This document shows positions 1 through 64,000 of a stretch of 64,000 bases of DNA, piece after piece; within the stretch, counting starts at the first letter, position 1; every line of letters starts with the position of its first letter. The notes under the pieces are model-generated. The model had not been told where the DNA came from. It saw only the letters and a program-made list of their open reading frames with translations, and made no database searches. The translations under genes were made by a program, and so were the position numbers. Source of the stretch: Gaertneriomyces semiglobifer (lineage: Eukaryota > Chytridiomycota > Chytridiomycetes > Spizellomycetales > Spizellomycetaceae); the NCBI GenBank assembly GCA_025558075.1, contig JAHLKF010000007.1, positions 124,001 to 188,000 on the forward strand. Direction: 5' to 3'.

Positions 1-339
1 TTTCTCCCTCACTTTTGATGTATGTTCTGGTTCCGTAGTTCGGTAAGCGTTTTCATCTTCATCCGCGTCAACGCCTTTACGATTCCAAGATGTTGCCAAC
101 CCTTCCCGCTCCACGTTTATCAATGGGCTTATTGTTTCATTAGTCTGTGAATCTGAAGATATTCTCCATTGTGCGTCGCCGTCTAGAGCAGGCCCCGCCC
201 TCTTCTGCACTCTCTTTTGTTTCTGCTTCTGGCTTTCAGTGGGACGTATACGAGGCGGTGGAGGGAGTGGCTTTTCTGGGGCGGGTGGATGCGGCGGCAA
301 GGCGGTAGCAGTCGACAAGCTAATATTCTCTGCGTACAT
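1..339 (-). CDS. Proline-rich protein, partial (N-terminal part)
   Basis: An uninterrupted minus-strand frame of 113 codons runs from an ATG at 339-337 to the window edge, so only the N-terminus is visible. Residues about 14-32 are proline-rich (PPHPPAPEKPLPPPP), as in SH3 or profilin ligands. A Gln/Lys-rich basic stretch follows, then an acidic DADEDEN patch. Codon use looks like that of neighbouring genes, and the frame has no stop although other frames do. I do not recognise the family. It is transcribed divergently from the HEXXH gene at 498, with about 160 bp between the two start codons. The true start could lie in an upstream exon, because the frame stays open to 427 without another ATG. 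Confidence 0.5.
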   Translation of the reverse strand, partial: MYAENISLSTATALPPHPPAPEKPLPPPPRIRPTESQKQKQKRVQKRAGPALDGDAQWRISSDSQTNETISPLINVEREGLATSWNRKGVDADEDENAYRTTEPEHTSKVREK

Positions 340-497
340 ATCTGCGCACGATAGCCATCCATAAATCCTGCAGTCCGACCATGACTTTTCAGTCAAAGCG
401 TGTAAAACGCCAGAGCGCGTGCGTTACGTGAGCATGTCCAATTTTTTCCAAGACAAACCACATTACTTGTCTCCATCTCCAGTTTCTCGGCGGCGGC

Positions 498-1373
498 ATG
501 GGAAGTACAGAGACTGGTGACTTGGGTGAAGGAAACGACCGTACAGCAGAATTGGACTTTTCTCAAAATGACGGTTCCCTCTGCACGAAGGGTGAACCGT
601 CACCGGACGTCGCCAGGCGGAAGAAGGATAAGCCAAAGAGGCCCCCGAAGCCCGGCTCCAAAGCCGCCATTAACCTTAAGAAGCAGCAAGAAGCGGAGAA
701 AACAAGGCTCACACCCTTTAGTGCTCCGCAAGCCGAATTCGACGCTGCACTTGGTGTGCTCATATTGGCTTTCAAGGACTCCAAGAGTCTTGACAGTTGT
801 TTAGGAAGGCCTCATTTGATGTATGAAGGAGGGAAACTTAAAGGACCATTGAGAGGTATCAACTTTCCAATTTCTGACTACGTGGAATGGGTGCGTACCG
901 TGGACAGGGATGAGATAACCATACCAGAACAGTGGGTCTTGCAAGTAGTGGAACAAAGTGGGCTCAGCATTTTGCCAAAACGTCAAACTGACGATACGTC
1001 AGCAGCGTCTGCCTCAAACTTTGCTGCGCATCTCCCAGTTCTGTGCCTGACTACTCCCGTTACTTACATCTGTGGTTACTTGATTGGGGATCGGTCAACC
1101 CTCCTACATGAGTGGGCACATGCCGTTTTCTGTCTTTCACCTGCATATCGTGGTCTTTGTGACAAGCTCTATGCCGAGTTGGATCACACGTGTCGAATAG
1201 CAATACAAAAAGAACTGACCCTGAGGAACTACAAGGAGGATGTCCATATGGATGAATGGCAGGCGTATTGCGTGGAAGGACCGAATGACTTTGGGAAGAA
1301 GTGGGCAAGGCATCTAAGTGAGCCTCATCGCCTGTTGCGCAAAGAAGTTGGCGGGCCGCCGGGGTGGAGGTAG
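498..1373 (+). CDS. Hypothetical protein with HEXXH (metallopeptidase-like) motif
   Basis: A single-exon frame of 291 codons starts at ATG 498. Residues 1-65 are low-complexity and basic (RRKKDKPKRPPKPGSK), probably disordered or a nuclear signal. The rest is globular. Around residue 204 it reads LLHEWAHAVFCLSPAYR; the HEWAH is an HEXXH zinc-binding motif of gluzincin type. About 45 residues on, DEWQAYCVEG offers a glutamate that could be the third zinc ligand. No signal peptide is seen. I know no named family with this exact arrangement; catalytic activity is inferred from the motif only. It could instead be a non-catalytic zinc-binding protein. No introns are needed to keep the frame. Confidence 0.7.
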   Translation: MGSTETGDLGEGNDRTAELDFSQNDGSLCTKGEPSPDVARRKKDKPKRPPKPGSKAAINLKKQQEAEKTRLTPFSAPQAEFDAALGVLILAFKDSKSLDSCLGRPHLMYEGGKLKGPLRGINFPISDYVEWVRTVDRDEITIPEQWVLQVVEQSGLSILPKRQTDDTSAASASNFAAHLPVLCLTTPVTYICGYLIGDRSTLLHEWAHAVFCLSPAYRGLCDKLYAELDHTCRIAIQKELTLRNYKEDVHMDEWQAYCVEGPNDFGKKWARHLSEPHRLLRKEVGGPPGWR

Positions 1374-1687
1374 ATGAATTAGACTATTTGTACATTTTAC
1401 GATAGCGTAGGGCCACATGTGAATAGATAGCATACCTTGATAGCGATGAAATTACGCACTTTGCCTCTGAACAACAAACATGCCATTTTATTCCATTCAT
1501 CCTATGACATATCTGCATGGACTTGCGGTGGAAAGACTTAAAAAACAAGAAAAAGGAACAAAGTTGACGATTCGGACAAACGCGTTGGGAATTTGGAACA
1601 CAACAAGGTGGAAGTGTGAAGCATAATATATACCTCAACAAGGACGTCGTACAGTGAGAATTCGTCATCCAGAAACTCACGATTGTC
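1374..1687. other. Intergenic, no gene seen
   Basis: About 310 bp between the HEXXH gene and the SH3 gene, both on the plus strand. It is AT-rich with short purine runs and no convincing coding frame. It presumably holds the terminator of the first gene and the promoter of the second. Confidence 0.5.
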
Positions 1688-3497
1688 ATGTTTCCCAAAG
1701 CATCCCGGTTTAACAGTCCGTCATCGCCATGAAATGTTCCTGGCTGCAAATGCTAATTCTTGTACCTTCTTCCAGATGATGGTGCCTCACCTGGCCCCAA
1801 AACCCCGACAAAGTTGTCGACCACACCCTTACGAACCCCGAGAAAGGGTAATGAAGAAGCTCTTTTCGAATCCCACATAGGCGGACGGTCTGCCTGACAA
1901 CTATGTCCCTGTAGCCCCTTCAACGCCGAACTTCCATTCAACTGATCAAACTCCTACCAAGCGGACACCACGTCCACTCCAGAATTCTCTGCATAGTAGA
2001 GGGAATAGTATAATTGCTAAGGACTTAAAGTTCGTGGATATTTTTGCTAGCAGTGAATCAGAGACGGCTCACAAGTCAAATCCGCATTGGTTCATCGAGA
2101 AGGAGGGACTGGAGCGGAAGGTCTGTATGAAAACCTAGTGTCGCCTAGGTGCATGTGTCGGTATTAACAGATGGCCATGTTGTAGGTGCGGGACCTTCTG
2201 CGGCAGAAAGCCGATTGGGAACAGGAAATGGCTGCCAAAACTAAGCAGATGGACGTACTCCAGGCACAACTGCGACAGCGAGAGGTATGTGTCCCTCTCT
2301 GCGGTTTTACCTCCATACCTAGACCTGACCAGCGCCAGGAACGAATACGACTGCTGCTTATTGAAAATACCAGTCTGGGCTCGCAGGTTAGCACTGCTGA
2401 GAATAAGTTGAAAAGTGAAAAACAGAAGGAGAGCTCGACTCGTTCCATGAATGTGCAGATGACCAGCCGAGTTAAGCACCTGGAAAGTAAGCTCGAGGCT
2501 TTACGGACGGAGGTACAAGTGCACCCAGTTGCATGGGAGTTGCCTATGCGGCCCTCACAGTCTGACGTCGCTCTCGCAGAAACTGGCGAAGCCTGAAATG
2601 AAAGTGAACTCAAAACGGGCTTCGTCAAATGAATTGAATCATAACCGCGCACTTTCATCTCACGATTATGACCTGCTTCAGAAACTTCAGAAAGAGGCCA
2701 GGCTCTTCAATGCCAAGTTGCGTGACTTACAGAACAAACACCTACAAGAAAAGCGAAGTTTGCAGGCACAGATAGCGTCAATGTATAATGCGCTCAATGG
2801 TTCGGCCGCAGGCAGTCGAATGATGCGGAAGAGCGGATTGGACGAATTCGAGAAAGACATGCAAGCGTTGAAAAGATACTCAGCTGCTGAGTTGACCCAC
2901 ACAAGACGTAAACCCAGTCAGAGTCCGCGCGCAACAAAATCGAAGGTGACGAATCACACGCTTCGAAAAACCAACGGTGGGCAAGCAAAGCAGGCGGCCA
3001 CAATGCGACTGCGTCCACAAACGGAGGACAGGGAGAATAGCCCCGATCTGTTCTACTCAGCCACCGAAGACCCCATGGCAAAGGTGACAGGCCGACGGTT
3101 ATCAGGCTTCTCAGATATTACCGAAGCCTTTGAATATAGACCCGAAGATGACGACATGGACAGCGTTTTGGTAACGTTTCTGAACCCTGCATGTGGTTTT
3201 TTCAAGTCAATTAACGGGTCGTCTTCAATTGAACAGACGCTAGAAAATTCATCCATAGACATCCCCGAGTTTCACCGAGCTCTTCAATCTTACAGCGCGA
3301 CCGCCTCAGGTCACCTCTCCTTTAACGAAGGAGATTTGATGCTCATTCGGAAGAAAAGCAGTGAGGAGTTTTGGGTAGCGGAATTGAATGGATCCATGGG
3401 TCTTGTTCCCGTTCATTTGGTAGAGCACTGCGATGTAGAAGAGTTTGAAGCTCCGGGGTTAAGCAGGATTCCAGCGCCAACGGAGCTTGTATCATAG
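1688..3497 (+). CDS. Coiled-coil protein with C-terminal SH3 domain
   Basis: Six-exon model: 1688-1715, 1776-1847, 1915-2120, 2186-2284, 2339-2512, 2580-3497 (498 aa). All introns have GT..AG ends and the phases agree; the first donor (GTCCGT) is weak, so the N-terminal ten residues are least certain. The N-terminal part is rich in Thr-Pro. The middle is a heptad-like coiled coil (for example KLQKEARLFNAKLRDLQNK). The last 70 residues form an SH3 domain, with ALQSYSA (ALYDY-like), EGDLMLI, and FWVAELNGSMGLVPVHLVE (the W and G-x-P signature). This suggests a scaffold for actin, septum or endocytic complexes; the exact role is unknown. The 54-nt intron at 2285 is in frame and stop-free, so retention would also be tolerated. 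Confidence 0.75.
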
Positions 3498-3552
3498 CGC
3501 TAGCTTGATGTATTGTGGTTATGTACAGTGTATGTAAGTGACAAATCGACGA

Positions 3553-4706
3553 CTAATCACTGAGGTCACCCCACTGATTTCGTTTTACTCTGCCCCTGCT
3601 CAGGGAATCCTCTAATTCTTCGCGGGTTCGTGGTATACTTGCGCCACCTGCAGGAGTGGCAGCTACTGTATCTCCATATGGGCCCATCTGTCCTCGCCCT
3701 CCAACGGGCGCCACAACCGGATCAATGAGGTCACCGTACTGATTTCGCTGTATGTGACCTAAGCGTTCTGATTCAAGAAGCTCATCACGGGTTCGAGGGA
3801 TGATACTCGCTGTTGGCGGTGCAAATGTGTCTTCGTCTTCCTCTCCATCCGAATGACCCCCAGGCCGAGGGGCGACTCCGGTGTTGCGGGCTTGTCCCTG
3901 CGTCCGTATCTTATCCCACACAGTTTGCGGACGAGCATTCTCGCGTCGAAGGCGTTCCCAGGCATTCTCTTCCTGGGTCGGGGCATCTACTTCTAAACTC
4001 AAATCAGTGTCTACGCTCTGCGAGCTTCCACGTTCATGTGCGACAGCTGGGATTGGTGATACTCGTACGGGTTGAGCGCCTTCCATACCGTAATCATGGG
4101 CTTCGCTTGTGCTCGAAGGGTTATACGCCTTTGGTATAGTAAGGCCTTGTTTGTTTTGCTCCAGCAGCTTACGCAAATTGGAGTATGACGGCAATCGCTC
4201 GCCTAGAACCTGCCTTGCACGAGCTTCGCCGATTTTGCGGCCGACGTATTCACCACCAAGAGCAGAGAAAAACACAGTTATTCCAGCACGTAGTGATCGT
4301 GGTCGGAGACCTCCAAAGCGAACTGTTGAGAATCCATGATGAGCACACAAGAGTAGCGAGCAAGGATTGCAACTGGCGTGAACACAAACCAAAGGTCATT
4401 CCCCCTGCAACTCCGCAGGCAATACCAGCAGCATCTAAACATAGATGTCATTCTTTCCGAAGATTGCTCGAAACGTTGATCACACTTACATCTTCCAAGA
4501 AAGGCACGATTGGCATCCTTAATGACGATTTTTTCTTCCACAGTTGGCGTGTAGTAGTTCCCCGAAATACTCCCAGGCTGCATGGACCCAGCCGCAGGGG
4601 AAGATTGATAGTTCATGTCCTGCATTCTGAAAATCAAGTCAGTCAAGCCCTTTGGATCTAACCTTTGCATAAGTGTCAATTCCGACGACGTGTAAGAGTG
4701 CGACAT
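3553..4706 (-). CDS. OCIA-like membrane protein with duplicated C-terminal motif
   Basis: Three exons on the minus strand: 4706-4490, 4434-4390, 4322-3553 (343 aa). Residues about 45-130 contain two glycine-rich hydrophobic segments (GIACGVAGGMTF and ITVFFSALGGEYVG) separated by a basic turn, ending in a conserved-looking LPSYSNLRKLLEQ. This resembles OCIA-domain proteins of mitochondria and endosomes, but the match is by pattern only. The C-terminal half is disordered and ends in two copies of IPRTRxELxxSxxxGxxxRNQxGDLxD. The start at 4706 (MSHSYTSS) is chosen because the frame is continuous into the conserved part; ATGs at 4625 and 4616 are alternatives. It is divergent from WDR35. Confidence 0.6.
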
Positions 4707-5663
4707 GTGGCACAGCCATGTAGATTTCCAGTTCCAGTTCAGAATCCAACGCACGAACACCTGGTCCGAAACGAATCCCTTTTCTAGCCAGCGCTGGTGT
4801 ATTTGATGGAAGATTGGCCGCAGGCAACGTAAATGCTAGTGTGGCGTCTTGGGCGGTGGTTTTCAGTTCCTGTGAACTGGCTGGCTGGCGGTGCACATCG
4901 TCGTCATCGACTGTCCACACTTGCAATGCGTGAACTTGCGGGATTGGCGGTCATTCAGGCATGATTGAAGGCCCATGATTTGTTGAAGGATAGGGACGAG
5001 TTTCCGGAGACAGCTTGCTTACCAGCTTGCTTAACAGATACATGATGGGCCCTTTAGCTGCCAACCTTACGTGGAGCGAGGAGTTCGTCTCTGCAAGCCT
5101 CAAGAGACCACAGGGAAAATTTCGTTTTGCTGTACATAAAAACACACTTCAAACTGGAAGCGTCAATCGAATTAAGACCCATCGAGCTTTCGACGTGAGT
5201 ATTAGAATTAGTGAGAAAGTCAAAGACGGCATTACTTTCTTGTTCCCCGGAATTTGCCCTTCTCAAGACACCTTGCTGATAATAGCGGATGCTCATTACC
5301 CATGAGATAATCATAGTGACCCTGTTACCAGGATTCGAGATAGAACAAACGATGAGATGATGCAATTGTCGCTATTAATACCATATACACCAATATTTTC
5401 TTACCGCCCAGTTTGGTTGGTTACATATGTAACGGAAGGGTGACGGCAGGCCAGGTAGAGCAACCAGCTCCTGATCCTGTCAATTCAATACCTGGTGGTT
5501 GGTGGTCTCGCTCAGTCTTGAACTCAAAGGGACATTTTCCCACGCGTTACAGTAAGTTAGCGATAAAGGCTGTCATCAAAAACGCGCGAGAAATGTCCCA
5601 GTTGCAAAGCACGCGTTAGAGCAACCTGCGAGAACAGGCGCAGGAGGAGGACGCCCGAGGAAA
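4707..5663. other. Divergent intergenic region, no gene supported
   Basis: About 950 bp between the OCIA-like gene (-) and WDR35 (+). Several open frames of 60-100 codons occur, including one at 4926-4639 on the minus strand overlapping the OCIA-like first exon, but none shows a domain or splices into a neighbour in phase. It presumably contains both promoters. Confidence 0.4.
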
Positions 5664-8600
5664 ATGTTTGTGTACTTGAGCAAGAAGGTATGTAGCAAAA
5701 TGTGAACTGAACATCATTTGATTGTATGAAGTTCTTTTGTTCGGTTCCAACTTGTTTGTCATCTTCCATTTGCAGGTCGCTATACCAAATGGGACGAGGC
5801 TGCGAACGATTGCGTGGAACAATGACCAAGGATGGATAGCATGCGGCGGGGAAAACGGACTGTTGAAAGTTCTGAAACTGGAAGCCCCTACTGGGAATGT
5901 TGCTGAAGGGCAGGGGGGCACTGTAGAGCGGTCGAAGGACGGCTCAGCTTCGGTGACGAACTTGTCTATGAACCAGACACTTGAGGGGCACAATGGTAAA
6001 GTGACCCTTGCGATGAACTGAAACACCTGAAAGTGACTGACAAGGTTTTCTCAGGTGCTGTGGTCGTATCGACATGGAACTCACAGCATCGCAAATTAAC
6101 CACTTCTGATGAGAATGGATTAATCATCGTGTGGATCTTGTACAAGGGGATGTGGTACGAAGAGATGATCAATAATAGAAACAAGAGTGTCGTGACTGAC
6201 ATGCACTGGGATAAAGATGGCAATAAGATTTGTATCGCATATGAGGATGGTAACGTTGTGCGTCCCGAAACTTCCACGGTATCCTTTTCTGACAATTAGA
6301 TACCGCGTGATTAATCATCTATGGTACAGGTGCTGTAATTGTGGGATCGGTTGACGGCAATCGCCTGTGGAGCCAAGAGCTGAAGGTGCCCTTGACACAT
6401 CTATCCTGGACACCAGATGGTCAACGGATCCTTTTCGCTACACAATCGGGAGAACTACACCTATATGATGGACAAGGTGTCTTCATGGTATGCATCATAA
6501 TTATTAGAGACGTATCAATGTAGATCAACAGTCCCTAACAGCTTCTTGCAGAGCAAAGTACCTGTGTATTGTCACGATACCGATAGGACAACGTCTGTAA
6601 CAGCAATGGACTGGTACAATGGCTCAAACGGTTACGATGACAAAAGGGCACCAGCATTTGCCGTAAGCTTCGATAACGGAAAAATTCAGCTGATTAGAGA
6701 CGTCAACGATGACGCACCTATTATTATTGATACAGTCATGCGTCAACTGAACCTACGATGGAACCATAATGGGACTATTCTGGCTGTTTCTGGGGTGCAA
6801 AGCGTTCGAAATATTCAGGGAGAGGAGAAAGAAGTTTCGCTGGTTCAGTTTTATGACCCATTTGGCCAATTTCTCCGTTCCATGAAAGTTCCCGGCAAAC
6901 GAATAACAGCCCTCTCATGGGAATCTACCGGATTAAGAATTGCACTTGCAGTCGACTCGTTCATTTACTTTGCAAACATCCGCCCCGATTATAAATGGGC
7001 GTTCTTTTCCGAAAACATACTGGCATATGCGTATTTCAGACCAGAGCGCCAGGAAAATCTGATGACGTTCTGGAACACAAAGACGAATGAAAAATTTGTT
7101 AAGTATGTTCACTGCTTTGCTGAGAAATTCCTCCTTGCGTGGCAATAACAACATTTGCAGATTAATTAACAAGCCATTACTCATTACCTCTTATAAGGAG
7201 CACTGCCTGGTGGTAACGAAATCCCCAGATGAAGAGATTGACAGGTGGGAGCTCACATGTCTTATACAGTTTTGATGGCAAGCCAGTCTCATTTACAGTG
7301 TTAGATACGTTCTGACCGTAGCGAATGCCATTGGGACGGCTTTGGAGACGAAGGAAATAGAGTTCGAGCCTAAGTTCGTGGCGATCAACAAACATGGGGC
7401 TTTCGCTGCCTCAACCGATCTTATGTTGTATTGGCCTTTCAGAAATGTCGGATCTACCAAATTGCTGGCACTGGAGGGTAAGTTTCGTGGAGTTGTGCGT
7501 TGCCCAAAGCGCCATCCTAATCGCCTAGCGTGCGTCGTGTACAGCACTGCGACGGACAGAGGTTCGGGAGCGTGTATTTCATATTGACGCCGTCCAAAAT
7601 GCTGGAGATGGGCCCACAAATGTAGAAATGGCTGCGTTGCTCAAGAGAGGGTAGGTTTAAGCTGCAGAGATTACAATCTTTTAACTGTAAGCACCCAACT
7701 CACATAAGATTTGGATAGGCCTTCCTCCGATCCCATTGAATACATAACCGTGTCTGACACTATTCTCATCGTTGCACGTCAGTCTGGACAACTGTTGCAG
7801 TTCTTGCTGCCATCAGTAACCCTTGAGAACAAATATGCCAGTCCATTCCGACCAAAACATCTTGGCTTGAATTGCAATTCTACTCAACTCGCCATTGTGG
7901 ATGCTTCAGGGGTACTAAATATCATGACTATCGAGAGCCGCAACGTAACCAGACAACCAAGTGGCGGCTTGGTTGGGGCCGGCTCACACTCCTCTATCAA
8001 GGTAAGCCACATCCCGTACAAATGAACTGTTCAGGTCCAACCGTGCTATCAGAACACGACTTCGGGAGCTCTTTCAAATTTCGAGCGCCGAGATGTTTGG
8101 GACATTCGATGGTAACTTCGCTCAACGATTATTCGTCATCCACAGTATTCATCAAGTGTTACTTAGGTCAGACGATGATCCTGATCTATTTGCTGTTACT
8201 GAAAAGATGCGGATGTATGTATTCCGGGGGTTGGAGCCAGAGGAGCCGATCAGTTGCACTGGATGTACGTCCTTCTTACTCGTCGGTCAGCATACGAAGG
8301 GTCATTAATGCTCCGGAACAGATATTTGCAGCTTTGATAATTTATGCATCAAGACTGCCGTTTTGGACGAAATCCTTCAACAGCCGCTGGCTCCTTCAAA
8401 GGAGCATATTATGATAGTCGAGACGAAGTCGTTGCGCGATACAAGAAGTATGCTAACTGGAAGTTTAAAGTGAGCAACAGTATGATTTGACTCCTTGACC
8501 GTTGTTTCAGGTATCCTCGCTCAAGTTGGACTAGCCGATGCCTTCCGTTTTGTGGAGGAAAACTCTCATTCGCGCCTTTGGAAACTGATTGTTGATGCAG

Positions 8601-10617
8601 CATTAGAACAACAAGAATATGCGATGGCGCAGAGTGCTCTCGTAAAGTTGGCAGATTATCCAGGGATCCAATTTGTGAAGCGCATACAGAAGCTAGATGT
8701 AAGCGCATGCCATCCACAATCGTTGCCACCTTTGCTAACTCCTCTTTTCACCACTTGGAACGTTAGGACAAGCAAAAACAAAAAGCAGAAATTGCACTTT
8801 ACTTTGGGCAGTATGATGTTGCGGAAAAGCTGTACTTGGACATGGATCGTAAAGATCTGGCGATTGAACTACGGGAGAAAATTGGCGACTGGTTTCGTGT
8901 TGTTCAGTTAATCAAAAGTGGAGGCGGTACCGATGACATTCTGCTTGAAAGGGCCTGGAATCATATAGGAGACTATTACTACGAGCGACAGAAATGGTGA
9001 GTCCGAAACATGTACGTCGTAATAATGGTTACTGTGTAGCTTACATTTTTTAAGGGCTCAAGCTGCGACGTATTACGCTCAAGGCCGCAACTATGAGAGA
9101 CTGGTAGAATGTTACTATATCATTGAAGATTATGAGCGCCTCGAGAAGCTTGTTTTTCTTCTACCTGACAGCAGTGTTTTGCTACGGGTACGTACAGCAG
9201 TAGTACGTCTTTGGTCTGAAACATTACTCACCCTTGAGTAACAGGATATTGGCGAGAAGTTTGCCGCTGTTGGCATGAATGACCAGGCGGTTCAAGCGTA
9301 CGTGAAAGCCGGCGATATCAAAGCGGCCGTGGACGCTAGCGTATATATCAACCAGGTATCGCTATCACAAGCAATGAGTCTACTTTTAGTGATCACTCAC
9401 GGTACTATGCGAGGACAGTGGGCGACTGCCATTGAATTGGCGCAGAAGTATCAGATTCAAGAAATTCAAGCCCTTCTTAGTCAATACGCGGCTGGGCTAC
9501 TGTCAGAAAACAAGCGCACGGAGGTCATCGACCTGTACAGGAAAGCTAATTATTGCCAGAAGTCGGCAAAGCTCCTGAGCGAGGTTAGCTGCGATCTTAC
9601 TATGTAGCCAAGCGGACGCAGACTGATATCAAGTTCGCCTAGCTGGCCGCAGATGCAGCCAAAGCGCGCAAAACCCCGTTAATTGTCAAAAAACTGCATG
9701 TACTGGCGGCACTTGAGGTGGAACGGTATCATCATCTTACTAAAGTGGATCGAGGCGGATTCGGTGTGGTACGGTGGTTTGATGTGTCGCTTCCAATGAC
9801 AGAAACTCTGACAATTTGGCTGGACTTAGGCAACCGCTACCTTGGATGGCTTATTGGCCGAAGACGCTAAAACAGGGATAGACAGTCGATTTTTGGATAA
9901 TGCTTGGCGAGGAGCGGAAGCCTACCACTTTTTAATGCTTGCTCAACGGCAGTTCTACGCAGGGGACGCGGAAGCTGCCGTCAAAACGGTAAACACGTCA
10001 AGACATTCGCCCGTGCCCGCTCGCGTTTACTTAACCTCCATGTTCCTGTTCGCAAGACTTTACACTTGCGTGAATTTGAAGATTTAATCGAGCCCAAGGC
10101 AATCTATAGCTTGCTTGCGCTAGTTGGGTTTCATTCAAAACGATTCGGGGTGTGCTCCAAAGCATTCGCGAAGCTTGAATCATTGCCGGACTTGACACCA
10201 GAGGAGGCGGAACAATATGAAGACCTGGCTATCACCATTTTTGGAAAGTGAGCGATTGGCAGTGAGTTTTGTTGCATGATTCCGCTATCCCACTCAAATC
10301 ACTTGACAGATACCGGCCGCAGGACCGTAAAGGCTGCGATAGTCCGTGTACCAATTGCGGTTCCATGTTGCAAGACACGGACACGTACTGTAATGAGTGC
10401 CATGTGATATATCCTACGTGTATTGCTTCTGGGCAACCGATATACGACAGCGTGCACTTCATGTGTCAGGTATGCAAGCATCGAGCAATCGACACCGAGA
10501 TTTCTGGGATGAGCTGTTGCCCTCTGGTATGGATATTGCGTGCTCTTGAACAACCTTACGAAGCATGTTTGAACCCACCCACTAACGCTTTTGTATTAGT
10601 GCCATACGCCGCTTTGA
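5664..10617 (+). CDS. WDR35: Intraflagellar transport protein 121 (WDR35 homologue)
   Basis: 22 exons, 1,217 codons: 5664-5687, 5776-5995, 6055-6249, 6330-6487, 6552-7102, 7161-7244, 7299-7477, 7545-7650, 7719-8001, 8035-8111, 8167-8264, 8322-8462, 8511-8698, 8767-8996, 9055-9187, 9245-9355, 9419-9583, 9643-9768, 9830-9988, 10057-10247, 10310-10526, 10600-10617. The start MFVYLSKK and blocks such as [50 protein letters not shown] and [11 protein letters not shown] match animal WDR35 closely. Order: N-terminal WD40 propellers, then TPR-like repeats, then a C-terminal zinc-ribbon (CTNCGSM, CNECH, CQVCKH, CCPLCHTPL). WDR35 is an IFT-A subunit for retrograde transport in the flagellum. Least certain are the donors at 8463 and 9769. 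One intron (8002-8034) is only 33 nt. Confidence 0.95.
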
Positions 10618-10891
10618 CCTTCAACAAAATGCGCTCAACGCGTAGCGGGGTTCGGACAACGCGTACCTCGACCCTAACCCTGCGGACGTGCTCTGTGCAG
10701 ACCGCGTTTTCGCACTTCCTTGAACACTTTTAACATTGAGGACTTGAGAAGTTTTAGAGTCATGAAATGAATGTAGCTTAACATATACTGTACGTTGTAA
10801 GAATTTAACAGGGGCCCCTGGTCATCCCGTAGAAAGTCTTCAACCGATCGCCCATTCGTGTCCCCAGCCGTATCTATTACTTGTGATCAAC

Positions 10892-13399
10892 ATGAACGGG
10901 GACAGCCGCATGGGCATGGGCGGTCCTCGCCGGACGACTACATTTGCTTCCAGGGCATCTACAGTAGGCTTAGGATCGTCACGACCATCAGTTGGTATGT
11001 CAAGGATGTCAATGGCACCTCGTGTTGGCGGCATGGCCGGTGCCATGGACGACATGGGCAGTTTCGGAAATCGAATATCGGGAATATCGGATGCACGAAT
11101 GTCTGGGATAGGAAGAAATTTGGGGCCGATGGCAAGGTGAGGATTGAGTGCAGGTGGTACCGTCAAGGTCGACAGCACCATTGTTAAATACAATCCCTAG
11201 ACGTTCCAGTCAGTATCAGGGCCGCCCATCAGCCATTGGCGGTGCTCCACCACCTATGATGATGAAAGATCCTCGTCCCGTAAGAGAAAAGGAATTCAAA
11301 AACGAAGCCATCAGGGAACTCGCCCATTATCTCATGGAAGCCGGATATTCGGCCGGAGGGTTTTCTGCCAAACTGCTACAGGCGCCGTCTGGCAAGGATT
11401 TTCAAGCCATATTCCGGTTTCTGTACGAACAGCTTGACCCGACATATGTGTACGAGAAGCGGTTTGAGGAGGAGTTGCAAGTAATTCTGAAAGGCATAAG
11501 GTGCGCTGACAACATTAAAAGCTGCGAGGTAATTCACTCAACGGACGCCCCAGGTACCCGTTTGCGGATGCTATCACTAAGTCTCACTTAGCCTCAGTGG
11601 GTTCGCCTCACTGTTGGCCAACACTACTTGCGATGCTCGTGTGGATGGTCAAAGTCATCAAGGTATGTTGACCGATATAATGGCTGCAGCCCCCAATGCC
11701 GCTAACCACTCACACATAGTCATGCGATGACCCGGATAGCAGTGATGATTTGGACGCGCATTTTGGGCATGAGGATGAAGGGGTGCCGGAAAAACTGTTC
11801 TTTGAATATGTTTTGAGGACATATGAGACATTTCTGGGAGGCGACGATAATTACGAAGCAATGGACAGCGAGCTCGTGGCTACCTTGGGTGAGGACGCCT
11901 GTAGAAGAGCTTGTGACGGAGCTTCCTAACCTGTTCAGCAGACACCAGAAACGAAAAAACTGTAATCAACTTGAAACGAGCCGAGGAGGAACTAGAACGT
12001 CTGAACGAGGAGTATGAACACTACACCAAAAGCGAGGTTAGTGGTGCCTCGGTCACTTCATAAAGGGCATACTGACATTGTTGAAGCCGCCAGTTATTGC
12101 GCTTTCTCGAGAGGGGGACATTCTCAGATCGGACAAAGACAAATTTCGACAGTACATCCAACATGTCGAAGGCAAAATCCAGAAATTCAACGATCAGATA
12201 TTAACCCTAAAGGAAGAATTGAACATGAAAGGTGGCGTGCGAGCGACCACAGAGTTTTTCACAACGTTAGATGTTCTTACCAACTGCTTTAGAAAAGGAG
12301 GCTGCACAACTCGCGCAAGATAAAGCTTCCTTACAGCATACCGTTGACTCGCAAGAAATATCCCCGGCGGATGTCGACCGTATGACGGCTGAGCGGGAAC
12401 AGCTACATAAAACACTCGAAGTTATAGGACAAAAAGTAGAGGAGGCGAATAAGGCCGTATGGGAAAAGGAGATCGCACTGCAGAAGCAGATGGATCAGGC
12501 ATGGGACATTGTGGCAACTGCAACATTCGACGAGGCGGCTAACCTGCTTTCTTCTAGCTTGAGAAACTTATTCAAGAGTATAATACCAGTGCATACAAAC
12601 TAGGCCTTCTAGGTCAAGAGGTACTAGAAAAGGACCTCTCGGTGGAGCTCGACTTACGAGTTCATGCATCACGACCAGATCAGATGCTCTCTGTTGACCT
12701 TCCTAATAAAGCAAAGGTTTTTGTTGTGCTGAAATATTTCTTTCAGCGTATCGCCCTTAATGATTCCGCATATGGCAGCCTGCTCTCGCCAGGCTTCGAG
12801 AGCGTTATAAAGCCTTTATCCATCAAGCTCAAGACGACATGATCGCACTGCAAGAAAGTCTCGATAACCTCAACTGGACTTTCTCCCAGAAAAGAGAAGA
12901 ACTGGCTGAAGCAGAGCTTCAAATAAAACGATTGGGTGAACAATATCGGGAACAACAAGAGGTAGGTATTTCCAAGCTCACCGCTAGTTTCACGTTCTCA
13001 ATGTTGTTCGCGGTCAGGCGATAGGCGTAGCATTTGGCGCAAGCACGGATGAAATTCAACAGTACGAGCGCAATATTCAACGAATCAAGATTGAAGCAAG
13101 TAGCTTGGTGATTAAGTCGCAACAGCGAATGCAGAAGGCGTTGGTTGAGTACGTCCAGCGGTCCTTAGAATTTCTTGATCACGATATTTAACTTTCATTT
13201 TCCTAGCTACGACCAACTCTCCAGACAATGTGAGGAGAACAGGGAACGGTTATTAAATGACTTTGCCCAAATTTTGGTAGAGTTGTTTAACTTCCAACAA
13301 CATACTCACAGACAGCTCGAGGAACTGTACAGTGAGGTCAAGGTAGATATGGATGAAGCGTCCTCCGTCTTTAACGTAAAAGAGACCGATGCACAATAA
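10892..13399 (+). CDS. NDC80: Kinetochore protein Ndc80 (Hec1)
   Basis: Eleven exons, 648 aa: 10892-11136, 11201-11500, 11554-11662, 11720-11888, 11942-12036, 12087-12231, 12293-12510, 12558-12716, 12779-12961, 13018-13148, 13207-13399. The N-terminal tail is Met/Gly/Arg/Ser-rich and basic, as expected for the microtubule-binding tail that Aurora kinase phosphorylates. It is followed by the calponin-homology head (FLYEQLDPTYVYEKRFEEE, YPFADAITKSHLASVGSPH, WPTLLAMLVWMV). The long coiled coil includes PPVIALSREGDILRSDKDKF and QDDMIALQESLDNL. The protein forms the outer-kinetochore Ndc80 complex with Nuf2, Spc24 and Spc25. Length is typical. The gene lies 274 bp downstream of WDR35 on the same strand, with no functional link expected. 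Confidence 0.95.
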
Positions 13400-14105
13400 C
13401 ATAAATTGTCGTGTGCCCGCTGCTATTTACTGTGTGCCGCTATGATTGATGTCTACCTGGCATCCTTGACCAGCCATCGGATCGAAAACAAATTTTCTTG
13501 TCAAGTGGTTTACCCAGGGCATGCCTGGCAACTATAAGCTAGACCGTGAGATTGTTTGATACGGACGGTGCCAAGACTATGATATGTTCTTTTCCATGGC
13601 TTCAACTCTTAGCATACTACTCTTTGCTGTTGAAACAGGCATTCACCTTCGGCTGAGAATATGGCGCGCCGATTTGTACAAAAAGTCTTGCCGTCCTTTC
13701 GCCAACAACCAATACTCCTTCCGGGAAAGGTGTACAGTTTAGAGCCCAAGAGATGGGCGGCGTGAGAAGGGCCGCAGTACGTGCGTACTGATGATTGAAG
13801 TGGCCTCAGGCGTAGACGGGCGTGCGCAGGAAAGGCTAGGACCGCGTCCACACCTGGCGGTACGCAACAAAAACGACGGTCCCCCGTGGTCGCTCGTGTG
13901 GGGCACGAGAAGAAGGCGTTCGCCTCCTGAGAAGCTTCCCATGGTCGTACTCGACGTTCAACGCATCAAAACTTGGGACTTCCAGGAATTCCGGGGAGAA
14001 TGTACCGCGGTTGTTCATTCTGCTATAGTAACGGCAGTATAGCGCGATTCCGATGCTTGGAGCCAGTGCACTTGCATCATGTATTGGGATCGGCGGCCTA
14101 TTACC
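13400..14105. other. Convergent intergenic region
   Basis: About 700 bp between the 3' ends of NDC80 (+) and the NVJ2-like gene (-). Open frames of up to 83 codons exist on both strands (for example 13791-14042), overlap each other, and show no recognisable domain. I see no RNA gene. Confidence 0.4.
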
Positions 14106-16990
14106 TCAAGTAATCATTGCATCTGCAAGGATGACTTGCTGGTTGTACGTCAGCTCTTCACTCTTCCATCTAGCCCCTTTTAGGCTCGCACTCTCGCGCT
14201 TGTCAATGTCATGCGTTGCATTGGGAATTGGCCTGGCGTCGACCGAATATCGCCGAGGACGGCCCAGGGAATGTTTTGGAAACCCCCGGTTTGTTGCTGG
14301 AGACGCCCTAGAGAGCGCGGATGAGGAGGAAGAGGAAAGGGGATGCTCTCCGATACACTGAGTGACCGCACGCCGTATCGGCGGTACATGCACTGCTGCA
14401 CTTGAAGGAATATTCGGTGTGAACTTTAAAGCAGATTCAGAATGTTGCTTTACGATACTCGGTTCTTGAAAGTGCTTGCTGGATATGGTACCCTCACTTT
14501 GAACGCGACGCACGGTCCTTGGGACGTAACTAGATCGAGAAGGATGGGAGGTCGACACGCTCACACCCAACACTTCAAAGACTGTGGACAGTGGCCGTTG
14601 CGTTCGAGCAGCTGCAGTTTCAGGTCCGTCACATATGGGGGACGACTGACCCGGACGACTCTCCGCTTCTTGACCGTGACCTTGACCGTGATGGGATTGC
14701 TGGCGCTCTTGCGACGGTGTTTGCAACTTGTCTTCCGCTTTTAATCCCCAATAGGAGGCAAGCGCTCCGGCATAGTGCTTGGCAATGTGTCCAATGGCTT
14801 GCCGAGCATAGCCAGCATTTTCGGAAACCCGCTCGTAATACGGATCCACGTACTGGGTCGCTGTTTGAGCCAATGACCGAGCAGTATTATCTATGCCATA
14901 ATAACGCGCTGTTCGGCCCATATAGTCCGCGGCCCCCCCAAGCTGCTCAAAGTACCATGGGTCCTGCACACTGGACACGGTCTCGGGTGATTCATCCTGG
15001 TAACTATTGTTTGAGACATCACTTTGACGGGTCGCGTCCTTGTGGCAAGTGGGAAACTCTGTTGATCCTGTCTCGCTAGCTCGGCTTCGCAGGGATCCAA
15101 ATGTCTTCTCATACTCAACCGATCCCATGGTCAGTGTGCTCTCGACTGGTTCTCCGCGTTGCACAGCGGCTGCCACTCGTCTTTTATCAGCAAGGTTGCA
15201 ATCGCTTGCAGCCGAGTCGATGGTGTCGCACGTACTCGACCGTGAGTGATCCTCCCTGCCGTCGCCTGGGTCGTCCCAGAACATGCCTCCTAAACCACCA
15301 GATGGCCAAAAACAGATGTCCTCCATGTTGGGCAGAACCACAAACTCCTCCAGCGCCTCCTTCATGCGACGCTCAAGAACCTGGTTTACCAAATGCAGCT
15401 TCACAAGGCGGTTTGATACGATGGGCTCCACTTGTAATTTTAACTTGATGTCCGGATCGCGACAAAACCCGATCCACATCCTGTTACTCTCCCAATACGG
15501 CTTGGCCTTGATGAGAACGCGTGCAGCAAAGTGGGTAATTTGCACTCCGACGACCAAAGGTATGTCTAAGGGCTTCACAACGTCATTCAGCGCGTCGACG
15601 GCGATGGTTGCCACGGTTTTGATTTCCAAGCGTGCACCTCCTGTGTACTCAACGTCTAGTTCAATCAGCATATCACCATCTACTGAAATGTCCTTCAGTT
15701 GAGGATTAGAGAGAATAGGTAGAGAATCGCCCACATGTAGGTCTTGGACGACGATATCTCCCAGAAGAGATGGTTCATATTCCCGTTGAAAGTTCATACT
15801 GCGACGGGTGAATTTCTCCATCAACCAGTCCTTCACTTTTGGGCTCGCGTGTATTCCAACGAAAGCGCGGCCGACGAGGGCGTTCAGCCACGCTGTTGCT
15901 ACCAACTCTGGATTGTCCTTGGAAGGTTTCACGATATCAACCAACTTCCGCATCGCATCCACATACGCGCGGACTGGCTTGCAATCCTCATAATACGCCG
16001 ACATGGCTCCTGCATCGGCAAATGATGGAAGATCTGCAGCGCGTCGAAGCATTATATACCAGTCCTCCTTTTCACTAGCAGTTGGCATATACAGATAATA
16101 AACCCTGCGATTTTCCACGTGCGGTTTTGTTGCGAGACAAATTGGATTTGTCCGCAAATAAATGTCAAGGTCGGTAGACACCTTAGGATAATGCTCGACC
16201 AGAAAATCCGACATCACAAGCATCTCACTGCAGTCGGTTTGTTTATCTGATGTGTACAAGCTCAACGTCTTATGCCTTAAAACGGCGTAAGCGATTCGAT
16301 GTTTGCGTTGCCGTCGGTCACCCAATGCCACTGTAGGCCGATCTGCATGCAAGGGAGCGGGATCGCCTTTAAAGCGCGAGAGCAAATACCAGCTAACGGA
16401 ACGGGTCATCGAAAGAGCTGAATGGGCAGACTTTGAGGCGGAGACAACCATGTCCTTTGAGGCTTGTCACTGGTTAGCCGAATTGCTGTAAAAAGAATGA
16501 TCGACATCTTACCTTTGATAGTGCTCATTGTAAGGGAGCGTTTCTTGCGCACGCGCTTATCAGCAATGGCAGCTAAAGTCTCCGGGTCCTCGTCGTCATT
16601 CAGCTCACTGGGCTGTAAAGGCGTTGGGGCTACTTTGACCCATCCTTCCTTGAATAATCGATGATCCACAGATGGATCGAACGACGTTTCATGACGTGGA
16701 GTTCCGGATTCATTCTTGAGAGCCGCGAAAGGACTTGCTCTGCTCGAAGGCACCATATAATAGGGGAACCAATGAATGAAGTAAATTACCGCAGCGGTTG
16801 CGAATACTAATGCGGTCAGGCTTCCAAGCAGAAATGCGGCCAAATGCGATAGCCACCAGGCTATGCTAAAGGCCGAACTTTGTCTATCAGCAACACCCGA
16901 TCCCAAACCAGCGAAACCTGTGACAGACGTGGGCCATTCTGATAGGTTCCAGTTAGATCGCTCACAAAAGCATCCCGCCGTTGTCTCCAT
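14106..16990 (-). CDS. NVJ2: ER contact-site lipid-transfer protein with PH and SMP domains (NVJ2/TEX2 family)
   Basis: Two exons, 16990-16513 and 16462-14106 (944 aa), joined by a 50-nt intron. Near residue 45 there is one strong transmembrane segment (LAAFLLGSLTALVFATAAVI), an ER anchor. A PH-like fold follows (HRIAYAVLRHKTLSLY, VYYLYMPTASEKEDWY). From about residue 350 to 535 there is an SMP (synaptotagmin-like mitochondrial-lipid-binding) domain: AWLNALVGRAFVGIHAS, DLHVGDSLPILSNPQLKDI, GDMLIELDVEYTGGARLEI, PYWESNRMWIGF. This TM-PH-SMP order is that of yeast Nvj2 and animal TEX2, which move lipids such as ceramide at ER contact sites. The C-terminal 400 residues are Ser/Arg-rich and probably disordered. 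The start ATG at 16990 precedes the anchor directly. Confidence 0.9.
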
Positions 16991-17566
16991 TTTTATCCCG
17001 TTGTCGGGACATTCAGTTCACTGTTGAAGGTATGGACTCACGTTTACGACTGGATGATGTTGTCGCGCCTAGTAAACACTCCGACACAGAATAAATCGCG
17101 TTGTGCTCTTGGAATAACAATTCACGCTAGATTACTTTGACAGAACGAGTGAGTAGTAAGTAGCCAGATGGAGGCAACAGAAGGCACGCTAGCTAACTGA
17201 TGTAGCATCAGTAGTGATTGGGTATGAATACGCTTTGATGCAGAACATTTGCTTCTCAAAACATCAAGATGAATGTGCAATGCCAGCTTTTGACACCATA
17301 ATTACTGCCGTTTCGAGTAGAGATGATGCTTAGAAGCAAGCGGTCCTGGAATTCCTGCAGTTTATCAAAAAGAGGTCGCAATGTTGGAAGCGGGGGGCTG
17401 TTCCGCACGCGTATCTGTGTTCTACTCCCACGTAGCTGGCGAAGAACCGGAGCCTGACAGAGTCTGACAGCCACCACATGTCGCTGTCAATATGGGATAT
17501 CAACAGTAATATCCAGTATACCGCTGGAAGTCTGCAGTCGCAATACAAGAGTTTCTCCCAAGAACG
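16991..17566. promoter_or_regulatory. Divergent promoter region between NVJ2-like gene and RNA polymerase gene
   Basis: A 576-bp stretch separates the divergent start codons at 16990 (-) and 17567 (+). No convincing coding frame is present. Both promoters must lie here; no specific motif can be called. Confidence 0.45.
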
Positions 17567-20500
17567 ATGGAGATCTTCATCGGTAACGTCAGTTACGGCC
17601 TCCAAGAGAAGCAACTAAGACGTGCCCTCCAAGGCCCACTCTCCACCTTTGGCATTCGGGCCTTTCACATCCAAATAATCAAAAAAAAGAATATCGCATT
17701 CCTCACAGTGCCGACCTTGGAGCAGGGTCAGCAGTTCCTTGAATACTATGGAGCATCTAATGTTAATGCACGGAGGCAGAAAAAGCAGATCCAGGTGATG
17801 AATCAATACCTAAGAATGAACCAAAGTAATAAGCGGCCAGCGGACTGCGACAAGGCTCTTCTACGGTCATTGGAATTGCAACAGCAACAGAGGGATGCCC
17901 AACAAAGGACCGCCAGCATCCAAACAAAGAAGAAACGGAGTTTTTCAATCAGTGGATTCGAGGTCGGGAGGTGGTCGTTGGAGGAGATTGCCCCTGCTCA
18001 TGTTTTCCTTTCTTGCTACACGAAACGGGCCGCTGGCAAGGTTCATATTGGGAAGCATCAAACGGGCATGACGATTCGTTTTAACAGACCGGAAGTCGAC
18101 GACGAAGTCAAGATCAGGATTGGGTATGCGTCAATCATGTCGATCATTATTGGACATCAGCATACTCAGTCCACTGTGTCGGTTACAATGAGACACGCAC
18201 CAAAATTCTACCACCGCCGATCATCTCCGTTCGACCTTGCTCCGTTGTTCGCGGCATTAGGCCTTCGGGAGGATCCAATGATCAGAGTGTCTGATCTGGA
18301 TCCTGATCACATGGTTACTGCGCCCGTTTGTTTCGTCTACCGGTTTGTTTTGTCGGAGCCCGAGGATCTGGAAGTTGTTGAGAGCCTCGCTGGGTCGAAT
18401 GGTGTACCGGCTATGACGAGACTACAGACGATCTCAAGAGATCATCGCTCCCTTTACCGAATTTCTTACGATAACCTTCTTCGCGATATCTCGACATTAA
18501 ATCAACACTTCAGAATTGCTTACCAGCTCACTGCGTTACTCGCAAACGGAGTCCTCCACCCACAAACCATCGCAGATCTGATTCCAACCGTGAAGGAGAT
18601 GAACCGCACTTACGGAGCAAACCAATTAGCATTCGCACTAAGAGGACTACGAGACGAGTTATGCGAAATGTCTCCCGATCCTACGTATCAGAACGAGCCC
18701 CTTACGATTGCGACCTTGTTAAGGCAGTTACATACCATTGTCGGACGGAGATGCGACCCATCAAGGCTAAACCGTTCCGACGCGGAGAGAACGAATAACG
18801 GAGAGCTGGCGTGCATTCATAGCGCCTATATCACCCCTGCCGGGCGTAATTTGGAAGGCCCAAGATTGGAAGACGCTAATCGTGTGTTGAGGCGGTACGC
18901 TGGCTACCATGACTACTTTTTGAGAGTAACCTTCAGGAAGAAGATGATGATATGATTACTGTGGAGAGGGACACGTCTTTGCGTCCGATTTATCAACGAT
19001 TTAAGGACTATTTGAGTTCGAGCAATGGGCAGTCTATTACTATTGGTGAAGACAATTCACTTTTTTGGGGTTTTCTGGAGCAGGATTAAGACAGAGGACT
19101 GTCTGGTTGGTGGCGCCTTTTGTAATGGACGGAAGGCAGACGAATGCGAAAACTATTATTGAAGAACTTGGGGATTTTTCAGGGATTCGGAATCCGGGCA
19201 AGTATGCGGCGCGGATCGGGCAGGCTTTTTCGAATACGACTGCGTCAATTGAGATTCCAGTTGAGGCTGAGTGGTTGATACCGGATGTGACGACGGTTGA
19301 GCGGGTGATGGATCCCAAGACGCGTACGTGGCGTGAGCTTGCGAGGGTGTTTAGTGATGGCTGTGGGACTATCAGCATGCAGATGGTAGAGAGGATATGG
19401 AAGATGAGTAAGCGCCATATGGTGATGATGCCGACCGTCTTTCAGATACGTTATCGAGGTACGCACCCGCGTTGTCTGTACTTTCTTCTGCCCAAGGTTC
19501 CATCGTTACCCACACCTTGGAATGGTAGGTTGCAAGGGCGTCATCTCTCTCGACTCGACTCTGGAAGGCGAGTGTATCAATCTTCGCAAATCAATGGTGA
19601 AATTCACGGTTCAGAAAGTGGAAGAAATGCGGACGCTGGAGATTTGTTCCACGACCAGCCGGCCGTTACCCATGTTTCTCAACAGACCTCTCATCAAGAT
19701 CCTGGAAGATTTGGGCGTGCCAGATCGAGCTTTTCTCGATCGGCTTCAGGAGGCACTTGCGGAGATACGCGGAACCGCTACCGATCCCTCTGCCGCTGCA
19801 CGGTTTTTGAGGAAGAGCGGAGGGGGTGTGAAGGATGTGGGGTTGCCTCGCCTTATTATTGCGCTGCCAAGCTTGGCATGAATTTCATGGATGATGAGTT
19901 TTTGCGACAGGCGTATGAGTTAGTCGTTGTTACCGTCGTGAGGGATATCAAGTATCGCGCGAGGATTGAGATTCCCGACGGGTATACTTTGATGGGTGTT
20001 ATGGATGAAACTGGATTTTTGGAACCGGAGCAAGTGTTTATAAAGACCCACACTGGAGTGCTTGTCGGGAGAGTCGTTATCACAAGGGCGCCGGCTATGC
20101 ATCCTGGCGACGTTCAGTTTGTGGAGGCGGTTAATGTTCCGCGTAGGTCTCCGCTGCATGATCTCCGCAACTGTGTTGTGTTTTCCCAGCGTGGAACGAG
20201 AGATATGCCGTCGAAGCTGAGCGGTGGGGATTTGGATGGTGATCTTTACAATGTAATCATGGATTCGGCATTCTTTCCCAGTAAGATTGTACCTCCTGCC
20301 ATTCATCCCAGAGTTGAAGCGTTGGATTTGCAACGTCCGGTGACAGTGGAAGATATGGCTGACTTTTTTATCGATTTTATGCAGAATGATATGCTTGGAC
20401 TCATATCCTCCAGACATTTGGTTGCCGCCGACCTGGCGCCTGAAGGAACGCTGGCACCACAATGTCTAGAGCTTTCCGAAGCTGCCGCTATTGCTGTTGA

Positions 20501-21266
20501 TTTCCCGAAAACAGGAGTACGAGTCGATGTGATGAAGTTGCCCAGGCCGAGCGAAGCTAGACCTGATTTTATGTCGCCTATGCCTCTCGTTGCTGTTGGT
20601 AAAGGTGGATCGGGCCGTGAACGGATTCGTCTGGAATCTGTCAAGTTGGAACGAGATGATAATGATGATGACGCCGAAGATCTGTGGACGTTTGCGTACT
20701 ACGAGTCGAACAAGATTCTGGGGAAGCTGTACCGCGCTGTCAACGAGGAAGACATTCTGCATGATTTACAAAGTTCAAACCTTGCCGATGAAAGACGCGA
20801 CGACCACTTGCTCCTTAAGATCTACCGGTACGGTTGTGAGCAATGGTCCCAGTTCTATCCCGGCACCGATTCGGAAGCCAATATTCAAGAAGCTCGAGAA
20901 CTCCAAGAAGCCTATGACGACGCTGTGCTCGACCTCGCCACGACATTTGCATTTTCGCACCAGTACATATTGCGAGAGCTGGAAGTTTTCTGCTGCATTA
21001 TTTCCGGAAAGGGAAAAGCTAGTAAGAGACAGAGAGACCTGAGTGAGGGGTTGAGGGAGCGTTTTCATGAGCTATATCAGTGGGTTACGGAGCAGATGGG
21101 GGGCGAGAGCGGGGGGACTGCCGCTTTTCAAAAGAGTTTGGCGTGTCTGGAAAGCACGCTCTCCCCGGACAATAATAGTGGAAGGACCTCAAAAGGGAGG
21201 AGCTTTGGTTGGATTGCTGCGGCTGTGCTCTTAAGTGAGATTGCGGCTTTGACAAATATACGATGA
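17567..21266 (+). CDS. RNA-dependent RNA polymerase of the gene-silencing pathway, with two apparent frameshifts
   Basis: The family is the eukaryotic RDR/QDE-1/Rdp1 enzymes, which make double-stranded RNA for Dicer. The N-terminus is RRM-like (MEIFIGNVSYGLQEKQLRRA). The core follows: SAYITPAGRNLEGP, DANRVLRRYAGYHDYFLRVTF, a GCKGVISLD block, RDIKYRARIEIPDG, and the catalytic GGDLDGDLYNVI near 20224. Two introns are supported: 19459-19528 and 19828-19871. Conserved blocks fall in three successive frames at two further places. One is near 18932-18937, right after RVTF; the other is at the T6 run 19061-19066, in the GFS motif. Each fits loss of one base. Cryptic introns could bridge both but would delete conserved residues. 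The gene may thus be a recent pseudogene, or the assembly may hold errors. The transposon island begins about 660 bp downstream. Confidence 0.85.
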
Positions 21267-21930
21267 AGTACTTTGTAGCAGGAAGGAACCTGGGACCATA
21301 GCTGTCCATAGCTCTATAGCGGCAAGAGTAGATAGCTTTGTAGTCACCCGATGATAGCTATCTAGTTCCGCAGAGCATTGCCCCTCTTTGTCGTCGAATC
21401 GCATTGATCGAAGCTTCGTCACTGAGGTTCCCGCAGTTTCTTCTTCAGAAGATGATGTGCAGCACTGTTCAGTAATTGTGGAGCACTTTATGGGTAGAAC
21501 AGACCCACTTCAACAGGACGAAAACACAGTTTGCTTTGTGAAGCAAACAAAGAGCGGTTTCATTGCAAATTCAAACACATTCATTGAATGCACTTGGTGA
21601 ATGAATGCTGGTGATAGCTCTCATTCAACGCTTAAAAAATAAGCTTCATTACTTTGCTCTGGCCATTTTGAAGTTGTACAGCATACTTGATTAATTTGGC
21701 CAACCTGTTCTGTTCCCATAATTTTATAATTCTGTCAAATTACATTAAAAATTGCTGATTGAAATTAGTGAAACTTGATTGAAAGCTGCCAAAGTTGAAG
21801 ACTTTGTGGGTTAACATGCAGATGCGTCATTTAGCACACTTGATGGCTTCCAAAACGGAGAAATAGTTATGATTTCAGTGAAAGGCAACAAACTGTGGTT
21901 CAAAAGAACTTTGCCTGGGATATCAAGCCC
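21267..21930. other. Non-coding, CpG-poor flank of transposon island
   Basis: No gene or clear repeat. After about 21450 the sequence is AT-rich with few CpG dinucleotides, like the rest of the island. Positions 21926-21930 (AGCCC) are the left target-site duplication of the adjacent solo LTR. Confidence 0.45.
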
Positions 21931-22208
21931 TGTTGCAGAGGGATCCTGCTGATGCTCTGATCCTTCTAATAAGCTTATGTGTATTCAAGTCTAAGGTTCT
22001 AAGAGTACAGTTGAATGCCCGGCATAAGAGAACCACCCGACGGAAAAGGTCACGTGTCAGGTGTTAGGGCACCCAGTCACATGGGTCACGTGCTCATGGG
22101 CACATGACGCACGTGTAAGTGCTGATATGGATAAGAACCCATGTCATAGCGCGCGCCCTGGTTAGGGTATTCCTATGACGTGTATGTCACCGGGACCCCC
22201 TTACAACA
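21931..22208 (-). mobile_element. Solo LTR (278 bp), relative of the nested non-autonomous element
   Basis: On the minus strand it begins TGTTGTAAGG and ends CTCTGCAACA, the same termini as the 205-bp LTRs at 25436 and 26298. It also shares an internal block (TTAGAACCTTAGACTTGA) and a near-identical GAGCATCAGCAGG segment before the end. It is flanked by a perfect 5-bp target-site duplication, AGCCC at 21926-21930 and at 22209-22213. No internal region is left, so it arose by LTR-LTR recombination of a complete element. Confidence 0.85.
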
Positions 22209-22917
22209 AGCCCCACCATGTTGACCTTAATGTTTTAAACTGGTCGTTTTCAGGAGCAAAATATTGAAGATTGGTTCTAATACAAAATGATTTGTGTGTT
22301 ACTTTGTTTCTTGAAGTTGTCCTCAGGAGACACGTTCCTTAGTATCTGACACTGACAAATCCTTTAGCTATGGGCACTGTTCCCTGAGGTTCCAGCTGCG
22401 TCCATGCTCAGCATCTTGCAATACATATTTATTGCAGCAATACCCCCATCGTTCTGGTACTTTGGCCTGATCTCTGGGCACAATGTTGAGCTGCTGGCTC
22501 AGCCAACCTGCTTCATATGCCACAATGGTGAATTTGTCCTGAAATCTGAGTGTCCTGGGAACACCTGTGAATTTCTGCGCTTGCTTGGACAGAAAGTCCT
22601 CTTGATGGCATGCCAGCTGAACATGAGAGAATAGATGGGAAACATGCAAGGTATTGGAAGACAATGATGGTGGAGAACAGGCTGGGCTGGAATGTTAGGC
22701 ACAGACTGGGCTGTGAATATTCTAGATGAAACTGATAAACTGATCAGATTTAAAATACGGACCTGTAATTCTCTGCCATAAAAGGAAGGGTCCCCTCAGG
22801 ACTTCCGCCTGGTTAAGATCAAGGTAGAAATACAATACACTGGTATTCAAACCTCTCTTTAACCCAAGGCTACAGCAGCTACCACAGAGTACTCTAGTAA
22901 CCTGGGAACAATAAACC
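22209..22917. other. Degenerate non-coding sequence
   Basis: About 700 bp, CpG-poor, with only short frames (for example 22404-22634) lacking any domain. It may be remains of older mobile DNA. Positions 22913-22917 (AAACC) are the left target-site duplication of the next solo LTR. Confidence 0.4.
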
Positions 22918-23209
22918 TATTGAAGATAGGTTTGAATACCAATGTATTGTAGGTGTATTGAAGATAGGTTTGAATACCAATGTATTGTAGGTGTATTGAA
23001 GATAGGTTTGAATACCAATGTATTGTAGGTGTCTACCTTAATCTTAGCCAGGAGAAGTCCTGAGAGGACCCCTCCTTTTATAACAGAGAATTACAAATCC
23101 TTATCACAAACTGATTACTTATCTGTGGTGGCACTTTCCTACAGAACTTCTATCTAGATGTCACCTTCCAGAATGTTCTAGCACAGTCCATGCTCATTGT
23201 CTTTCAACA
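22918..23209 (-). mobile_element. Solo LTR of the copia family (292 bp, three terminal repeats)
   Basis: It matches the LTRs of the copia element that starts 112 bp to the right. On the minus strand it begins TGTTGAAAGACAATGAGC and ends in three tandem copies of a 38-bp unit (CACCTACAATACATTGGTAT...). A perfect target-site duplication AAACC flanks it (22913-22917 and 23210-23214). It is more diverged than the element's own LTRs, so it is an older insertion. Confidence 0.85.
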
Positions 23210-23321
23210 AAACCAATAGCTGGCTGCCAAATGCCCCAGACATATCCATGCAACAGACAAGCTTTCAGGCAACCACCTGCCAGCTATATGGGATCCATAG
23301 AATTATCGATGGAGCAAGTTG

Positions 23322-23576
23322 TATTGAAGATAGGTTTGAATACCAATGTATTGTAGGTGTATTGAAGATAGGTTTGAATACCAATGTATTGTAGGTGTCT
23401 ACCTTAATCTTAGCCAGGAGAAGTCCTGAGAGGACCCCTCCTTTTATAACAGAGAATTACAAATCCTTATCACACTCTGATAACATATCTGTGATGGCAC
23501 CTTCCTACAGAAACTTCTATCTAGGTGGCACCTTCCAGAATGTTCTAGCACAGTCCATGCTCATTGTCTTCCAACA
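23322..23576 (-). repeat. 3' LTR of the copia element
   Basis: 255 bp with two copies of the terminal 38-bp unit, which accounts exactly for its extra length over the 5' LTR. The polypurine tract lies directly upstream on the minus strand (about 23577-23586). Confidence 0.9.
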
Positions 23577-23583
23577 CTCCCCC

Positions 23584-25435
23584 TCAATGAGCATTCCCTT
23601 CAACTAATCCCATTCCAGCTCTAAGTTTGATGAACTGGTCTCTTGGTAAAGGTTTGGTAAGTGTGTCAGCAATCAGGTCCTGAGAGGGTCGGTGCTGAAC
23701 CTTGATAGTACCACTTTCCACAGCCTCTCTAATGAAGTGGAAGCGGATATCTATGTGTTTTGAGCGATCATGATGAGCTGGATTGGTGCTCATGGCTATA
23801 GAACCTTGGTTGTCACCATAAATGACTGTTGGTTATTTGGTGTTCCATTGACCAAGATCTTGCAAAAGTGTCCTGAGCCACATAGCCTCCTTAGCAGTGT
23901 TGGTAAGGGCCATATACTCTGCCTCAGCAGTAGATAGGGCGACTGTAGGCTGTTTTTTGCTTGCCCAGGCCACTGGTGAAGTCCCCAGTTTGAAGAAATA
24001 ACCAGTGGTTGACTTCCTGGTATCAATATCTCCAGCCCAATCAGCATCAGAGTAGCCAACCAGCTCCCCCTTGCTGTCTGCACCACCCAGCTTGAGTTTC
24101 AAAGCATTTGTACCTTTTAAATAGCGAATTATTCTTTTGACAGCACTCCAGTGAGCTTGTCCAGGGTTGGCCATATACTGGGAAACTTGGCTGATGGCAG
24201 TAGCCAAGTCAGGTCTGGTGCCTAGCATGGCATAGATCAAGCTACCAACTGCTTCCTTATAGGGAACTGAAGCCATGGCGAGTTTTTCTTCATTTGTACT
24301 GGGTTGATCCTCCTTGGTAAGGTGCTTTCCAGTCTCCATTGGTGTAGAAACAGGTGTGGAGGCATCCATGTTGAATTTGGCCAGGACCTTGTTGATGTAC
24401 AGTTGTTGGGAAAGGAAGATGGCCTTGTCAGAACGCTCCCTAGTGACTTGTATGCCCAGAAAATACTCCAGTGGCCCCAAATCTGTCATCTTGAACTTGC
24501 TGGACAGCTGGTTCTTGAGTTGTTCTATGGCTTCCATGTTGTTACCAGCCATAATCAGGTCATCCACATAGATTACCACATAGATCTTGATGTTGTCCTT
24601 CTGGAGCACATATAAACAATGATCAGCAACGCTTCTTTTGAATCCCAGAGCGTTCAGTTCTTTGTTGATCACTCTGTTCCACTCCCTTCCAGACTGCTTA
24701 AGTCCATATAGGGTCTTGTGCAGCAGGCATACCAAGTTGGGACCCTTCATATATCCCTCAGGTTGTTCCATATAGATAACCTCTTGCAAAACTCCGTTCA
24801 AATAGGCAGTTTTAACATCCATTTGATGTATCTCCAAGTCTTCCATGGCTGCAATTGCTAAGACTAGTCTGACAGTGTCAAACTTAGCAACTGGGGCAAA
24901 GGTCTCAGTAAAGTCAATTCCAGGCGTTTGGGAGTATCCTTTGGCGACTAATCTGGCTTTGTAGCGTTCGACAGTCCCATCTGACTTGAGTTTGAGCTTG
25001 TATACCCATTTGCATCCAATAGCCTTCCTATCAGGTGGCAGTGGAACAAGTTTCCAGGTGTTGTTGCTCATCAGGGAGGCATACTCCGCATCCATAGCCT
25101 TGATCCACTTGTCAGCATCCTTACTGGTAATTGCTTGCTGGTAAGTTTGTGGTTCCTGAACTACAGAACTTGCAGCTAAGGCATAGTAAGCGAGTTGAGC
25201 CTAGTTCAGGGCCCACCAGCTTCCAGGAGGCACACCTTTGTTGCTTCTGGTGGAAGTCCTAATAGTAGGAGCTGCTTGTAGGGGGTCCTCAGAGGTTGTT
25301 GATCCGGAATCATCATTGATTTCAGCTTGTTCAGGTTCTGAATCACTCTCCTGAATGATACTGTCTGAGTGATATTCTCACTCAACATCAGGATTTTCTC
25401 CCCCTTCAGAGTTATCACTCCAGACATGTAATTCC
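23584..25435 (-). pseudogene. Copia reverse transcriptase and RNase H remnant
   Basis: Minus-strand frame with in-frame stops at 25380-25378, 25203-25201 and 23835-23833, otherwise open to 23584. The reverse transcriptase shows CKWVYKLKLKSDGTVERYKA, QMDVKTAYLNG and the catalytic YVDD (VIYVDDLIMAG). RNase H shows GYSDADWAGD and LSTAEAEYMAL, and ends near LADTLTKPLPRDQF, the usual copia C-terminus. The three stops make it non-functional, yet conserved motifs are otherwise intact, so decay is moderate. Confidence 0.92.
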
Positions 25436-25640
25436 TGTTGTAATAGGATCCCGGTGGCATACACGCCATTGGGGTTACCCCGTTATCGGTAACTGCCATG
25501 TCAGCACTGCCCTAAGTCACATGATCTTTTCTGTCGGGAAGCGCTTAACGCAACCGTCAGTTTAGAACTTAGAACCTTAGACTTGAGAGATAACAGAGCT
25601 TATAAGAAAGATAAGAGCATCAGCAGGTTCCTCTGCAACA
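25436..25640 (+). repeat. 5' LTR of the nested element
   Basis: 205 bp, termini TGTTG...CAACA. Its three differences from the 3' copy include two at CpG sites (CCCGG against CCTGG, GCCATT against GCCGTT), as deamination of methylated cytosine would give. Confidence 0.92.
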
Positions 25641-25655
25641 GGTTATGAGCCCCGG
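25641..25655 (+). other. Primer-binding site matching the tRNA-iMet anticodon arm
   Basis: The bases after the 5' LTR read GGTTATGAGCCCC. The complement GGGCTCATAACC is the anticodon stem-loop of eukaryotic initiator methionine tRNA (CAT anticodon). Drosophila copia and yeast Ty5 are known to prime from such a half-tRNA rather than from the 3' CCA end. There is no TGG as would be expected for 3'-end priming. Confidence 0.7.
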
Positions 25656-25734
25656 CATCAACAGCTGCCTGCTTATGCTCTGCCTCTCAGTCTCCGGGTG
25701 GATCTGCCCGTTATTGACAGTTTCCGCCTGCACC

Positions 25735-26028
25735 GTTAATCCCCCTGCCAGCGATTAACGACGCCCGACACCGTTGATCCCCCTGCCTGCGATCAATGAC
25801 GACTGCTATTGAACACCTTGCCTGTGTTCAACTGCTTACACCCCCGGACCGTTGATCCCCCTGCCAGCGATTAACGACGCCCGACACTTATTGATCCCCC
25901 TGCCTGCGATCAACTGCTTACATCCCCGGACCGTTGATCCCCCTGCCTGCGATCAACGACGACTGCCATTGATCCCCCTGCCTGCGATCAACGACGACTG
26001 CTTATTGAACACCTTGCCTGTGTATAAC
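25735..26028 (+). repeat. Array of eight short hairpins in the element leader
   Basis: Eight imperfectly repeated inverted repeats lie at 25735-25759, 25773-25797, 25809-25831, 25851-25875, 25891-25913, 25933-25957, 25969-25991 and 26005-26027. Most have a 6-7-bp stem around a CCCCTGCC(T/A)GC loop. Stem versions are GTTGATC/GATCAAC, GTTAATC/GATTAAC and TTGAACAC/GTGTTCAA, so both arms change together. The last hairpin is degenerate. Spacers are short and related (GACGACTGC, ACGCCCGACACC). The array lies between the primer-binding site and the gag-like start, where retroelements carry packaging or dimerisation signals. Confidence 0.85.
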
Positions 26029-26039
26029 ACTTTTTTAAG

Positions 26040-26354
26040 ATGGCCCGCTCGACCCGCAGTGCCAAGGAGGAATTCTCGGCCCCCGACAACCCTCCGTCAC
26101 TGTTCGCTGAACGACTGCCAAACCTGGAATCCGACGCCGTGTGCCTCACGTACATATGCGGCCTCAAACCGTCTGTTCGTGCCCGCATTCGCAATCGAGT
26201 TGCCGCTGACAAGCAGACCCTTGACGTCTTACAAGCTGTCGCCCTGGAACTGGATGCATCCATGTACCGAAATGTCGTGTATGCACCGAGGGGGGAGTGT
26301 TGTAATAGGATCCTGGTGGCATACACGCCGTTGGGGTTACCCCGTTATCGGTAA
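26040..26354 (+). CDS. Short gag-like reading frame of the nested element
   Basis: 104 codons from ATG 26040, ending inside the 3' LTR. The middle (LTYICGLKPSVRARIRNRVA, then a helix ending in ALELDASMY) resembles the C-terminal part of a retrotransposon capsid domain, where a F/YxxGLKP motif is common. Only this fragment remains; there is no zinc knuckle or pol. It may be a relic, or it may help the RNA associate with capsids of a full-length partner. Confidence 0.55.
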   Translation: MARSTRSAKEEFSAPDNPPSLFAERLPNLESDAVCLTYICGLKPSVRARIRNRVAADKQTLDVLQAVALELDASMYRNVVYAPRGECCNRILVAYTPLGLPRYR

Positions 26355-26502
26355 CTGCCATGTCAGCACTGCCCTAAGTCACATGATCTTTTCTGTCGGG
26401 AAGCGCTTAACGCAACCGTCAGTTTAGAACTTAGAACCTTAGACTTGAGAGATAACAGAGCTTATAAGAAGGATAAGAGCATCAGCAGGTTCCTCTGCAA
26501 CA
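26298..26502 (+). repeat. 3' LTR of the nested element
   Basis: 205 bp, preceded directly by the purine tract GAGGGGGGAG (26288-26297), which would prime plus-strand synthesis. Confidence 0.92.
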
Positions 26503-27395
26503 ATTCCAAGTGTTGCTGTGCGTTGTTTTGTTGTTTCCAGTGTTTCCAAAGCATGTTCTCATCAAATGCTACATTTTGGCTGATGACCAACTTTTCAGCA
26601 ACTGGGTCCCAGAGCTTGTGGGCCTTGTGCTCACTGTCAGGGCCCAAATAAACACATTTCTGTGCCTTTTCATCGAGCTTTTTTCGCTTCTCCTTTGGTA
26701 TTTGAGCATATGCTATGCATCCAAAGGTCCTCAGGTTTGATAAGTCCAGTTTATGTCCAGTAAAAGCCTCAAATGGTGTTAGGTCCCCATCCAGAGTTCG
26801 AGTTGGGCTCCTGTTTCTCACATAGGCAGCCATTAGGATGGCATCTCCCCAAAAGTCTAGTGGGGTTCCAGAATGAATCAGTAGACACCTTGCAGCCTCA
26901 ACCAAGGTTCTGTTCATTCTCTCAGCTTTGCCATTCTGTTCAGGTGTATAAGGAACACTGAACTGCTGGGTAATTTTCTGTTCTTGACAGTAGGCTCTGA
27001 ATGCCTTGCTGGTGTACTCTGTACCATTGTCAGACTGCAGCACCTTGAGTTTCTTGCTGGTGATACCCTCAGCCCAAGCCAAGTAGCTCTGAAATGCAGT
27101 CAGAGCTTCAGATTTTCGCTTCATTAGGAATACAGCAGTGGCAGAGCTGCTGTCATCAATGAATGTGATGAAATACAGCTCTCCAGTTCTTCCAGGCTTG
27201 CTCATACGTCCACATATGTCTGAGTGCACCTTTTCTAAGACATTTCTGGTTCTTTTGGGGTGTTTGATCGAAAATTGGCTCTAGTAATTTTTCCAAAAGT
27301 GCATGCTTCACCTAGAGGCATGCTAGGAGCAGTCTCCAGGGCTCCCAAATGTCCTCTCTGTTGTAATTTTTGCATGCTGGCATCATTCAAATGTC
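26503..27395 (-). pseudogene. Copia integrase remnant
   Basis: Minus-strand remnant with the integrase core: a first catalytic aspartate in FITFIDDSSSATAVF, the second in LQSDNGTEYTS, and the glutamate in YTPEQNGKAERMNRT (DDE triad). The copia integrase C-terminal block GCIAYAQIPKEKRKKL and the YLGPD motif follow. A further frameshift occurs near 27275. The reading frame is then cut at 26503 by the nested element, which duplicated the five bases ATTCC here. Confidence 0.9.
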
Positions 27396-27996
27396 CTAGT
27401 CTTTGGTGCCAGAGTTCCAGGTTGTTAGTAACTGCAACAGCTGCATGGTTGCTAATGTCTCTGTCACATATAAGCCTCCATCCAATGAGGCTGTGAGTAC
27501 TGTAGTGTCATCAGCAGCCTTAATGACACATCCAGAGTCCAGAAATTCGACTTTTAAACCATTTTGAATGGTTTTCCTGACTGAGATAAGGTTCTTTTCC
27601 AATTTGGGGACATACCACACATCCCTGAGCTTGACACCATCTTTCAAAAACACAGTTCCCTGTCCAATAGCCTTAACAGAGCGGTTATCAGCAAGTATAA
27701 TGTCCTTTGGTTCCATATCCTGATAACTTTGGAACAAATTCTTATTGGCACTCATGTGTTGAGATGCTCCAGAGTCCACAATCCATCCAGTTGGTTTGTA
27801 TCCATCATTTTCCCTTGCCATAAAGAGAAAATCCACCTCTTTCTTGCTTTCAGATGCAGCATTTGCGCTCCCACTGCTGTTTTTATCATCATGCTGCTTC
27901 TTCCTGCATTCATGCTGGTAGTGTCCAGGCTTTTGGCAATAGTGACATTTGCCCTTCCTCTTGTTATTGGGGTTGTGGGCAACTTTGAATGCTTTC
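27396..27996 (-). pseudogene. Copia gag zinc knuckle and aspartic protease remnant
   Basis: Minus-strand coding remnant. It contains a CCHC zinc knuckle (CHYCQKPGHYQHEC, about 27960-27910) followed by the retropepsin motif WIVDSGASQHM and the start of the gag-pre-integrase region (LRDVWYVPKLEKNL). The frame is lost near 27470, since the expected GAG-pre-integrase sequence continues in another frame. The N-terminal capsid part of gag is absent because the sequence starts at the LTR border. Confidence 0.85.
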
Positions 27997-28213
27997 TATT
28001 GAAGATAGGTTTGAATACCAATGTATTGTAGGTGTCTACCTTAATCTTAGCCAGGAGCAATCCTGAGAGGACCCCTCCTTTTATAACAGAGAATTACAAA
28101 TCTTTATCGCACACTGATAACATATCTGTGATGGCACCTTCCTACAGAAACTTCTATCTAGGTGGCACCTTCCGGAATGTTCTAGCACAGTCCATGCTCA
28201 TTGTCTTCCAACA
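27997..28213 (-). repeat. 5' LTR of the copia element
   Basis: 217 bp with one copy of the terminal 38-bp unit. It is bordered outside by the AGTTG target duplication and inside directly by gag coding sequence, with no primer-binding site. Confidence 0.9.
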
Positions 28214-28218
28214 AGTTG

Positions 28219-29895
28219 AATGCATTGATCTTGGAGGAAAGAGGTACTCACTTGAAATCCAAGCCATTACAGCTGATTTAAAATACTTTATCATTGTGGT
28301 CCCCAACTTGTACCTCAACAACACATGGCATTATTTCCGAAAATTCTGCACTAGATGAATACCAAAACAAACGACACTCTCATAACTTGCACTCTATATA
28401 CGAGTAGTTGGTGGTTCACCCTGCATCACAGTGGGCATTGGATTTCATTTGGCTGTTGCTACAAATCAAGCCTTGACAAACTGCACCTAGCTCAATTCAC
28501 TTGAACAATATGTCTTTTGGCTGATATCAAGGCTTAAGCCACAAGTGGGGTAGTCCTCACAGCAAGAGGCAGCCAGTTAGGATATCAGGGCCTTGCATAC
28601 ATGTCACTTCTCCAAAGCATTCCCTGATAATGTGGGGTGCCCTAACCTTGGACAATTTATGATATGGGTGGAGGGACGCTTGGGACACTTCTTAACAAAG
28701 CCATATGGACCAAAACACATTTGAAACAGTGGCAACAGATGAGAACATGTTTGGAACAATCATTGTCTACTGACCTCATTGATCCTGTCAAAAATATTTC
28801 CAAACGTTCGTAATGTCCTCTTTAATCTGCAGCATCTTACAAGTGTTCCATCAGTTGGAGTTTGTGAGGTACATCATTCCATAGCATAGATCAGAGGTGT
28901 TAAAAAGCCATGATTAGCATTTATGTTTAGAATATGGCTATTTGGTTAGCAACATATGGAGGGGCTCCTCACCACAACATGCAACACTGGAAGCATTCAG
29001 GATTGGGCGTCTTGAACCTTTGTGGAGTACTAAGCCTTCATTCAATGCTTGCACAAACCTTTGTTAGCTCCATCAGCGCTGCCTGAAACAGCATGAACCA
29101 GAACTCTGTTCACAAAGAATGAAATGCATAAGGAAAACATGCTGGCATTTAATCAAGTCAGGTTGGAAACCAGTCCTCACATCCAAGAACAACTGCAATT
29201 AAAGCTTAGCAATCATGTCCACTCATTGGTACATGTCATTAGCTCTTTGATGTTGTGGAAGGAATTTTGTCCTATATCCATGTATTGTCTACCTGGCGCT
29301 ATGAATTTGATGCAGTATTATGGCTATATAGAATGTTGCTATGGTATCTCTCCAGGATGCACCGCAAAGCTTTTGATCAGTTAATAGTGAGCGTACAAAA
29401 TCATAAGTTGTCTTCACAGGTGGAGCTACATTATTGCTGGTTTCTTTTTAACGTTGGACAGGCCAAAAGATGATTCAAATGGGTCGCCAAACATCTGGTT
29501 GCACTATTGATTTTTTAACCTTCACATGATGTACACATGAAAGAGGATCACTGATCAGAAAAGAGCTGTATCCACAGCTAGACAATGTAGGTATCTGATG
29601 TTTCATTCTTTGAAGAACCGTGGCAAAATTTAGATGCAAACACAGTCATTTCCACACGAGCTCGACTTTCAGGAGTAAATATTATCAGTTTTGCGATCTG
29701 TGCAACACATGTCGTTCGATATATCGTAAGGGACCCCGATTTGAGAGGGACAAGTGACGAGTCTCGTGGGATGCACCTCAGGAGCAATACATTCTGGTGC
29801 GACACCAGTTAAGGTCGCAACGGTCAACAACGTCACATTACAACGCCGTCAAAACCAAATGCAGGCATTACCTCGCCATGCTGAGAGTTTTAGCG
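28219..29895. other. CpG-depleted, gene-free part of the island
   Basis: No domain-bearing frame on either strand; the longest frames are under 90 codons. By hand count 28441-29580 has 10 CpG dinucleotides in 1,140 bp, with none in the first 180 bp, while TpG and CpA are common. It is probably old, methylated mobile DNA too decayed to name. Confidence 0.5.
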
Positions 29896-32060
29896 TCAAT
29901 GAACGATAGAAGCAAGAGAAACAGATTTTTTTCCTACCTCGTTAAACCATTCAACAACTCCTTTTAAAAATGATCCCCCTCTCTCAATGGTTTCAGAGTC
30001 ACAGATAAGGCAGACATGGCGCTTGGCTCGTGTGATAGCGACGTTCAGGCGCCGTGATTCAGTCAAAAAGCCGACATCACCTTCAGAGTTGGACCGAACC
30101 AACGAGATGACAATTGCCTCCTTTTCTCGTCCTTGAAACCCATCAACTAGTGGACAAAGGGTGTTAGTCGACCACAGGTACTTCTTGCTAATCGACATCA
30201 TACACACCTGAGCCCACTTCTAAACCTGGCCGGATCTCCTTGATGCGGCCTCTTATAAGATCGACTTGCCCGTTGTACGGTGTGATCACGCCAATGTCTT
30301 CGGGTTTGAGCCCCGCATCACATAACAAACTCAGATACCTACAAACCAGTTCGGCCTCCCCTTCGTTGTACTTACTGTCGTTATCCTCAGTGGCACCCTC
30401 AAATAAGTCGCAGCCAGCAGTATCTACCATCATCAGAGGAACTCGGGTTTCATCTGTCGATCGTACGCCTGGAAGCTCGCAGAGCAGACGCGTACGTACA
30501 GCCTCGAAGGCCCTCAGTTTACCGTCGTACATAGCTTTGGAGGACCAGTCCATGATGGATTGATGCATCCGATACTGCGTATCCAGCATCCGTTTCACTT
30601 TGTCACCATACATATCTAATAATCTGTCGAAAATAGTTCTCTCCAGTCCCATCGAAACCGCGGAAGGCGACTTAACGGTCGGTGGAAGCTGCTTGTGATC
30701 GCCAGCTAGGATCGCTTTCGGCGCTAACAACAACGCGATCCACGTTTCCGGTTCCAAACTTTGAGTGGCCTCATCGATCACAACAATGTCAAACTTTGTG
30801 TCATAACGAATATCTTTCCCCCCTGCGCCAGCAAGTGTAGTCAGTACCACTCGACAGCTATCTAACAGGTTCCTCACAGCCCCCCTCTCTCGCTGTCGCA
30901 ACTCTTTTCGAAGTTCACGATTCTCCTGCCATAATGCTCTTCGTTCACTCTTGAATTTTGATTTCGCAATGGACTTGAGATTGCTGTCCATCTCTTTGCG
31001 AATATCCAAGATCAATTTTGCGGCATCGCCATTACGAAGCTGAACGTCCAAGGTACAATCGTACACTGTTGGCAAAACACGCGCTGGATGCCCTACCCTT
31101 GCTAGCTGAATTTTGGACGGAGCCAGTCGTTCAACAATGTTGTCTAGGGGAGCAATTATTCAAGTTGCAGAACAAGCAAATGGACCGTGGAGAGCCATAC
31201 CCACAGAGATATTCGAAGGACCGCAGACGAGAACTCTTTGGCCTTCCTTAACAAGCTGCCTTATAAGCTCTACTACCGTATGAGTCTTCCCTGTCCCAGG
31301 AGGGCCATGGATCAAGCCGATCTCTTTTGTCGCCAGACAAAATTTTACAGCTTCTTTTTGAGAGGCGTTGAGGGTGTCATCGAAGAACTTCACAGCCGGA
31401 TAGGCTGCAACTTGCGGGACTGACGCGCCCATCAAAACGTTCACAAGACTGGTGGACGAGCTGGTAATTCTACTTTCCAGTTCCTTGAGAGCCATATCCA
31501 TCCGGTCATAGGAGACGTCGTTCGCCAACTTGTTTCTGCCAAAGTGGTCAACTGAGGCATTGCAAATTCCATAGTCACGGTGTACCTTACATGCGCCATC
31601 CTCGCTCCTCAAATCCTTGTGGAGGTTCATCCTTGATGGCGATGGTGATCCGACATTCTGCTAACCGCGTCACCACTCCATGAAGATTTCCCTTCAGAAC
31701 TTCTTGTCCATCCTTGATGCTCTCACTCTTACGGGCTTTACCGGATCTGCTCCACTCCTCCAACCCTACGACATCTCCAACACGGATTTGATGAGCAGGT
31801 AATGGGTTGAAACCTTCGTGGCCGGTCTCAAAATCCAATAGCGTCTTGCCTCCTAACCCCGTCCTGCTGCCCGTCACGCGAAGACCTAGAAGGCACAGCC
31901 CACGCTTTTGCAAGACTGTAGGTGTGAGTTGATCGAGCAGCTTTCCAACCGTTGCGATTTCAAAATCCCGTTCCAATTTGAGCAGCTGCTTGAGGTGCTC
32001 AACGTGGTCCCGTAGATCAACCTCGGTGGCATGCCGCTTCTCTCCATTATCAACTTTCAT
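29896..32060 (-). CDS. HCS1: Superfamily 1 DNA/RNA helicase, IGHMBP2/Hcs1 type
   Basis: Four exons on the minus strand: 32060-31591, 31535-31201, 31143-30208, 30146-29896 (663 aa). An N-terminal beta-barrel region ([34 protein letters not shown]) leads into the helicase core. Motif I is [15 protein letters not shown], motif Ia [10 protein letters not shown], motif [17 protein letters not shown], motif [14 protein letters not shown], motif [12 protein letters not shown], motif [13 protein letters not shown], motif [11 protein letters not shown]. These match animal IGHMBP2 (SMUBP-2) and yeast Hcs1, 5'-3' helicases linked to translation or DNA replication. The protein ends just after the core, so it lacks the R3H and AN1 domains of the animal protein, as yeast Hcs1 does. 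The start at 32060 is the first ATG of the frame. Confidence 0.93.
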
Positions 32061-32488
32061 CTTGACATTTATTCGTCCGACCTATCTTGCCGGACCAGGG
32101 GTATCTACGGCATCTCCCGCTGTCAGTTTCCAACATAAATTATGCTTTAGGCGCGTAAGTGCTGTAGTCGATAAAATCGTACCTGTAACCTGGGGATAAT
32201 AAACACATTGTCGAGCTGCTCATAATGCAGGTCTCCGTAGGGTGTGTCCACAATGAGGATACAGCGGACGATGCTGTGGGAAATAGCTGCGTTTCCGCTT
32301 GCTCGTCCGGATGCCCTCGTCAACATCCAATTTATTCGTCAACTGAATGAATTCACCACGTTCTGACCAGAGGAAACTTCGCCAGCAGGAAACAAGGATA
32401 TGGACACATTTAGGTAATTTTTTTCAAAGTTGATATCAATATTTACAAGAGTCTGCTTCCGATTCAATTTTCCCCTAACTATCAAGGT
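32061..32488. other. Intergenic between two minus-strand genes
   Basis: About 430 bp holding the helicase promoter and the 3' end of the acyl-CoA synthetase gene. A T-rich stretch lies near 32400-32460. No gene is seen. Confidence 0.45.
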
Positions 32489-34753
32489 TCATAGCTTTGC
32501 CTTCACCTTACTGTCCACGAATAAAGCCTCGAAATGCTTTAAGACACTCTCGTCTTCAATGGTTGCCGGCACTTCATAGGGTCGACCGGCGGCAATGGCG
32601 CGCAGGGTACGTCGCAAAACTTTGCCCGATCGGGTCTTTGGAAGCTGATCGACGATGAAAGCCTTTTTGAAAAGGGCAATCGCTCCGATTTGCTCGCGAA
32701 TGGCTTTCGAAAGCTCAGCGATAATTTGATCAGCTGGGGTTGACACACCTTTCTTCATCACGATGAACCCGAGAGGAACTTCTCCTTTTAGTTGATCCGG
32801 AACACCAATAACCGCGGATTCAGCTACATGTGGGTGATTCGACACAATCTCTTCCATGGCTCCAGTCGAGAGACGGTGGCCGGCAGTGTTGATGATATCA
32901 TCGGTGCGACTCATGATGCTCACATAGCCGTCCTCGTCAATGAGGCCTGCATCTGAAGTGTCGTAATACCCGGGAAAGTGTTTGAAGTATGACTTCAAAT
33001 AGCCCTCATGGTTATTCCACAATGTCGGAAATGTGCCCGGAGGCAGTGGAAGCTTCACGGCAAGCGTACCCAACTGCCTTGGTGCCGCCTCGACGTATTG
33101 CTGATTTTCTTCGTCGTCTTCGCGAACTACTCCACCCGCGGGAACGAGGACCCGAATATCGTACCCAGGAATGGGCGGTCCAGCCGACCCGATCTTTGTA
33201 GCAGAAGATTCGGAGGTGTGTTGCATCTCGCATGCCACTGTCATTGGAAAACCGGTCTCAGTCTGCCACCAATTGTCTCGGATAGGGATCCCAAGCAGCT
33301 TTTGAAAGGTGGCCACAGTATCCGGATCCGACCGTTCTCCGACAAGAAAGAGGTTCTTCAGCGTTTTAATATTGTACCTTTTGATAAGCTCGCCTTTCGA
33401 GTCATCCCGCTTGATCGCTCGAATTGCGGTAGGTGCGGTGAAGAGACTCTTGACGCCATACTCTTCGATAATCCGCCAAAACGCACCAGCGTCAGGAGTA
33501 CCCACCGGCTTGCCTTCGTAGATCAGGGTGGTGCATCCACGGATAAGTGGTCCGTAAACTATAAAGCTGTGTCCAACAACCCATCCGACATCACTGGCGG
33601 AAAAAAAAACATCACCCGGGTTGAGCCCGACAATATATTTCATACTCCAGTTGAGGGCAACAGCGTGGCCGCCGTTATCACGAATCACCCCTTTAGGAAC
33701 TCCAGTGGATCCAGAAGTATAAAGTAGGTATAAAGGGTCGGCGGCGGACAAGACAGCGCAATCTGCCCTTTCACCTCGGGCTCTTGCCTGAGTAAACTCC
33801 GCGTTCCAATCGTGTTCGCCATAGTTTGCATCAAGGGCCTCCGGCACCTGAGGCCGTTGCAAGATTATCTTGACTGCGGGTTTGTGCTTGCACATGCCGA
33901 TTGCAGCATCGAGAAATGGTTTGTACTTGATGATCTTGCCAGGCTCAATCCCGCAGGTAGCAGATAAAACCACTTTTGGTTTACAGTCTTCAATGCGCTT
34001 AGCACTGCCGAAATAAAGAGCGTTAGCCACAATCATGTTCTTGCCTGATCTCAAAAGCGCACCAATACCTACAGTTCTTTCGGAGCAAAGCCACCAAAAA
34101 CAACCGAGTGAATGGCGCCCAGACGAGCACATGAAAGCATGGCTACGGCCGACTCCGGCACCATGGGCATATAGATAACCACAGTATCGCCTTTCGTAAC
34201 TCCATATCGTGCGAGAACAGCAGCAAATGTGGAAACCTGCTCAAGGAGCTCACCATAGCTGATGCGCTTCTTCTGACCAGTTACGGGAGAGTCGTAGATA
34301 ATTGCGGTACGGTTGTCGTGACCGGCCAGAACATGACGGTCGACCGCGTTAAAACACGTGTTGATCTTTGCAGAAGCATAAGTAACGCGATCACTTATTA
34401 AACTCGAAGGTGATTGCTCTCACCTGTCCGTTGGGGAACCATCGGTATCCTGGCGCGGGGTATTTCGCTTCATTGTACTCGTAGACCTTGTCGCATTTAC
34501 GATGCCAGTGGAGTTCCTCTGCGGCGTCAGCCCAGAACGCAACGGGGTTTTCGAGGGACCCGCGATGAAGGGCCTTTTGGTGATGAGCTAACTCTCGTTC
34601 TTCAGATTGCCACCCTTGACGTTTTGCTCGCAAGGGCGTGGCAACAGATTCGAGGTTTTGATGGGCGGTCATGCTGATGATGGTAGATGATGACTGGAGA
34701 TGCTTTAAACTGAGGAAATGAATGGGTAGGGGCAGGCTAGTTCTGCAACTCAA
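32489..34753 (-). CDS. ACSS3: Short-chain acyl-CoA (propionyl-CoA) synthetase, ACSS3/PrpE type
   Basis: Three exons: 34753-34424, 34365-34073, 34004-32489 (712 aa). The order is the N-terminal ACAS domain (HRGSLENPVAFWADAAEELHWHR), then the AMP-binding domain with YTSGSTGVPKGVIRD (P-loop), SDVGWVVGHSFIVYGPL and DNWWQTETGFP, then the C-terminal lid with GYYDTSDAG, SRTDDIINTAGHRLSTGAMEE and the acetylatable-lysine motif PKTRSGKVLRR. It makes propionyl-CoA or acetyl-CoA from the free acid, ATP and CoA. GFAPKELAKRI and the RTDDIINTAGHRLSTG block fit the propionate branch rather than ACS1/2. From 34753 the N-terminus is acid-free and Ser/Arg-containing, fitting a mitochondrial presequence; ATG 34672 would give a cytosolic form. 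Confidence 0.92.
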
Positions 34754-35908
34754 CCTGATTGGAGTTGATGAAAACAGAAGGGCAATAATTGTAATAAGAT
34801 CGATGAAAACGGTAATGAGCTAAGTGTGTATGTGTACGTTCGACCGTAGAGTTACCAAGGATCCCTGTGTTGAGAAACGGAATTGAAAGTGGGAGAGAGT
34901 GACATGGTGGACAGCTATTTATGCTGCTGCAGGACGACGCTCTGCGACAACTGGCAGCCTTGAATGGCTGATCCCTTGCGCGATGGGCAGCATGAGCAAG
35001 CCAACCTAGTCATGCTCGTGTGACGCACCTGGGAGCAAGCCATACATGAACACACTGTGCGGGGCGTCTCCTGATCCCAGCTGCGAAATGAGAATGTGTT
35101 TGTTGTTGTTGTTGGGATCATTCTGTCGATTCTCTTCAACAGCCCTGTCCGTGTCATGCATTCAATTCAATTCCGAAGCACTGACACAGAACCCACAAGT
35201 GCCTCATACCCATCATTCAATTCAATGCGAACACTCGTCGAAGTGGACTGCAACTTTCTTCGGGCGACGCGAAGTTGATGACATGGTTTTGTGTAACGTT
35301 ACACGAGGAACTTTACCGATAAACAATTGTGGCGCTGCGTGGAGGGACCAACGCGGTCGCGTGCGCTTGGGGTTACACAAACTTGACGTGCAGCCGTACT
35401 CCGCGGAGTTTTCACTTTATTGCCGTCAGGAGGCTGACAGGGAGCGCTGGTCGCGCAAGGTCAGTCTCATCAATAGAATTGAGATAAACAGACGCTCAAT
35501 TTCAGTGCCAAATGTTTGCCTTCCTCCTGGTGGTGGTTGGTGGTGGTTCCTTCCGGATTTCTCGTCTCGTGGGAATATTCGGCAATGGTGGAATGTACAT
35601 GTAGCATCAGGAGCCCAGCCTGTTTGGTGCATTCAATTTCAAGATCAAGGTCGCCCACAACCGAAACTGGAAAGATAATATGATACTGGAAGATGGGGAG
35701 AGTGGTCCTTGCCATTGAATGAAGAACATCGGCACAAGACAGCTAAACTTCAACAATTGCTTAGTAGGACGGACACGCTGTATAAATGAATGTGTCGCTC
35801 CTGTTGTTGGTAAACATGCTTGTTATATTGATTCAAGTACGCGAGGGTTGTTCACTTTCAAACGGGATAAGGACCAAATACAGTACAATGATGTGTCATG
35901 ACACAGAA
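34754..35908. other. Intergenic region with unsupported open frame
   Basis: About 1.15 kb. A plus-strand frame of 210 codons (35046-35678) is present but shows no domain, contains a TTG microsatellite-derived Leu run and Trp-rich low-complexity, and has no obvious splice partners. I treat it as chance. The acyl-CoA synthetase promoter lies at the left end. Confidence 0.4.
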
Positions 35909-37170
35909 TTATTTTAGCGTACCCCCAAAGACTCCTCCTTTCAATACAGGCTTGGTATAGTAATGACTGTCGACTTGTTGCGTAATCGGATTCACCCTTG
36001 GCGCTCCTCCTCCTGGACGTCCGAAATGAAAATATCCAGCCTCGGTCTGATCCAAATTCCAGATATCAGTCAGCCGACCTGAAAGCATAAGCTATCATAA
36101 TAACAAGTTAAGCTCACCTCGCCCGATTGCGGCTGACGCCTCGAATGCTGTCCGTGCGTGCCTGGGTTATTCAATGTAGTGACGTCTGCACCCGAGGTCA
36201 TCATGTAAGACCGCCGGCCTGTGTTCTACGATGAGCATGCGTGTATTTGTGGACAAAACGACTACAACTCTTACGATAGTCGCCATCTGGAATGCTTGGT
36301 AAATTGCGCCAGCTGATCGGATCCACACGATTTCTTCCTTGGCCCTGACGAGAAAAATGTTCCTGGCTTTCTGGTAGCGCTTCTCCAACCTGAACGACGA
36401 ATTGCTTAGTAGGGTCACCACTGAGAATCAATGTCATCATACGAACCTTCACATTTTCAGTTGCAGCTATTGGGTTTGGTGCATGTGGAAGATTGGTTCT
36501 CAACCTTCCCCTCGTTTCCCAGTTTGTGGCCTTGTGCGTTTCCCCCAAGCCCGCGAACAATCCGTGTTGTCGTTGCTGTAACGTGACACATTGTAATCAA
36601 TGACATGTTTGGCGATACTTGGGGACTTGTCTCCACTGACCTCCTTTTGTGCGACAGCATGCGAATAGGACTCTTTCACTCGATCAGACCTCGGAACTCG
36701 GGTGTCCAAGAAGTAATCTTTATCCGACTTCTCTGCTTTCGCCCTACCATCAAGTAACCATTGTAACCGACTGTCTTCTTCTAATTTACGTTGCCTTTCT
36801 TGTAGTTTCTGCTCCTGCCGTTCCTGGCGCTGAACTTCCGCATACCGCGCTAGGTCTTCACGATCGCGGGCTTGCCTTTGTACTTGCTCTTCAGGCACGG
36901 AATATATAGCTGATTGCAGCTTCTTCATTTTCCCCATGCGGCCGTCGCGATCACCGTGGTGTTCGTCCGCACCTCCCAAATAGAATGGAACTTTCGATGT
37001 GTTCTCACGCTTCGATTGAGCTGCCAGTGAATATGAGTAAGTCGTATCAACCACTTCGAACAGTTCTGTAACCTACGTTTCCAGTTATCATTCGCCGGTA
37101 GCGTGCCGTCCAAGTTGACTGCATTCCCAATGTGGTCGTGCTTAGCGTGCCAGCCGGTATCTGTTCGCAT
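35909..37170 (-). CDS. Coiled-coil protein, possibly flagellum-associated
   Basis: Seven-exon model on the minus strand: 37170-37077, 37020-36641, 36575-36447, 36389-36275, 36225-36192, 36161-36118, 36078-35909 (321 aa). The N-terminal part has GGADEHHGDRDGRMGKMKKL. A charged single helix follows (RQARDREDLARYAEVQRQERQEQ...), then WLLDGRAKAEK, GLFAGLGETHKATNW, and a C-terminus of DIWNLDQTEAGYFHFGRPGGGAP. The GRPGGGAP tail and the helix remind me of basal-body or axonemal proteins of zoosporic organisms, but I cannot name the family. The two small exons (34 and 44 bp) and one 30-nt intron are the weakest part. It is divergent from the LRR-RhoGEF gene. Confidence 0.65.
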
Positions 37171-37303
37171 GGTTGATGTCTTTTAAGTCTTCAACAAAAA
37201 AAGTCTGAACGCCTGCAAGTCTGGCACCAATATCAACCTTTATATAGTGTCGGAAGTTTCTGCCTTCTGTGATCCCAAATATAGCATTGAGCACTGCCAA
37301 GGA
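37171..37303. promoter_or_regulatory. Short bidirectional promoter
   Basis: Only 133 bp separate the divergent start codons at 37170 (-) and 37304 (+), so the two genes almost certainly share promoter elements. A TTTATATAG stretch at about 37239-37247 could act as a TATA element for the plus-strand gene. Confidence 0.5.
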
Positions 37304-40300
37304 ATGTCCGCGGACACGGCAGGCTTGCGCGCTTCGGAGCTGACAAAGCTGCTTACGCACGAGCTGGGTTTGCGAACGCGAACCTCATTGTTTGGAGGAA
37401 GCTCTACGGACGACACAAATATTAGAGTGATGAGCGACAGACGCACAACTACGGCGTTTTCATATAAACGAGACAGTAAGTTCGACCCTGCTATGGCCGC
37501 AGAAAGTCTCCTGCAAGTGCCCACGTCGAATGATGACGTCGAGTCCCTGGACATCACCGACTTCTTTGGCTCCAGTCAGTACGATAAAGAGCGAGCCGAA
37601 TGGGCAGAAAAAGAAGCGAAGAAGAGCGTAGAACCAGGTGTGATGGTTGCTAGGCTTACCGTTGAGGGAGCCAAAAGCGCCGCACTGCCTATCGTACACA
37701 TTGAAGATGCAGATCTTCAGCGGTTGAGGTTGAGAGGTGGGTGTTCACCTTCAGTTAGAAAAGAACATTAAACTGATGTTGAGGGCGCATGTGGCACAGA
37801 CCTTAATACATCCGGAGAAAACGTCAACACACGAGCGGCACACAGGCACGCACCAAAGCTTTTCGCACAAGCTGCAGAAGATTTTATTCGAAATTCCTCG
37901 AGTTCGCAATCGGACATAGTATTTTCAGTTGCAAACGAGTCATACCCACTGCAAGATGTATCGGCACATTCACCATGGCCCGAACCAGAGATTTCAGGTG
38001 CCCGGCGTCGACCATCTGTATATTCCCGTCGGCGTTCCCTTAGTCATGAAGAGGTTAGAACGGACAACGTTCCCATACATGTCGATACGCTCTCAGTTGA
38101 CGAAGAAGAAGACTTGATACCTGCTGAAGTGTTTGATTTGTCGACTATGGAGCTCAAGCCCGATCATCCTTACTTGGACATTTCTTGTCGAAATCTGTCA
38201 CATTTTCCGAATTTTACGCAACGGTTTTGCACCCTCGTGGAGCTTCATATTGTTAATAACTGGATTACCGTCGTACCAGAGGGCGGATTTCGATCGTTAG
38301 TAGCGTTGCAGGTATTGGACCTCAGTCAGAATCTGTTTTCGGAAGTGCCGAAAGAGCTCCGGGCACTCCCGGAGTTGCGGGAATTGTATATTCGCGAAAA
38401 CAGACTTGAAATAATCCCACTGGAGTTCCGTGATTGCAAAACTTTGGAGATCTGTGATTTCAGCCGGAATCGGCTTCGAATTATAGGTGAGTCGATGCCG
38501 TCGAGATGTCGATCGGCAGTGCACTTTCTCAAAGTTCATGCAGATGCCGACGTATTCTATGGAATGAGCAGCTTGAGAACCCTTGATCTCTCTCACAACA
38601 CTCTCGAAACGTTACCGTCGTCCTTAGGAACACTGGGCGGTACGCTTACAATATTGAACCTCGCTGGAAACCCGTTCAACATAGAGTACGCCAGGTTGGT
38701 TGCCCCTTTAATTCTCAGTACGTTTGCTGAGACCAGTACACCCGGATTTGTGGTTGGTGGTGACCCACAGGACCCAGAGACCGTAGAATTCGGTTCACGG
38801 GACCAGATGGCACCAAGACAAGCCTTGACCGAGCTGGAAGGACCAAAGAGGAGAATTAAGAGTCTACCTCCTGATGGACTGACTCAAGAGCAAATGGACC
38901 GGTTGCAAATCCTCTTCGGCAATCAGCGACAAAAGAGACACAGCTCGTACACTCCATCTTTAGAAAAGAGCGAGGATGAGCGATTTCCATCTGAAACAGA
39001 GGAGAGTGTGGAACTTGAGTACAGTCCTCACGACGCGACTCCAACAGGAAGCGTACGCTCTTCGCATAGTGCTGTGCGAGCGCGCTTGGGATCTGTTGGC
39101 TTCTTCGGGCAGTCCAGCTTCAAATATCAACCTGAACAAGCGGAGCCACAAGAACCCGAACCACCTTTGGAGCCAAGCACATCGCCGAAGAAAAACCGCT
39201 TTTTCGGCTTGCCGAAGAGAAAGCCAACTTCCAGCTCGTCAGCTACCTCTGCGAAGAGAACGCCCTCAATACACACCACTGCAACAAGTAATCCAGGAAC
39301 ATTTCGCAAGATGAGCTTGAAAAAACGTGGCCGAGTTTCATCGCTACTGACAAAGTCGACTCAATCGTCTAAGGGGAACACCGGTCTAGTATCCCGTGAG
39401 CAACTTTTACGCCTTCTTCGTTACCTTCTGGCAGAGCGAGAGGTAGACCCGCGCCTCAATGGCACTGCTGCTGAGGTCTTTATTCCGTCAGAACGTTTGC
39501 GGGCAATGCCAGAAGAGGAAGCGCTGGAGAGCGAGGAACGCGCAAAAAGAGCAGCGAAGCTTAAGAAAAAGCAGACTCCAGAAAGGCGCATGAATGTTGT
39601 TAAAGAGATCTTGAGTACGGAACGGACATATGTGGATCAGCTCAAAGCCCTCGTGGAAGTATACATCAACCAGATTGAGGAGCGTGGTCTTCTAAGTTCG
39701 CAAGAAGTAAATGCGATGTTCTCCAACGTTAGAAACATTTTGGCATTCCATGAAGGGTGAGCGTAATGAGCATCTAAGTAAGGTACGGCATCAGCTGGCT
39801 GACGGATGCTTCAGGCATTTACTTCCCGCACTTGAAGCAGCGTGCTCAAAGTCACAACAATTGGGAAAAGCATTCCTTGATGGCGCACCATTTTTGAGAA
39901 TGTATTCAGTAAGCTTCACCGGCAGAATTCCCGTTTGCCAATATCGCACTAACAACTTGCGTATGCAGGTTTACTATAATAACTTTGACTCGGCGAACAA
40001 CCTAGTTCGCGGGTTAGATTCCAATGCCCCTGCTACGACATCCTCGGCATTGGGCGCCTCACCGGGCGTGTCTGGGCCAGGATCGTTTGCCAGACTCAGG
40101 ATACTTGTCGCCGAGTCAGCTGCGAATAAAGCGATGTCCAAGCGCTTTCGCGAATTCATGCACGAAGTCAGAAACCACCCACGACACACACAAAATAGCT
40201 TGCAGTCGTTCCTAATTCTTCCAGTACAACGGCTGCCGCGATACAAGCTCCTTCTTGATGAGCTTTTCGAATGCACTCCGTCGGATCATCCAGATTACGA

Positions 40301-40979
40301 GCCCTTAAAGCAGGCGCGAGAAGAGGTGCGCTGTCGGGTGCAAGAATGCAATGAGAAGAAGCGAGAGTGGGAAGCACGAGAGCAAGGCCTGCATGTGCTG
40401 TTGAAGGTAAAGATTCGTGACTGGTCCGCGAGAGCTGCTGTGGTGAACCATGTAAAGCCTGGACGTCGCTTCATACGAGATGGTCTGGTCCGAGTCGTCA
40501 AATGCTTAGAGCCCGCCGGATTGGTAGAGGAGGATGAGCAAAGAATAGACCCACTTATGGCTTGTGGTGGAAAACGGGATCGCTTCCGCCAGATCTTCAT
40601 CGGTGGGCTGGTGGAAACGCGTTTCGGGTTCAAGGGAAGCAGCCTTGAGGATGGCGACACTATCGGGCCAGAGCAGCTGATAACGCATGGCCTCACCAGG
40701 ACAACCGGCAAGGAATTCAAACTCTTTTTGTTCAGTGATGTTCTTTGCTGGTGTAAGCGCAAAGGTACAGCGGACGGTGAATTCGATCTGGTGTGCGGAG
40801 TAGAGCTTGGCACAGATGATATGGCAGTAGAATTGATTGAAAGTGATCAAGGCGGCGGTCCCGCAAACATTGAGTTTGGGGCCTTCCTGAGAATCAGGAA
40901 TGCCCAGTCCATAGTGTACCTTGGCGGGACAGTTGCAGAAATGAGCAGCTGGTACGCAGCCATCATGGACGGACGCTAA
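37304..40979 (+). CDS. Leucine-rich-repeat Rho guanine nucleotide exchange factor (LRR-DH-PH)
   Basis: Five exons: 37304-37736, 37800-38486, 38544-39756, 39815-39908, 39969-40979 (1,145 aa). The order is a disordered N-terminus, then 6-7 leucine-rich repeats (LQVLDLSQNLFSEVPKEL, LRTLDLSHNTLETLPSSL, LTILNLAGNPF), a Ser/Lys-rich linker, a Dbl-homology domain (RRMNVVKEILSTERTYVDQL, FLILPVQRLPRYKLLLDEL), and a PH domain (RFIRDGLVRVV, KEFKLFLFSDVLCWCKRK, AEMSSWYAAIMDG). It would activate a Rho/Cdc42-type GTPase at the membrane, for polarity or amoeboid movement. The intron at 38487-38543 is 57 nt and stop-free; removing it restores regular repeat spacing, so it is real. The same holds for the 60-nt intron at 39909. 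Confidence 0.9.
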
Positions 40980-41177
40980 CTTAGTAATGATAGAAGGCCA
41001 TATGTACTTTATGATGAATGTTTTCTTTTTTTTTGGATGGTTATGAACTTCAGAGATGTTATGAGCCATGGGAGCGTGAGAAAATGAACATGCGCTGGGA
41101 CCTTCCTTTGAGCAGAGTAGTAGTCAGCGACGCGTCTATTGACGTTAACTAGCAATGTTTTCCTGTGTATAACAAGA

Positions 41178-41250
41178 CGCCGCCATAGCCGAGCGGTCTA
41201 GACCTGGGCATCTTATAGATGCCCTGGGCTCGGTACTTTTGTTATTTTTT
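41178..41250 (+). other. tRNA-like element (copy 1), class II type, degenerate
   Basis: The sequence contains a good A-box (TAGCCGAGCGG) in a tRNA-Leu/Ser-like D-arm context, a GGGCATCT/AGATGCCC hairpin, and a T-run resembling a Pol III terminator just after. The B-box is poor (GGCTCGGTAC instead of GGTTCGAnTCC), and no full cloverleaf forms. It is probably a decayed tRNA gene or the head of a tRNA-derived SINE; a second copy lies at 43656. Confidence 0.4.
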
Positions 41251-41617
41251 TGATGAACTATACTGCCTTAGGGGAATACCTGACTGCTTACCTTATATAT
41301 ATAGCTCTTTCAACACTTGATTGTTCGCCAATAAGTACGTAGGATTCTTCTGGTTGCAATGACCGACTGATTATGACTGTTGGTAGCAGTTTCTTAGTGA
41401 ATGTTGGGCATCGTCGAGCCTTACTTCCCACGATCTCACTCGCGAATGTTCTCGTGAGAACCATCTTTCACCGTAGGCTACGGAAGCGTTTGTTGATACA
41501 GAGGAAATATTCCCAGGATGTCTTTACGTGTCGCCACAAATGTCCATTTTCACACTTGAGTTGAGCGACGCTAGGACGCTTCCATAGCGGTCTAGATAAT
41601 AATCTTCAACTCAAGTA

Positions 41618-42352
41618 ATGATAAAACACATAATATTATTCAACACAAAATAACCAAAGACTAATGTTTATAAAGCACATAATATATTATAGATGTATAA
41701 CACAAATCGAACTGTCATTGCTGGTGAAAGTTATGCACGGGTGCATTCTTTCACCAGCCGCCGGGTATCACGGCCGTTTTGCCCTGATTTCCACACCATC
41801 CACTGCGTATCCACAACCTCTCCACATCAGCTCCTCGTGTCGATGTCGAGTAGTCGAAGGCCATACGGCGATGTTCACACGGCGATGTTGTTCACACGGC
41901 GGTGTTGTTCACACGGCGGTGTTTACACGGCGATGTCCAGTAGTCGAAGTCGATGTTGTTGTAGTCGAGGTTGTTGTAGTCGAGGTCGGTGTACATTGTA
42001 GTCGATGTCCAGGAGTCGAGGTTGTTGTAGTCGAAGGCCAGTAAGTAGTCGAAGGAGACGAACTGAAGGAAAACTGAGGGGAGGAAGCGACGAACGGGGA
42101 GCCCCTTTTATATCCAAGAGGACAGCCCTTTGGCCGATGCGATGGCGCCATTCGCCATCTAAAATTCAAGGATGAATGAACAACAGCAGCAACTGGGCCA
42201 CCAAATAGATTGCAAAACAATGAGTCCCTTTGAATACTGTTCCGCGTGTTAAACGTTGTCGTAATCTGCACACACGCGTGGGAAACTACGCGTCCGGACA
42301 ATCGCGACATGAATTGCACACCTCGCATAGATGCCCTGGGCTCGGTACTTTT
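41618..42352 (-). repeat. Repeat unit, copy 1 (TATA box, minisatellite, terminal hairpin)
   Basis: It shares long blocks with 42778-43650: an AT-rich tail (AATGATAAAACACATAATATT), a near-palindromic hairpin (41721-41757), a minisatellite (about 41940-42050), a leader of about 50 bp ending at a TATA box (TATAAAAGGGG, minus strand, 42113-42103), and a distal block (ATTGCAAAACAATG to CACACCTCGC). Read on the minus strand the parts are in the order distal block, TATA, leader, minisatellite, hairpin, AT-rich tail, as in a transcription unit. It ends at a 3' fragment of the tRNA-like element (42326-42352). No conserved protein can be defined. Confidence 0.7.
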
Positions 42353-42987
42353 GAATGATTACATTGCTGCTCAGGGATGGCCTTCGCATGGCATATGGCG
42401 ACAAGGCCGCATTCATTGAAATTCAACCAATCTGTTGGTTTCAAGGCGTATTTACTGGTGTGTTAATACAAGTGGTCGGCGCTGTATGCATTGATATAAG
42501 CGTAATAGGAGCGTCCAGTGCGTCCAATCCAATACGGGGGTCATAGCAGACATACCGCCGTACGTACAGCGGAATGTACCCCAGAACATCGGGCAAGAAT
42601 GTCCTATATGTCGTATGTGCTGAGAATGTCAGAAAGTCGATCACACTCTTGAGTTTCAAGCGCATGTTCAGTGAAGATGTGCGATGGCACCGGCATGGCG
42701 TAAAAAATGCGCTGAGGCGCTCGAAAGGAATGTCAGAAGAAGGTGCTTTTGGTTTACGGGTGTAATTTTGAAATCAAGTAATGATAAAACTCATAATATT
42801 ATTCAACACTTATTATTATTCAGCACAAAATAACCGAAGTCTAATGTTTATAAAGCACATAATACATTATATAATATATATACATAACACAACTCCAAGT
42901 GTTATTGCTGATGAAAGGTATGCACGAAGCATTCTTTCACCAGCCGCCCAGGGTTTCACGGACCGTTTTGCCCTGAGTTTCACAGAA

Positions 42988-43305
42988 GTCCAGTAGTCGA
43001 GGTTGTTGTAGTCGAGGTTGTTGTAGTCGAAGTCCAGCAGTCGAGGTTGTCGTAGTCGAAGTCCAGTAGTCGAGGTTGTTGTAGTCCAGGTTGTCGTAGT
43101 CGAAGTCCAGTAGTCGAGGTTGTTGTAGTCCAGGTTGTCGTAGTCGAGGTTGTCGTAGTCGAAGTCCAGTAGTCGAGGTTGTTGTAGTCCAGGTTGTCGT
43201 AGTCGAAGTCCAGCAGTCGAGGTTGTTGAAGTCGAAGTCCAGTAGTCGAAGTTGTTGTAGTCGAAGTCCAGTAGTCGAGGTTGTTGTAGTCGAAGATGTT
43301 GAGGG
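42988..43305. repeat. Minisatellite with interleaved 15-bp and 14-bp units
   Basis: About twenty tandem units all beginning AGTCGA or AGTCCA. One type is 15 bp (AGTCGAGGTTGTTGT) and the other 14 bp (AGTCGAAGTCCAGT). A shorter version is at about 41940-42050 in copy 1, next to a separate repeat of TTCACACGGCGATGTTG type (41875-41936). The 14-bp units shift the frame, so long open frames across it on the minus strand are a by-product. Confidence 0.8.
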
Positions 43306-43655
43306 CGGCGAACTGAAGGAAAACTGAGGGGAGGAAGCGACGAACGGGGGGCCCCTTTTATATCCGAGAGGCAGCCATCCGTCATCTAAAATTCATCCAT
43401 CTAAGCAGCAACTGGGCCACCAAATAGATTGCAAAACAATGGCACAGCTGCTCTCGCTCTTGCTGACTCAATTTCAAAGGGACTCATCGTTCCTGATACG
43501 GTTGATTGCTGTCCGCGTGCTAAAAGTTGTCGTAATCTGCACACACGCGTGGGAAACTACGCGTCCGGACAATCGCGACATGAATTGCACACCTCGCTCG
43601 TTCAGATGCCCTGCGATGACAGGTCATCTTGCCAATGTTTCCTATGTAAAACAAA

Positions 43656-43772
43656 GACGCCGCCATAGCCGAGCGGTCTAGACCTGGGCATCTTGAGCGC
43701 TGTAAAGCCGGGCGAACGTCCGGGGAGGTGCACTTCGCAGGGATAGATGTCCTGGGCTCGGTACTTTTGTTA
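43656..43772 (+). other. tRNA-like element (copy 2)
   Basis: Same 5' part as copy 1 (CGCCGCCATAGCCGAGCGG) and same 3' part (CCTGGGCTCGGTACTTTTG), but with a 58-bp GC-rich insertion in the loop. The longer form is closer to the size of a class II tRNA gene with an intron or long variable arm. The B-box remains poor. Confidence 0.35.
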
Positions 43773-43790
43773 TTTTTTGATTGCCTATAC

Positions 43791-44597
43791 TCTTAGACAT
43801 TTTACTTATGTGTATATATATGAAGGATGACAGCGTGTTCCCGCAGACAGGCTCGCATGGCAGATCAGACAAGAAGGCATCGTCGAGTGGGACATCAAAT
43901 ACCGCCCGGACGTAGATATAGAGGCATACCCACGTCTTCTGCTAGATGCACCGTTGTATACGTATTTCTGATTCAAATCTACATATACAAACCATCTGCC
44001 ACTAATACTATCCGAGCGCCCCAAGGTGCCGAGTAACTTAACTGCTGCTGCCAACGTCACTTCAAGGGGTCGGCACAGACATCATTCCCATTTTCCCACG
44101 GCGCTCTCCACCTGTCGACGACGCACATGCAAGCGACGCGCTGGGTGTAGGGTTCATTACAGCTGAGTCACCAACCGACCACCGATCATCTAATTTCTAA
44201 GCGTGTGTGCGCTATGTTGTGGTCTTTTATCTCGCGTTGCTTCTTTTTTCTCTCCATTCTCCCGTGTATTTAAGGATCTGGAGACACACACCCCACCACC
44301 CTGCTTCCCCCATCATCATCGGCGAGACTAGTCGTACACAGTGAGGCAAGCGACGGCCAAAAAAAGGCGGCGGCGACAGTAGAGGGACGGGCACCAAGGA
44401 CTGTGGATACAAGCCCGCGAACAGGTTCCAACTCAAGTGCTTACCAGTGAAACGGCCTCAAGGCTTGTTGTAGGACGGATAAGCGCGGCGCGCGTCCTGC
44501 AGGCAATAGTTGTTAGAGACAGAGCAGAGGTTACCGAGACATTGTCGTCGGATCGTGTAAGAACAAGCAAACCGTCCACACGTTGAGTCCCGGTTTC
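43791..44597. other. Intergenic upstream of glutamate-cysteine ligase
   Basis: About 800 bp with only short, overlapping frames and no domain. It holds the promoter and 5' leader of the next gene. Confidence 0.4.
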
Positions 44598-47088
44598 ATG
44601 GGTCTACTTTCCTTGGGGACGCCACTGCCGTGGGAAGAGGCTAAGGAATATGCGGATCACGTGAGGCAGCATGGGATACAGCAGTTTATCAATACATGGA
44701 ATAGAGTCAAAGCGCGACGAAAGGACAACCTTTTGTGGGGCGACGAGGTGGGTTGTGTGTGTGTGTTGGAGGATACGTTAGCTGCGTCCGGTTCCGCCTC
44801 CCTATTGGTTTGCAAACGACAGCGTCTCATGCCAGCTCCTATACGTACCTTTTCTGCTGCAGGTGGAATACGTGGTAGTCCATTTTGACGACAGTAACGA
44901 AAAAGTCAAGGTATCTTTGAGTGCGCACGACGCATTGGAAAAGTTGCAGCAGTTAGAAGTAGAGGCATTGCAACATGGGTACGTTCTTGCAGTAATTTCG
45001 GGCACAGACTGGTAGACTAACATCTGGTTTTGCAGTAAAGTATTTGAGAGCTCGTGGAAACCGGAATATGGCCGTTATATGCTCGAGGCGACACCAGGAC
45101 TGCCATATGGCGCGACCCTTGACCACCTTTTAGAAGTCGAACCGAATATGATTCAGAGGTATGTGCAGGTTCTGAGTTCAGCGTACCCTTCCCGTCAAGG
45201 GGGCTCATGGATAACATGGCAGGCGCAAATTGGCTACAGAGACTCTCGGACCGAAAGAGGCCGTTTTAACGATAACCAATTTCCCTCGTCTAGGCTGCTG
45301 CGAATTTACAGAACCAGTAGCGAGTCCTACTCCGGACAGTGGACCTAGCATGAGCTTGTTCATCCCCAATCAAGCTATCAATCCTCATGCGCGTTTTCCA
45401 ACACTGACTGCGAACATTCGCATTCGGCGGGGCTCTAAAGTGGCAATCAATATGCCAATTTACAAAGATGTCAACACTCCGACACCATTTCTGGAAGCAG
45501 CACCAGCATGCCTGAAGAATCACCTTACTAACAATTTAGCCGCGGCAGTCTCCGCAGGCTGTTCAAATGGGCACGTCAAGGAATGTGCCGAGTCAGCCAG
45601 CAAGCTTCGAAAGGAATCCCTTCCGCCGCTCCCAGAGATTATTCCCGATGCGCTGCCTGACCATATTTATATGGATGCCATGTGCTTTGGAATGGGCTGT
45701 TGCTGCCTGCAGGTTACATTTCAAGCCTGCTCAGTTGAGGAGGCTAGAAGACTTTACGATCAGCTTGCGGTTATTACTCCGATAATGATGGCACTGTCTG
45801 CTGGCGCTCCGATATTCCGGGGATATCTAGCTGATGTCGACTGTAGGTGGAATGTTATCTCGGGTAGCGTGGATGATCGTACGGCAGAGGAGCGTGGGTT
45901 ACAACCACTGGTGAACTCAAGGTTTCGTATAAACAAGTCCCGATATGACTCGATATCGCTGTACCTATCCCCTGGACCGAATTACTCGGGTGGATGCAGC
46001 GAGTTGGATGGGGAGACAGATAGACCGGTCTACGAGAATACGAACGCCGTTGTAAATGGCAACGGCAACGGCATATCTTCGGAGGAACGACCTATGCCCC
46101 CAGGTAGCGAGTATTTCAAGGATGAGTACAATGATTTGAACCCTCCGTTCGACAAGACCGTCTTTGCGAAACTTGTGGATGGTGGCATTGACGAGCGATT
46201 AGCTAAACATTACGCCCATCTGTTTATTCGTGATCCGCTCGTTATTTTCCGCGAACTACTCGATCAAGATAATGAGTTAAGCTCGGATCACTTTGAGAAC
46301 ATTCAGTCTACCAATTGGCAAACGATGCGGTTCAAACCCCCGCCCCCATCGACTCCAAGCGTGGGCTGGCGAGTCGAGTTTCGGAGTATGGAGATACAGC
46401 TTACCGACAAAGAAAACGCCGCGTTTTCCATCTTTGTCGTGTTGCTTGTACGGGCCATTCTAAGTTTTGGACTGAACTTTTACATTCCACTCAGTAAGGT
46501 GGACGAGAATATGAAGCGGGCGCATCACCGGGACGCAGTACATACCGAAAAGTTCTGGTTTAGGCACCGCGTTTTGGCCGATCCGGAGCGGAAGCTTGCT
46601 GATCTAGGCTGCCAATGCAATGGGACGTCCCAGCGGACTGTTGGGGAGATTCTTAGAGAAGCATTTCCCGTGAGCGGTCATGATGGCTCGAGTGCTACTG
46701 AATGCGAATACATAGAAATGACCGTTGACGAAATTATGAACGGAAAGGTAAAACGATGTGTTACGAATTAGCAACTGCGCGGCGCTAACCACCTCAGCGA
46801 GAATAGAAATCAGTACATTACCCGGGTCTTGTGCCTCTAGTGAGGACGTACCTTTCCACACACTCTTCCATCAAACCTGAGACACGAGATCGGCTGAACA
46901 CTTACATTGACTTGATATCACGTAAGGCCTCTGGTGCTTTGAAGACCGGTGCAACTTGGATGCGAGAATTCGTCACACAACATGTCGACTACAAAGGTGA
47001 CTCCGTGGTATCTGAGAAGATTGCTTACGACCTTTGCCGGACGGTGGAAGCCATGGCTGGGAAGAAGGTGCCTGGTTTGAATTATTGA
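44598..47088 (+). CDS. GSH1: Glutamate-cysteine ligase catalytic subunit
   Basis: Five exons: 44598-44747, 44863-44978, 45036-45158, 45223-46747, 46807-47088 (731 aa). MGLLSLGTPLPWEEAKEYADHVRQHG, the WGDEVEY glutamate-binding start, PEYGRYMLEATPG, ITNFPRLGC, PDHIYMDAMCFGMGCCCLQVTFQA, SRYDSISLYLS, HLFIRDPLVIF, SDHFENIQSTNWQTMRFKPP and VEFRSMEIQLTD all match eukaryotic GCLC. The enzyme joins glutamate and cysteine with ATP, the rate-limiting step of glutathione synthesis in the cytosol. An extra segment of about 50 residues before the PDHIYMD block is longer than in animals. The ATG 44598 fits the conserved N-terminus exactly. The first intron (115 nt) is the longest in this gene. Confidence 0.96.
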
Positions 47089-48065
47089 GCAGGTATATTA
47101 TGTATATTGTATGTGTATTGCCAACATGGTCTGTATCTTTCAATACACCCGATGCGCGGATTACGAAGGGTTAACTCCTGGCGTCGCGCGTGGGGTATAA
47201 TATAATAATGATTTCGCACGTCGTGTGTTCACATGTCTTGACGGGCCGTCCCACAGTCCATACCCACAGTGGGAAAAGGGCGGCAGGTGGGGTCCGGAAT
47301 TTCCTCTTCGCTTCGACGACATCAGCTGAAGATCAGATCCTGCAGTTGAGCTATTTATATTGTTTAAACTCTCGACAGTTACAGTTGGCAAGGGGCAACA
47401 GACAAGGTTAACACATGTCTGCGTTCTCGGTTGAACGTGAGCTCGCAGTTAATCACGAGTCTTTAGTGTTCCCACTGACTGTGCAAATACCGTCAAAGCG
47501 CAAAGGGTTCTGTTAACGCCCGAAAGATGCCAGTGAGGTCCGCGACCCCAAAGTTTAAATAACGTCTTACAGGCGTCTTCAACGTCTTGAGCAATCATGA
47601 GACCTACTCACAGGCTTGGAGGACGAACACGAAGTATTTTGCCAGAGCGCGATGCCAATGTGGGCCAGTGCGTCCAACGTGCCGACCCAGCGAAAACTCG
47701 AATGAAGACAAACTGGGACAAGCCGGTCAGCTGTAGAATTACATTATAAATGCGTCATGATCGTTGGGTTGACCGCAAACGGAAGAAATTGCAAGGCGCC
47801 AGAAATCGGGAAATCAATGCCAACAGGTTGAAGACCCATGAGAATGCCACGGCAAAGAAAGATGAATACAGATAGGATGAGGGGTGAGGGATGGTGTGAT
47901 ACCCAGCATGTTTATGAGAATCTGAAGCCAGGTCTTTGCTTGCTACGTGGGGGTATGTAAATTATACCGAAAACACAATAGTTGCTACATCAACTCAACA
48001 AAGAACTTGAGGGCAGACAAGAGAACGTGCTGCACGTACGCTTGCCCAGAGAAAGCCTTCGGAAC
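47089..48065. other. Convergent intergenic region
   Basis: About 980 bp between the 3' ends of GSH1 (+) and the WOPR gene (-). No coding frame above 73 codons and no recognisable RNA gene. Confidence 0.45.
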
Positions 48066-49798
48066 TTACCGTTTTCGACATTTTCGACAGAGTTCCGCGG
48101 GCAAACTCCAGACTCCTTCATGCAGCGGGATATAGTCGCAATGATTATTGGGCTTTGCTTGTCCAGCAACCTTTAGCACTTGCCGAGATTGTACCGTCTG
48201 GATAAGCAGGCGTCGAAAATGCGGAAACAGGTCAGTTGGGTCTGGGTCTGAAGGTAACGGCCCGCCATCAAACATTGGGACCCCCATAGCCTGGTGTCCC
48301 TCGTCGGTTTTCCTGGTTTCATTGACCGGGAGGAGCACACCTTGTGGAACAAGTGACGGTGTGGAGAGGAGAGGATCTGAAGACAGCAGCGCTGTGGCTG
48401 TCGAGTTCGCATGTAAAGTTAGTTCACTGCCACCCATTTCCTGTAAGGCGTCCGCAATGTCCAAGCCGAAGAAACCGGGCATTTCCAATTGGGCCGGAGA
48501 ATTGCAGTTGAGAGTCCATTCCGCCTCTCCACAAGAATCTCCCCAGGATTCTGGAAAATCAAGGTCGGGGACGCTTCCATTGCTTGAGAACTCCAGAGAA
48601 GTCGAGGTCCCTAGGGGATAGTGGGTGTACCCATTTGCCGCAGTAGAACCAAAACAGACCTCCTCATGTTCGTTTTCGGTCGAGCGGGCATCGACTGGCA
48701 AGCAGTCGATGTGACTGACTGTATCTAACGCACTCGCATCACCGTGCAGAGAAACGCATGGTCGGTCTGCCAAACTCAGGTCACCAATCCCGTTTCCAGG
48801 TGGTACTCCATCCAGGGACACGCCAACGGTAACATCGTAACTCTCCTCGTAAGCAGCGAAGTTGTGACCAAGAATTGCCGTCGCGGTAATCCGTACTAGC
48901 CTGATATAGTGCATAACATGAGTGGCATAAACCTATGAGTAAAGCGGAGCAGCGCGGACCTTCCATGTGTCAAATCTTGCTTTGTGTAATAACTGACCAG
49001 ATGCCAAGTCTGCTCACTTCACCGGAAACGTTAGAGGCTAGATAGCAGACGAAGATTCAGACACTCACTTGACAAGTATTGAGGTGCTTCGACGTGTTAA
49101 AGCATTTTCCTCTAGTTTTAACACGTATCCGCCCTGAGTACATGCGTTTGAACATATTGGATACCATAAAAGAGCCAATTACAGTCATCAGACTACCTTA
49201 CTGTTGAGTACCGCGTGGCGGCCGTTCAGTAACATTGTTCTCTGGCCCTGGTTGCGGAGCTGACTAGCTTGATCGTCGCCTTTCCTTATCTTCTCAATAC
49301 ACTCGTCGTACTCGAGAAATTTGGCGCGGACCTGCTCGCTACAGTCAAGAATAACGCTGGAAATATTGGAGAATTGCTGTGACACTTACGCGACTTGGAG
49401 TCCATTTCCTTTTGTCAGTCCTGTCGGTCGAATGGTTTGGTCAAATTTGAATGGATGCAACAGCTACGAGGGACATTCTCACCATCGAGTGATGTTGGCT
49501 TCTTCTTCGCAGTAAACAATAATGCTTCCAGAGCGGATTTTGTTTTTCTGAGCACTTGTAGGACGACACTTGAGCCGAGGGATCAAACCTATCCGTGCGG
49601 CATGAATGACAGCGTGGCTATCGCGGAAGGTGTTCACGTATCCTGGACCGAGAGATTGAGCGTTGGGTAAGTAACCGACTAGGCGCCCCTGCTGTGCTCA
49701 GGACAAGGGGTACTCTAACCCTGCTCCGCCAAAGCGGGAATGATAAATAACTTACCGAAGCACGACTCAATTACGCTCGCCTCGTTGCCCTCTACCAT
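48066..49798 (-). CDS. WOPR-domain transcription regulator (Gti1/Pac2/Wor1 family)
   Basis: Seven exons on the minus strand: 49798-49756, 49642-49483, 49420-49390, 49331-49197, 49133-49069, 49016-48933, 48900-48066 (450 aa). The N-terminal WOPR domain shows both halves: GYVNTFRDSHAVIHAARIGL, IRSGSIIVYCEEE, ITRWTDKRKWTPSR, FLEYDECI, then ALTRRSTSILV and WHLVSYYTKQDL. The C-terminal 280 residues are acidic and Ser/Asn-rich, like an activation region. These fungus-specific DNA-binding proteins control morphological switching and spore or pathogenic programmes in Ascomycota. The 32-nt intron at 48901-48932 is short but in phase. It is divergent from HSP70, with 801 bp between starts. Confidence 0.88.
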
Positions 49799-50599
49799 TT
49801 TCGACGCAATGAAAAGACAACGAAGAATGTACACGATACCATGAAATGGTAACTTGGATTCAGATTGGCCTCTTCGCCTTTAAATCTGGTGGTAACAAAA
49901 ACCAAGACCTGTGGGAACGTATTGCATAGGAGATCCAATAACCACTCATGTTGGCCCAATGGGAACTCGATTGTCGTGCATGGGAACAGCAGCTTCCCAA
50001 CGCTGGGAGGCTTCGGTTCTTGCTCTTCCCAAGCAGGTCGCGGCCGCTCCTTACTTGACCTTGCCCGAGACGAAGACGTATGGCAAAGCACTCGATGCGC
50101 GTGTGGAAACGATATGGTGATGCATTTAGCAGATGTGAACGATAGCCATTACAAACTACGTACTCTTTTTCATGTGAAAGGTACTGTCATCACGGGCTCC
50201 AACGGACTCCAACGGAGACCAACAACCGATTACGTGTAATAACAGAAGCAAAGCTGTCAATTCCAGTCCAAAACCTGTCAAATTCCCGATTGACGCGTTT
50301 GAGCGTGAGAAAAAGAACGGTGGGAAAATGCACGCGTTTACATTACGACCAGAAGGCTTTGCCTTATAAAGAACGCACATTGGAATCTGCTTCTTCAGAT
50401 CAGACAGGGGCCCCGACCAACTAAGGCTTGTGTGTTAGGATGACGTTGATGGCAATTAGGACGATATATAAACAGACCGCGTAGCTGCTGGGTGCTCGGT
50501 GTACGGTCTGATGCGAAACACATTAAGAAAGCACACGCCAAAGGACCGCTCCACATAACCATCAATCAGGATAAGCACCGTACACGCGACCACTCCGGA
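49799..50599. promoter_or_regulatory. WOPR/HSP70 divergent promoter; TATA box of HSP70
   Basis: TATATAAA at 50465-50472 lies 128 bp before the HSP70 ATG, suitable for a strongly inducible Pol II promoter. GAA and TTC triplets occur upstream (for example around 50382-50400), but no perfect three-block heat-shock element can be called by eye. An in-frame ATG at 50492 would add 36 residues absent from Hsp70 proteins and is more likely leader sequence. Confidence 0.55.
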
Positions 50600-52516
50600 A
50601 TGTCGAAAGCCGTTGGTATTGACTTAGGCACCACTTACTCGTGCGTGGGTGTCTGGCAAAATGATCGTGTGGAAATTATTGCGAACGATCAAGGCAATCG
50701 CACCACCCCATCATACGTGGCCTTTACCGACACTGAGCGACTGATAGGAGATGCTGCCAAGAACCAAGTCGCGCTCAACCCGCACAACACGGTTTTCGAT
50801 GCCAAGCGGCTTATTGGGAGGAAGTTCAACGATAGCGAAGTTCAAAGCGACATGAAACATTGGCCGTTCAAGGTGATTAACGAAGGTGGAAAGCCAGCCA
50901 TTCAGGTCGAGTTCAAGGGAGAAAAGAAGGTGTTCACGCCAGAGCAAATCTCTGCGATGGTATTAACCAAAATGCGCGATGTTGCCGAAGCATACTTAGC
51001 ATTCAAAGTCAATGAAGCAGTTGTTACCGTTCCTGCATACTTTAATGATTCCCAACGCCAAGCGACCAAGGACGCTGGAATCATTGCCGGTCTTAATGTT
51101 CTCCGCATCATTAATGAGCCGACTGCTGCTGCCATTGCTTACGGCCTTGACAAGAAAACCCAGCAGGAGAAAAACATTTTGATCTACGATCTCGGGGGCG
51201 GCACATTCGATGTATCCCTCTTAACCATAGAGGAAGGGGTGTTTGAAGTCAAGGCAACAGCCGGGGATACTCATCTTGGCGGTGAAGATTTCGACAACCG
51301 CCTCGTTCACTTTTTCGTAGAGGAATTCAAGCGCAAGCACAAAAAGGATTTGAGCTCGAACGCACGCGCTCTACGGCGACTGCGCACTGCGTGTGAGCGC
51401 GCGAAGCGTACGCTCTCTTCGTCCGCTCAGGCGTCGGTTGAGATTGACTCCTTGTTCGAAGGAATTGATTTCTATACTAGCATTACTCGTGCTAGGTTCG
51501 ACGAACTATGTGGCGATCTCTTCCGGTCTACGCTAGCACCGGTGGAGAAAGTACTGAGAGACGCCAAGCTGGGGAAAAATGAAATCAACGAGATCATCTT
51601 GGTTGGAGGCAGCACTCGCATTCCACGTATTCAGAAGTTGCTGAGCGACTTTTTCAACGGTAAAGAGCTCAACCGATCTATAAACCCCGACGAAGCCGTT
51701 GCCTATGGAGCTGCAGTGCAAGCCGCTATCCTGACTGGAGTCACCTCGGAAAAAACTCAGGATGTGCTATTGATGGACGTCGCTCCTCTATCACTCGGCT
51801 TGGAGACCGCGGGAGGAGTCATGACGACGATCATTCCACGCAACACTACCATTCCGACTAAAAAGACACAAATATTTTCTACCTACAGCGACAATCAGCC
51901 GGGTGTGCTAATCCAAGTCTACGAGGGCGAACGTAAGCTTACCAAGGATAACAATTTGCTGGGAAAGTTCGAGCTTAGTGGTATCCCACCCGCCCCGCGA
52001 GGTGTGCCTCAAATTGAAGTTTCCTTTGACATTGACGCGAACGGTATTCTCAATGTCTCTGCTGAGGATAAGACCACTGGCAAATCGAGTCGAATTACCA
52101 TCACCAATGAGAAAGGCCGTCTCTCACAGTCGGACATTGACCGCATGGTCAACGAAGCGGAAAAGTTCCGACAAGAGGACGAGAAGGTTGCTGAGCGCGT
52201 ACAAGCTCGGAACGCCTTTGAAGCCTACACTTACAACATCCGCAATACACTTCAAGATGAGAAGATATCTGGAAAATTGGATACAAAGGATAAGGAAGAG
52301 CTTCATCACGATATCGAAGAAGCCATCAAATGGCTGGATCACAATCTGGAAGCGTCAACAGACGAGTACAACAGCAGGCAAAAGGAGCTTGAAAGCAAAG
52401 TCAATCCCATCATGATGAAAATGTACGGAGCAGGTGGCGGCGGCGCCCCGGGAGGGTTCCCACAAGGGGCACCTCCTGAAGCTGCGGGGGGTCCTACTGT
52501 AGAAGAGGTCGATTGA
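50600..52516 (+). CDS. SSA1: Cytosolic heat-shock protein 70
   Basis: A single intronless frame of 638 residues from ATG 50600. It shows all three Hsp70 signatures: [29 protein letters not shown] and [15 protein letters not shown]. The nucleotide-binding domain spans about 1-385 and the substrate-binding domain follows ([24 protein letters not shown] segment around residue 415). The protein ends in a Gly/Ala/Pro-rich lid tail and EEVD, the cytosolic signal bound by TPR co-chaperones. It is an ATP-driven chaperone working with J-proteins. The absence of introns among intron-rich neighbours is typical of inducible HSP70 genes and allows expression during heat shock, when splicing is impaired. 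Codon use is strongly CpG-rich. Confidence 0.97.
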
Positions 52517-53212
52517 GAATAGTTGTTCGGGCCGAGAAATCTACACATGCATGATGATGTGATTTGTTATGTTTCCCATGCTTTTGCTTTAGGCTGTTAT
52601 GAAGGGTTGGTGTTCCTGTCAAGAGTAATAAATACAATTATCCGTTGAGAGATCGCCAGTCACAAATTCGCGTGGAGTGGTGGAATCAATAACGGAATGC
52701 ACGCGTCATGGCAGTATCTCACCCGCGCATATCCAGCCGACAGAATTGAATTGTATCATGCTGCCAGCAGAAAAATATCCCAGGCGGGCGGCAGGGCGGA
52801 AAGGTATCCATACTCTTGAGGTGGCAGCAGGCGGATGCAGAAGGAGCGGGCTGTTGAAGGTTAGTGTAGAATATCTATCCGCGGAAAGCGACAGGTAAAA
52901 AAGGGCCTCAGGCTGCGGAAACATAAGTGATTGGCTGGGTGGCTCAGCGCCGGGATACTTCTCAAGACTGGTCTCCAGTCGGCTCATGCGAGGCGCCCCT
53001 TCAGCCTTAGCTTGAGTTGGTAGTGTATATAGACCAGCACACGCCGACCGGCCAACCAGCGTAGAAGAGTGCCTTTCGAATCCGACAGGAACGTCTTCTT
53101 CCATACTGCGTAGAAGGATGATTAGATAGAGCATCCGATCTGGATATTACAGATACCCTTTCCATACCCCGAACCCTTTGAACGCATCAGTGAATATTGT
53201 AATTACCTAGCT
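52517..53212. other. Intergenic between HSP70 and M13 peptidase genes
   Basis: About 700 bp; only short frames. It includes the HSP70 3' untranslated region and the peptidase promoter. Confidence 0.45.
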
Positions 53213-55586
53213 ATGCCTTTGTCGATAGCGGTATGTTTAGCAGTGCTTATTGTACTAGGTAAGTTGCTCGTCCAGTTCCACCGGGTAATGACAACACTCA
53301 GCAAAAAGTGTTAGGATCCACTTGGGCATTACCAATTGAGATCATCAGCTGGCACCGAAATATTACATCCTACGAGTATGCCCCCCCACTACAGCCACGT
53401 GCAGAGGAAAATCAACCCACCGTTACAAATCGATTCCCACATACTTTAGGCTACGATCGGCTGCGTTTGTGGATGAATGATAGGGTGGATCCTTGCGATG
53501 ATTTCTGGATGTATGCTTGCGGAGGTTTCATAGATGAGAATAAAGAGCTTGGAGATGTGGATGTTCTGCAACTGATGCAGATGTCTAATTCTAAACTTAT
53601 GGAAAGCGTGCTGGAGCAATCAGTGGATAGCATCGGCGAGGGTCCATTGGAGAAAGAGCTATTCGCAAAAACCAAGTCGTACTATCAGTCGTGCCGTAAC
53701 TCTGAAGCTATCAAAAATCGTGGGCTTGAACCCCTTATTGCGCATGCCCGAAGCATTATCGCGTATACTGCCCACGACAACAATACCGATTTACCGTTGA
53801 TCTTTGCAAACCTTCACCAGGATGCCATTGAAGTATTATTCAGAACCGAGTATACGAAAGTGCCGAATCATGATCCTACCGACTTGCGGCTGATATTTAG
53901 CCCTGCTTCTGCGTATGAAGTTCAGCCGTCTACTGTGAAGAAGGTACTTGAACCAATCTTGCGAATGAACTTGCTTGACGACTTTGACGCTACAAGTGAC
54001 CTCGACAGCATTGCTGATTGGATTGTCAAGATTGAGCTTGAATCGGTGAAGTTCATCGCCGCCCTAGACGCCGAGAACATCGAAACCGACGGCCTCGCGC
54101 CATCTCAGTTCATGGTTATTGACCAGCTCAATACCAGAACGCAACAGGACTGGAGAACCTTTACCCGGCAATTGGGACTAAACAACGCCGACAGAATTTA
54201 CCTCTACGGCGATGCGGAGAAATGGATTGATGCCTTTACAGCTCTGGCAAAGTTCGATCGGCAAGCGTTGCGTTTCTACTTCCTTTGGCGCCTGGGGGTT
54301 TCCCACTTCAATAAGCTTTCAGCGCCATATCATGACCTGTGGTTGAAGGAGGTTGCCACCGCCGAGGTTGTATCTGTCGCCCGGGGTGCAGTTGACGCAT
54401 TCCAAAATGACTGCCTTACGGAGCTCGGTAATTATCTAAGTTATCTGTCAGGGCATATCTTTGTCAAGTATGCCTTCAATGGTAAGTTGGCAATCACATA
54501 ATCAATCGTAGATGGTTTGCTCATATTATGCCCGACAGCAACTCAGAAGGACGCGGCTACAGACCTCGTCAACAACCTCGTTCAAGCATTCCGCTCTGAA
54601 TTGCAGACGCTCGAATGGATGGATGATGCAACGAGGACAGCGGCCGTTGCAAAGGTGGACAACATTGTTGAAGTCGTCGGGTACCCTGACTGGCTCATAG
54701 ATACCGCGGAGGTAGCGGAATATCACGCCAACCTCGTCTTCTCGGTGGACAGCTATTATGAAAACGCTGTTAAGGCACAAGCGTTTTCGCTTTTCGCCTC
54801 TTCCATCCGTCAAATTGGAAGTACCTTCGCCCGGAAAGATCTGTATTTCGGTTTTCCGTGGCAGCTGAACGCATTCAGCCATTCGGACCGCGTACAAATA
54901 CAAATCAATCCAGGAATTCTGCAGCGGCCCTTATTCTCGTCCTTGAACCCCCGAGCCATGAATTATGGTGCTCTTGGGATGATTGTAGGCCACGAGATTA
55001 CGCATGGGTTTGATGATGAAGGACATAAACTTGACAAAGATGGCGTGCTCCGCCCTTGGTGGTCCAATCAATCGGTGACGAGCTTCCAGGACGAATCGGC
55101 GTGCTTTATTCGACAATACGATCAATATAAGCTGCCCAACGGGAATTCCACGGTAAAGATTGACGGTCTAAGAACTCTTGGGGAAAACATTTCTGATAAC
55201 GGTGGATATAATGTTGCCCTGGCCGCTTGGAGGAGCGCAGAGGCAAAAGCAAGGCAAGCCGGCATTCCTGATCCCGATGAGGACAAGCGCGGAAACTTCA
55301 CTCCGGAACAAGTGTTCCACATTGCGTTAGCTCAAACGTGGTGCTCTACTACAGCCCTTGGCGGATATTCGGTAGGTTTTCTTGAAGACGGAGACGGTGT
55401 TGACAATGGATAACGTTCGGTTGCTCATATACACCTTTCTAGCGTGAAAACTCTGTTCACTCGCCAAAGACCATTCGTACGAGAGGTATCCTGGAAAATT
55501 CGGCGGACTTTGCCAAAGCGTTTTCATGCCCTGTTGGTTCTGGAATGAATCCGCGCCCAGACGGTGAACGTTGTCGATTATATTGA
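53213..55586 (+). CDS. M13 (neprilysin-type) zinc endopeptidase
   Basis: Four exons: 53213-53258, 53309-54481, 54539-55371, 55443-55586 (731 aa). The N-terminus MPLSIAVCLAVLIVL is a signal peptide or signal anchor. The ectodomain shows RLRLWMNDRVDPCDDFWMYACGGF, the usual M13 opening. The active site is VGHEITHGFDDEG (HEXXH) and TLGENISDNGGYNVA (third ligand in ENISD); the C-terminus is FSCPVGSGMNP...RC. These secreted or membrane peptidases cut peptides outside the cell or in endomembranes. The first intron joins the signal sequence to the body, and its acceptor is chosen by phase. The C-terminal exon restores the conserved tail, so the enzyme looks complete. Confidence 0.93.
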
Positions 55587-55693
55587 GACGAGGAATAGTG
55601 TATATATATCTATCACTAGTAATTTTGTTTAGTCATGAACTTGGAATATTTTTAATACAGCTTGTATATACGCGGGAGCTTTCACCGTGAACG

Positions 55694-56835
55694 ATGGATG
55701 AAGCTAATATAGCAGCCATAACAGAGTCCTTGCTCGCCAACCCTCAATTTCAGTTGCGCCCACTGCACTTGGGGGATCGTTCCCTTCCCGATGAAACGAC
55801 AACGCGGGCCACCCTGGAGCGCATGTTGGCGAGGGATCTGGGCTTGTTTTTAGGTATAAACCATGCACTGTTGCCTGCACAGATTTCCCATTCTTACTGA
55901 AATTTGCATCAAGAGAAGTGGGGAAGGTACCTCTCTAAAGAAAAACTTGAGCTCTTCAGACCGTACGAAGGTTTGTGACTCGTCTACGCATGGCTTCGCT
56001 GGCCAACCCGGCTCAACTGAGATCATTCACCCTTTAGAGCAGTATGAAGTTCGGTTCTACCTGACGCAGCTCCTGGCCCCGCCTACACCATCCAAAGCTC
56101 AAATCAGGAATCGACGGTGATATAGAACCGACTCTCTTACGTGTCCACGGCTCCTTACTTACCCGCCATCGGGCTTCAGTTTGACCTACCTTGCCCAGAA
56201 TGCGGCTTCCTCCTACTTCTCCGATGCTTCATTTAAAGAGCGTGAACCAGCACTATATGAAGAATACATTGGCCAACATATTCCAGAATTAGAGCGCCAA
56301 GCAGCTTTTCCAGATGAGATGACACTCGTCCAACGACTCTATGCCAACATTGACAGAGCGTCCTATGAGGAAGAGATGAGACGAGAAGAAAGTCAAGCAC
56401 AAGAATCTTATGAAGAGTTTGACAGTGAAAGTGAAGGCGATGGAAGTGACAATGAGGGCACAACAAGACTGAGCAACGATAACCATCATGACAGTCGCAA
56501 GATGGTACCTGTGGAAAATGACGAAGAATCGCATGAAGATCATGAAGAGCTAAGTCCTGAGGAAAGAGAAACATTAGCTGAGGAATTCAGGAACTTGATG
56601 CGGCGGCGGTTCGCAGAGGGCAAGGATGTACGTACTACTGGAACCCGATTGTGTTCTGATATGAATGTTCCTGATTGGCATTTGATAGGCTGAATTTGAT
56701 TACAACGAGGTCGACAATGACCCACAGTATGACCAGTCCGACGAATTTCAGCGAGATCAAGCCGAAGCGTACTTTGATAGTGAGGAGGCAAATGAGTTTG
56801 ACAACCGATCGGAAGAGAGAGAACTCGATTATTAG
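55694..56835 (+). CDS. CCDC97-like protein
   Basis: Five exons: 55694-55853, 55914-55970, 56038-56116, 56180-56627, 56689-56835 (296 aa). Conserved-looking blocks are YLSKEKLELFRPYE, YEVRFYLTQLL, RNRRLTYLAQN, FKEREPALYEEYIGQH, EFRNLMRRRFAEGKD and FDYNEVDNDPQYD. They follow the order of animal CCDC97 and its DUF2052 region, which interacts with splicing factor SF3B. The middle is acidic and low-complexity (SESEGDGSDNEG). The end is acidic too. The function is inferred from the family, where it has been linked to the U2 snRNP. The 3' end faces the carrier gene at 56981, 145 bp away. Confidence 0.85.
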
Positions 56836-56980
56836 CCAGTCTTTAGTACCAAACGCTGTGGCGTCGCTTCCCGGGTCTAAATCGCAAATGTTATTGCTGA
56901 TTTAAACAAAAATATGATCCAGTTTGCCCATGTATAAATGCACCGTCCGCCGGTAGTATAACCTTCTATATAGTGCTGCG

Positions 56981-58380
56981 TCACCGTCGTTGCCTCTCCC
57001 CGTAGATCTTGGTAACCTCCTCCACCATTGCCGGAAATTCCTCCGGCGTAATAACATGATTCTGATCCGCGTCGGCCATTTCCAGAATTCGAACAGTGTA
57101 GAAATCAATCATCTTTTCATAATCATCGTCTGCTGTTGCGCTTGGAGTGGGCACTATGTGATGTAAGGCTTCCTTCACTTCCTCTTGATCCAAAACCCCA
57201 TTTCCGTCTGTGTCGAACGCATGGAACGAATCTCGCATATCCAAGTATCCGTAAAAGTCGGACAAGCCACGACGGAGAATGCCCAGAAAAACAAATGTCA
57301 GACAAAAATGTGGGCCGATACGCAAGAAATGCGTCACGAATCCTTTGTAAAAAGCAGAGAAGCCTTCGTTCTTCGCAATCTTCTTGATCGCGTCCAGACC
57401 GTTCAAATAGAGCACTCCTTTTCCGTTTTCGTATGGCTGATTATAGTACCGCGTTCTCGTGACATCGATCGGATTCATAGCAATGCAACTGACAATTCCG
57501 GAAGACATGCCGCAAACCATGTCTAACCATGCATTATCTTTCCAGCCCTTTTCCAAAAGCGCATCTTTGAGCATGGAGTAGGCAGCTAGGTTTGACCCGC
57601 TTCCGAACACAGACCGACCCATGCTTAGCACGGATCCTCGATATAGGCCTTTAACACCATCCGCTTTGTAAATCGAGCGCATGGCATCCCACATGCCGGT
57701 ATATTGGTATTGATGTCCAACAGCAATGTTGCCCTTGGTCGAAGATTGTAATCGAGTCTTAACAAGCTCGAATGGATTGCAAGATACTGCGCCCATTACG
57801 CCGCATATTGACCCTGCTACCATGCGCTTCCAACCTGGAGCTTTGCCTTGTGACGGATCGTGAATTATGTGCATAATTGGGTCAAACATTCCCTGAAAAA
57901 AACCGGTTAACGTATTGAGCGTTACATGCATTTCAGATCACCATCAAAAACCCACTATGCGGAAGAGGTTCTTCGAGCCTTCCCTAAAGATAGCCGGTGT
58001 CAAGCCTTTTTGCAGTCCTCGCACTCCTTCGTTGACGGCGATCTTGTACATGGTATCGAAACTATTCTTATACACGACTTGCGATGCTGCGTTTGCCCCT
58101 GAGGCTCCACCCTTGGCCACTTGTTTTAAGCGTTCGCCTTGTAACTGCAAACGAACTTTGGCGGTGTCGAAGGGATTTGTGAAAACAACCGCCACTAAGA
58201 AGAAATCACAGCGTCAGTCTATAGACACCGAATTCCAAAAAATGGACATCGTCACTCACTTGCAGGCGCCAGGGCAGATATCCCAAAGCTTTCGAAAGCC
58301 CCCAATACTCTCGGCTTACCCCGCTGCGGGTAGAGACCTGGTATATGGACCTTTGGAGTCGAAGATGATGTGACGGACAT
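56981..58380 (-). CDS. Mitochondrial carrier (SLC25A34/35/OAC1-like) with C-terminal EF-hands
   Basis: Three exons on the minus strand: 58380-58260, 58194-57956, 57892-56981 (423 aa). All three carrier signatures are present: NPFDTAKVRLQ, NPFELVKTRLQ and NPIDVTRTRYY, each at the end of the first helix of a repeat of about 100 residues. The set resembles SLC25A34/35 and yeast Oac1 (oxaloacetate/sulphate carriers of the inner membrane). After the sixth helix there is a further region of about 100 residues holding two EF-hands: loop DTDGNGVLDQEE (all ligands) and loop DADQNHVITPEE (position 6 is His, not Gly). Known calcium-regulated carriers have EF-hands at the N-terminus, so this order is unusual. 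The whole is one open exon, so it is not an assembly join. Confidence 0.92.
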
Positions 58381-58437
58381 TATGGGGCCAGTGGCGGATT
58401 AAGATGATGATGCAATGAATATTTTTTTCTTGAAATG

Positions 58438-58989
58438 TTATTGCAGGATTTCGATGCGTTTCGCATTCCACTCTTCCTCAAAAGTAGCCGGCTTTAAATC
58501 TGCATCAACTAGTGGATTAGAGCGCCAGTACTGAGTGCGTCGTGTTGGGATCTCCGAACTGAAGCGGGGTGTGAACTCCTGCTGGGAACTGCTTGCTGCA
58601 ACTCTGACACTACCAGGCCCAAAAATAGAAGAACATTTCCTGTGTAGATCGCTGCCGTTCAAAAACGGATAACGCGGACATTTTTCTGCACTTCACATTC
58701 GACAAATGCCAACGCCACAAGAATCTACAAAGTGACCTCAATACGATGGTCAGGGGCTGGCGGAACCGGATAGATGTTTTTCTGGCGACTGGTTGGGACT
58801 GCCTGCAACGCATGACTTTTAAATTGCGCTTAACTGGTACCAGTGGCAGAGAAGTTTTGACAACCTTTGTTGCTGAGACGACCGCATTACCTATCGGAAG
58901 AACCTGTCGGCGTACTGCTTGGCATGCCCTTCTGCTGCTTTCTCGAAGGCGCATCCGCAATTAAAACAGGCAACTGCAACTATATCCAT
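58438..58989 (-). CDS. Small hypothetical protein with CxxC motif
   Basis: Four-exon model on the minus strand: 58989-58904, 58872-58841, 58798-58745, 58685-58438 (139 aa). The first exon gives MDIVAVACFNCGCAFEKAAEG, suggesting a small zinc-binding knuckle; the last ends in TFEEEWNAKRIEILQ. Phases agree, but the introns of 31 and 42 nt are short and no family is recognised. The 3' part (58662-58438) is the most convincing piece. It is 57 bp from the carrier gene start, on the same strand. Confidence 0.4.
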
Positions 58990-59356
58990 GAATGTAAAGG
59001 AAGCGACACGCTACGTAGAACGCCGCACTTCTGTATTGACCGGTGGGCATGGATCTGGAGAAATTCAGCCAGGCCATCTGCTCAGTCTCCCTGTGCGGTT
59101 CCGCATACTACTGGCCCAAATGAATTGGATGAGTGAGCCAGCCTCGGATGACACGCAATGAAGTTCATCATCGCAGCACTATCTATCAAGACACCTTGTC
59201 CTTTGAACGTTCGTACATTACAAACAAGATCACGCCGAACATCACGGATGACGGTGGGCGTGTGAGTTCATGTGTGCGCGCAGCCCAGTCTTCAAAAATG
59301 TGATGGATGCTTAAATAACCATCACGGTTGAGAAACAACAGGAACGAGGCGAACAG

Positions 59357-59695
59357 ATGCCGTTCACAATCCGCCCAGCCAAGCGAGCTATGCGTATCAT
59401 GGCCAGCGATGAGCTTGCTGAATTGAATCCACTTTGCAGGTCTTGTCGGACACGGTTTGAGCAAATCGCTGTTCAGATCCTGGTGTTAGGGTTCCGGCCT
59501 GCTGAATTTATGTTGTCAGACTTCGCAAACGCGTGGGATGAACTTTCCATTCTTTTCACTGACAGCTGTCTGGCTATGCTCCAAACTTACGAGTGCAATC
59601 GCATGAATGGTGTTACTCAGTTTCTAATTGGACGGGTATGTTGGGGTCTCCGCTCTACTATAGTGGCGAACTTTGTACCTATGGACGATAAATAG
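59357..59695 (+). CDS. Small hypothetical protein (uncertain)
   Basis: 112 codons from ATG 59357, ending 58 bp before the 3' end of the RGS gene on the other strand. It has a plausible amphipathic helix (LSDFANAWDELSILFTDSCLAMLQTYECN) but no known domain. Alternatives are a chance frame or an exon of a longer gene. Confidence 0.3.
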   Translation: MPFTIRPAKRAMRIMASDELAELNPLCRSCRTRFEQIAVQILVLGFRPAEFMLSDFANAWDELSILFTDSCLAMLQTYECNRMNGVTQFLIGRVCWGLRSTIVANFVPMDDK

Positions 59696-59752
59696 ATGCA
59701 TGACGTGCAATATCTATGAGGCTCTACAACTTATGCTAATGTAAATGAAAGG

Positions 59753-60897
59753 CTAATTAAGGTTGACTTTTCGTCTCAACTTTCTCCCTGCGCCTGCAAG
59801 TTTGTGTTTGATGGACTTGACGGACATGACGGACATGAAACTCTTCGTGGAGGAGATAGAGACGCCAGAGTCGCTTCGACTATCATCGAGCTCTGGTCGG
59901 TAAATATGTATATCCATAGATTTGGAGGGTTCTCTGGAGTAGAGGTCTGTCGGACGAGGTCTGTAGATTTGTTGACGCAAATCCGGGATGCGTTTGGGGA
60001 GTGGCGGTGGATTGGGCATTTTTGGTTTTTTCGTTGCGGATCCAGCTTTGCGAGATGCAACTGATGGCGAGCGCTGAAGAGGTTGCGCGGTATATGGTGT
60101 GTCCGGAGGTGGCGCCACCTCTTTTTTCTGATTGATATACCTGGCGAACGAGTCAAAGTATATCAAATTGATGATCTCGTCGGCAGCACGATCAAATACG
60201 TCGCTGCGCAATTCTCCGCCGCGTTCAAGTTTCAAGGAAATCTGCTGTTTAATGGTGGACGGCAAATTGATTTCCGTTGGACAGTTCGCGGTAAGGTAGC
60301 ATGCATGGAAATAGAGAAAATGCGGCAGTAGTGCATTGGGTACCGGCTTCGAGGTATCAGGCGCAGTCCCAAGGAGGGGCCCGGGAGAAAAGATGGGAAA
60401 AGCCGCGAGTGTGGGAGATGGTGGCGGGGTGGGGATGTGCCCTTTACTGTGCACAAAGCGACACAGCGTAGTCGGCGCAATGTAGCCGGGCAGCTCCCTT
60501 AATAGTAAGTCTTCGAGGTCCTTGATCTCTTCATAAAACTGCAGATTCTCATGACAATGAGATGCCTATGATAGTGAGCAAGATGATCAGCCTTAGGAAT
60601 ATTTTCCCATCGACGCCGCCGAAAAGCTTACTTTGCAGAACGACCTGAACTCAGCATAGAGTTCAGGATTTGTCATAACTCGTTCAAAACATTGTTTAGT
60701 AAAAGCAAGGGTATTGCTAGCTATGGGCGACGAAAGGTCTTCTACCGGATCGGCCGTCGTTGGTGGGCCATTGACAAGCTAAGGCGAAATCAGGCTCAAT
60801 TTAGATGGAGGCACAACAGGATGTGGCAGTTGCAGCTTACCGTTGTAACAGACGTCCATAACGATTCAAAGGACCAGTTGGACCGTCCAACGACCAT
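59753..60897 (-). CDS. Regulator of G-protein signalling (RGS domain protein)
   Basis: Three exons on the minus strand: 60897-60841, 60778-60632, 60565-59753 (338 aa). The RGS fold begins with LAFTKQCFERVMTNPELYAEFRSFCKASHCHENLQFYEEI and ends with SDVFDRAADEIINLIYFDSFARYI, the conserved terminal helices. Between them lies a proline-rich stretch (GHIPTPPPSPTLAAFPIFSPGP) that is long for the family. The tail is Ser-rich and basic (KLAGAGRKLRRKVNLN) and could bind membranes. RGS proteins speed GTP hydrolysis by G-alpha subunits and so switch off receptor signalling. Confidence 0.85.
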
Positions 60898-61913
60898 TGT
60901 CCGTGCTGTGCGATCGCTCTTGGATGGCCGCTAAAGTATAGCAGAAGGGGGGTGCCTCAGTCTCAGATGCACCGACAAACAGGGAACGGCGTTCGCTGTC
61001 AGAATATTGCGGGACAAGTCCACCGATGGACGACGAGATAAGGGTTTACCAATTCGCAGGTCGTCGCCGTCCTCGTCAAGAAAATTTCACGAACTTTTGG
61101 ACTCTGCGAGCGGGTCTGCGCGGGCTTCCTAGAGTACGGCACAGTCACACAATAACATGGCACAGTTTTATAACGAAATGTGGTCGCAAACGGCCACGGC
61201 GGGAAACCGACGATAACGTCAAGGACAAACCGTACGTGTTGAAAAGAGGAGGCTACCTGGCTACGGCGATGAATGCATGTACGCCTCTGTTCAGAAGGGG
61301 TTGCTGCGAGCGTTCAGAAACTGTTAGATGCAGATGCCTTTTTTTTGGAGGGTGTGTTTAACATTTTCGACCTCCTTACAAGCAGAATTTATACGATGAG
61401 GGGAGGTGCCATCCGACATTCCTCGCTCGTCGCTATCCTCTCATCAGCAGCGTATGATAGTTCTGATATGTCACTGAAAAAGAAATGCTTGCGGGTTACA
61501 GCGGACGTCCGCAGCGGGTCAAAAAAGTGACACAGATCCGCGGTCGTCGGGCGGCTTTCCCGTCGCACTTTGTCCAAGTTTCTCGCACTTTTTGTTGCAC
61601 AGTTCGAGGTGGAAGCAGCAGACCATCAAGCATCAGCAGTCAGCGACTGTTGGAAGGATGTTGTCTAGACTATATAGATCTTAGATTAGAGCTCCTCTGG
61701 AGAGTATATAGAAAAGATATAGAAAGGATCTCATACATTAGTCCATTTGCATTGCTGCGCACAGGAGGTTTACCTTCCCCTTTTTTGCGTCTTTTGCGCA
61801 GCAGAACATCATTTCCTCAGATACCTACCTCATCAGTACCTGGCGGTTGATTTCCCGCCATCGCCCTCCCACATCAGACAGTCTATGATTACATCGGGTT
61901 TGAGATACGAATC
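60898..61913. other. Divergent intergenic region
   Basis: About 1 kb between RGS (-) and the PH-domain gene (+). Frames of up to 121 codons (for example 61485-61850) overlap and show no domain. CT-rich tracts before 61914 resemble fungal promoter sequence. Confidence 0.4.
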
Positions 61914-63940
61914 ATGAATAGCAGACACGCATCCAAGCGGCGCTCGGTTTACTGCTCAAGCACTCACAGTTCCTCCAGCACAAACATCCTATTCAACAAG
62001 CCGCTACCCCCACTACCACCGCTACCACCATCAGTGTCGTTACCATCTCTACCATCACCTCCTGGAAGTCCCCGCAACGTACTCCCCATGGCGGAGACAG
62101 CACGAATGACGACGATACCTCCCCGCACAAAATCCGCACCTAATCGGGCACCTTACATATCTCCCTCCACTCCGGATATTGAAAGATCTCTGGAAGAAGA
62201 GTTCACCGCTGGCTTGGTAATGTTATTGCACCAAAACTTTCTACCCGTCGATTTAAAAGCCAAGGCCGACGCGGCGTTGAACGGGAAATACGACGTCTCC
62301 GCGGCAGTGGTTGCGCCGGCGCCACCACTGCAAGATGCGTTGATACTAAACGCCGCGAGCGGACCGTCAGAACTACCTCATGACGACAGGGATCAACCGG
62401 TGTTCACCGATGAGCCTTCCGATGGCGTCTCATGCGATAAAGTGCACCACAGCTGGTCTAGTGCTTCCACAGTAGTGGACGAAGAACAGGTCAGTCCGGC
62501 GTTATGCTAACACTTTGCTGGCATCTGCGCACTCAACTCACAATGCCAACAGCTTCACCATGCTCCAACAAACTCCATCTACACAATAGCAGATGGAGTA
62601 ACGAAGGGTATTTTGGAGAACGATGACATTCGCCACTCAAACGATGTATCCGGTCAACAGCTACATGATCTGGTGGATATGTACGACGAGGGCCATGAAG
62701 AACCACGGTTAGAGCGAGGGCATTCGGAAAAAACTCTAGTGGACGAGAGTTATTACGACATCAATATCCCGTCAACGCTGAGGTACTTCCAGGCTCATAA
62801 ATTGAGCGTGAAATATGTTGGCTAACTTGAAATGCACAGCGGAAACGACACTCGCAAACCAACAAAAAGCAAATTGAAGTTCGGAAGTCTCATGCGGGGC
62901 GCATCGTACAAAAAGTCGCGCGTTGATTATGAACCGCCTAGTCTGGCCGAGATGGGCTTAGCACATGCTGATAAAGATGGATATATGCTTTTCCGTAACC
63001 ACGATGAGCAGTCGTATAGGCGACGGTGGTGCATTTTGAAAGAGAAAGCGATTCATATATTCAAGTCAAAAATGGTGAGCCATGGTCTGCGACTGATTTA
63101 TTTCGCACACGATCTCATAACTATGTACAGGATTCTGTGCTGGCCATCACCATTCACCTCACTCCAGACCTCCAAGTCATCCCAGAATGTACAAATAGCA
63201 CAAAGGACCACTTTGCATTCTCACTGGTCACACCTCAGCCTGGCACAGGGTCACACACACTAGCGTTTTCATTCGTTGCAGATTCGAGATTAGACATGTT
63301 GACTTGGATCTCGGCCTTCGTTCGCGCATCGTCGTGCAACCAACAACGTGTTCCCCGCATCTTGATTCCGGTCTGCAGAGACGACGGCACATTGTCGCGT
63401 GAGCCCATCACCACGCTACACATGCCTTCAGTAACAGCGCGAGCAGCAACTCAAACGTCTCCGAAGAATATATTTGCTCAAGAGAGAACTCTTCCAATGC
63501 CAAACAAGCGCTTTACACTCAGCAGTATCACAACCAAAATGACAAAGCCCCTTCGGAGGCTCGGCTCCATGTCATTCGCAGAATCACCGATCATGCCGAC
63601 GGTCACGCAAGATCGTCAACCGGTACCGCCCATGCCTCCGCAAGTGCCTCGCTCAAGTCAGGATTCTCAACGAAGTAATGTCCCAACACCCAGTCCCAGA
63701 TCGGATTCGCTAAATGCGTGCGTTGAACACTTTACTTTGCCGCGACCACCCAGACGAACAGTCTCTATGAAGTCGGCCTCTGAAGTGGATGACGACGCCT
63801 GGTCAGTCTCTTCGAAGCGATCAAATTTGGATGCCGCCACGCGGGCTGAGCGACGGAAAAGCCGGATTATACATACCCCAATCTTTTACGATATGCCGCC
63901 GGTTCCAGCAGTGCCGGGCCCGTTCGTGAAACAACATTAA
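61914..63940 (+). CDS. PH-domain protein with proline-rich N-terminus
   Basis: Four exons: 61914-62489, 62553-62782, 62840-63074, 63131-63940 (616 aa). The N-terminus has poly-proline tracts (KPLPPLPPLPPSVSLPSLPS) that could bind SH3 domains. A PH domain sits in the middle: KDGYMLFRNHDEQSYRRRWCILKEKAIHIF, then strands through IPECTNSTKDHFAFSLV and a final helix SRLDMLTWISAFVRA with the conserved Trp. The C-terminal 180 residues are Ser/Pro-rich with more SH3-type motifs (PVPPMPPQVPRS, LPRPPRR). It is likely an adaptor linking phosphoinositide membranes to SH3 proteins. The specific family is not recognised. Confidence 0.8.
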
Positions 63941-64000
63941 CCCAGCCTGAAGGATGAATGTGATAGTATCAGATATAGTTCTGCGTTTAATCATAGGGTA

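What the first reader, a model, noticed from the sequence alone, without database searches (positions are those of the whole stretch)
25735..26028. Array of eight covarying hairpins in the leader of a non-autonomous LTR element
Between the primer-binding site and the gag-like start of the nested element, eight inverted repeats follow each other every 30-45 bp. The stems are not just copied: GTTGATC/GATCAAC, GTTAATC/GATTAAC and TTGAACAC/GTGTTCAA change on both arms together, and one copy has a single G.U (GTTGATC/GATTAAC). Tandem duplication alone would not keep pairing after mutation, so selection for RNA (or cruciform) structure is likely. The position is where retroviruses and Ty elements carry packaging and dimerisation signals. 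A multi-hairpin signal of this kind in a TRIM-like element is not something I know to be described. It could be how a tiny parasite captures another element's capsids.
Basis: partly seen in the sequence, partly recalled or inferred. Interest (0 to 1): 0.82.

Follow-up and report, generated by a model that had tools for sequence, protein, structure and literature searches.

The report
Repeated RNA hairpins in mini-retrotransposon leader
A tiny, gene-poor jumping element in a fungal genome carries a row of eight small hairpins between its primer site and its leftover gag start; its large protein-coding relatives usually carry shorter rows, so the row may be an RNA handle by which the parasite is packaged by them, though this is not proven.

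Summary
Eight 25-nt inverted repeats lie at 25735-26028, 35-43 nt apart: seven sound hairpins and one weak chimeric one, around a near-constant 7-nt loop C(C/U)UGCC(U/A). They sit between the primer-binding site and a gag remnant of a 1,067-bp LTR element with a 5-bp target duplication. The element moved recently: 11 LTR pairs read, 98-100% identical. It is an internally deleted relative of a roughly 5-kb Copia-type element whose leaders carry the same hairpins, four or five in 25 of 30. Stems vary less than linkers. Two-arm changes are seen between hairpin types (3 of 8 pairs) and exceed shuffles on three of five measures, not on the two that resist relatedness; 0 of 35 pairs show them between homologous hairpins of 18 copies. 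So the covariation claim is only partly met, and sense-strand selection is not shown. Best explanation: a modular Gag-recognition (packaging or dimerisation) signal that the parasite kept and lengthened. Function is inferred. The 104-aa mini-gag frame shows no protein constraint. The presumed helper is unusual: Copia polymerase, Ty3-type Gag and a chromodomain.

The parts
25431..25435 (.). 5' target-site duplication ATTCC
   Evidence: flanks TAATTCC and ATTCCAA
25436..25640 (+). 5' LTR, 205 bp
25641..25654 (+). primer-binding site GGTTATGAGCCCCG, complementary to 14 nt of the anticodon arm of the genome's tRNA-Met(CAT)
25645..25758 (+). upstream AUG frame (37 codons) that ends inside hairpin 1
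25695..25710 (+). CGGG...CCCG inverted repeat upstream of the array, seen by eye also in L051, L054 and L056, not tested; not paired this way in the window leader's minimum-energy fold
25735..25759 (+). hairpin 1, type A, GTTAATC/GATTAAC, loop CCUGCCA
25773..25797 (+). hairpin 2, type B, GTTGATC/GATCAAT (outer G.U)
25808..25832 (+). hairpin 3, type C, TTGAACAC/GTGTTCAA, loop CUUGCCU
25851..25875 (+). hairpin 4, B left arm with A right arm, GTTGATC/GATTAAC (G.U)
25890..25914 (+). hairpin 5, type B, TTGATC/GATCAA
25933..25957 (+). hairpin 6, type B, GTTGATC/GATCAAC
25968..25992 (+). hairpin 7, type B, TTGATC/GATCAA
26004..26028 (+). hairpin 8, weak, C left arm with D right arm, TTGAACAC/GTGTATAA
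26040..26354 (+). mini-gag frame, 104 aa: first 26 residues of Gag joined in frame to residues 149-201, running on through the polypurine tract into the 3' LTR; no protein constraint seen
26288..26297 (+). polypurine tract GAGGGGGGAG
26298..26502 (+). 3' LTR, 205 bp, 3 differences from the 5' LTR
26503..26507 (.). 3' target-site duplication ATTCC

Best explanation
The array is a cis-acting RNA signal of a Copia-type retrotransposon lineage: a row of short hairpins presenting nearly the same 7-nt loop C(C/U)UGCC(U/A) on different stems, lying in the genomic RNA between the primer-binding site and the gag start. The Gag of the protein-coding elements (which has a CCHC-like motif) probably recognises the loops and drives packaging and/or dimerisation. 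The short element kept LTRs, primer site, array, a stub of gag and the polypurine tract, lost the genes for its own mobility, and has 6-9 hairpins, which could help it compete for the helper's particles. Shown here: anatomy, sharing of the array with coding relatives, recent mobility, stem conservation relative to linkers, longer arrays in the short family. Inferred: that the RNA folds this way in the cell, that Gag binds it, that longer arrays package better.
For: Position between primer site and gag start. Same hairpins in leaders of relatives with Gag, among them L022 with a 1,481-aa frame. Motif nearly confined to these leaders: 58 of 59 genome hits of ACACCYTGCCTGTG, reversed control 5; ATCMCCCTGCCW 137 hits, reversed control 5, and of the 100 listed 9 lie outside known leaders. 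57 distinct units: 83.3% of cells paired against 74.0 +/- 0.9 shuffled, 30 two-sided cells against 12.5 +/- 2.4, covariation score 0.244 against 0.132 +/- 0.012 shuffled and at most 0.078 slid. B-to-C stem differences fall on matched positions, P = 0.004 by random placement; A-to-C 0.0008. Stems vary least: pi 0.018 against linkers 0.071 and gag third positions 0.056; informative sites 1/72 against 8/52, p = 0.004. 11 short-element LTR pairs 201-205 of 205 identical, insertions with 5-bp duplications, hence moved in trans. Arrays longer in the short family, median 8 (12 arrays) against 4 (30).
Against: 0 of 35 pairs show two-sided change across 18 homologous leaders. In one search the count of pairs with two-sided change (3 against 3.6) and of further pair types (9 against 8.9) do not exceed shuffles. 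A-to-B stem difference alone is not significant, P = 0.08; variable sites in stems against gag third positions p = 0.09. One-sided changes: G.U 7, A.C 10, other breaks 9. The antisense strand folds with a more extreme z than the sense strand, -5.8 against -4.3, and core pair probabilities of single hairpins in the whole-leader fold run from 0.06 (unit 7) to 1.0 (unit 3). L047, a short element with the same LTR, has 4 hairpins; two long relatives (L019, L020) have 7. Copies are related, so the array-length p-value is not a true probability. The CCHC-like motif was read by eye; Pfam gave no zinc-knuckle match. No Gag-binding or packaging data.
Confidence: 0.45

Rival explanations
1. Translational leader element: hairpins shape scanning, shunting or internal initiation so that gag is translated despite a long leader and an upstream AUG; packaging is not involved.
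For: The array is AUG-poor: 1 ATG in the window array against 7.5 in shuffles, 11 ATG in 44 arrays; an upstream frame starts in the primer site and ends in hairpin 1. In the window 11 nt separate the last unit from the gag ATG, and most leaders are similar.
Against: The short element keeps a long array although its mini-gag frame shows no protein constraint (6 synonymous against 16 non-synonymous variable codons in 8 frames, two of them genomic duplicates). A repeated unit without ATG lowers the AUG count automatically, so the depletion counts as few events.
Confidence: 0.18
2. No selected function: a quasi-palindromic unit that expands and contracts by template switching in reverse transcription or unequal exchange, with hairpin-templated correction keeping arms complementary.
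For: Array length and order differ among young copies; units with the left arm of one type and the right arm of another suggest exchange within the shared loop. No two-sided change at homologous hairpins; two of five covariation measures at shuffled level; point changes show no clear strand bias.
Against: 24 of 30 coding-type leaders keep the order A B C D or A B B C D, with stems more conserved than linkers. The C.C mismatch, G.U pairs and the D bulge persist, which palindrome correction should erase. The loop is near-constant while stems differ.
Confidence: 0.25
3. The array binds a host RNA-binding protein (nuclear export, stability or localisation) through the repeated loop rather than Gag.
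For: A near-constant loop on variable stems in repeated copies is the expected look of a protein-binding hairpin; no stretch complementary to the loop (GGCAG, GGCAAG or longer) lies in the 1,067-bp element, which argues against loop pairing within it.
Against: The two motif patterns are rare outside these leaders, as expected for an element-specific partner; no host candidate was sought.
Confidence: 0.1

Closest known systems
TRIM elements (for example ta-TRIM of Echinococcus, PMC4558846; passages seen)
   Same: Short LTR element with primer site, polypurine tract, 4-5-bp target duplications and no mobility genes, presumed mobilised in trans. That paper gives an internal region of about 590 bp and says it may hold a packaging signal, which is difficult to identify.
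   Different: Here coding relatives share the leader, and the putative signal is visible as a hairpin array. The internal region (657 bp) exceeds the strict TRIM size that I recall.
Ty1 mini-element / 5' cis-acting region (PMC4974528; passages seen)
   Same: Copia superfamily; cis signals for packaging lie near the 5' end; mini-elements without functional gene products move if proteins come in trans.
   Different: Ty1's region is described with a pseudoknot and long-range pairings; Ty1's primer site is complementary to the tRNA 3' acceptor end, here to the anticodon arm.
Multi-stem-loop retroviral packaging signals (recalled; from no call)
   Same: Several stem-loops between primer site and gag, bound by Gag.
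   Different: Not tandem copies of one loop whose number varies from copy to copy.
CoDi-I / CoDi-A Copia elements of diatoms (PMC5348765, PMC2774666; passages seen)
   Same: Copia-type pol with a chromodomain after the integrase, like the coding relative here.
   Different: Fungal host and a Gag matching Ty3-type models here; no sequence comparison with CoDi was made.

Membership tests
TRIM (terminal-repeat retrotransposon in miniature) | two near-identical short LTRs with target duplication, primer site and polypurine tract | tested here: met
   205-bp LTRs, duplication ATTCC, primer site and GAGGGGGGAG
TRIM (terminal-repeat retrotransposon in miniature) | no proteins needed for mobility | tested here: met
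   longest ATG-started sense frame starting in the internal region is the 104-aa gag remnant, no Pfam match; a TTG-started 191-aa frame overlaps the array and was not searched
TRIM (terminal-repeat retrotransposon in miniature) | very short internal region (about 100-300 bp in the plant definition, recalled) | tested here: not met
   internal region 657 bp; called TRIM-like for that reason
Copia superfamily (Pseudoviridae), for the coding relative L022 | Copia-type reverse transcriptase with integrase upstream of it in one polyprotein | tested here: met
   rve at 607-686, RVT_2 at 934-1169 of 1,481 aa
Copia superfamily (Pseudoviridae), for the coding relative L022 | Gag of the type usual in Copia elements (a usual, not a defining, feature; recalled) | tested here: not met
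   Gag matches Retrotrans_gag (1.5e-12) and Ty3_capsid (3.4e-11) instead
Retroelement packaging signal | selective recognition by Gag and enrichment in particles | not testable with these tools
   no binding or particle data
Conserved structured RNA by covariation | two-sided changes at homologous pairs across copies | tested here: not met
   0 of 35 pairs in 18 leaders, which are 94% alike and so hold little information; positive on three of five measures between unit types
Any Rfam 15 family | match at E up to 1 | tested here: not met
   no match in 25400-26550

The most novel reading that the evidence does not exclude
The short element parasitises its helper by array expansion: it carries roughly twice as many Gag-binding hairpins as the coding elements, so its RNA outcompetes theirs for particles; array length is a quantitative arms-race trait that changes by recombination within the shared loop.
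Probability: 0.25. Interest if true: 0.78.

Novelty: new variant of a known kind. Interest (0 to 1): 0.5.

Why it matters
How gene-less LTR elements are selected into another element's particles is little known; the ta-TRIM paper presumes a packaging signal but calls it difficult to identify (PMC4558846, passages). Here one genome holds the short element, its coding relatives and many natural array-length variants, so Gag binding or particle content can be measured against hairpin number. If array length sets packaging, it gives a simple, countable mechanism for retrotransposon parasitism.

Tried and rejected
Covariation at homologous hairpins: none found. Strand test by one-sided changes: G.U 7 distinct changes (5 in more than one locus), A.C 10 (3 in more than one locus, all the same G>A in GCGA, a CpG), other breaks 9; Fisher on shared against single p = 0.15. 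Some of these rows are not point changes: one G.U row is mostly the C/D chimera, one A.C row is the A/B chimera of L017, and three rows come from an inserted C in L041. Sense against antisense folding: antisense more extreme. Mini-gag as a selected protein: not supported (8 frames found in the 10 loci given). Pairing of the loop within the element: no complement found. Known RNA family: none. Relatives elsewhere: two exact hairpin patterns gave 0 hits in viral contigs (2 of 8 scans used); the Gag region gave no homologue at E <= 0.001 among the 7,991 candidates scored. No other fungal DNA collection was at hand, so distribution beyond this genome is unknown.

Rows dropped: D-type and C/D units were left out of the 57-unit alignment because of the bulge. 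L028 (one hairpin left) was left out of the length counts; L030, L046 (first array), L047, L048, L051, L052 and L054 were left out of the 12-against-30 comparison: L048 (non-autonomous, 8 hairpins) fits the trend, L047 (short, 4) goes against it, the rest have 3-5. L029 was counted as 3 (one search printed 2). In the conservation test 3 of 18 leaders were dropped because the gag start word was not found. A further relative at C13:453538-454646 was seen in searches but not fetched. The 30 'coding-type' leaders were assigned by LTR and gag similarity; only L022 was checked domain by domain.

Full report
What is there. The window holds a complete short LTR element at 25436-26502, inserted into an older Copia-type element that runs on the minus strand (reverse transcriptase match on one side, integrase and Pol_BBD matches on the other). 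Its LTRs are 205 bp with 3 differences, flanked by the 5-bp duplication ATTCC. Directly after the 5' LTR, 14 nt are complementary to the anticodon arm (positions 26-39 or 27-40) of three tRNA-Met(CAT) genes, the three of six fetched stretches in which ARAGORN found a tRNA; I recall half-tRNA priming of this type from copia and Ty5. Then come a leader, eight hairpins, a 104-aa frame with a gag remnant, and a polypurine tract. The genome is 20.86 Mb in 66 contigs and by content fungal: the Fungal_trans domain gives 11 matches there and none in the 14 control genomes.

Hairpins. Each unit is a stem of 6-8 bp around the loop C(C/U)UGCC(U/A). Four main stem types recur: A GTTAATC/GATTAAC, B (G)TTGATC/GATCAA(C), C TTGAACAC/GTGTTCAA and D TTATTGCAC/GTGTATAA, the last with a bulge. 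Some other leaders add a type E, GGATCAC/GTGTTCC. The window order is A, B, C, B/A, B, B, B, C/D. Perfect inverted repeats of at least 6 bp number 6 against 0.15 in shuffles.

Relatives. A DNA search with the leader gave 62 matches in the genome, with 40 of 79 candidates scored, so counts are lower bounds. Short-family arrays: 12 read, with 6-9 hairpins, median 8. Leaders assigned to coding-type elements: 30 counted, with 3-7 hairpins, median 4 (three have 3, nineteen 4, six 5, two 7); 24 of the 30 are in the order A B C D or A B B C D. The rank test gives p = 4e-7, but copies are related, so it overstates the case. A separate lineage with about 1.1 kb between primer site and 3' LTR, too little for pol (L048, places), has 8; one short element with the same LTR (L047) has 4. 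Two gag relatives, L053 and L055, show no array or primer site by eye in the stretch fetched upstream. Among coding relatives, L022 has a single frame of 1,481 aa with Gag, integrase, chromodomain and Copia reverse transcriptase; 8 of the 84 rows of the Gag search show an open frame of at least 1,400 aa with no stop in the matched part.

The short element looks like an internal deletion product: its gag frame joins residues 1-26 to 149-201 of the long Gag. It is young and mobile: besides the window copy, insertions with their own 5-bp duplications were read at L010, L011, L012, L014, L015, L017, L013 (two copies with the same duplication, so one is a genomic duplicate) and L016 (two elements in tandem sharing an LTR); the 11 LTR pairs are 201-205 of 205 identical. 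Since it encodes nothing for mobility, it must be moved in trans; coding relatives sharing its leader are the natural helpers, but this is inference, and their LTRs match only over the last 75 bp or so at about 80-86% in most cases.

Is the structure selected? Between unit types the evidence is mixed but leans yes. In 57 distinct units 83.3% of cells pair against 74.0 +/- 0.9 after shuffling, two-sided cells are 30 against 12.5 +/- 2.4, and the covariation score is 0.244 against 0.132 +/- 0.012, falling to 0.078 or less when partners are slid. Three of 8 pairs show two-sided change (T-A to A-T, G-C to A-U with G.U also seen, T-A to G-C). But the number of such pairs (3 against 3.6 shuffled) and of pair types (9 against 8.9) are not above shuffles, and the tool describes these two measures as the least misled by relatedness; each change may be a single old event. 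B-to-C differences fall on matched positions with P = 0.004, A-to-C 0.0008, A-to-B 0.08. In 15 coding-type leaders the stems are the least variable class: pi 0.018, against 0.071 for linkers, 0.036 for loops, 0.031-0.032 for gag first and second positions and 0.056 for third positions. Informative sites: 1/72 in stems against 8/52 in linkers (p = 0.004) and 10/80 in third positions (p = 0.01); variable sites: 9/72 against 15/52 (p = 0.04) and 19/80 (p = 0.09). Against selection for pairing, 18 homologous leaders give 0 of 35 pairs with two-sided change; they are 94% alike, so the test has little power. In the D stem one pair is seen as G-U 15, A-U 2 and G-C 1, all pairing as sense RNA; that is the best hint of strand, and it is slight. 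Antisense folding is more extreme than sense folding.

How the array changes. The last unit of the short family has the left arm of C and the right arm of D, as a deletion between neighbouring loops would leave; B-left with A-right units could likewise be chimeras. Mixed units carried by several loci (B/A, C/D) still pair wholly or in part; units seen in one locus include ones that pair less well (A/B in L017, B/C in L020). The numbers are too few for a test.

Mechanism. A near-constant loop on varied stems, in several copies, placed between primer site and gag and kept when nearly all else was lost, looks most like a recognition signal for Gag. In Ty1, cis signals for packaging lie near the 5' end, and mini-elements retaining the ends move when proteins come in trans (PMC4974528, passages). 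I put packaging or dimerisation at 0.45; translation, a host-protein site and no function are rivals.

Novelty. Searches on TRIM with packaging and hairpin (20 of 3,005 papers listed), leader stem-loops and packaging signals (8 of 8), tandem repeats and hairpins in leaders (12 of 32), TRIM-like elements in fungi (12 of 78) and parasite packaging (10 of 11) showed, in titles and abstract starts, no description of a tandem-hairpin leader of this kind; of these papers I saw passages of PMC4558846 only. The lists are capped and the library omits most subscription papers, so this is weak evidence of absence.

Noticed in passing
L022:1367-5812: The coding relative joins a Copia-type reverse transcriptase and integrase to a Gag that matches Ty3-type models and to a chromodomain between them and the reverse transcriptase (Pfam Chromo 7.7e-5, 23.0 bits, under its cut-off of 25.1; best PDB match a chromo domain protein at 4e-4). 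Passages seen name chromodomains in Copia only for diatom CoDi elements.
   Followed up: partly
window 17510-21263 (+): An RNA-dependent RNA polymerase gene in two long frames, with a fungal RdRP-associated PH-like domain.
   Followed up: no
window 23836-27995 (-): The short element sits inside a minus-strand Copia-type element that is broken into several frames.
   Followed up: partly
L013: Two short elements with the same target duplication lie in a stretch with many repeats spaced about 90 bp or multiples of it, so one is a genomic duplicate.
   Followed up: no
L016:874-2766: Tandem arrangement LTR-internal-LTR-internal-LTR of two short elements with different array lengths, 9 and 6.
   Followed up: no
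G000:C16:123155-123782 (L055 upstream): A distant Gag relative (40 and 43% identity in two pieces) with no LTR, primer site or hairpin array seen by eye in the 1 kb fetched; possibly a captured gag.
   Followed up: partly
G000:C5:31220-31780 (L053 upstream): A Gag relative (82% identity) whose gag start follows unrelated DNA without primer site or array, by eye.
   Followed up: no
window 25727-26037: The array is poor in ATG (1 against 7.5 in shuffles), and an upstream frame from the primer site ends inside hairpin 1.
   Followed up: partly
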